Shown: positions 1 through 64,000 of the stretch, in pieces
How the letters are laid out: the number at the start of each line of letters is the position of its first letter
Position numbering within the stretch: position 1 is the stretch's first letter
NCBI RefSeq assembly: GCF_022458985.1
Contig: NC_061776.1
Coordinates: forward strand, 11,364,591 to 11,428,590
Source of the DNA: Mugil cephalus
Lineage: Eukaryota; Chordata; Actinopteri; Mugiliformes; Mugilidae
Direction of reading: 5' to 3'
DNA: 64,000 nucleotides
The notes under the pieces: generated by a model
Database searches by the model: none
What the model saw: only the letters and a program-made list of their open reading frames with translations
Told to the model about the DNA's origin: nothing
Made by a program: the position numbers and the translations under genes

Positions 1-13670
<13,670 letters not shown>

Positions 13671-15615
13671 GTAAGGTCAGTATTTAATCTCCGCTTTAAC
13701 GATGCACAAAATAGCCAATTTGTTTTGGAGAAAGCGTTTGGAAAGCACACGCGCTGTAGCGTTTTTTGATGCCCAGCAGCGTGTAGTCGGCGGCAAAATT
13801 GATTTAAAAGATCACAGGCTTATTTTTTCCGCTTTCAAGGAGAGTGAGAAACACGGCTCATCACCTTCCAGTTTAATCCTCCACACTGTTCTTCTAAATG
13901 ACCTGTCATTGCTCGTGTCTGCGAGCGAAACGAAAGGCTGCTTCTCCGCCGTTATCTGTGGTGACTGTCTGAACAGCCGCAGATGTAGGACTCCATCTCA
14001 TCCACGCACCTTTCGTCAAACGACATTTAAATCTCACAAACGGCAGCATGATTTAATTTGCCTCTCGGCTGACATCCCCCCCCCCCCCCCCCCCCGGCTG
14101 TCCTCAAGTGCCCACAAACGTAAATCTATCTGAACACGATCGGTCATTAAGATAATGGAGTGATTGTAGAATTTCAGGTGATATCATCAATGTCATTTAT
14201 TTTATTTAATGTTTGTCATCTGTGCTTTCACCGTTAAATAAGATTGTGCTGATGAATCACCAAAAACTGTGGCCACTCTTTCTACACAGTTTTTGCGTGA
14301 ATGACAGCGTGATTAAACTTATTTTTGTCACTGCAGTATTTTTGTTTTTAATTTTTACATTTTTGAAATTTCAGTTGGGGGTGAAAAGAAGCCGACAGTA
14401 CAAGAAGTTGGGAGAACAAATACCAGCAAAACCTTCTTGATCAAGGAGGTGTCCTTAAGGGAAAGTAATGAGTGAAGTGACTGACACCAGACTTTTTTTC
14501 GAGCTTGTTTTGTGCTTGTTTGTTGCTCATTTGCCTCATTATAACATGACACTCCTGACGCTTCATCTAAATGCTGGGTATAAATACACTCCGGTCTACT
14601 TTGAGATCAACTACAAGGAGCAATCAATGATTCCCCCTCAAACTGATTGCCTTTCTGCAAAACATGGACAATACAGTATATTGTGTGCTTAATATATTAT
14701 GGTCTGTATTGTGCATAAAAATACAGTTACGTGATCAATCTGATTAAAATTGTCTACTTTATATCTTTGTTGTACCACAAATGTATGTTTCTGTGCATTG
14801 GAAAAACTGTGAAGAGCCACAATGCTGGCTGAAAGCTGAATGTGAATGTAAGATAACACATCTTCTTTGACACCTGCTTTATTTATTAGGACATTTTGAT
14901 GAAATGTACACTGTAATTTCTTCACAATGTCTCCACACTGTTGTACACATATCACGTTTGTTATTTGTTCTACATGCTGAGATCCATTTCTGTATATTAT
15001 GTTTATGGTAGTCGAACAATGACTAAATTATGCTGCCAGCATGATAAAAAAAAATGTGGCTATTATGGATCATTTGTATTCATTGCATCCATTGTACAGC
15101 CATGGATGATAAGAATTTTTTGACATAAACCTACTCCCAACCCCCACTGAAGATTGTCTGAGTTTTGTGGCTTTCATTTTCACAAACAAGTGAAGGAGAA
15201 AAAAAATCATCCACATAGTGGATGTCTGCTCTGCATAATGATTACAGATTGTGATGAAACACACACTTATGGTCAAATCTCAAAGAGAAGTGTCGTTGAC
15301 ATTTGTGTTTTTGACTGAAACGCCTGAAAACTAAATGTATTTCCGTTAATTGTGATGCAGAGATAAAGCTGAACAAATGTGCTACACAAACCATGTGAGT
15401 AATTCATTTTATATCATATGGATAGTTTTGCCTTTCTACGGAAATACATTTTTATACAATAATTCTAGACGTCTACATGTCAGCTGGACACATTGTGCTG
15501 ATTAAAAACAAGAAAATATTAGTGATATGATTAAAGGGTAAAATATTTCTAAATGAGAGGATTTGCACTTATTTATTTATATATGTATATATATATATAA
15601 TTTCAGAATAAACAA
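13671..15615 (+). other. Probable 3' UTR of RALYL
   Basis: Noncoding sequence after the RALYL stop codon. An AATAAA lies near 15607 and may be its poly(A) signal, giving a long 3' UTR; this is inferred from position only. A run of about 20 C sits near 14077-14096. The 143-codon open frame at 13702-14133 has no recognisable domain and runs through the C tract, so I do not treat it as a gene. Confidence 0.4.
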
Positions 15616-15748
15616 GCTATGTGAAGATGTATGTTAATTGTGATGTGTCTGAACGCACTGCTTCCTCTGTCACTGCAGGCGTTCAGATCAATCAAGATAA
15701 ATTGTAATAGCAAGATCGTAATTTTAACTCGTCCAGCTCTGGTTAATG

Positions 15749-15807
15749 ACTGGATGGATGGATGGATAGATAGATGCTTTATTGATCCCAAACTGGGAAA
15801 TTTCACA
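15749..15807 (+). repeat. GGAT/AGAT run with retroelement-type 3' end
   Basis: A short GGAT/AGAT tandem run is followed by 'gctttattgatcccaaactg', a phrase very common in fish interspersed retroelements (usually a LINE or SINE 3' end). The element family is not resolved. Confidence 0.55.
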
Positions 15808-16946
15808 ATACTTGCAGCACTGAAACATTTTCTCCTGCCAATACTGTACTTGTGCGTTTTGTTGTAACAAAGGTTAACATGCTAACAAGCTGAACTCGTA
15901 TAGTAAAACATACCTCCTTATAACTGCAAAGCTTCTTAATCATCCAGCTCACTCTGTATCTGGAAACAAATGTAAAAACAAAGGCTTGTTTGAGATCTAT
16001 TAAATCCACCTGCTTTATGTTTACCTCTTGCTTTTAGATATACCTAACACCTGAATGCTAACATTGCCATTGTTAGCATTTGTGCAAAAGTATACAGAAC
16101 CACTAGCTTGACTCTAGGTTTTTGCCATTAACCTCGCATAAACTCAGACTGAGCCCAAAGTTAAACTTCTGTGTAACCTTTCTTTTAACCTTAAACCATT
16201 TTCAAACCAAATGAGTCACAGGGGGAAGGTAAAGGCACAGAGTAATGCAAAATGTGCTCAATTTCCACTCACATTTAATTATAACATTCTTGTACATTAG
16301 TCTGGTTCCCTAACTGGCTATGAGAGTGTTCATCTATTTTTTAATACATTGCCCTTGAAAGCTACAGCCTATGAGCGAGGTGATGGTGACACAACAACAG
16401 ATGGCATTTCTAATTCAGTCACTTCATTAGCGCCAGATCATCATTTTCACAGGTTAAGGAGGGCCGGTGGCTGGGTTGCAGGTATAATTGGTTCTATCAT
16501 CGCTGGCTAGCAGCCAGTGAGTACAATGATCACTCATGCAGCTGCTCCGATATGGACAATGTTCATTGTGTGATGAACTGAATCAATCACCAGCCCGTGG
16601 AACTGCTGGAGAAATTATGAGTATAATAGGGGTCAGGATCTTTACATTACATCTGTGATTAGCAGTAGCTGAACGAGGATGCACCACTCACAGACCTATA
16701 CTGTAAGTCAAAAACTGGCAAAGTGCTAATATAGAGAAGTTAATGAGTTACATCTTCAGCATAAAATGAGAAATTTTACATAATTAAATTCTGTATGAAT
16801 TATTCATAATCCCCAGCTTTTAGCATTTACTCTGCATGGTCAGTGTTAACACATTTACTCACCCTAGTTTGTGTGTGGTTGCATGCGTTTATATGTGTAC
16901 ACTTTCAGTTGCATCTTGTATATGTGACAAATGCTATATAAATAAA

Positions 16947-16976
16947 GTTTGATTTGATTTGATTTGATTTGATTTT
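16947..16976 (+). repeat. (TTTGA)n tandem repeat after ATAAATAAAG
   Basis: Five-base units TTTGA repeat after 'gctatataaataaag', the usual tail of a fish retroposon whose body is not clear here. It lies in the RALYL-LRRCC1 intergenic region; the rest of 15.6-17.4 kb shows no gene. Confidence 0.7.
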
Positions 16977-17469
16977 AATGACATTTCCATGCACAAATGC
17001 AGCTGTGGTTAGTATTATCTTTTATCCCAGTCTCATGGAAAAAAGTCAGTTTAGATTCAGGGATGCCTTTACCAGTGGTCACTGATGACTAGTTTTGTTT
17101 CCTGACCACTTGTGAGTTTCTTGCTGCTTTAAAATATATTGATGGCTGAAAATACCATTAATAGAGTTCCTCAGCTTTAAACCGAGTTCTCTTCTTTCAA
17201 TTAAAATTAAAATATCACCTTTGAAACTCAACTTCTAATAGAAACACTGTCCTCAGCATATTCTTTTTTTGAGCATTTTCCGAGGAAAATCACGTGTTGT
17301 GAAAGAACCAGAGCATGTACCAAATAGACTTCAAGGGGAGATTATTTAACTAAATCCCATGTACACATACAAGCACATAAGTGAAAACATAAAAATGTTG
17401 CATGCTCTTAAGATGCAGCTGTGCCGATGCAGTTGGAAGTAAAGTAGACAAACCTACAACGCCTATCGC

Positions 17470-17868
17470 TGATTCTGCAGTGGGCGGAGCTAAGACGCTG
17501 TCCCGGATGTTACCATTAACAGCGTCATGTAAACAGGAAGTGAAATCCTGGAAGCGGCGAGTTTAATTCTGTTGGACTGAACGACGACAAATATTGAAAC
17601 AAACCGAACACATGACGAGTTGGCGGTCAGAAAATAAAGTCTTCACGACTTGTTGCCTACTGAAGTAAGATAAGCTGTTCTTTGCGGGCGTTAAGTTTGC
17701 CTCCTTTGTGCTCCATCGATGTCGGCTGAACTTTCTGCTCGGCTGCTAGGTAACTTAGCTGAAGATTTATCTTAAGCTTTATGCACATTAACCTTTTAGT
17801 AGCCGCAGTTTGTTGTTAAGTAATGTTTTGTTCGCAGACTTCACGTTTGATGGTTGCGCACAGTCGCT
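17470..17868 (+). promoter_or_regulatory. LRRCC1 promoter region and 5' UTR with intron
   Basis: The sequence is more CpG-rich than its surroundings, lacks a TATA box and carries a GC-box-like gtgggcggagc and an ETS-type core acaggaagtg (about 17534). A GAA|GTAAGA donor near 17665 and a tttgttcgcag acceptor ending at 17837 suggest a 5' UTR intron just before the ATG at 17869. The start site itself cannot be placed from sequence. Confidence 0.5.
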
Positions 17869-20800
17869 ATGGGAGACAAAGAGCTGTGTCTTATTGATAA
17901 GAAAATAACAAGGTAACGTCATCTAACCCTTTATAATGCAAAATCAAGCTCAGTTGTATAAAAAGTTCAGTTTATTATTTGTGGTGCGAACTGCGAATAG
18001 GTTTAAGGTATGATAGTATTGACACACCAACTGCATAACATTTTGCACTGTAATGTATGTGTGGACGAAAAATATTCATCCTATTCAAAGACCAGAACCA
18101 ATTTCAATCTAATCAGAGTGTGTATTTATGAACGTGAAAGTTATGAAAGTTATTTGCCAGTGATTCTCTCAATCAGCGAATCGTTTAGTACATATTTTTC
18201 TAATTACACTTGAGTTACTGCTACTTAATACGGTAGTATGTTAACGTTGTGTTGCTCAAATACTCTCACTTCTATAGGGTCTTTAAAAAACCCTATAAAT
18301 ACAAAAAACTGAGATAGAGAATTGTTTTTTAAATTTAACGATCTCATAGTCCCTCATAGTTGCAATCCCGAAAGGTTGTAAACACAAATCTTTAATTTTT
18401 CAGTCAATCAGCAGCAATTTTGTAAATGTTGTCTTGTTTCTCGTTATAGGACAGAAAAGGCTGCTTTTGGTGTTTTTTTGATTATCATACCAAATAATTA
18501 AAAATCACTAATACACAAAGCTACACAGTAATAAAGTAATCATTCATTGGTACAAATCGCCCTATAAGCAGATGCTTGTGTGCACTGAGTTTTACCTTCT
18601 CCTGTGAATCTGACTTTGGTTCCTTCTGTCTAGTTTGCTAGATATTCCACAGAGTCCCACTGTAACATCACTTAATCTGCACTGCAATCACATCCAAAGC
18701 ATCGAGGGACTCACCTCAGCTTGGCACCTGCGGCACTTAGACCTTTCTTCCAATTGCATTTCTAAGATTGAGGGTCTAAGTTCCCTCACTTCCCTGAGGA
18801 CTCTAAATTTATCCTGCAACTTAATCACCAAGGTTGAAGGTGAGTCCTTGGTAACCATTTATTGCAATAATAAATTCTGCAGCCTTGTGCAAGTTCTCCA
18901 AGTAATAATTAAATGATCTTGTGTTTACTCTGACGTTGCTGTCACTGCTCCACAAGCTGGTACATCATTCAGTTGTTAATGTCCTCTCCCTTTAACACAG
19001 GACTGAATGGCCTTGTGAACCTAACAAGATTGAACTTGTCCTACAATCGGATAAATAATCTCACTGGTGAGTTGACTGCCGTCTTTTTTCCTGCACCCAA
19101 ATGTGAAAGCTGACATCAGAAGATAATTCAATGCTTTTGATTCCTCATCTCCTCATTAGGCTTGTTGTATCTCCATGGCACGGAGTACAAGCTAAAGCAC
19201 CTCAGTCTCCATGGCAACAACCTGGACAACATCGATCATCTCTTGCAGTGCCTTCTGGGATTACAAGCTTTAAGAGAAGTCACTTTGAGCCAGGATGGCA
19301 GAGACAACCCTGTCTGTAGGTCACCAGGTAGGACAAGAAACATTACCACTTGTGTATACTGTGCAATATTATTATATATGGATAATTATACACTAACTTG
19401 CCGGTTCATTTGGTGCACTTATGATCATCAGCACTGCATTTTAATATAACAGTCCAGCACAAAATCATAGCTTCATGAAGGTTATGGTCTCCAGCATTTG
19501 TTTGAAATAACTCAGGGAGATGTTGATTCAACTATGTTTTCATTTTGGAGGCTGAGGTTAGTAATACTATTGTTGTACTGGCGCATGTTATATTATTATT
19601 ATAGTTTCTATTATTTTGACAACCCCATTTTAATCAGTTTGCTGGGCTAAATAACAGAAACTCTATTTCTCTCTATTTAATTTAACAGCACCACAAACTA
19701 CATCCTATAAAATGATCATACAGTTGAATTACTGCCTTTCTCACACTGTTTCAGCATAAACTAAACATTAGCAGTCATGAAAGGAGATTTAGTGCAGAAC
19801 TATTATATTACAATGCATTAGTTTTTGATAGGGAAGTTCAGTTTACTATAATGTATGAAGGATTGACACAGAGCAGCTGAACACATTTGTCGTTTTATAC
19901 AGAATAATGTTCTGTTAAATGACTTTAATCAACTAAGTTTGCAAGTCAGTGAGAGTGAACATCACTCTACTGAAGTACTCTTATTTGACATTATTTTATT
20001 TTCTGCATTAGTCAACGATGAACATCACTGTCATGTACAGAAAATGTTCAACATGATAATGATGGTTATAAAATATATAAGGTTTATATAGATAGAAAGG
20101 ATTTTATCCATACTGTATAAATAACCATTGATAGTACTCGCTATATAGATTTATACTGTATATAGATTTCTTTGTGATGTCTGTAATAAAACCTTAGTAT
20201 GTAGAGCCACTGTAGTCCATTAATCTCTCTTTATATCTTTGGTTACATATTTTCTGTTAGTTGGCTTGACAGAAGTTATATTAATGAAAAAAAACTGTTC
20301 AGTAATGCTGTGCAGCCATTATTCATACCTTTCCTGTCATGTCGCATTCACAGCAGCAGCTCTTGAAAGTGTCTCTTTTCATCTCTTTAATATAAGAAAG
20401 CATACTCAATGCACTGTTACAAGCTTTTCTGTCGGTACACATACACACACTTACATAAGCTGTGTTTGGTTCCCATTAAGTAAGGTTCATCAGTAGTGCA
20501 TATGAGGATAACATACAGAGGTTACTCTTCTTCATTTCATTATTTGATCATATGCGACAAAACTGCTACACCGTCTGATGTTTTATGAAGGCCATTGATG
20601 TGCTGCTGAATAATGGTCAAGGCTTTGTAATGCATCTGTGTTCCTGGATTATTGCAGGTTTTAGGGAGATTGTTATGCAGTCGCTTCCTCAGATCTCTGT
20701 TCTGGATGGCTTAGACCGGCTGGGAGATCCATCACCTCCAGGTCTAGGCAGTCCGTGTGATATCCCCGGTCTTGAGGACTATGTGGACCTCCTGCTCTCC

Positions 20801-23800
20801 TCAGATACAAGCCACAATGAAGCGGTAACTTTTGATGCCATGATACCATTGATTATAATTCAATTATATTATAAAATCAGGTTTCCATTTTTTTTTTATT
20901 ATATCAACATTTACTTAATCAGAGTCTCTTAAAATTAATTAATCAGCATTTAAATGTAGTACAAATAGGACGAGACCAGTGACAGAAAAAGCGTTGATTT
21001 TTAAAACAGTTAGATCATTTCTGTCATTTCAAAGTCATGAAGTTTGTCTTTAAAATATTCCAATCATGAATGTTAACCTAAAAAACACTTGAACTTAAGT
21101 CAAGTATGCAGAAGAATCTGAGTATCACAGATCAGCAGGATTTTATATGTAATTTAGTGGATTTATACTAGGACAGTGAAAGCTCAAGACTCTGATCTTT
21201 ATACCAAAAAGTTTCTTCCATATAAGGACTTCCATCTGTTTTTCTCTTGAGCAAGACCGGCTGCAGTTTGACACTCTACAACATGTATAAAGTGTCACTT
21301 TTCCTCATTACCCTGAAATACCCTCAGAAGTGCCCTGAAATGTCATATGCCTAAAATATTGATGAAACTTGCCATTATAGGTTAAAAGTGATGTCCCTCT
21401 CACAACACCCCGCATTGACCAGCTGCTGACCCAGTTTCGCCAGCGTGTTGCCTCTGAAGCGCTCCCAGATCCAGTCACACATTCAGATCCTCGGTGCTTC
21501 CATCCGATCCGTTCTGCCGTGGCTGACACAGCAGCCCCCGCTAATGAACAGCGCATCAGGAAACTAGAGCACCAGGTGTCTCGACTCATTCAGCAGGTGC
21601 ACATTTAATACTAGCACTGATTTAATAAGTGTGCATTGGTTGGTGTAAGTATTGTGTTGGTTATCCTCTATCTTTAAAACTAAACAGCACCTCACTAACT
21701 TGTTGTGTTTGGACTGTATCCCAGCTTGTGTACACAATACAATCCGGGAGACGTCAGGTTGCTCACAAATCAACTCCGAAAAAGCTATTCAGAGTCCTAA
21801 AAAGAACTGTCTTCAGCCAAAAGAACAACAAAGATTCCTCCAACAGATGGTACAGCTCATACAGAGCCCTGGTGACAACATCAGGGAATCAGTCAAGGAT
21901 TGCATGAGGAGAAATAAGACACTGTGACAAATCCACAGGAGGAACTGTTTGCCTGTGTGCTTGGAATAACCTACCTGCCTTAACAAAACTGCGTGCATGT
22001 GTACCAAAAGAGAATTTGGTGTCATAACCAATCGTCTGAAACAGATTAATTGCATTATGGTTCTCTTACTTTGTATGAAATTATTTGCTTAAATTTACTG
22101 ACTACATTTTTATTTGCCCCAGGCCCCCACAGCCAGTACGTCCTCTAACCATTCGGTGGCGATTGTACGCAAAGCCAAGAGGGACACAGACCGCACGTCA
22201 GAAAGCGAGTGTGACAGCGGGAAGGAAAACAAGAGGCGCACAAGGATTCCCAAACATCGTAACAGCTTAACATCTACAGCGAGCACCAAGGAGCCCAGGG
22301 CTAGGAGGTCAGACAGGTGATTCATCAGATTGAAGAAATTTCAGCTGCCATGTTTACACGTGTACTGCCTGGTTTTGTTATAACAAAGCTGATAACACGA
22401 AGGAGTGGTGATAAACACAATTACACACGTGTCAGAATTTCCTGACACAGAATTGATTGTGATGTAATTATTGACAGTGTGCATCTACAATTATGAATCA
22501 CAAATATGCCGCAGTGAGTGTCTCAGTGTGTTCAACACGCATCGACTTAATATCAGGTATCTTAATGACGGAGGAAATCGGGGGGCTGAACTGAGGTGAT
22601 AAATTTTCCTCTCCGAGCAGTGTTGTAAACTTTCCTCCTCCCTGTTAGAAATTACAACTGTCACCTCACTCCCATGATTAACGGCCATGCCACTGTGTAC
22701 TACCCCCTCATCTTACTTCATCAGCCACTGATGACACGTGCTTAAGATTCGGCAATTTAATTTAAGCAATCTCACAACTGTCCTCATCAGAAACCAAGGT
22801 GATTTTATCTCCGAATTCAATGCAAAGTCGTTCAAACTTTGCTTACCTACGAAGGCGAGCAAGTCTTTTGCTTTGACCTTTATTTAGCCAGACTTAAGCT
22901 GGAGGGCTGTCGAGAATCAATTTCACTGCCGGTTCAATACCTGCGATTTGTTTTATGTGCAGCGATCAGGAGAATCATAAACAGAAGACTTCAAAGTCTG
23001 CTGCGGGCACCAGGAGGAAGGCTTGCGGCACAGGAGGTACAGAGGCAGCAAGGCCAACAAGGAAGGGACCTTTGAAAACAGCGGCAGCCTCAGGCGATGT
23101 GAAAACCAAGTCCGCTGAGGAGGAGGAAACCTACAGGGTACGCCATGGATAGGTCACCTACACGCTGAATGGACTCTTCTATTTTTATTGTGTGAATGTA
23201 ATAAGTAAAAGGTTATGTGCCTTACAAGAAGAGGGCAAAATGGTAGATTTGCCTCAGTATCAACAGTAAATAAAAATGGAGAAATGGTATAAAAGATATC
23301 AACAATGGATTGATAACAACAAAACAAAGATAACAACAATGGATTTTTTTTTTCTTTCCTATTTGTGATAACAGTTTATCTTTGGTGGAATAAATCGTAT
23401 ATTTGTATTCCACTAATAATAAGTGCTACAGCCAAACATGCAACAATTTACATCTCATTATCTTGTCATATTCATTTTTTTTTACTTTATATTACTGTGA
23501 GTATGCTCTATGCTACTGAATAGTGTGCTCTGTTCCTTTTTGTTATATTTTCCCTTCTTTCCTCAAAATCCCAAAGCCTACATTTCCCACAACGCAATGC
23601 AATTACACTTGACTCAAAGTCAAGTTGTTCCATGTTTCATCTTGAAGCCAAAGCTATACTACATGTTTTCTCTTTTTCTGTACATGTGCTGCTCAGACAA
23701 TTGTGGAGGAGCGTGACCAGGAAAGAGAGAGACGCTGGAAGGCAGAACAAGCTGTGAGGAAGTTAACAGAGGAGCTGAAGTGCATGCAGACCAAGGTCGG

Positions 23801-26800
23801 CGAGGAAAAAGATCTCCAGAGCATGGCCCTGCACACCACAGACCGGTGAGAAGGAGCCTCATTCACGTGGACGCCTCCTTCCACGTGAATTCTCGCAGCA
23901 GCTCTAAAGCCGATATCGTGCTGAAAAAAAAGTTGAGCTTGCCTCTGTGGATTTGAGTTGTCAATGGCATAATGGATGCTGATCCATTTCCCCCTTCTTC
24001 ATCTTTTGTGCTGGCTCTCTCGAGCCCAGGGCCTGTCGCCTGTCTCATTCTTGAACAATGAGTGTCCATTCCACCATTAGAATTCCTTTAATGAAATCAA
24101 GCGCACATTTTGGCTCCATTACCCCAAACCTCTATAAGTACGGCTGCAGTTGAATGTGATAATAAACCTATTTAGTGTAAAGATAATAAGCCTACGCATT
24201 CTCCCTGATTATATACCTCATATTTAAATTCCAGAGGCTGTAATTATCTATACTTAAAAATTCCTATCTCTATTGTTGCACACGTGAGGCCATATTGCTT
24301 CTGTGGTGTGCAGATATAGCAAAGAAGCAGGTGTGACTGTCCTGTGCTTTGTTTTCATCATGTCCTGCTGAGATAAATCTGCGTTATGGTTGTAATTAGA
24401 GGCCTGGTGATGTGCGTATGTCAGCAGTATAACGCAAATCAATCTTAGCTGTCATTTTCTAATGACACTGAACGCAGCTGTGTCTGTTGACTTCTGCTCT
24501 CATCAGGAGACAGATGACGGAGAAGTGGCTCATCGAGGTAGATTGAAAAAGGGCAGTTGTGACATAGTTCTACATTCTTGGTGTTTCTTTGCTGTGCACT
24601 GTGCTGATTCATTCCCTTTCCACCGTCTCTCCCCTGAAATAAGATTCTGACTGTGGTATAATGTTTCACTTGTTATCACATATTTAACGCTGGGAGATAA
24701 AAGACAGAGGACAGTGAAGGGCATCTCAAAAATTGGTAGCGGTTTCCCGATACGTATATACAGCAAAAAGTTTCATTTGTGGTTTTTATCTTATCAAATT
24801 TTCCTGTCCATCCAGGCTGAAAGACTTGTTGCTGAAAGAGCGATCGGGCCGCTCTGAGTTGCAGGCTCGTGTCGAGGAGCTGGAAGGGAGGTGTCGGTCT
24901 CTAACTCAGCAGCTGGAGCAGGCCCGCAGCAGTGAAGAACAACACAAGGCTGCACTGCGCAGACTGGAGGAAAGCATCTCCCACGGAGAAGCACTCAGAG
25001 CTTGCCAGCAGGCTGAAGAGGTACAGATGGTAGTTTCCCTCAGAGCGCATCACACTGATGAAGATGTAGTCAGGTGATGTTAATCAGCTCTCAACTAAGG
25101 CGAGTTTATTCCGAGTGTTTCTGCTTCTCCTACAAGCTGTTTGTTCATTATTAGTACCACTGTTTCATTAATGTAGCCCATAGAGTGGTTATGTACAGAG
25201 AGGCCGAGGGATTCTGCAGAGACACAGTCAGGCAAACATACAAAGCATGTGTTGGCCTTCCCTCAGATGAAGCGGCACCAGGAGCTGGAGAACAAGGCAG
25301 CAGCTCTGAGGAGGGAGTTGGATATCCAGAGATCCTCGGTACGACAGCACAAAGACAAAATACAGCAGCTGCATGAACTGCTGGCATCCAGGGAACAAGA
25401 GCACAGGTACAAATGAAGGGATTTACTGTGAAACACTAGTTTTGCAAGGAAGTTGTTCCTGTTTTAAAAGTCCCTGGCAACCTCTTCTTTTAAATCATGT
25501 GCTTATTTTGGTGCTACAACGGTGCAACGGTGGTATTTATCAGCATTTGAATCAGAAATGTGATGATAGTTCTGGCGTCCATACATTGATCGTTGCTATT
25601 TTAGGTGCACTTGGTTGGAGAAATTAGGGGTTTTTAATTGTAGCATTATTCTTCTACACATTTATGATATTAATTTAACACGTTTGAGCATTGAGCTCAC
25701 TTCTCACAGCATTCAGCGAACTTGGAATATACACTCTGTATTTTATGTTACTGTTCATGTTTCATGTTAAAACACATTAAAACATGCAGGCTGTCTCATT
25801 TCTGTAAAGACAAATGGGTCAGTGTCTTCTCTATATTAGTTTTTTCTTCTCCCCAAAGAAAACAGCTGGAGCTGCGCTTACAACCTGGCGGCGCAGATTT
25901 TCGCGAGGCAGTGGCGAAGGAGGTGGCTTCGTTGGAAGAGAGACACAGGCACCGGGAGACGGACCTGCAGGAGAAACTGGCAGCGGGCCGGAAACAGTAC
26001 GTCGCTCTGGAGGACGAGTTCCGCATGGCGCTAACCATCGAGGCTGCTCGCTTCTCTGAGGTCTGCTAAAAAGATGGACACCTGCCATCCAGATGGCCTG
26101 TAATCACTGTAATGTTGTTCTGGATTTTACACTACATTGTTTAATTTGATGGGTGATTACTTTGTACAGTAAAAAGTGAAATGGCTGAACTTGAATTGAC
26201 TCCATTATGGTCACAGATAAGTTGGATTTATTTCAGCCTCACGCTGAGATTGAATTAGGATCATTTGACTCTGGACAAGTACTCTGTGATTACCACAAGA
26301 AGGAAGCTTTACAAAAAAGATTTCAATCAATTCACATTCTCTTGTTAAAGTCAGAAGTTCTGGTGGTTCATCCAGCCTCAACGTAAAATGTAATGTTATG
26401 TTTGATTGCTACGGCTTGCACAATTTTCTCTTTAAGGCAGCCATTTTTGACCTTTGAGAAAAGTCTGAATAAGATACAGATTACCAGCCACTACTTTCTG
26501 TAAATACACAACTCTGGAAACTATTTTGTCAACATCAGTGTTGATACTGATTGATGAAAGTGTAAACTCAGGTAGTGTCCAAGTCCTTCGCTCTGTTCAA
26601 CGTCTAGATTTCTCATTGACATTCAGTCCCACACCCTTGCTTTCCTTCTGTAGGTGAAGCAGGCGTGTGATGAGATCACTGCCGAAGTGATGGAGCTTAA
26701 GGCAACCCTCGCCCAGTGCCAGCAGAGGGAGAAGAAATCAGGCTCTCTGGTGCAGGAACTCACAACAATGGTCAAAGAACAGAAGGGCCGCATCTCTGAG

Positions 26801-29800
26801 CTCATCAAAGCTAAAAAAGAAGCTGTCTCAGATCTAAAGGTGTGAAGCACTACAGACACAGGGGGAGACGTGGGGTTTATTTTATTCATGCCATTCGAGT
26901 AAATTAAGAGCCCACATTGCCTGATTGGGTTTAAAATATTACATTATATGACAGCTAGGAAGTGAGCCTTCTGTTTTTACCTTTTCAGTTCACCCTGAGC
27001 CCGTAGAAGACTGACTACTTTTGAGACGTCATGAATACTGAATGGTCCAGCTGCCTTTCCATCTGCCAGCCATGACAGATGGCCGTTGATCATTAATACT
27101 GTCTGTCTCTCTGCCAGAGCCGTCTGCATTCCTTGGAAGCAGAGGTGGGACAGGACCGGCGTCTTGGCCTGCAGCTTGAGTTGCTCAAGAAAGACAAGGC
27201 GCGACTGTTGTCACAGCTCACAGCTCAGGAGTCGGTGATAGACGGTCTGAGAGCAGAGAGGAGGATCTGGGGACAGGAGCTCGCGCAGCAAGGTAGGACA
27301 CGACTAGGAGGACACTGGTTGTGTGCTTTGAGTCAGCCTTAAAGCGTATGGGAGACTACTACTTCATGTTGTCCCATGAGTCTGTCTATAATGCACAGAT
27401 CTGTGACTTGCTGGTGATGTTTTGTAGATTCTACTTTATAGCTGGTATGAAGGAAGCATCATATTTTTTTATTTGGTTTATTTCATTTTTTATCAAGCAT
27501 AGACTGTATATAAGGCACATGTGTCAAACATACAGCCTGCAGGCCAAAAGTGGACAGAATTGTACCCAAATTTCACTTATTCTTTTTAAAGGATAGTTTA
27601 TTAAATGTAAACATTCTCCCAATTTACTTGCTCTTCTTTGGACTAAAAAAATGGTGTGGTTACCTACAGGTTAATATGTTATTGGTCCGGCCTGCTTGAG
27701 ATCAAACTGGACTGTATGTGGCCTCCAAGCTAAAATGAGTTTTGATATAACGTATCAAGTAAAGCCCGCCATCTAGTGGTTATTTAGGAGACAACCTTTT
27801 ACACAGGAACTGTTCAGCTTTTTTTACCAAAATTTTTTATTTGCAATTACATAACATATTAAAAAAAATTTAAACTAACATTTTAATGTGTTTCTCTTCA
27901 CTAGGAGCATCCCTGGCTCAGGATCGCGGTCGTCTGGAGGCCAGGATAGAGGTAGTGAGCACTGAGCTGGAGACGCAGAAGAAACAGAATGAGAGGGACA
28001 ATGACGCCCTTAGAATCAAAACCAAAATCATGGACGACCAGACAGAGACTATTCGCAAACTCAAAGAGGTACTTTCATGCATATATTATTGAAGTCAAAG
28101 CTAAACAGCAAAAACGTTCTGCTAGAATCCATCTAGTTTTTGTCATGTCCATTGATTTTTATGTTTATGTGTATCGCTGAGTCTAGCTAAGTTCATCCTC
28201 CACCCTCCCCCTGCTCAGTCCTTACAGGACCGTGATGATCAGATCCGCAAACTGAGGGAGGACGCAGTCCAAGTGCAGAAGAGGTTCCAGCAGCAGCACG
28301 AGGAGGAAACAAACCAACTGACTGAGATGAAGGAACGTCTGGAACATCTGAATTTGCGTAAGGAAGACCTGAAACAGCAGCTGGAAGACAAGGAGGCGGA
28401 GCTCGAGGAAGTCAGAAGAGTTTACAAGTAAATGTCCCATCACACAAAGTTTGCACTATGGTGACTGTGGATGTAAGATAAAATGAGACGAGGACACAAA
28501 GTTTAAAGCGCTTTACAATCAGTAAATATATTAATGTAACCTGACCCAAACACTTGTGCTGCTCAGGACAATAAAATATTAATGCTGTGTGTAGCTTCTG
28601 AAGTATTTATGTTTTCTATTTCGTGTCTCATCTCTCAGTGAGTCCAGTAAGAAGTGGCAGGAGAAGGCGGACCTGCTCACTCGACTGGAGAGCCAGGTGA
28701 AGCGTATGAAGGAGAACTTTGATTCAAAGGAGCGCTTGTTGCTGGAAGAACGAGATAAAGCAGCAGAAGCACACAAGTATGCTACAATATCAACAATGGT
28801 CGAGTTATTCTAGCTGCATTTTTAACCCGTTTAAGTTATGCTTTTGTGCTGCTGCAAAGTGTGTCAATATATATTTTTTGGTCTCATATTTGTGTTGTTT
28901 GGTCTGATAGTGATAGTTTTAAAGATATGTGCCTTATCTTCACCTGCCTGCTGTGGACAGGCCAAGACAGCTCTGCAGCTTTGGTAAATCCAGGAGGAGA
29001 ACAGAGTTCTTTCCTAGGTCAAACGAGATGATAAATTGCTTTTCGCCCTAAGCCTTGAAGTATGATTGAATTGCTGTCATTGAAAAATCTGAACCAGTTA
29101 TGACAAGGTTCCTAAAAAGTGTGGGGTCACAGTATGCTTTGGCTTTTCTTTTAGAGTGTAATTAAGGTTATTGTGCGACGTCTCCCTTGAAAGAAGAAGA
29201 GCATGATTTCGTTTTAAATGTAACACTACATTACATAGGCTTGCCCTTCCAGCCACCCACCCACCCACAGTAATTCATGCTTGTATTTTACCCGCGGCCA
29301 TTGTGACAGCATCCAAAGTTCACCTTATGTAAGATGCTTAATTTGTGGTTGTCTATCCTGCAGAGCTGCACTGGAGAAGTTGCACTGTGTGGATGATGCT
29401 TTTCGTCGACAACTGGAGTCCGTCCAGGTCGCCCATCAAGCTGAGCTGCTACAACTGGCTAATGAAAAACAAAAAAAGATAGAGCAAGCCAATCAGAAGG
29501 TAAAGTGTAGACAACTTTCACAGAAGTGGTTTTCATGCTAGATTAAGATTTGCCCTCTAGCAGTGTGTTTATACATCTACTTATGAAGTTCAAAAAATAG
29601 AAAATATCATAGATAATCATAGAAAATATATACAGAATATATACAGACATTCTTACCATAGCAGATTATTGTTAATAAAAAAAAAAAAATCAAGATTTAG
29701 AGGACAATGCTGTTGTTTCAAAATGTACGCTACCGGTCAGAAGTTTTATAACACCCTAATTTTTCCATTAATTTATTACAATTCAAGTCATGCAATGAAT

Positions 29801-31695
29801 AGCTTGAAATGGTACAAAGGTAAGTACTGAACAGCCAGAGGTTAAAAAAAAATGTTTCGTTACCCAAAACTGAAAAATAATGTACGTTTCAAAATTAAAC
29901 AAACAGGCAAATATGGAACATGGAGTGGGTTAACAATTTAATTTCTGCAGCAATGAAGATTGAATCAGCCTTGAAAGCTGGTGCTACTAATTCCTGCAGG
30001 TCTTCCAACTTTTCTTGATTACTTACAACCCCCTCTGTCTGCATAAAAGCAGTGTTGGAACACACTGGTACGAGACCCTCATGAGCATCAGGTGAACTGT
30101 ATTTTACTGCAGAAAATAGTGTGTTGCTGAAAAATGGCAAGAAAAGGGCAATTAACAATGGAAGACAGACAGACCATCATAACACTTAAAAATGTAGGTC
30201 TTTCCTACAGGGAAATTGCAAAGAAAGTCAAGGTGTCAGTGAGTAAAGTTTGCTTCGCCATCAAAAGGCTCTCAGAATCTGGAGGAAACTCTGACAGGAA
30301 GCCGTCTGACAGACCCAAAGCCACAACTGAATCAGAGGACAGGTTTCTGAGAGTTAACAGCTTGTGTGACAGGCGGCTCACAGGACAACAGCTTCAAGCG
30401 CAGCTTAATAGTAGTCGTAGTAAGCAAGTCTCAGTTTCAACTGTGAAGAGAAGACTTTGAGCTGCAGGTTTGTCAGGACAAGTTGCAGCAAGAAAGCCAT
30501 CGCTAAGATGTCAGAATAAGACAAAGAGGCTCTCCTGGGCCACGAAACACAGCCATTGGACTACTGAAAACTGGAAGGTATTATGGACTGATGAATCAAA
30601 ATTTCAAATCTTCGGTTCATCACGCAGGATCTTTGTACACCATCGAGTAGGCGAGAGCGGCACCCTGAACCAAAATGGCTACCACAGCATTCTGCAACGC
30701 CAATTTAATTTCTGCAACAATGGTATTCCCTGGTATTCGCCTAGGTGGTCAGAGGTTCATCCTACAGCAAGATAATGACCCAAAACACAAGTCCAAGCTA
30801 TGTCAAAACTACCTCAGAAAAAAAGAACAAGATGGTAAACTTGAAAACATCAGTCTCCAGACTTAAATCCCATCGAGCTGGTTTGGGATGAACTGGGCAG
30901 AAGAGTGAAAGCTAAGCAACCTACAAGTGCCACACATTTATGGGAACTTCTGCAACAGACTTGAGAAGAAGTTTTATGAAGAATATTTGATTTCTATTGT
31001 AGAAAGAACGAGCCACGAGTGTGTTCAGCTGTTGTATCTGCCAAAGGTGGCTACTTTGATGAGTCAAAGGTTTAAAATACATTTTGGTCTATAAATTGAT
31101 TCCATGATTTCTTTTTCAACTCAAATTGCTTATTTGTTCTATGCTTTTATTTCAGAGTGCAGTGACACAAAAACTGAATCATTTTCAGTAAATAACTGGA
31201 AAAAGTGTGGTGTTCTAAAACTTTTGACCGGTAGTGTACGTGTTAAACTAGTCGTTAATTATGTCCTGATTTTAATTGCATTTCACCTAAAAAGACTATG
31301 CTACACAAGGCTGGAAGCCGGTCAGAAATTTAGTCTGGAACTGATCCATTAGGAGCTGATTACGCTCCAGCAAAGATCTGCAGGGCCAATTAAATTGTTT
31401 GGCTGGACTTTATGCAGCGATGTAGTCATAAACGTCATCTGAGTGCCATGGAGTTGAATCTGACAGGCTACTACTACAATACAATTATTGAATTTTATGA
31501 ATAAAGCACCGTAAACATATAGTATTGAACCCTTTGTGGAGTGTTTTCTGTTGCTGAGGTCGTCTGTTCACCTGTCTCCCGCAGGTATTTGAAGTAGAGA
31601 CAGAAATGCGTCAGCTCCTAGAAGAGACGGAAACCAACAAGAGAATCATGGAAGACAAAATGAAACGTCTCACGAGTGTCTTGAAGGACTTTTAA
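17869..31695 (+). CDS. lrrcc1: Leucine-rich repeat and coiled-coil centrosomal protein 1
   Basis: About 20 coding exons join in frame: 17869-17912, 18634-18839, 19001-19066, 19160-19327, 20658-20824, 21381-21596, a less certain 21688-21849, 22123-22316, 22963-23137, 23697-23845, 24816-25020, 25267-25406, 25859-26060, 26654-26839, 27118-27292, 27905-28068, 28219-28427, 28639-28776, 29364-29499 and 31585-31695 (TAA). The product is about 1070 residues, close to human LRRCC1 (about 1030). Residues 25-170 hold leucine-rich repeats (LNLHCNHIQSIEGL, LDLSSNCISKIEGL, LNLSCNLITKVEG, LNLSYNRINNLTGL). A Ser/Thr/Lys-rich linker follows (SECDSGKENKRRTRIPK), then roughly 600 residues of heptad-type coiled coil rich in E, K, Q and L. 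The family acts at the centrosome/centriole, in spindle-pole integrity and ciliary function. Exon 7 is the weak point: its limits were chosen because they keep phase 0. An AATAAA at 31807 follows the stop. Confidence 0.93.
27520..27748. mobile_element. hAT-type MITE in an LRRCC1 intron
   Basis: The ends are gtgtcaaac (27521) and the imperfect inverse gagttttgatat (27737-27748). The inside has 'cctgcaggccaaaagtgg' and 'ggtccggcctgcttgagatc', typical of a widespread vertebrate non-autonomous repeat that reads as 'gtgtcaaact...gagtttgacac'. The assignment to hAT is from memory of such ends and is moderate. Confidence 0.55.
29726..31238 (+). mobile_element. Tc1-like transposon inside LRRCC1 intron
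   Basis: Both ends are well preserved: tacgctaccggtcagaagtt on the left and its inverse aacttttgaccggtagtgta on the right, with TA on both flanks as expected of Tc1/mariner insertion. Between them on the + strand is a decayed transposase. The element sits in the intron before the final LRRCC1 exon, so it need not affect the protein. Confidence 0.92.
30134..30990 (+). pseudogene. Decayed Tc1-family transposase
   Basis: An ATG-started frame begins MARKGQLTMEDRQTIITLKN and continues through a paired-like helix-turn-helix region (GLSYREIAKKVKVSVSKVCF), then stops at TGA 30458. Downstream, other frames carry the catalytic-domain signatures (ENWKVLWTDESKFQIFGS, FILQQDNDPKHKSKL), so at least one frameshift and one stop separate the halves. 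The copy cannot encode a full transposase. Confidence 0.9.
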
Positions 31696-31806
31696 CTCGT
31701 GAACTGTGAATCAACACTCCGCCATTGTTGTTTTAAAATATTTGTGATATTTAAATTCAAACTTATATTTCTGTACATTTTAGAACAGTATATTTTGCTT
31801 TATCTA

Positions 31807-31812
31807 AATAAA
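31807..31812 (+). terminator. Poly(A) signal of LRRCC1
   Basis: AATAAA about 110 bases after the LRRCC1 stop codon. Confidence 0.75.
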
Positions 31813-32269
31813 CTCTCCCGTGAGCATATTTTTGTTTCCTGTTTGTAATGTAAGATGAGGCCCGTGGGTTTGGTGGACATGTTATGTAGTCTTTAAGGAT
31901 GTTTAAGTTATACTAAACAGTACAGTTTTGCAGATTTGTTGTCTCATTCATAGGAAAGTGGAGTAGTCCACAGAAATCACAATTGAAAAAATAAGTCTGG
32001 AAGACCGGATGTTAGTAGTAAGTAAGTATTTTGTTTAATACTTTGGAGATATAACATTTTTGATTTAGTATGAGTAAAAATTATGTTTGAATATTTAAAA
32101 ATTATAATACAAACATTATTTTGACTTATGACTTTTGAAAGTTTTGATTTCTATTTGTTCTTGCACCTGTTATGCATTTTTTTATTTATTTATTTATTTA
32201 GACAACCAGAAGTTGTAAGTATTAATTAATTTATTATTTTGCGAACTTTTCACCCCAATTAACGATTTG

Positions 32270-32553
32270 GTCGGTGTGATTTGAAGTGGTGTCTGCTCGG
32301 TTCCAGAGGGGGCGGAGTCAACATCGGGGTGGGTGGGTCTTCTTTTGGCGGGGGTGGGGGGTACTCCACGGCACGAGCGAGACAAGGGTTGCCGTGGCAA
32401 CCGTAACCTAACGTAACGTCCGTTGATTTAAAAAGGCTGCAGGTACTTGGGTCGTCCCGTCGAAGTTAACAGAGACGAAAAAGATGATAGTTATTTGTAG
32501 TTAGACGGTAAAATAAATAAATAATAAGTGAGGGTTTCTTTTGATGAAAGAAG
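32270..32553 (+). promoter_or_regulatory. E2F5 promoter region with E2F-type site
   Basis: GC-rich, TATA-less sequence upstream of the E2F5 ATG. It contains ttttggcggg at 32343-32352, which matches the E2F/DP consensus (TTTSSCGC type), and a G-rich tract after it (GC-box/Sp1-like). The site lies about 200 bases before the ATG and could mediate feedback by E2F proteins; this is inferred. Confidence 0.5.
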
Positions 32554-35500
32554 ATGGAATTTGAGACGACGGAGACCGTACGCTCGACACCGAGTCGCCA
32601 TGAGAAAAGTTTGGGGCTCCTCACCATGAAGTTTGTCAGTCTGCTGCAAGAAGCTAAGGATGGCGTCCTTGATTTGAAAGTGGTCAGTGAAACGGAGAGA
32701 GGACGGGCTCGGTGTTCGTGTTCGTGGGCTGTTTTAGAGAGCATTAATCCGTGTTTAGCAGTGCCACCGGCCACACAACAGATGTGAACAAAGGGCTGTC
32801 AGTCACAAGTGGGGTCAACCAGGTGGACTGATTTATTTTACCAGGTGGACTAGCTAGCCGCCATTAGCCGGCCTTAAAGATTCTGGTCCATAAACACAGA
32901 AGAAATAGGGGGTCAAAAAGGGCCAGTTTACAATTAAATAACAGTTCAGTTACATGCTTAAAGGCAACAAGCTCGTTTATCCTCTACATGGTGATAAAAA
33001 TGTTATATCTTGTATTATCCTCTGTACATCTGCAGCAGGCCAAATATGTGTAACGTGTGTAAGGCAGTTCATTTAAGTAAAACTACATATTTTTGAACAG
33101 CAACTAACTAAACAACCTGTTTAGTATTTAGTGAATTACTGTGAAAATACTAGTCTTGATTTGGATGCAGACTTCATATTAAGCCTGGCAATTCCCTTTA
33201 TTATCAGTTTGACTGTCTTCCACAGTGGTTCCCTGTCTTTTTGGATCATAACCCTTCAAATAAAACTGGATCTGCTTGTGACTCAATGCCAGTAGTTGCA
33301 CATGTCTATAATAATGACCAAAGCAACCTGAGAGAGAGATGTTTTGTCCTTAGAGGCTGGGGAGGCTTCGATTAAAAGGGTTGCCTGGCTGAAAATAATC
33401 TTTATTTATATTGTCTGCCTGTCCTTGTGATGTTTTTGCTACGCATCACATTCATCTTGTGGCTCTCCTGTCTCTCGCGCTGGAAGCCTGTAACTCATTC
33501 ATCATTTGCCTATTTATATTTTTACAATGAGTTTTCCAATCACTCCACGCTATCAACTACTGCCAACGTCTTTTAAAATACTTGTAGTGATAGCAGAAGG
33601 TTCAGCAGCCTTCAGTGTTTTGACTGTAACTGACTGTATCATCCTTAGATGTACACGAAACTTTAATTTGTACAAACATGGTCTCTTTTTTTTCCCCCAT
33701 CAGTGATAAAGAGATTTCCCTCTCTACTTGCGCGCCAAAGCTGGATAATGTTTACACAGCAGGTTCCTCGAAACCTTTCCCTCCTCCCTCCTCCTCTGCT
33801 ATTGTATAACTGTCCTCTTCTGCCAAGGAGTTTGATTTGCTGTTTGTGCAGCTTAATTCACCAAATCCTTCATTTGTTGGCCTCGCTAGAGTATTTCACC
33901 TCATGCTATGTTTTCCAAGGAAGCTTCCTGGCAGTATCTGTTAAAACAATCTGTGATGCGTGTCATGAATAAGGGTTCATCTTAAGATATTTTACGGAGA
34001 TGTCTGCCCGAATTAACAGGCTGCAGACAGCTTGGCAGTGAAGCAGAAGAGGAGGATATACGACATCACCAATGTACTGGAAGGTGTCGGGCTGATCGAG
34101 AAGAAAAACAAGAATATAATCCAGTGGAGGTTGGAAAAATAAGATGCTTTCCTACTTTTAATTGGTTACAGTTTGTGTCAACTCAGATGAGTTAAAAAAA
34201 AAACACTCTCATAGTGAAAAATTGCAGCATTTGATTGAGATGTTTTCTCATCCTTTGTCTTCTTCCTGTCAAGGGGTGAGAACACAGGCAGCCAAACTCA
34301 GGAGGTGCTGGATCAGGTAAAAGTTTTAAAGGCACAAATCTCTGAGCTAGAAGCCCAAGAGAAAGCGCTGGACAACCAGAAGACCTGGCTGGAGGAGAAC
34401 ATCAAACGCCTTAAACACGATCCCATCACCAGTACATATCCTTTCATGATGTCCTTTTTTCTGTTTTTCTTTAATCTGCTATGTCTTCTTCTTTTTCACT
34501 TCATAAAATTACCATATATCAGCTTACTGCTTTCTCTTTTGCTGCATATGAAACGTGTTACTGAGCTTTTGCGTTTGATGTTTTTCATAGAAATGTCACT
34601 TTTTTTTTTTTCCTTTTTTCATTAGCCCCCTCGACAGTTTGTAATTCTATTCCTCTTGGGGCCTTATTTACTAATTTCAGAGGAAAGAAATCCCTTCTTG
34701 ATCCTTTTACATTGTTTGCTTATCAAACAAAGAAAACGCCATAAAGGGAGGATTATAAATATAATTGCTATTGTCAGTCACTGAAATCGCAGCCAGGCTA
34801 ATCCTGACTTGCACAATGCTCACGGTCTCGTTTATCCAGTTTATTGTCTCCGTTTTCCTCCCAAAAGTAATCCTATTTCCTTAACGTCTACTCCACCTAT
34901 AAGTTTGTGACACATGAAGACATCTGCAGTGCTTTCAGTGGAGACACTCTTCTTGCTGTTGTGGCTCCTGCCGGGACTCAGCTGGAGGTGCCTCTACCTG
35001 AAATGGTAGTTTTCTTCACTGACTTTTACATGTAGACTTTAGTTTTGCTCCGCACTCATATAAAACTGTCGTCAGAAATCTGGGCACATGTCAAATGTAT
35101 TAGTTATCTAGATCTTGGAGAATATGGAATTGGAGAAATGGCTTGACAGGGGCTTGGGGAGCTGGGTTTTCTCAACACACTTGCTGTTACTTTGGTCAAC
35201 ATGTAGCTGTACTGGAGTGATTTAAGAGGTCTATTTAAAACGTTTTGAATGCCAATTACAATATGATGGAATAAGTTTTAGAGAGATGTTCATTCAGAGG
35301 TGATGCTAAAGGGGAGTAAACTTTTCTGGTTTTGAAGGGAAATGTTTTTAACTGCCAAACGCTGCCGTGTAATTGTGTTTGTATTTCCATGGGCTCTATT
35401 TGGTGTTGTCGTACTGTGGGTTGACAAAATTTGGCTGCTCAGTCTGGAAATGTTGCTGTGACCGTTAACCAAAACGGTAAGCCTATTGGCAATAAAGCAG

Positions 35501-38500
35501 AACCATGAGCTTAGAGAAGTTAAAACGTCCAGTAAAACTGAGGGAAATTACAGTCATATGCTAACTTTGCAATTCCTTCAACACTTTACTTATTGATTCT
35601 AGTTGCTTTAACTAGATATTTCCTGACATGCTCATGCTCCAAAGGGTCAGAAGAAGTACCAGGTGAATCTGCGCAGCCACTCGGCTCCTATCCAAGTCAT
35701 GCTGATCAACAAGGATTCGGACACCGCGTTACCTGTAGTCTTTCCTGTTCCGCCATCGGACGACATCTGTCTGATGCCATCGCCACCCAGCACGCCCGCC
35801 AGTCTGCAGAGGTTCCCCCTCTCAACGTCTGCATGCTTCACTTCCAACACCACCTCCTCCTCCTCCGCCTATTGCAGCCAGGACTCTCTCTGCTCAGACC
35901 ACCAGATGGTGCTGCCTGAACATGATGAAGCGCTGACACCACTGTCCACCCCTCCTGACGTGCAGATGGGTAAGGGCTGGGGCTTTGGGATTCGAGGATG
36001 TTTTGGAAGTTTCTCTAGAAAACCACTACATGCAATTTTCAAGGTTGTACTGATTCAAAACATGCAGTAGGACAAAAATATTTATAAACTAACATCTTCA
36101 GCAGCTTGAAAAACTAATATAATACACAGGTTTCATACAGTATTCCTTAAACAGTGGTTCATGGTTCACGCTCTTAAAAAAAGAAGTGTTGATTCAGTTC
36201 ATTTTGTCGTCAGCCTATGAGTTACCTCACAAGGATTACAGAGTCGTGTTTTCTATTGCTTTGTCCTCTGAGTGCTTGTACAGAAAACAGCTGGATTTTC
36301 TTTGTTCTTGAAGATGTTTTACTTTTTAATTCTGACTCCTAGGGAGTTCCTAGTTCTTATTTTTGGCCATCTGTGGTTACTCATCCGAAACTCATGTGAC
36401 CTGAGGCTCACATGAATGGCTCAAATAGCTAGATGACTGACAATCTACACGGACCTATTGTTTAGATTTCCTTTCTTTCTTGAGTTGTGTGCCAGACCTT
36501 TAAAACCATCATTAGGAGAGTTGTTGGGGGGTAGCATATTTACTATATGCCACATTTAGAAACAGTAGAGTGTCTGGAATGCACATTCCTTGTGTTTTAC
36601 AGATGCCATAATGACTGTTGCGTGACTCAGAAACAGACAGATATAAACCAAAAGGATGATTACAAAATGTTTGAAACTGCAGTTGAGCAGAAAGTAGTGA
36701 AAGTGTGAGCAAGGGGGAAAAAGGTCTCCTAGCCTGAAATGTCAGTATTACCAAGGTAATATAGTGAAAGATAACATAATATAAGTATATGACAGCAATA
36801 TAACGTCACACACCATGAACAAGGAAATTAAACTGCCACTATGAATAAGCGGACGCTGACATTATGAAACGGATCATGTGAATTTGGTTGGTTCTTGCTG
36901 TAGAAAGGTGGCTGTTCAGCAGTTACTCAGAGGTATCACATGTCACAGCGTCTTGACATGCAAGGACCTGAATAGTGTAAAAGAAGTTACAGCTTGCTTC
37001 TGTTATACTCTGTGGTGATAATATTAAAACAAAACTAAAATCCCTTTATCTGTCATAGTTCCATTAAATGAACTAAATCAATGGCACAGATCGCAAATCA
37101 ATCCAAAATATACATTTGAAAAAAATAGTAGTGTAGCTGTTCACAGTTTGAAAGACCTTGGACATACTTCAGTGGCTTTTTGATTAATTAATGATCTGTG
37201 ACAGATCATTTTTCGTCAGTTCCCACCCTCTGGCCCTATAATAACTCTGTGTGACGGTTTAATTTTTCTTTCTCAGATTCTCATATTTATATGAAATAAC
37301 ACCCTTCACCCACGCAAGTAAAAGGTTGTTAAATAAAGTCTATCTCTGCTGCGGTAGTCAGTGTCACTTTCAGATCACAAATGTTAGGTGTCTACAATAA
37401 CACTAACTGACGTGTGAGTTATTTCAGTTACATGAGTGTAGAGATGTTGCAGAAAAGCCACTGAAAGTCTGTTGGACTTAAGCGCTCAGTGTATATGGTA
37501 ACATGGCTAAAACCATTTCAGTCAGTAACTATGTACGGTAATATTAAAAAAAACACACTGATCATACATAAAAGGTTAAAAATGTTATTCTTAATAAAAT
37601 ACCCTGCACAACAATACAGATAAGGCACATGCATGTGGGTTAATTAAATAAAGCAAAAAGACCACCACACTCTCATCTGTTGTTATAAAAAGAAGGAGAG
37701 GCTTTGCACTTGGTGGTTTAAACTCAGCATTTCTTTTACAACAGTAGTATAAAGGAAGTTTTGTTGGATAGAAAATTGGCTATAGAAATGCATCTAGTAT
37801 ACTGTATGGTGTTCCTAGTCAGACACACAGCGCATCACAGTTTTTTTGTTTGTTTTTATGGGGCTGCGTAGTCTTAGACTTGTCGGGGTGTCTGTGCTGA
37901 CCCCTGGTCTAATATATCACATTTTATCTTATTTTACAAAGACGGCTTGGTATTTATGCCTAGTTTACTCAGAAAACACACTGACATGTAACACCACTTA
38001 AGCATTGTTGCAGACCGTTCATATTCCTTTCAAGATTATACCCCCTCATGCCAGAGGTCTCTTCCAGCAGAATAATTAGTCAATTCTCCAAAGAATTGTT
38101 CAGGAATGGTTTGAGGAATACACACAGAGAGTTCAGGGTATTGACTTAGCTTCCATATTCCACAGATCTCAGTCCAAGTGTCCTGGATTTCCATTAAAAT
38201 ATTTTTTTTTCAAGGTTTGCCCCCTTCACACCTCATGTCACGTGAAAGGAACTGGGTTTTTTATTTTTTATTTCCCGGTTTAGAGCATTCCCGTATGTTT
38301 GAAGGACAAACCACTTCCACATCCGGATGTAGGTTTATAAAAAAAAAAAAAAAGGATGAGTCAGTGTCGCACCAGTTGTGTAAGTATAGATAAAATTGGA
38401 TTGAGTAACAGCAGGTCACGGCATTGTCAAAGTGAAACACAGTCAGCCTTTACTTCCAGACAAAAAGAGGAACACAAAAGACAGTTACTGAATGAACTGA

Positions 38501-40446
38501 CCGTTACTCAAAAGGAAAGGATTGTATGAATTTTTATATTTAGAGCCATATAGAGAGAGTTTTGTTTTGACAAGCAGTATCTCTTATGCTGAGCTAAGCT
38601 TTAAGACACATTTAGTTGAACCCAGATAGTGGGTCCAACTCTTTGCATGAAAATTAACAAGTAAATTATCAATTTTTGTAAGGCGGCTGTTTCTAGGTCT
38701 AAAATAACCAAACCCTGTACTATACAGCTAAGTACTCTTGATTCCCCTTCTGTGCTTCTTGCAGAGTGTCACATTCAGTCAGTAGCTGCATCACTGGAGC
38801 AGCAGCAGATAGACCTGGCGGGCCCAGAGTTTCAATCTGTGTTGGATGTGAGCACCCTGCTGAGGCTCAGCGCCGCTGGAGACCACATGAAGGACGACGG
38901 AGGGGGTGGGTGTGAACGCAGGGGACCAAGTTTATGCTCTAAATGCAGCCAGCAGTGAAGCTAAGGGGAAGTTTAATGTTTACTTGTCTTTGTTCTGATT
39001 CTGGTGAATGTTTAAGGCCTAAGTTGTGATTGAGTTTTTTTTTCCCTCAAAGAGGAAATGGACAAGTGAGCAAAGAGAAAACTGAATTATTTGCAAATAA
39101 TGTGATATATAAGTCAATCAAATGATGATAATGGTGAATGTGAATGATGCTATGCTGTGTAATAGAAACACGTTTTGAATTCTCTTGCAGGAGCTGTCGA
39201 CCTGATAGATGAGCTGATGTCTACTGATGGTGAGCATCACTACTCCTGGATTAACCGATTTCATAAATCATGTTAATTATACCTAACATCATGCTAAAAG
39301 GCTAAAAGGCTCCACTTCAAAGTTTCAGTCCTGACGCATGACTGATGGCTGTGGTTAAAAATAATTTGTGCTCGTGTAACCGCACTAAATTGCAACCGAT
39401 AAATCACCAACTACAGTGTGGCTAATTAAAGTATGAAGCCTTTAATAAAACTAGTTACAATAAAACACTTAACTCACTGAGCTCAATTTAGAAACAAAAA
39501 TGGTTGTGTTCCACTTATTAGCGTGCTAATATTTTAAATAGGAGAGTGATGGGAATGACATATTGTTTATTGTATCTTTTGGATCCTCACTAGTTTAAAT
39601 CCAAATGAAGACTATTCTTCCTGGCGTCCACATTAGATCAAACAGAGACGATTACAACATTACAGCATTTTCACAAAAGAATTACATGAAATCATACGAC
39701 ATAAATATATTAACATGAATATGGAAGTTTTAAATATGGAAAAATCAGTCATTCAACGTGAATGTATTGACATACTTAAAACGGAATGACATTAAATCAT
39801 TCAAAGTAAATGTTTTAACATGATATGACATTTTATGTCACCTTAAACATCCATGATTTCGTAATTTCATAGTATTGTTCAACTCATAATTTCATGATGA
39901 ATCACAGCCTTCAGTTTCATTTTAAAACTCGATATTCCAGCAGTTGTGATCAAGTGTGTGGGGAGAATATTTCAGTGTGCTACAGCTCTGGATATTACCG
40001 GCTTCTTGAGTGCATTAGTTCAAGGTCAAGGTAGCATGAAGTTGTTACCAGAGGCCTGTCTAGTGCTATAACTATGTCTTACATAGTTACTTAAGTTGCA
40101 AGAACATTGTCATGTGTATTGGATGTTTATTGTTCCAAAAGTCGACTTGATGATAGAACTGAAGCAGCTCATGGAAGTCAGGGTATCATGTACAGTATAT
40201 TAGTACTAGATTTCATGGAAGTCCCTCCATTAATTATTAAAGTATTTCCTGCCAGTCCATGATTTCCTTCCTTAGCCATGCAGTCATGCTGATAGCGTGG
40301 GCGGAAATCTACTGTGTGTTCAGTTCTTGTGTTTGCTGTATTACTCCTGATCCCTCTCTCCACACACAGGTATAGACTACAGCTTCAACCTGGACGACAA
40401 TGAGGGAGTGAGTGACCTGTTTGACGTTCAGATCCTCAATTACTGA
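32554..40446 (+). CDS. e2f5: Transcription factor E2F5
   Basis: Eight coding exons join in frame: 32554-32682, 34020-34129, 34274-34435, 34897-35005, 35645-35969, 38765-38905, 39191-39229 and 40370-40446 (TGA), giving 363 residues against 346 in human. The DNA-binding winged helix begins at [18 protein letters not shown] and includes [19 protein letters not shown], the E2F recognition helix. A leucine-zipper dimerisation segment follows ([20 protein letters not shown]), then the marked box ([29 protein letters not shown]). The C-terminal end is the pocket-protein-binding segment ([19 protein letters not shown]). The N-terminus is short, with no cyclin-A-binding region, as expected for the E2F4/E2F5 repressor class that partners DP proteins and p107/p130. 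The Ser/Thr/Pro-rich spacer (exon 5) is fish-specific in detail. Intron 3 is a U12 AT-AC intron (separate entry). Neighbours match human 8q21. Confidence 0.96.
34436..34896 (+). other. U12-type AT-AC intron of E2F5
   Basis: The intron begins ATATCCTTT and ends CTCCAC, with the branch-site consensus TCCTTAAC at 34878-34885, 11-12 bases before the 3' end. No GT-AG choice keeps the frame here, while the AT-AC pair restores the expected [12 protein letters not shown] junction. E2F genes are known to carry minor-spliceosome introns. Confidence 0.9.
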
Positions 40447-41312
40447 CGACTGTGACAGCTACAGATTCTCTAACATCCATCCTAAAAAAAAAACAACAAC
40501 ATGTAAGCGCTGTTCACCAAACACCTTACAGATTCAGTTTACTACTTGCCAAAAAGCGAAGTGCCTGAATGAATTTACCGTAGGGTATTTACGCAACCAT
40601 GAGCCATTGTGCCTCCATTAAGACTTAGATGGTTTACCAGGTAAATAAATACAACATTGCAGAGGGAGGAGCCTTAGTAGATGTTAGCCGGGACAAATCT
40701 CTCAGCCTCCTGCTGCACTTCTGTATCTCTCTGTTTTTCCACACCTGGTGGAAAATCAGCTTTAGTTTGCGTAGATCAACAACGTTGACTGAGGCGGCGT
40801 TTTGCTTTTGTTGATATTTACAGTAACTTGTAACAGTTCAGTATTGGCTCCTTTTTAAAAACTTCAACACACAGTTGATGATGGATGTAGTTCAGGGAAC
40901 ATAAGGATCTTCACATAACCAATGTAATAGTTTGAACAGACATTTAATATTTAAGGAATCTTTCGTCTACATTTTGTTACTTTGTTCTTGTGAAAATGCC
41001 AGTTTTTGTTTCTAAATTATTGTGATGCTGCCATTTTAGGCCTCAAAGTTTTTGTTAAGAATTTTTTCTCTTTCTTATCCTTAGAGTTATTTGTATGAAT
41101 AATTAATATTTTCTACTTAATTTAAGAAAAAGAGGTTCTACTTTGATGAAGCTGGGGCTAGTTGACTGCCTTAATTGTAATTTAAAAGAAGTGAATTTGC
41201 TGTATTCCTGATCTAAACTATCAAACATTAAGAGCCCTGGGTGGCATTTTTGTATATTTATATTTGTTTTAATTCCATGTTTTTGTTGCACATTTTTGAA
41301 AGTTTATTTTTC

Positions 41313-41318
41313 AATAAA
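41313..41318 (+). terminator. Poly(A) signal of E2F5
   Basis: AATAAA about 870 bases after the E2F5 stop codon. The stretch between is AT-rich 3' UTR with no other gene. Confidence 0.7.
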
Positions 41319-41319
41319 C

Positions 41320-43323
41320 TCATGTAATCTGGAAACACAACACTCCTTTTCTGATGAGCACTGAGCAGAGTTTAATTTGCAAACCTAGAAAAGGAAAACA
41401 CAAATCCCAAATTATGTGGTGGACTTTCCATGTGAAAGACTTGTTTGTTTGCGAGTTGTTGGGGTTCCTCAAAGCGTACTGAAGGTAGCGTTTATCAAAC
41501 ATTATCCACTGGTTTAAAACGTTTAATTCTTCCCTTTAGATTGAGTGAATTGTTTTGCTCTGTTAACAGATGGTAAACCTCAAATAGATGGTTTCCACAT
41601 GGGAGAGAAAGAGCATGATTTATACCAGCTGGGCTCCAGGAAGGCAAAGTTTAAAAAAAAAAAAAAAAAAAAAAACAACCAATAAGTGGAGAATTAATAA
41701 CCTTGAACATTTAGTTGGATATTTTTCTACAAGAAGTTAAAAACAAAAATAGTGTAACTGTGTAAAACGATGTTTATAAAAACCTGCCTGAGTTAATCAT
41801 GCTAATGTTGGACTACAAATGTCTGCCCCTTTTCTGTGCAGCACCCCATGTGGATACTCACATTGTTTCCGTCTTAAATCAGTGTTACAAAATAGTTATA
41901 GTGATACAATCTGATTATCATCCTGTCTTCGCCTCATAAAAAATTATTTCTTTCAGCTTGTTTTGTAGCCATGGCTGCTCAAGGGGGAAAACTGGGAAGC
42001 GGACGTGCAGCCGAAAATGTGGGTTTCAGATGTTCAAAGGAATTCAGGAAACAAACAATATGGCTTTCCCACATCAAACAGACTCGAATCCCACTGGATG
42101 TACAGGCGCTCCAGTGAGCTGATATCCGCTATCTTTTATTTTCCAGGAATTCCAAGCTCCTCTCAAGATGAGAGTTTATCTGGAAAAATATCTGAGGTGC
42201 AAAGTGTCTTCACTCACTGATTAATAGGTGCAGACGGGTATGTTGTTTACAGGCTTGGAAGATGTGTGACATCGAGTGCATCTGGAGTATTTACTCATGT
42301 TTATTATAATGAAATATAGAACAAGAGTTATTTCAACAATTGGGAGTTATGCTACGAAAGACAGACATTCCAGCTCCTGCATAGCTCTACAAAGATTAGT
42401 TTCTTTCCATTTTATTTGTGGGTGTTTAGAGAGCAATGCAGGGTACGAAGTTCAAGAGTTTGTGGACGGAGTGGGAGTGAAAAGTCTATTGGAAAAACAC
42501 CAGTTAACTCAGATTAGGATGAACAACAAATAGTGTCTGAGGTTCTTGGTTCATACATTATCGCTTTTCTTTTTTTTAATCTTACACCACTATCAGCTCA
42601 GACAGTTCTTTGATTTGCAGTCATCAGATTTTTCACACCACAGTAGAACCTGTACAATGAGTCCCACTGAACGTCTGAGTGAGCTAAGCCATTTGAGTGA
42701 GTCATTTTTGTGCTACCAGTACTTTTCCTGCTGTGAAGAGACGTGCTGTGGTTCAGATCCAGGACCATCTGTCTTTACTTTCTTTCTTTTTTTATTTCAG
42801 CAAACGTTGCAATACTGACACTAAACACCAGGATGCTCGCATGATAATTCGCATGTAGCTCAAACATTCAAATGCCTAAACATCTGAACAAAGTATAAAG
42901 ATTTCAGTCTTGTTTTTTTTTTTTTTTTTTTTTTTTTGTCTTTTTTGAATGTGAAAGTCCACACAGTTGCAAATATGTGACTGTTTTATGTGGATTTTTG
43001 CTGATGAGGTGATGTTTTACCACACAATTTAAAAAGGAACCAAATTTAGTTTGCGAGCTACCAATTCTGTAGATGCTTTTATTTTAAAAAAAAAAGTTGC
43101 ATACAAAGATATATATTCTTACAAAACAGCATTTAACAGCACATCATTAATTATTTACAGAACTTTAAAATAAAGTTTTCAGAAGTAAACAAGAACACTG
43201 TGCATAAATTCAGTTTCATTGGTAAAGTAAACAATGAAATTTTTTTTTAATGTGAAGAAAAGCCATTAAAAGCAGGGCAGTTTTTCTACCTTTTCTTGGT
43301 GAATAAGGTCTGTTGGTCGTAAC
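41320..43323. other. Intergenic region E2F5-ACKR4
   Basis: AT-rich sequence with poly-A (about 41650-41675) and poly-T (about 42913-42937) runs and no recognisable coding exon. The part next to 43323 is probably the 3' UTR of the - strand receptor gene. Confidence 0.5.
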
Positions 43324-44439
43324 TCATATTGAGAAGGTGTTTGTCTCTTGGGATGCACTGTGGGAGTTGAACGACATCTCCATTCCCTCCTCCTCCGCAG
43401 GAGCTTCCCCTCCTCTCCTGCTCTTCTTCCTCCTCTTCTGTCCAAACCTCTTGGCCACTTTCATCATGTTCTGCCTGAAGGACGACCCCACGAAGGCATA
43501 GAGGATGGGGTTGAGGCAGCAGTGAATGAGGGCCAGGCTCTCCGTCACCTGAGCCGCCTGATCCAGCACTTTGCTCGTCTCACAGTGGGTCACTAAGGAG
43601 TAGACCGAATCCATTGCGCGATAGACCTTCAGCGTGTTGTAAGGCAGCTGAGTGACCACAAACACGGCCACTACTATTAGAAGAACGCGCAGAGCTTTCC
43701 ACTTCTTGCCTCTGCTCTCAACGGGGAGGCCCCTCAGAGCTCGGCCCACGCTCCAGTAGCAGATCACCATGACCAGGAGAGGGAGCAGGAACCCCAGCAG
43801 AACCTCCACGACCTCCAGGGCGGCTTTACCACCTCGAGCCATGGATGAAGGATAGATAGCCAGGCAAACATTTCTATTAGATGCCCACTTCACTTCTGAG
43901 AGTATTAAATCAGGAAGGCCGAGGAGGAAAGCCGCCATCCAGACGCCCAAACACACCTTCCAGCAGTGCCTCCTGGTGAACGCCCTCTGCAGGCGCCCTC
44001 TTTGGTCTTTGCCTTGAACTCTAGCTAACGCCAAGTACCGGTCGAAGCTGATGCAGGCCAGCAGCATCATGCAGCAGGTGAAATTGACCGTGTAGCAGGC
44101 CGACACGACCTTGCACACGACTTCGCCCAGCTCCCAGCCCCTCGCGGCGTCTGCGGCCCAGAAGGGCAGCGTGAAGAGCAGGAGCAGGTCGGCCACGGCC
44201 AGGTGGCTCAGGAAGGCGTCGGTCATGGTCTTCAGGCGTTTGTGGTAGGCGTAGACCGCCACCACCAAAGCGTTTCCGGCCAGGCCCGCCACCAGACACA
44301 CCGTGTACATCACGGGGAGGAAGACGGCCGCGAAAGAGCGGACGTCGCCCTTCTCGCACAAAGAGGGATAGTCATCGTAGCTGAAGTTGTGGCTGATGTT
44401 TTCGTAGTAGACGTAGTCGTCCTCCTCAAAGGTGTCCAT
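43324..44439 (-). CDS. ackr4: Atypical chemokine receptor 4
   Basis: A single coding exon of 371 residues. The ATG at 44439 ([12 protein letters not shown]) is preferred over an in-frame upstream TTG. The acidic, Tyr-rich N-terminus has an NFS glycosylation site. Seven hydrophobic segments follow, with class A motifs: [15 protein letters not shown] in TM2, DRYLALARV after TM3, VTQLPYN in TM6 and NPILYAF in TM7. Both ECL cysteines are present. The close of the protein ([19 protein letters not shown] end) matches ACKR4/CCRL1 well. ACKR4 is a scavenging receptor for homeostatic CC chemokines (CCL19/21/25 in mammals) that couples to beta-arrestin rather than G proteins, at the cell surface. Fish have a- and b-type copies; which this is cannot be told here. 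A splice acceptor (TCCTCACAG, 44454-44462) sits just upstream, so a 5' noncoding exon exists farther to the right. Confidence 0.93.
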
Positions 44440-44453
44440 GCTGTTCAAATGAA

Positions 44454-44463
44454 GCTGTGAGGA
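44454..44463 (-). promoter_or_regulatory. Splice acceptor of ACKR4 5' UTR intron
   Basis: On the - strand the sequence reads cttcctcacag immediately before the short leader of the ACKR4 coding exon. This implies at least one noncoding 5' exon upstream. A CpG- and GC-box-bearing stretch at about 48060-48190 is one candidate position for it. Confidence 0.5.
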
Positions 44464-44566
44464 AGCACATTAGAGATGACACGTTTTTAGACTTTACACA
44501 TTCACACCATGTACATCATTGTACGCACATCTGTATTTCTCAGTGAAATGGCGCAAGAGGGAGGTT

Positions 44567-45185
44567 TACGCCGATCAGGCATAACATTATGACACTGTCT
44601 ATTATTGTGTAGGTCTCCCTTGTGCTTCTAACACAGTTGTGACTCATCGGAGAATGGACGTGGTCCTTCTGAGGGTGTCCTGTGGTGTCTGGCAACACAG
44701 TGTTGTTAGTGGGGGTCTTTGGGTCCTATGGGTTGAGAGGAGAGGACTCAGTGGATCGTCCCAAAGAAGTTTATAAGGGGGGGATGGCAGTAGCTCAGGA
44801 AGTAGAGCAGTCGTCCACCGAAAGGTTGGTGGTTCGATTCTGCCCTGTCCCTAGTCTGTCCGTTGTGTCCTTGGGCAAGACACCTAGTGTTTGGTTGTGG
44901 TCAAATGTACAGGTGGTTTGGTGATTCTGTCAGTCGTGGTAGTTTAACATCACCAGAGTGTGGGCGGATTTATAATGTATTCAATGTAAAGCATCTTTAG
45001 GTATTTAGAAAAGCTCTGTATGAAGCCATTGTTGTTATTGTGTGTGTGTGGCTGCTGCCATCACGGAGTGTCATTGCTATGGGGTGAGGGTGTCTGGTCT
45101 GGTCTAGGTGGGTGCTACATGTCTAAGTAACATCCACACGAATGAATGCCAGGTCCAAAAGCTTCCCAGCAGAACACTGAATCGT
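44567..45185 (+). mobile_element. Tc1/mariner-type fragment interrupted by a SINE
   Basis: The left part (from 44567: gccgatcaggcataacatta, then gtgtaggtctcccttgtgc) and the right part (about 45055-45185: gtaacatccacacgaatg, ccaaaagcttcccagcag) are consecutive pieces of a common fish repeat related to Tc1/mariner elements. A tRNA-type SINE lies between them. The outer limits are approximate. Confidence 0.65.
44781..45040 (+). mobile_element. tRNA-derived SINE
   Basis: A polymerase III box A (tagctcaggaagtagagcag at 44791) and box B (ggttcgattct at 44831) are spaced as in a tRNA. They are followed by the non-tRNA body with tccttgggcaagacacctag and a tail (aagctctgtatgaagccatt). It is inserted inside an older repeat. 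It is a SINE rather than a tRNA gene, because it has no tRNA 3' half. Confidence 0.85.
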
Positions 45186-48100
45186 CACAAGATATCCAAG
45201 GAAAAATGTTGGTATTCCCAACGGTTTCATTACATCTCATTACGCCTTAGCCTTTCCTTCATTGAGTTACACATTTCTTTGCCTCGCTGACAGCTCTGGA
45301 TGCCAGCAGGGGTTCTCACGACTTCCAGCTGATGATACCAAGGAATTTGTGTGCCCAACTTCCTATGACACAACCACAGGAACACGCTTCATGTTTTCAC
45401 AAACAAGTGTTGAAAGAGGCGCCCAAATGAGAGAATTCTCTGAACTGTGACGTTATGACTTTACCAGTCTGTTCAGTCAGATTATTCAGAAAAGGTTTTG
45501 CGTTTTGCAAGAGTGGTGAATAACAACAGATGATGGTCTTTTTATATTTTCACTCATTAAACATGTATCCCTTTGCTTGAGCAACAATAATGACTTGACA
45601 GACGAAACGTCTAGATCAAAGTATAAATTTGGCAAATGTCAGTGACAATTCATTCCTACAACTCCACCTATCGTAGAGCTAATGTCTGGATTTAATCGAT
45701 GCAATGAAGAAATGCAACACAGCTGAGCTGTGACCAGGCCTTTCCTCACTGAAGGAAACACATGAACACCAACATTCCTCTGGTTTGGGAAAATACATGC
45801 AAAGAAGAAATACTGCAGTCTGCAAACAGTTTTGTGAATGTGGATTAATTGTAGTGCCTGATACCGTTGGTGTCGACATCTGGACACTGTGTCCTGACCT
45901 GAACTTTTCACATAAGTGCAGAGGAGGCTTCATAGTTTCCACAAAAGTAGATGCTATAAACTATCAAATTCCCCTGGAGATACTCCTCCTGAGATTTCCA
46001 TTTCATCTCTCTACGGTACATCGAACTTCCACTCCACTACTTTCTTCACATCTTTTATCTTTCTCTCCGGTTATTTGACAGCAGTGGTTAAAGGTCGCCT
46101 GCAGAAAGGCGTCTTATTATCAAAAGTGTTTGTGAGAAATGCACCCGTTGCCGTTACACTTGACTTCTGTGCAGGAGAAAAACATGTCTTTACTTGCATA
46201 TTTAAAGTATGACCAGTTTGTGTAAAAAAAAAAAAAAAAAATGGTGACACCTGCCACTCAAAGTAGCTGTATAGAAATTAATATTGTAAATGTTTACCAT
46301 GAAAGGAATTATTATTATTACTACTTTTAATTTTATTATTTCCCATCTGTAAATATGTTTATTTCTGCTGCGAAGACCCGCATTTCAACCCGGAGACCCC
46401 CAGTGGTCATTTGTGGAACTGCAACTTATTGAAACCTCTACATTAGCTTCATTTTTGAAACTCCACAAGTTGGTGCTTGGCCTGAACACAGGACTGCAGG
46501 TTATGCACGTACTATCTGATCAAGACACGAAGCGCTTGAGTCAGAAGTCTAAAAATGTAATACTTATTTTTTAGGGTACGGTGCTCCAGTGTCCAAGTAT
46601 TTAATATGCACTCATTGTTTGTTGCACTCACTTATAAAACAGCTCTGAGACAACACGCCCAATACAACTGTTTGACAATAATCCTATTGTTACCCGTGCA
46701 GGTCGTCCGGTAGGAGCAGGTTACAGTAATGCACCTCCAAGCCGGTTTGCCAACCGCCAATTAATTTAAAAGGAAAAAGAAGAAAATGGAGGTAGATGGT
46801 GCTTTGCAGGTTAGCCGACCGTTAGGGGGAGTTTTAGGGGTTCAAATAAGTGTTGCTGATGCAGTTGGACATAAAACAGTGCATTTTATGATTTCTGCCT
46901 CAGCCTGCTCCCACCTGGAAGACTTTTTTCAGCCATTAAAGTGATTTGAGCATTCCAAACAATGAAGATTAGCCTTAGCTGCAGCTGAGAAAACACTTCC
47001 CTGACACAGAAAACCAACTCTACTACAATACATGCATGAACTGTTTTGGATTATTATCATGCACCACTATTGGTGATTGTTACTGGCAAGTTTTCGAATA
47101 TAAGTTCTTGTACTTGACGTTACACACACCAGGACATGTAATTATAATTGCTGTTTAGACTTTTAACCACAAAGTGTATATCAATACGAGTCATTTAAAT
47201 AACCCCAGCTGGTCTCAGCAGAGAGCCGCCCACCCTGACCCTGATTCTGTTTCTTCCTGTTACACGAGAGTTTCCTCCCCACTGTCACAGAGTGCTGCTC
47301 AAGGGGGAATTATTGGTAATTATTCTGGTAGATGGTGGCCTTGATGTCACCATGTACACATTATTTGCCATCTTTCACTTACAAATAAACTGAAATGTGA
47401 AGAAAACCCATTTCAGTTTTGTTCTGGTTCAGACCTCTAGAAAATTATGCATAAAAACTGAAAATGAATGTGTATAGACATTTGAGTGGCAGCTTAAAAA
47501 GGCTACAAATTAGTAAAAGTAAAGCAAAAAGTAAAATTCTTCCACTGGAAATGTCCAAAAATAATAATAACAATAATGTTACTTGTAAATACTGCAAGAC
47601 ACATAACATATAAGTATTTGATACAATAATATAGGAACTAAAACAGTTCAAAACAATTAAAATAAGTAATAATTAACGATATTTTTAATGATATATTGTT
47701 CTGGACTGTTAATTACGTCCAATTAGTGCCTTTTGTTGCTATGCCTTGCTTCTTGTGCTCTTATTGTAATGGAGTCATTTTACATCCATTGAGTACAAAA
47801 ATAAAAAAATAAAAATCATTTGAAACATACTACACGAAGACCTTGAAATGAGTTAATAGTTAATTAAAAATCAATGGATGGCGGCAGTGATCGACAGTGT
47901 AAGCAGAGTTCACAGTAAACCTACACAGCACACACACACAAAAAAAGACGTATTCACTCGTCAAAGTCCGCACATACACATGTTTAATAGATACTCACGG
48001 TGTTTTATTCAACTACCAATCCCGTTTGTCTGCTCCATGAACAGTGAGCTCCACTTAAAGCAGCTGTTTGTCCCTGGCGCGGTGTCTTTCTGTCTGTCTG

Positions 48101-51100
48101 TCTGTCTGAGCGGCGAGTTTGATTTTTTATTTTTATTTTTTTACACCTGCGCAGCGCTAGTGGGCGGAGAGTTACGACACGAGCGATGTTGAGTAAAACC
48201 CCTGAAAGAAAAGCAAGTGGAATTTTAATTTACAGTAACGAATGAGGGCTGAGCTTTGTATCTGGATTGGAAATAAAACGCCCCCAGTCTCTTACACGAA
48301 TCGGAGGAATTCCCAAATCACGAAACTAACTCACAAGTCTTCTCACTCAAACGGCAGAGTGGCCCAGAAATGTCCTCATACAGGCATATAATCACTACAC
48401 TTTTATGAAAGAGGCATGTTTTCTGCTTTTCTGTGTTTTTTTTCTAGATAGTAAGGGTAGTTCAGGGTAAACGGCATCTTCAGTATCACCTGATGCTCTT
48501 TGACTACAAGAAACCCCCTTTTGACAGTTCATTTCAGGGTCTAAAGTGAAGCATCCTATGTTTCCGAGTACCAAGATATATGTGCAGACACAACAACGAA
48601 GAAGAGGAAAGAAAAAAGAGGCTGAAACTATAATGTGAGTCATATGTTAGAGAGCAGCTGTGTTTGATTTGTTTGGACGCAGCAAACTATTTTCAATAGA
48701 AAGGAGGCAAATACAGTTGAATTAAGTGTGTTTTTCTTTCACACTAGGTTTCATTTTACACATAGCATCCACCCCCGTAATCCAGTAAAAGATAAAAATC
48801 AAAGGTTTACCTCATAAAACTTAATCCGATTACGGAGTGAGAAGCTAAAATAGTCCCTCCGGTCCAGTGTGCAGTGTCGCGTGAGTACATTTCTGAGAAG
48901 GATGACTCAGACAAGTCAAATGACAGGAGACAGAAACTAAGACAGTCTTATCCATTTGTTGGTGGTGATCGTCACTGAGAGCATATTTTGTTTTTGAGCA
49001 AGAAGGGACATGTTTACAGTGAGACAAACGCTCATAAGGAAAGCACATTTCAACACCAGATGAGCAGCACAAACAACAAGACATTGCTTCAAACAGGAAG
49101 TATAACAATGAGGAGATTTCTGCAGAAAAAAAAAAGATGCTGACAAAGAAAAGAACATGATGACTTAAATATTTAGTTATCATTAAAGCACAGCCCTGCC
49201 AATAAAAAGCATTTACCTCAACACACAGAGTGCTAATTACCCTGCAGCTAAAACCGCAAAGAGCTGCAGTGTTTCCTTTTTAAGAGACATACTTCTGTTC
49301 TCTGCGAGGCACTAATTAACTGAGAACACAAATATGTCTCCTCTCTTGTCTTCTGAATGAAACTGGTTTGGTTACTTGGGGATATGTTTAGTAGTAAAAA
49401 TGCACGTTAGGTAAAAGTAGTAGCTGGTGAGTTGATCCCCATTGTGCACCCCCACTGGGATTGGAGAGGAAGTGCCCTCAGGTGGTGCATGGGCTTGACT
49501 GCCACGCTTGGCAAGGAGTGGGCAAAAGGCACAACAGGAATAATAACATTTTTGCTGATCGTGTTGTCACGTTTGCCATTTTATGCAACTTATTGGAACA
49601 AACTTTTATTTGGTGATGATGAATCTTCTTACCCTTGGGAGGGACTACACCCTGTCTTCACCCATCACCTAAACCTTTAAAAATTCTCTTAGGAATTAAT
49701 TTAAGTTGCCTATTCCAAGATGAATGTGCATGTGGGCATAATATGGGGCAAATGTGAGATATGTGGCCCCTATTAAAGGACCACCATTTGGAATTTATAA
49801 GGAAGCAGAACTGGAGTATAGTATTTATAGTATAGTGTTCAGAAGTTTTCATTAAGGAATAATGATCTGATCAGTTTGGAATGACCTTGGTTGTTGTCTG
49901 TGTCTCGGTGCTTGCACTTTGCAACCTCACCACTAGGTGGCTGTAATTCATGCACAGTGGTCCTTTAAAAGAAAAGTTTAAAGGGGTTAATGAGGTGCCT
50001 TGAGACCAAACAGTTTTAAGATCCTCTGAGGTTTATACCAGTTGGGAGGGGCTACATCTTGCATCATTTTTCTTTACTCTGTCAGCAGGAAGAATTAGTG
50101 AGCGGGCAGGTGGTAGTATCATCTTTTAGTTCTGCTCAACATTAAACTACATCCAAAAACTATTCAGTCAAGTACAAAACACCCACTAATAAACTTAGAC
50201 ACTTAGATTTATATGTCATTGTCAAAATTAAATTCGGTGCAATGGCTCAGAGCAGGAATACTAACATATAAAAACATTTGGATAAAATATAAATATAATC
50301 CATAGTCTAATTTCCAGGTAATATTACAGCAATATGGCACAGAGGCCCTTTATCAAGCAGTCCTGTGTAGCTGTATGTGGAGGAGGAAAGGGAAAATATT
50401 ATAAGGAGTTAAGCAGTCTTGTGGCATGTGAGAAGAAACTGTTGTTGAGCAGTTGTTTCCATATTTTATGATTGTGCAAAGCAAAGACTTGAAAACTGTG
50501 TTCTAGGGAGTGGATACAAAAAAGAGCTGGAACCTCCCAAAAAATATTCCCCGAGTCCTGATGTGCCTGGGCAATAGGCCAGGGGGTGGTTTCTGCCAAA
50601 TCTTTCAGGGAGGGCAATGCTGGCAACACAAAGTAAATGAAACTCTGATACCTACAGTAGATAAAGACATGTTTCTGATTCGTTCACTCTCCCTAAAAGG
50701 TCAGTCCTTCCAGGTGTTTCTGATACATTATGTTTCATAGGAATGTCTGGACCTATAGCTCTAACTAGTTGTACCAGCAATAAGACACCAGTACCGCTTT
50801 GAAAAAAATAAGTAAATAAAAATCTGCGAGAATCTGTGTGAATGATTTGGTCGATTTGTTGCCAAGTTGAAACCTCCCAAATGTGTTGGGCCAGCAGTAC
50901 TCCCAAAGACTGACCTCTGTTCAGAGTCACAAGGACCAAGATTCTACATCTGTAATGAAGTCAAGATAAAAACAATTATTTTTTCTTCCTTTGGCGGGCG
51001 TTGCCTGAAAGTCTCTGTTTATTTACAATTAATTTGACACGGCCTCCTCCCACAGACCAGATGCAAAAAGATTAGTTGAAATGAGGCAGATATGGGTTTG

Positions 51101-51400
51101 TGAAGCCTGGGGTGAACCTCATATTTAAAATACAAGTGACTTGAATGTTATGCTTTAAAGTCAGTAACACTTTATTTAGGAAGTGGGATATATCTCTGGA
51201 ACAATAATAACGACAGTACACTGAGACAAGAGTGAAAGTGGATAAAGTAATAACTTTTCATGTGATAACAACAAGAATAATGTAAGTCAAATCCATTCTA
51301 TAGCACTCCTGTCATTACATTTGGTATGTGAGAAAGGCATGCGCCGCTTTCTTATTGAAGCAATATTTAACATAGAAGCATTAACTGGTCCAACAGTCGT
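45186..51400. other. Intergenic region ACKR4 to secreted-protein cluster
   Basis: No coding exon recognised. It includes poly-A at about 46223-46241, a GTCT run at about 48089-48107 (in a CpG-richer stretch 48050-48190), and a repeat-like segment at about 50330-50940 (a 'cagtcttgtggcatgtgaga' phrase common in fish retroelements). A noncoding first exon of ACKR4 may lie here. Confidence 0.45.
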
Positions 51401-51460
51401 CCTACACTAAAAGCTGCTGTCAATATAGTTAATACCACGCAGTATTTTTGAAGGTTTTTG

Positions 51461-52501
51461 TTACCAAAGCAAATTCCATGCAGTGAATACTTTGCAGATA
51501 TCAGAAAAAGAGATACAGTTCATAATAAACAGAGTAACTTCCTTGAAAAAAAGCTGTAAATAGCGCAGGTCTTCGTGTCGTCGGTCTTCGTTGTTCTTCT
51601 TCTGATCTCTGACAGAAACACAGGAGAAAAGTCACTGAGTGTAAAATATATCATCAATATCTGCGGTACCGAGTGTCGATAACTTACACGCCAGGTGGGA
51701 TCCGATCTTTCACGTTCAACCCATCTTCGGTGTTAATGAATTATAGGAGACCTACTTCCTGCTCGATGTCTGGATGGAACAAAAACAATTCCAAACCCTA
51801 AATCACTCCCACTGTCTTTACCTTCACGTCAAAATAAATACCACGTATTGTTTCCTGCTCAAACAGTTGACATTTGCAGCTGGGTGGAGGAAGTTAATAC
51901 ACATATTTGTGTTCACATAAGCAGTTACCTCTTCTGACTTTTCCTGGGGGATTTGCGTTTTGATTTTGTCGGCAGTGGCTGGGTTGTTGGTGGCTCTGTT
52001 GTCTATAAGGAGAAAAACAGAGTTGTCGAAAAAACAATAGATAAAATTAAAGTAAACCACATGCTGCATTTCAGCTACATTTGAACAATGATAGTATGGT
52101 GTATAATAGTGTACTATAGTATATGTAGATAGTATAATGATAGAATAATAGGTAATGAGCAACATACATTTTTAAAAATCTGACCATTAAATGTGGATTT
52201 GAAGTTTGTTAATAGATATTTGTTCTTACCATTTCCACATCTCCACATCGTCCTGGTCTCCAAAGGCAGTTGAGATTTCGTTTAATTCTCTGGTTTCTCA
52301 TTTTCATGACGAGCTCAGTTCCTTCCTGTGCCTGGGGGGAAAAAAAAGATCTCCTATTGTACTTGCTCTAAAGCAAATCCAAAGTTTCACAAAGTGGATC
52401 TTTGTTACCAGAGGATGCTGCTGAGCAGAGAGTGGAGAGGAGGCTGTGATGAGCAGGAACGCCTGCAGACACAGCAGGACCAGCAGCACCGTTTTATCCA
52501 T
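51461..52501 (-). CDS. Small secreted basic protein, tandem copy A (unrecognised)
   Basis: Four exons join in frame on the - strand: 52501-52409, 52331-52230, 52002-51929 and 51608-51461 (TAA), about 138 residues. The first exon is almost entirely a signal peptide (MDKTVLLVLLCLQAFLLITA). The second carries a dibasic pair followed by a cysteine-bounded loop with a glycine next (KRNLNCLWRPGRCG). The third is Thr/Pro-rich then Lys/Arg-rich (TTEPPTTQPLPTKSKRKS). The fourth is basic and then hydrophobic. All junctions have GT-AG. A TATA box (TATAAAG near 52552-52546) stands about 45 bases before the ATG, and AATAAA lies about 290 bases after the stop. Copy B at 57 kb has the same signal exon and layout. 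I do not recognise the family; a chemokine-like, antimicrobial or peptide-precursor role is possible but not shown. The last two exons are the least certain. Confidence 0.42.
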
Positions 52502-52539
52502 GACTGATGAACAATAGAGTCCTGATGGAGTCGGGAAAC

Positions 52540-52556
52540 GCACGGCTCTTTATATT
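52540..52556 (-). promoter_or_regulatory. TATA box of secreted-protein copy A
   Basis: On the - strand, GAATATAAAGAGCC lies about 45 bases upstream of the copy A ATG, with a short leader between. This is the arrangement of an inducible, TATA-driven small gene. Confidence 0.6.
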
Positions 52557-53399
52557 CTCGTTGACAACAAGTCACTTGCATACGCAACTCAGAGGTGGGC
52601 TGTTACAAAATAGGCGTACATGCAAACGGACTGTTGATTCGATCTTGGTCTAACTTAACTGTAATGTTTACTGTTTACTGTGTATTTAACTGATATCTCC
52701 ACTCCCCCCTCTCTTCGAATATTTCCTGTTCACGTCAGTAAAAACAAACAAGCTGCTTCATGGAGAAATTATGCAGCTGCGTTTGAGGTGACTGTACATG
52801 GACGTAGTTGAAAATATGTTGCACTGAACTCTAAATTTAATAAGAGATATCTTCACTGTGTATTCATTCATTCGTTTAGCATTCGTTTTTTGAAATTCAT
52901 CACTTTTATTCACATGGTTTTGTTATCCAAGTAAAATGTCAAGCAGACTTTAGATGTTCTGATAGGGTCTCACTCTCCACTGTAGAATTTGGTCACAAGA
53001 TGGCAGCGTTGTTGATGGTTAAGAGTCACGTTGCAACCTGGAGATTTGTAGTTAATAAACATGCACATGTTGAAGCAGAGACATCAACCTCTGACCTCTC
53101 AACAAGGTCATGTTAGCGACCATGCTGTTGTACACTGTCACTACGGAAGTGGTGCAGGTTTGAAGGGGGTGTTAACTGTTTTATGACAGCTGATTTTTTT
53201 TTCAAATTTATTTATTTGTTTTTTGCAGGAGATCCCACATTACCTTTTGGAACGCCCACAAACCGTGCATTTTACATTTTGAGATGATCTTTGTGGTTTT
53301 TTGGTTGGGAGACACACAATACAGTCTTCACACCAAGACCCATCATCTCATTATCACAGCAGAGCAACATGAGGCACAAACAAGACTGATCCACAGAGC

Positions 53400-54150
53400 C
53401 CCTCCCACCTTGCAAATTGTTGACGGATGTGCATCTTGGTGCCGGATATCACAGCACACCCTCAGAGGTCTTGAGCAGTCCATGCATGAATGGGTCTGGA
53501 TCACAGACTGGAACAGCTCCTCCAAAGTAGAGCCAGAGCAAGTAGAGCTCCCCCTGGTGTGTGGTTACAGTATAGGTCATAAGCTCCATATTAGCAGATG
53601 GGACTGCTAAAACACCAAACTAAAACACTAAAATACACCTATTTTTTTTTATTTTTTTTTTCCCCCCTAGGATGGGTTTTGTCACTTTATGTAGTTAATG
53701 TTAATGTTGATGCATGTTTGAGTGACAATATTTTGGATAAGTCTAGTTTTAGTCAGTTATTTGACGCTATAGAAACGTAACACTAATTGCCACGCCAACC
53801 GCTGGTGGTGCCGTGAGGCTGTGAGATTTATTTATTTATTTATTTTTTAAAGTACAGCATATAATCCAACATTTCCTTGTAACTGGTGGAGGTAGAGCAG
53901 AGTGTAGTATTAGTTAAACAAAAACACGAGTGAGTCTGGAGGAAGTCTTGGTGGGTTAGGTCATCAATACCAAAACAGGGCAGACCCTGGCGCTAAACTC
54001 ACAAGATGGCATCGTCCATGTCCCTAGGAGAGTAGAATCAGTTTGGCCAATGCAATGAAGTGGCGACACATTGTCCATATTACAGTGTTTGGGCGACAAA
54101 AGATTGACCTACACAATATTAGGCAGATGGTCATTATGTTATGGCTGATT
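53400..54150 (-). mobile_element. Tc1/mariner-type repeat fragments, reverse orientation
   Basis: Two pieces, near 53410-53480 (gcatcttggtgccggatatc, cagcacaccctcagaggtct) and 53930-54150 (ending cacaatattaggcagatggt and cattatgttatggctgatt), are the reverse complement of the same repeat seen at 44.57 kb. The copy is rearranged or interrupted. Confidence 0.6.
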
Positions 54151-54689
54151 AAAAGATTGTTTTTATGTGTGTTCAAGCAAAAGTGTATTTTCCTGTAATA
54201 TTAGGGCCAGAAAAACACCATAAAAAAACAAATAATAGCCAAATAATTATACACATTAGTTATGTTGAATCTAGATGAGCAATTTAAAAATGCCATCAAA
54301 TTTAAATTAAATACACAAGAAAAAGCCATATTTAATGGCTTTATGGGGCTATTTTTCCCTTTGACCTATATTTTTAAGATGAAACAGTTGTGTTGTTGTA
54401 AAAACACAAAATGCGCAGTGTACACATCCTCCACTTTAATTTACAGATTGAAGTAGCTTTCCACAGCGAACTAACCACACTAATGCTTCCACAGCTGGAT
54501 CAGTGTCACTGACCCCTGAGCGGTAGTCAGCTCCCATTGGGAAGATGCTAAATTGTGCTCCTACGAACAAACAACCGCTATCATACTGACATGTTTATTT
54601 CGCTTAAGTGGAGCAAGTTAGCCATTCAGGTCAAATAGCTTTTATTTTAGCTTTTGAAGTTGGACAGGAATCAAATGTTGACTTCAGAC

Positions 54690-55245
54690 ACTCAGTGCGT
54701 TTATATGCAGAGCTTAATCTAGCTATGCACAAAATTCGACTTTCTGACTACAGTCGTTGTCTCAGTTTACGTGCAGCGCAAGAAAATCGAACAACTGTTC
54801 TCCTCCTCAACACTAGGTGGCGATACGTGTCTTTTCAGCGGGATAATACCACGTTAATACGGCCCGATTTCCGGGTTGACCTATTACGTGATATAATAAA
54901 CAAGAGTCGTTCGCGCGGCAGCCCGGCATTTCAAACAACAACCAGACGGATAATAGTACATTTTTAATCTTGTACGTAATGTTTGCGCTACTTCTGGTCC
55001 AGGTAAGATCCGCGCTATCCCTCAGACGGCTCTGTTTCTCTCTTCTTCTTCTTCTTCTTCTTCTGCGATCGACTTTCTTGGATGTTTTTAGTTCCGGGGT
55101 CACACGCCAGCGCAGTGGTTGTGGGACATGCGCACACGCGTTATCCGATTGAAAACGGCGATTCAATCGCGTTATCTGGGTGTCTCAATCGCACAATGAG
55201 AACTCCGATTTTAATCGGAGTAACGTGTTTACATGTACTTAAATT
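54690..55245. mobile_element. Probable non-autonomous DNA transposon (MITE)
   Basis: The left edge reads cagtgcgtttatatgcagag and the right edge ggagtaacgtgtttacatgt, roughly inverted to each other in the pattern 'GTGCGTTTACATGC' typical of a fish MITE. The interior has aaatcgaac and cgattttaatcgg palindromic pieces and a (TTC)n run at 55041-55060. No transposase frame is present. The superfamily is not determined. Confidence 0.5.
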
Positions 55246-55440
55246 ATCTTGTTATAGTTTAAGGCAATAATTTTGCCTTACGCAAAATATTACGCAGCAT
55301 ATGAGTAAAATGACAGCTCCTCAAATAACACAGAACAAAGCGTCACCAAGGACCTGAGTCCTTTCTGTGCATCAGCACGTTCTTTCTTTCTGTACATGTG
55401 AGCAAACATAAATGTAGGTGTGGGTGTGAATTATTAGCCG

Positions 55441-55770
55441 ATCAAAGGTTGAAGTCCCCCTCGATTCCACCCTATCTCTGGTCTGTATGTTGTGTCCCTG
55501 GGCAAGACACTTAATCCACCTTGCCCCCAGGTTTATGCCCCCAGGTTTATGCTTGTGAGTGAGTGGTGTTGGTGGTGGTCAGAGAGGCTGTAGGCCCAAA
55601 TTGGCAGCCACGTTTCTGTCGGCCTGCCCCAGGGCAGCTGTGAGTTTGTTTGTTTTTTACAACACCAGGGTGTGACTGTCCGAATGAATAATGCATTCAA
55701 TTGTAAAGCACTTTGACCATCTAAAAATGGAAGCAATGTATAAAACCAATGCATTATTATTATTATTATG
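55441..55770 (+). mobile_element. Second SINE-type copy
   Basis: It shares the body of the 44.78 kb SINE (tgtgtccctgggcaagacac, then aaagcactttgaccatc... gtataaaacca) and ends in a (TTA)n tail near 55755. The tRNA head is degraded or lost. Confidence 0.65.
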
Positions 55771-55981
55771 ACCTGTTAAAGACACGGAAGGAAGAACTTT
55801 TTAATTTGGGATTTTTATTTTATTTTATTCGGTGAGTAAAACAATCCAAATATTAAACTAAAGAACTTTTACTGGATGTCCTACAGAAAAAAGTAATGCA
55901 TGCTATGATCACCGTCAGCTGGTACCCGTGTGCAGACACAGGGAGATGACGTGTGCATATTGCATTATGAAGCTCATACAC

Positions 55982-57122
55982 TCATTGCATGTTATTATAA
56001 GAATATAAAACAGCTAAACAGATTACAGCTCTTGTAGCAAAGATAGAAGTTCTTGAAGAGTAGACATAGTTAATGCGAGTCTTCCTTTCTTCAGTCCTCT
56101 GGTCTTCTTCCCTTCGATTCTGAAAATGAACAGAGACAAACATGTCGCTGAGGGTAATGAATCAATCACAGAGTGCGCCGATTCTACACTTTGCGACGGA
56201 TGCATCAAGAGCATTTACGTTATTTCATTGCACTTCAAGCCAAAGCGGACTGTGGAGGTGGTCTCTGTGAGCAGAGAGAGAGAGAGGAAAAAAAGGAGTC
56301 AGGAGGAATCCAACGCATTCGCTCAACTTCCAACAGCACCAGCATCGCACACCGACAATAATTTGTTGAAAATCAAGATTCAAAATACCTGTATGTCAAA
56401 GTCATCAACTGGCTGAGGCTGTGACAGAGCAAACAGAAATAATTATCCGTTACCAACATCTTCTGCGATGAAAATCTCAAAGCGCTTTTGATGTACAAAT
56501 TGGAAGGGAGGAAACATGCGGTCTTACCCGGCCGATGGCTGAATATTGACCTTGTAGCCCTCCGTAGAATTGCGGTCTAGCTCCTTTTCTGGTCTTGTCT
56601 CGCTCATCCATTTTTATTCCCTCCACCTTCGGCAAAGTCAGGGAAAATATGTATTATACATGCATTTTTTTTTGCTATGATGCCAAAGCAGACATTCAAA
56701 TGTTTTTATTATTATTATCATTATTATTCTACATAATCCTCAATGCTTGTACGCCTCAAAACAATGCATTTTAATCTTAATGCAAGCTTCAAAAAAAATC
56801 TGAGAAAGGAATTTGAAACATCTGAGCACCTTGTAAAACCACTTGAAAGATTAATACCAAACGCTGCCTTCCAGACTTCTTGGCTTTGGCTTTTATTTTT
56901 TTCTGATATCATTTTCTCTCTGTATTTTTTTTTTCTTTTTCAGTGTTATATTTGATAGACCTGACCAGAAATCAGAATTTGGAGCTGGTGTTTGGATCTT
57001 CTTACCGCGTCCAGTGTCTGCTGTTGATGATCCACGGCCCCCAGAGCAGCTGCATCTGCACAGGAGAAGGCTGTGACAAGCAGGAAAACCTGCAAGAGGA
57101 GCAGCAGCACAGTTCTGTCCAT
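55982..57122 (-). CDS. Small secreted basic protein, tandem copy B (unrecognised)
   Basis: Exons on the - strand 57122-57006, 56626-56528, a 30-base exon 56418-56389 and 56119-55982 (TGA) join in frame with GT-AG ends, about 127 residues. The signal peptide (MDRTVLLLLLQVFLLVTAFS) closely matches copy A. Exon 2 is Lys/Arg-rich and then Gly/Tyr-rich (RKGARPQFYGGLQGQYSAIG). The last exon is Arg/Glu-rich. A TATA box (CCTATAAACGC near 57168) lies about 45 bases before the ATG, and AATAAA on the - strand falls about 160 bases after the stop (near 55820). The cysteines of copy A exon 2 are absent, so the two copies have diverged strongly after the signal exon. An alternative frame in the last exon (56119 down to 56023) also stays open. 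Family not recognised. Confidence 0.4.
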
Positions 57123-57159
57123 GATGACCTGAAGAGTCTGGTGCAGCTCGGAGACACAC

Positions 57160-57174
57160 CAGCGTTTATAGGCT
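57160..57174 (-). promoter_or_regulatory. TATA box of secreted-protein copy B
   Basis: On the - strand, GCCTATAAACGCTGG stands about 45 bases upstream of the copy B ATG, the same spacing as in copy A. Confidence 0.6.
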
Positions 57175-58399
57175 CCCTCCTGTCTAATCACCTCCCTGTG
57201 GAAGCCAGAGAGGCGGTTAAGAGGAAGGATGGGGATTGAATAATAACACATTGACGCAAATATATGCACAGTTTCATCACAGATTCTACCCGTAAATCTT
57301 CTTTCCTCTGTTGCAATCCCTCGTAGCATCTCTGCTCGTATCAGTAAACATGATGCGTGCCAGACAGCAGCGTGTTTCGTAAGAAAATTAATGTGTCCTT
57401 AAACCTGAATATGAATAAAAAACAGATGTTGAGTAACATCAGAATCAGACTAAAATATCTTTTAGTTTTTGTCTTCTGTCCCTGCCCTCTTTCCCAGTCT
57501 TTTTTCAGTCTTTCCGTCCAGCTGGCTTCAAGCATATTCTGCCCTTCTCCAGGTTTCTTTTTGTCCTTTTTGCCGTCTCCAAAGTGTTTGCTCTTGGAAC
57601 TTCAGTCTCTGTTAGTATTGATTCAGCATTTATACAAATTCATTGAAATGAATCTTGAACCATGGATTGTGCGTTTTTAAAAACTTAATGTGACAATAAT
57701 ATTACTCACAGAATAGGCCACAGAAGAACAAAAGCTTAAAGTGGAAACACTCGAGCGAAGAACCTCAGATTTGCATAAATTCCTCCCGTTTGCAAAATGG
57801 TTGCAAAACTGATGTGGTTTAAATCAAGCATGCCACTCTACAAATTTCATCATTAATTCATTCATCATTAAACTCCCTGTCCTGTAATGGCTTTAAGAAA
57901 ATGTGTTCTACAGTGGACAGCCTCCGTTGTGTGTAGTTCAGGAGCTAGACCACGCCATGTCTTCTTCTTTCTCCCTCTTTTACAGAGTCTCACTTCATGG
58001 GTTCCTCTACCATCATCATTCTACACATTTTCCACCTTCGTGTCTTCCCCTCAACCCCTTTTCATCCCATACACGCGATTATTGTTTACATTCTATGGAG
58101 GAAGTCTAATGTATACCCTTCATTTTATACTTAATATAATTTTATTTTTAATATCATACCAATCGTTATTTTATGTTATATGGTCTGTGCTTAATCCTCC
58201 CTCAGCAGAAAACATAGTTGCAGGTCAGTTTTAGGTCAAAACATTACGGGAGAAATGCACAAATGCAACATCGAGAAAGACCATTACCTTTTACACATAC
58301 ACGTGCAAAACTGTCTTTTGGAAGCCAAAGAGTCCCATTTATATGTAGGATTTCAGTGTGTTACAATACACATTTGCTTTTGTGTAAAATAAAAAAGAC

Positions 58400-58450
58400 C
58401 TGTACAGTTAACAGGAGCAGCAGCACAGTTCTTGCACAGGCCTCTTCATA
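58400..58450 (-). pseudogene. Decayed signal-peptide exon of the secreted family
   Basis: On the - strand the phrase AGAACTGTGCTGCTGCTCCT matches copy B exon 1 (MDRTVLLLLL region) but lacks the ATG, and a TAA follows directly. No downstream exons were found. Confidence 0.5.
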
Positions 58451-59554
58451 CTCACTGCTGACTGACGACTTCCACGAGGAGATTTCTATTGAGCAGCATC
58501 AAAACAACTCAATCAAATGCACATGCTCATCTCAGTTTATTTGGCCACACGTTCAGTTTAATCCCAGCTGAGAAACTTTGCAGATATGTCTGCTTCCTTT
58601 CGTTACGCTGCAAACTCGTGACTTCTCCTGCTCATCAGTAAATAAACAGCACAGTAAACACAGACCAGTCAGAGCCGGCTGAATTTCCAAAGGTAAAGAA
58701 GTTAAAGGTAGTGAAAAACCCCGTAGAGACGAGATGACCAACTTCAAGAATCAAATAAAATAAATAAAAACCTAAAAAATAAAAATATGGGACATTCTGC
58801 AACTGTGAAGTTCACGTCACAAAAATGATCAAATGATTGATATTGTTCTGTATTATTTGTGTTTTATATCACAATAAACTACATTATAATATTGTCACAG
58901 ATGCAACACTTTTTCTGATGATTAATTCTGTAAGAAAGGGAATTTTGGAGTAAGAGATACAAACGTCTTAGATATCCGAAATGTGAATAAGAACTGGTCA
59001 CATCTTTTTGGCAAAAGATTACAAAGCAGCATTTCGCAGGCAGGGGTTTAGTCTTGGTTTAAGTGTTTCTGTGCTGGACACTTTGCATGATGCATTTATC
59101 AGTTGTCAGTCCTCCATGATTAGTGGCTTTAAGCATACTGTACTCTTATTTCATATACACTGTATATCTTGACTGTGTGCTTTACCCAGATGCTTGTATT
59201 AATTGATCTACTCTCTTCTCTCCTTCTCTTCCATTCGATGTTTTTAAAGTTTAAAATGTTAACATGACCTACAGCTACAACTCTGAGAGACGAAAAATAT
59301 ATGATTCCCCACGGAAATTTAGTGTCTTTCCCACTGTGTCTTTGTTTTGTGTTTTTATTGTATAATATTATTACTATACAACCCAGCTCAAAGGAAAGAC
59401 CATGTGTGAATCTTAAATAATAAAAATAAAATAATCCTAAATGAAGTTAAATTATTGTATCGAATTAAATAGAACGTGAACTCGTGAATCAGGCATGTTT
59501 GCAGTGTGTGGGAATGCTAGAACAGGACAACAAAAATAAATCAAAATCAAAGAC

Positions 59555-59850
59555 TTCTCAAACATAGACTGGGCTGTATTCGGCCCCTGAATTAAAATGT
59601 GATATTGTGGTTGTGAGTGAGACTTGCTTATTTGTGTATGTTCAATCCAACGTTTCAACGAAGAAACTGTTACACAGTCTGGTTGTGTCGGCCAAAATGC
59701 CCTTTACCAAGATGAAAGTATGGTGAAGAGTGTCTGTGAGGGGTGTATGGCGCCACCCACTGCATGTGGGGTAAATGTTTGTGATGGAGGGTAGGGAGCC
59801 TCTGATGAGCTTTATGGGGTCTGTGACTGATGCAGTGTTAAGCAAACTTG
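59555..59850. repeat. Repeat fragments
   Basis: 59555-59605 (caaacatagactgggctgta, cggcccctgaattaaaatg) resembles the MITE seen at 27.5 kb. 59665-59840 (cacagtctggttgtgtcggc ... gatgagctttatggggtctg) is a retroelement-like fragment common in fish genomes. Confidence 0.4.
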
Positions 59851-59915
59851 TTTACTAGGAAGGCATCCAGACACAACAGGACCAGCAGCAGAACTGAAGA
59901 GTGCGTGTCTTCATA
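59840..59915 (-). pseudogene. Decayed signal-peptide exon, fourth copy
   Basis: On the - strand CTGCTGCTGGTCCTG followed by TGTGTCTGGATGCC and TTCCTAG matches copy A exon 1 (LLLVLLCLQAFL) with a stop where the reading should go on and no ATG. It is a relic of a further tandem copy. Confidence 0.5.
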
Positions 59916-60190
59916 TATTCACTGTAACTAAACAAAAAAAAAAACTCTACAGGTCTTTCTCTCTGTGAAGAGAAAAGAGGAAGGAATTAGGAACAAGTTG
60001 CCTAAAGCTTTTATCATCATCAAACGTCAGAGGAAAACGACAGGAGCCTTGAAGTGTCTTCAAGGTTTTTGGTGTTTGGTTAATGTGAAATAATCAGTTA
60101 TGTAAGTTGTGTGCGCGCGCGCGTGTGTATGTGTAGTCAGATGTGGACTGTTCCTTAGTTTGTCTGATTCGTTGCAGTGATTTGACCACA

Positions 60191-60729
60191 CAGAGGGTCG
60201 GCATCCCGCGGCTCCGGAGCCGCATGCGGCTCTTTCGTTCCAAAAAACACTGAACTCCCACAGTGCATTGCAGCACATTTACTAGTTGCTGTCGAGTATT
60301 TAATTCAAATGTATTTTTATTTTAGTGCGTTAGTTTTGTTTAAATATAATTCTAAATTTGAATTGATGATGATCTTGTAACATTAAAATAAAATGTTTTT
60401 TTTTTTTTTTTTTTTTTTTGTCGCTCAAAATATACGTCACAACTGCCGACGTGCGACAGGTCCAGCCCGCTATTTATTGAAGCTTTCGACATCAGGTAAG
60501 TCAACCATAGATAAATCCCTCTTAAATATGCATAAATGCAATTTCGTTTTCTCTGTAGCAGGTCCTTCATTTCATAAATGCAACACACTATAGGCCTAGC
60601 ATAGAGGTGAAAACGATATATGCAGTGTTATCTTCATTTTAGATGTCGAAAGGGTTTTGTAACTCCCCGTGTTTTCTGTTGGAAACGGGTCCAAATGGCT
60701 CTTTGCGTGTTGAGCGTTGCCGACCCCTG
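60191..60729. mobile_element. hAT-like non-autonomous element
   Basis: The terminal inverted repeats are cagagggtcggcatc on the left and its inverse gttgccgacccctg on the right. Flanking 8-base near-duplications gaccacac and gactacac fit the 8-base target duplication of hAT transposons. The left arm is GC-rich and palindromic (gcggctccggagccgcatgc). There is a poly-T run at about 60394-60419 and no transposase. Confidence 0.7.
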
Positions 60730-60789
60730 GACTACACTGTCACAAGTAATTGCACCACCAGTACAAAAAACAAACAAAACAAAACACAC

Positions 60790-60965
60790 AGGCAAATCCT
60801 TGGTTGGAAAGCTACTTAGAGGGAAGACATCAATGTGTGAAAATTAAAGATACTACAGGATTTAGAAAGATCATTTGTGGGGTACCCCAGGGATCAGTGA
60901 TAGGTCCAAAATTGTTTATACTCTACATAAATCATGCTTGTAATGTTAAGGATTTGTTAAAATGT
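60790..60965 (+). pseudogene. Reverse-transcriptase fragment of a non-LTR retrotransposon
   Basis: A frame reads WLESYLEGRHQCVKI, then IICGVPQGSVIGPKLFILYI, the conserved fingers/palm motif of LINE reverse transcriptases. Only this short block survives; the YxDD region is missing. Confidence 0.8.
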
Positions 60966-61014
60966 GTTATTTTTGTGTCAAAAATTCTCCTCAGTTTTTC
61001 TGATACACCAGCTA

Positions 61015-61367
61015 TGTAGGGGATGGTCATGTTCTTCCTTTTGCTGTGCTCCTCTTCCCTGTCTTTCCTGGGATATCTTTTTGCGCCTTTGACAAAGGCC
61101 CAGTTGGGATATCCACATGTTTTGAGGGTTTGTTTAATGTTTTGTCCCTCCTTGTCCTTGCCCTCCTGTCTAGTGGGTACAGTCGGTGCTCGGTGCTGGA
61201 GGGTTCTGATGACTCCAGTTTCTGGCAAGCAAGTTTCGGGTGGGTGTTACCCACAGAGTTTATTCCTATTTAAACCTCAATTTCCCACTTGTTTATCAGA
61301 ACTGAAGTAGCTACTTGGATGAGTGGCGAAACGTCTTCAAGAAATTCGACAAGTCCAGCTGACCTTA
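61015..61367. mobile_element. Retroelement 3' end (Penelope-like or LINE)
   Basis: The stretch ends in gatgagtggcgaaacgtctt, caagaaattcgacaagtcc, a phrase that recurs at the 3' ends of a common fish retroelement (probably Penelope-like; assignment from memory). Its right edge abuts the SecA-like relic and supplies the last codons of that frame. Confidence 0.55.
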
Positions 61368-63894
61368 TTCAAGGCTTTTTGGAGTGAGTCCACTTCATTG
61401 ATTATGATACACTGATAGCTGCGATCAGGCCTCACATCCTTCATCTCAAATATCTGGCGAAGGTGATCTGCAGCGAAGGCTTCGATAGTTCCATAGACCA
61501 CGTCTTTCCAATAGCATTCCTGACGATCCTTATCTTCAGATTTATTTGTGTTTGTGTCAACTGTGATTCTAAAGTACTTGTAGAATTGGGTCCATTCTTC
61601 TGCATCCCTTTGACACAAGACAGAAGAACTGGACACTACGTGTACTTTTTCACCCCGAAGCACACGCAGAACTCCAAACATGGCTGTGACGCAAGACTTT
61701 CCTTCTCCAGTGCCCATCTCCAGGAGTTTACCAGTGTCAGACAAGGCCAAGAGGCACCAGCTTATCATCTGAGTGGCTCTGGGCCACCACTTCCCTTCAG
61801 CCTTGTGCAGGTTTACAGCATTGCATAAGACTGCCAGGATCTCCTGGAGGTCTTTTGAGTCCACACTGTGTTTTTTGATTTCACCAGTTTTGATCAGGTC
61901 AGTTACACGAGTTACTACATCATATGCCTTTCTCAATGTCTGTTGATCAATCTCTTTCATCTGCTGTATTTCTTCAAAAAGAGTGTCAGTTTGAGTTGGT
62001 GTTGAGCACCTGAAAAACGGCCTTAATGGACTTGCATCTCAGTTCCACAGGTTCATTGTGGAATTTATTCAGGAGGTTTTGTAGGACCTCTGCAGCAAAT
62101 ACTAGGGAATCATTGTCCTTGAGCCTTGAAAGTTCCAGATTATGGAAAGCACTAAGATTTTGTTCTTCAATGAGAAATCCACGACTAAGCGGGACCTTCT
62201 CTGTTTCCATCACCTCTATGCCATGTACAATGTAATCAGACACAAAGTCATCCATAGTACCATAAACAATGTCTGCTTCCTAGACCTCTTTGTATGAGGC
62301 ATTAGTTATCTTCATGTTTGTGTTGACAGACATATCAAGGTACTTGTAGAAGTCAAACCATTCCTTTGTTTGCTCCTGTGAGTGAACATCAGAACTCAGC
62401 GCAATGTTTATCTTGTTTCCCTTGAAGACTTATGATGCTGCAAACATGGCTGTAACACATCTGTCTGTGTCAATACTGACCACTTGTAGCTCTCCACTCT
62501 TTTCAGTCAGCACCATTGCACACCACTGCATCATCTGCTTCACTGTAGGCCACCAGCCTTTTGTGTCAAAAAACGCTTTGCAGAGCTGAGACAGTAGGCT
62601 CTGTATGTAGCCTTCATCCAGTGTTGCACATTTGAAGGCATCCTTCACAAAGGGTGAATCTTTTGGTGCATTTTCTGAATATTGCAGGACACCAATGGTA
62701 ATGTTTTTATGATATCAATCAAAGGATCATTCAAATTCCATAGCATTTGTAATTCTTCCAGAGCTACATCTAGACAACTGTCATCTTTCTCTCTGAGAGT
62801 CTTTTGTAAATCCTGGTAGAATTTGTCAGGGCCATCAAAGTCAAGTGTCTCAACGAGAGAGCGTCCAGACTCATCTTTCCACTCAGGTGATAGTACACAC
62901 ATAGTACATACACTTGGACCAACGTAAGGATTTTGTTTATTGAACCATCCTCTGTGTATTTCTGTGACAGTGCTTGTAGTAGTTTCAGGGCCTCTGTTGG
63001 TGTCCATTGGTTTGTTTGTACGAGTTTGAGGAGCATTTCAGTGGATGCTGAATAGGTTTCCTTTGCATCAGAGTCAGATACAGAGCTTGAGTCAACAGGA
63101 AACTCTGACATACATCACTTGCTGATTGGTTGATTGACTCCACCAGGGACTGTAGGTGATTGGAGATGGTTTCTTGGGAACGTCCCTCAGATCTCCCCAG
63201 GGACAGGGAACACAGCTCTATGATGAACACTTGAGTGTGATGCAGTGTGTAGAGGGATGGGATGGCGCTAACCCATTCATCAAACAGCAGTTTGTCCAGG
63301 CCTGAGAGGATTTCACCCAGTTGATCAACCGTCAGCTGAGTGAGACTGAGATTTTGAAGTGGGATGCTGCATTTCAAAGAGAGGATTTCTAGAAGCTCAT
63401 CACTGTCTGATTCATCACTGTCTGATTCATCACTATCTTTAAACTCATCCAAGTGTTTTATTAGAACATCTTGCTTTGACTCATATTCTTCTGAAATGTT
63501 CCTGCACAGTTTCTCATGCTGCTGCTCAGCTTGTTGCTGTGATTTTTTTAATCTTTGATTTAGTTTTTTTTTGTCTCTCTTCTTCCTCTCTCTTCATCTC
63601 GTCTCCTCTCTTCCTCTCTCATTCTCTCCACTTCTCTTCTTATCTCTTCTCTTCCTCCTGTCTCTTCATCTTTTCATGGTCCCTGATTGGCTTGTTAAAA
63701 CAGTATTCACACTCGTACATATTATCACAGCCAACTGGTCTGTAGTATTCACCTGCATTGTACACATATACATGCTGCCCATGAACTGTACTTTGATAAT
63801 AGTCATCAAAGCACATGCATGGAGGTAGGACTTCATGACACTTGCAGCATCTCAGGCTGTCGCCCATGTAACATTCTGATGGTGCGTTTCCCAT
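61337..63894 (-). pseudogene. Broken SecA-type DEAD-like ATPase gene with two tandem halves
   Basis: Read on the - strand from 63894: MGNAPSE (a possible N-myristoylation start), a Cys-rich zinc-ribbon-like region (CCKCHEVLPPCMC ... CEYC), a charged coiled coil, a D/S/E acidic repeat, a helical region, then two ATPase-like halves. The first half (about 62600-62100) has KGWWPTVKQMMQWCAM but its Walker A is replaced (VVSIDTDRCVTAMF) and Walker B is lost (GFLIEEQ). The second half (61960-61370) has KWWPRATQMISWC, an intact EMGTGEGKSCVTAMF, VHVVSSSSVLCQRDAEEW and IIINEVDS, matching the SecA DEAD domain; its Walker B aspartate is Asn. Frame breaks occur near 63.65, 63.56, 63.11, 62.9, 62.65 and 61.98 kb, and in-frame stops near 62.43 and 62.28. 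Its end is cut by the retroelement at 61.37 kb. Similar SecA-profile proteins of unknown function exist in fish. Confidence 0.75.
63575..63665. repeat. CT/GA-rich low-complexity tract
   Basis: An almost pure pyrimidine run (tctcttcctctct type) on the + strand. It encodes the E/R/K-rich coiled coil of the SecA-like relic on the - strand, and two of that gene's frame breaks fall in it. Confidence 0.75.
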
Positions 63895-64000
63895 TTTTGA
63901 TGATTTGAATTTAAAGTGTTGATTTTTATGTACAACCTGTGTTTTCCTGAAAGACAAATGGCATAGATCATATATCAACCCTTATAAAACAATGACAGTC

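Follow-up and report, generated by a model that had tools for sequence, protein, structure and literature searches.

A SecA-like pseudogene in Mugil cephalus and the giant multidomain family to which it belongs

Textbooks present SecA motors as machinery of bacteria and plastids, and a SecA-type domain in a fish chromosome is unexpected. The stretch analysed here (the window) comprises 64,000 nucleotides of Mugil cephalus (C7:11364591-11428590; the genome spans 634.8 Mb in 24 contigs, contig C7 about 29 Mb). The original prediction, made from the letters alone, described a SecA-like relic with a dead first and a live-looking second half in one protein. The similarity to SecA was borne out, as the SecA_DEAD profile matched the minus strand at 61337-62038 (E 4.1e-29, 102.2 bits; cut-off 24.6) and the DEAD profile scored 30 bits (cut-off 26). 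Translation confirmed the predicted GTGEGKS and the Asn in the Walker B motif IIINEVD, and the Cys-rich MGNxxS-type start was found as MGNAPSEC at 63894.

Comparison with a full-length fish relative by tblastn (P0004, 2,656 aa, used as reference) and with the other C7 copies by blastn revealed that the window copy (minus strand, 63894-61383) is a decayed, 3'-truncated duplicate of a giant fish SecA-like gene (Table 1). It stops at reference residue 1112, 42% into the full protein. A single protein, as first proposed, was not found: the coding sense runs through frames -2, -3, -2, -1, -3 and -1, that is, five frame changes, and is interrupted by four in-frame stops at reference residues 85, 92, 589 and 639. 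Reference residues 103-144, 307-378 and 733-899 were unaligned; the last two intervals are deletions relative to the neighbour copies and the first is a low-complexity coiled coil. Position 61337, originally given as the 3' end, takes in the whole 233-codon open frame, whose last 15 or so codons are unrelated to the family; the family similarity ends at 61383, at the same base in comparison with all three C7 relatives (blastn). Its homology to a coding family, combined with truncation, two larger deletions and the frame changes and stops just listed, makes the feature very probably a pseudogene belonging to the fish SecA-like family, and the description as a relic in a fish chromosome holds. 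By itself the window copy is ordinary. What had appeared to be an unusual architecture is the 5' fragment of a far longer, widely distributed protein.

Table 1. Remnants of the SecA-like gene in the window and one adjacent feature (window positions; ref, residue of P0004; id, identity).
Feature	Position	Strand	Evidence
5' coding remnant: MGNAPSEC start (myristoylation-type), Cys-rich N-terminus, coiled-coil start; two in-frame stops	63571..63894	-	tblastn P0004 1-102, 67% id; stops ref 85, 92
Helical-rod remnant, other frame	63063..63563	-	tblastn ref 145-306, 61% id, frame -3
Deletion junction, ~210 bases relative to neighbour copy L013	63064..63072	-	blastn HSP ends vs L013, L011, L015
Helical-rod remnant	62908..63066	-	tblastn ref 379-431, 72% id, frame -2
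Helical-rod remnant	62699..62893	-	tblastn ref 433-497, 54% id, frame -1
Pseudo-SecA NBD1 (first SecA domain, without Walker-A lysine), two in-frame stops	62001..62708	-	tblastn ref 495-732, 63% id; stops ref 589, 639
Deletion junction, ~500 bases, ref 733-899 gone	61988..61989	-	blastn HSP ends vs L013, L011, L015
Second SecA NBD1 (in relatives, the first half of a live motor), cut off at the 3' side; 33-base loss relative to L013	61383..61987	-	SecA_DEAD 102 bits; tblastn ref 900-1112, 77% id
Walker A GTGEGKS	61694..61714	-	translation
Walker B IIINEVD, Asn for Asp	61388..61408	-	translation
Possible reverse-transcriptase fragment, ~360 bases past the truncated end; neighbour, outside the gene	60750..61019	+	RVT_1 E 1.5e-5, 25.2 bits, below curated cut-off 29.6

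A repeat adjoins the truncated end (window 60240-60976) and was also found at C7:11451836-11452599 (85% identity) and C7:11436043-11436730 (75% identity).

The two-SecA reading proved right, since the first half (62175-62606) aligned with the live SecA domain of P0004 (ref 957-1101; 34% identity, E 4e-22, tblastn). This upstream half gave no Pfam match of its own, and no Walker-A lysine motif was found in its frame. The second nucleotide-binding domain (P-loop_SecA) is absent from the window copy, which is cut at ref 1112, and had no other match within the 64-kb window; it scored above cut-off in the loci L013, L015, L017 and L020. A dead first half and a live-looking second half is thus an apt description, but death of the first half by decay of the window copy itself was rejected. 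Where the first domain should have its Walker-A lysine, relatives that carry both SecA domains had Lys in only 1/68 and Asp in 60/68, and in the second domain the lysine was kept in 65/68, the other three being gaps; these counts cover 68 of 70 two-hit proteins, among which are fragments and split hits, and degenerate motifs cannot be aligned with certainty. The Walker-B Asp was present in 67/68 second domains (the remaining row, P0036, has Asn) and in 9/68 first domains, so the first half is not uniformly dead. Judged from these alignments, the pseudo-SecA first domain is a conserved family trait. The window copy lacks the pairing of Walker A Lys with Walker B Asp by which a SecA motor was recognised, its Asp being replaced by Asn; as this Asn is peculiar to the window copy among the copies examined, it is best read as that copy's own decay. 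In P0123, the sole row with a first-domain Lys, NBD1 and NBD2 are both present in each of two SecA units, a layout which suggests that the pseudo-SecA arose through tandem duplication.

The window copy is one of three tandem copies on C7. The neighbours (L011 and L013), at distances of about 15 and 30-37 kb, have the same orientation, a fourth C7 copy (L015) lies 6.5 Mb off, and paralogues are located on C1 and C17; in the tree the Mugil paralogues fall into three groups (C7 long, C1 short and C17). By HSP, the window copy was 92-98% identical to its two neighbours and 86-91% to L015. None of the four C7 copies as assembled (0/4) reads through in a single frame, a homopolymer assembly error being possible for L015. 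As assembled, L011 has two frame changes, large losses and one stop, L013 one frame change and three stops, and L015 a single stop and two frame changes. L011 and L013 have a stop at reference 607 in common, which is absent from the window copy. L015 retains an open frame of 1,687 codons that starts at its ATG and spans the two SecA domains as well as NBD2; in L013, an open frame of 1,995 codons reaches near the C-terminus. Since no C7 copy reads through, the long form may be dying out in Mugil cephalus. Between L015 and L013, dN/dS was 0.26 in the SecA core (630 codons) and 0.38 for the main frames (1,047 codons); the N-terminal part gave 0.42, the C-terminal frame 0.46 and the rod between the SecA domains 0.82, so the motor has been under constraint and other parts evolved faster. 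The ratio was 0.68 for L011 and L013 and 0.66 for the C17 pair. On C17, a broken SecA-like copy (L021, C17:23651000-23660999) is adjoined by a reverse-transcriptase frame (RVT_1, E 7.6e-23).

Full relatives have about 2,600 residues and combine an MGN/Cys-rich start, helical rods, the pseudo-SecA and the SecA motor with a TPR-like region, a hairpin that is hydrophobic and rich in Gly, an OTU-like domain that seems to be permuted, and a DHQPP domain. A strict myristoylation pattern was satisfied at the N-terminus in 28/45. SecA_PP_bind scored above its cut-off in L017 (28.1 vs 23.5) and below it in L013 (19.0) and L015 (21.8), and was not listed for L020; the predicted model of P0098 aligned with SecA from residue 14 to residue 771 (first and last aligned), its scaffold having a predicted SecA-like fold. 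The peptide cross-linking domain (SecA_PP_bind in L017) and a helical scaffold (P0098 model) are therefore found among the relatives. NCBIfam SecA models matched L013 and L020 far below their cut-offs.

In the OTU-like domain the His part precedes the Cys part. Cys and His were both kept in 54/90 rows, and the Cys was gone in 34/90. Part-matches to the Pfam OTU N-terminal and otubain C-terminal, all sub-cut-off and in permuted order, were obtained in 5/10 C-terminal proteins and in P0150 (Mugil cephalus), beside equally weak, chance-like Pfam matches such as Glyco_hydro_20b in 3/10 C-terminal proteins. In fold searches with the P0067 model (pLDDT 70.6), SecA and helicases filled the matches listed, with no OTU among them. 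A protein search with the C-terminal part gave 46 matches, the named ones all from fish; several of these (P0194, P0195 and P0201 among them) show neither SecA nor hairpin motifs and may be incomplete gene models or genes in their own right. As regards polymorphic toxins or effectors, which have a conserved trunk and exchangeable C-terminal toxin-type domains, P0179, P0180, P0185 and P0187 carry precomputed Pfam accessions that may denote such domains, and L023 has a LysM. One predicted protein of Prochilodus magdalenae (P0118) joins ApoL, a FISNA-NACHT NLR, LRR and the SecA core, and is possibly a gene-model fusion or an immune link.

The little-studied SecA-like gene family was found in fish, amphibians and some invertebrates, and is common to them and bacteria, some of which live inside other cells. 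A protein search with the fish core gave 389 matches, of which the best 120 were, where named, mostly from ray-finned fish, plus a coelacanth and a crayfish; among the matches listed, many named fish have relatives, with identities of up to 84% and of about 80% over the 851 residues searched. The best 120 of 163 matches in a second protein search included frogs, a salamander, a horseshoe crab, a fluke, a nematode, a bdelloid rotifer and a Rickettsiaceae bacterium. Relatives are mostly named 'protein translocase subunit SecA(-like)' or 'uncharacterized'. Scanning 84,980 bacterial and archaeal genomes yielded 39 pattern stretches, seven of them coding for relatives, a lower bound because the scan requires two short patterns. 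The carriers are labelled Alphaproteobacteria, Candidatus Bandiella, Rickettsiaceae, Parachlamydiales, Bacteroidetes, Cytophagales and Proteobacteria; three of the seven loci bear the names of intracellular groups, and the rest are vaguely named MAGs. Canonical SecA matched nearly the whole profile in the genomes G002, G004 and G005, most of it in G001 and a fragment of it in G003; in G006 and G007, MAGs that may be incomplete, only the SecA-like match was found. In at least three of the seven genomes, which also have a nearly complete canonical SecA match, the giant is thus an extra. Genome G005 has three long SecA-like frames. Carriage of the gene by viruses was considered and rejected: the scanned viral contigs gave 24 pattern stretches and no relatives, and the 24 records matched in a phage collection were all below 60% identity, none over 80% of the query. 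Among the 20 of these 24 records that were listed, three were annotated, all as SecA.

The bacterial giants were 34-38% identical to the fish core and have one SecA domain and differing C-termini (LysM in L023). An HMM of the hairpin built from animal sequences only matched the long ORF in 6/6 loci (L022-L027, E 3e-5 to 9e-26); it had no match in L028 (888 aa) or in the locus-cut ORFs L033, L035, L037 and L043, and on four canonical SecA and reversed decoys it found nothing at E under 1. In one pass, the TPR-region HMM matched L022, L024, L027 (via L035), L037 and L043 only and missed L023, L025, L026 and L028; with an iterated profile the TPR-like region was recovered in 5/6 of L022-L027, not in L023. 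Animal-only HMMs of the N-terminal, mid-helical and OTU-like parts matched no bacterial ORF at E under 1, and that of the C-terminal part gave one weak match outside the expected place (L035, E 0.003). The animal OTU-like profile, by comparison, gave 94.6% for the C-terminus of L026 and 91.1% for that of L027, 14% for the middle OTU of L027, 0.2% for L023 and less than 1% for eight shuffled controls. These two giants from bacterial MAGs (L027:1821-14405, 4,195 aa, and L026:6138-12773, 2,212 aa) have permuted OTU-like C-terminal parts, and L027 has a further OTU match in mid-protein (PF02338, E 2.5e-9).

A tree of 59 rows and 411 columns was calculated; protist, insect and Wolbachia sequences and the window fragment lie outside it. 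The family was split from four canonical SecA by a branch with 100/100 support, and so does not group with canonical bacterial SecA. The 32 animal-labelled rows formed one clade (99/99), 20 of them with a named organism and 12 called animal from their place in an earlier tree, in which the node printed for the clade bears 27 (re-rooting may shift supports). None of the bacterial rows falls within the animal clade, nor do they make up a single clade of their own. L013 and L015 were nested in the vertebrate clade. The crayfish protein P0070 (Procambarus clarkii LOC123766096), 51% identical to the mullet core, also fell inside the vertebrate clade, and holding it out gave an AU p of 0.0012 in a test chosen post hoc; its position suggests a fish-to-crayfish transfer or hidden paralogy. 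Three named invertebrate proteins, P0178 (Clonorchis), P0182 (Globodera) and P0189 (Adineta), fell among the bacterial rows, perhaps as a result of separate transfers or because they are symbiont sequence. The idea of an old transfer, in one direction or the other, raised in the original prediction, is hence supported in outline: the family forms a clade distinct from canonical SecA, and bacteria have it too.

An intact relative would be held at the membrane by N-terminal myristoylation and the hairpin, its pseudo-SecA domain would act as a non-hydrolysing scaffold or regulatory partner, and its second SecA domain would hydrolyse ATP and move polypeptide in the manner of SecA; the C-terminal domains, one permuted and OTU-like, the other DHQPP, are the putative cargo or effector. 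The analysis showed the predicted fold of a relative, the motifs, the constraint, the architecture and a common descent with the bacterial giants; membrane tethering, ATP-driven polypeptide movement, an effector role of the C-terminus and a defence role are what we infer for these proteins. That intact relatives are membrane-tethered, ATP-driven polypeptide motors has about an even chance of being right; a defence role of the family we consider rather unlikely. The SecA core and the Gly-rich hydrophobic hairpin, mostly with the TPR-like region, are common to the family and the giant bacterial proteins, and the most likely history is that of an effector-like giant gene exchanged between bacteria and animals and then domesticated, perhaps in defence. 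The furthest-reaching scenario is a domesticated SecA-type polypeptide motor of vertebrates, tethered to the membrane and fused both to a constitutive pseudo-SecA and to an effector domain of permuted OTU-like type; it would have been exchanged with giant effectors of intracellular bacteria, would now serve cell-autonomous defence and would later have passed from fish to a crayfish lineage. We consider this scenario unlikely.

For the window itself, bacterial contamination or a recent bacterial insertion comes to mind because SecA belongs to bacteria and the nearest relatives found outside animals come from bacteria as well. This is very unlikely, indeed close to negligible, because the tandem copies are on a 29-Mb contig, paralogues are on two others and relatives occur in many named fish, and because the C7 copies L013 and L015 (the window fragment itself being outside the tree) belong to the vertebrate clade. 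Another conceivable reading is that the locus makes a functional short protein, a truncated SecA decoy which would bind ATP through its Walker A but, with Asn in Walker B, not hydrolyse it, and would regulate full-length paralogues. The 233-codon open frame with GTGEGKS and NEVD is consistent with such a decoy, as is a dN/dS of 0.35 to L013, which derives from 9 synonymous and 12 non-synonymous differences in 202 codons, counts that are too small for use and that also cover the period before the copy was inactivated. Lesions interrupt the coding sense upstream at several points and the final 15 or so codons are foreign to the family, which argues against the decoy, and we regard it as highly improbable beside the pseudogene.

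For the intact relatives, the SecA core could instead be a nucleotide-driven switch, a sensor like STAND or RIG-I-type immune ATPases. Its fused pseudo-ATPase domain and helical rods would resemble the design of such sensors, and P0118, perhaps a gene-model join, is predicted to be fused to a fish NLR; the peptide cross-linking region (L017) and the SecA-like scaffold fold have been kept, as befits the translocation motor, and we hold the sensor to be possible but somewhat doubtful. As to the direction of exchange, an old eukaryotic gene acquired by bacteria, and not the reverse, is a serious candidate, if short of an even chance: three of the seven carriers are by name from intracellular groups, the giant is an extra in at least three, and PMC3639933 reports matches in Tetrahymena, Polysphondylium and Salpingoeca besides insects and favours the eukaryote-to-bacterium direction for Wolbachia. 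Against it, the bacterial rows are scattered outside the animal clade, in a tree without protists, insects and Wolbachia.

Eukaryotic secA genes were already known. PMC3639933 (2013) described a clade of such genes that includes insects and Daphnia, weaker matches in Tetrahymena and Polysphondylium, transfers to Wolbachia (wBol1_1091/1092) and Amoebophilus, and very long genes in which most annotated introns were judged spurious; its text contains none of the words fish, vertebrate, zebrafish or Danio. PMC5062602 lists SecA among phage WO domains nearer to invertebrates than to bacteria, and PMC3482391 reports SecA-like domains in Amoebophilus effectors. Among the best matches listed from the open-licence literature, judged by title and start of abstract, we found no treatment of a vertebrate SecA branch, a pseudo-SecA partner or the shared long architecture. 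If fish and amphibians do have a large and conserved family of SecA motors, animals would own a protein-pumping ATPase outside organelles, and the family would be a test case for the domestication of symbiont effector genes; the window locus is only a dead signpost to it.

Compared with canonical SecA (B. subtilis, PDB 1m6n and 6itc), the family shares NBD1, the peptide cross-linking region, NBD2 and the scaffold fold as well as the motifs Walker A, DEVD, ATNxAGRGTD and QxxGRxxRxG. It differs as a separate clade of giant multidomain proteins with, in fish, a second, dead SecA domain, and its TPR-like region and hairpin were not found in the four canonical SecA examined. Animals are not known to have a cytosolic SecYEG partner. 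The secondary SecA_DEAD proteins of Planctomycetes and others, as described in PMC4452313, likewise stand beside a canonical SecA, but are tied to type I secretion genes and miss most of the scaffold-wing domain. With OTU/otubain peptidases and permuted OTU-like enzymes such as LupA (PMC10318531), the family has the Cys and His motifs and weak Pfam matches in common; unlike OTU peptidases, it has the His part ahead of the Cys part, and the Cys is missing in over a third of the rows. As described in PMC3639933 and PMC5062602, the insect and Daphnia secA and the Wolbachia and phage WO SecA resemble it in their very long genes, the SecA core and exchange between eukaryotes and bacteria. The bacterial giants L022-L027 share with it the SecA core and the Gly-rich hairpin in all six cases and, in L026 and L027, the OTU-like C-terminus.
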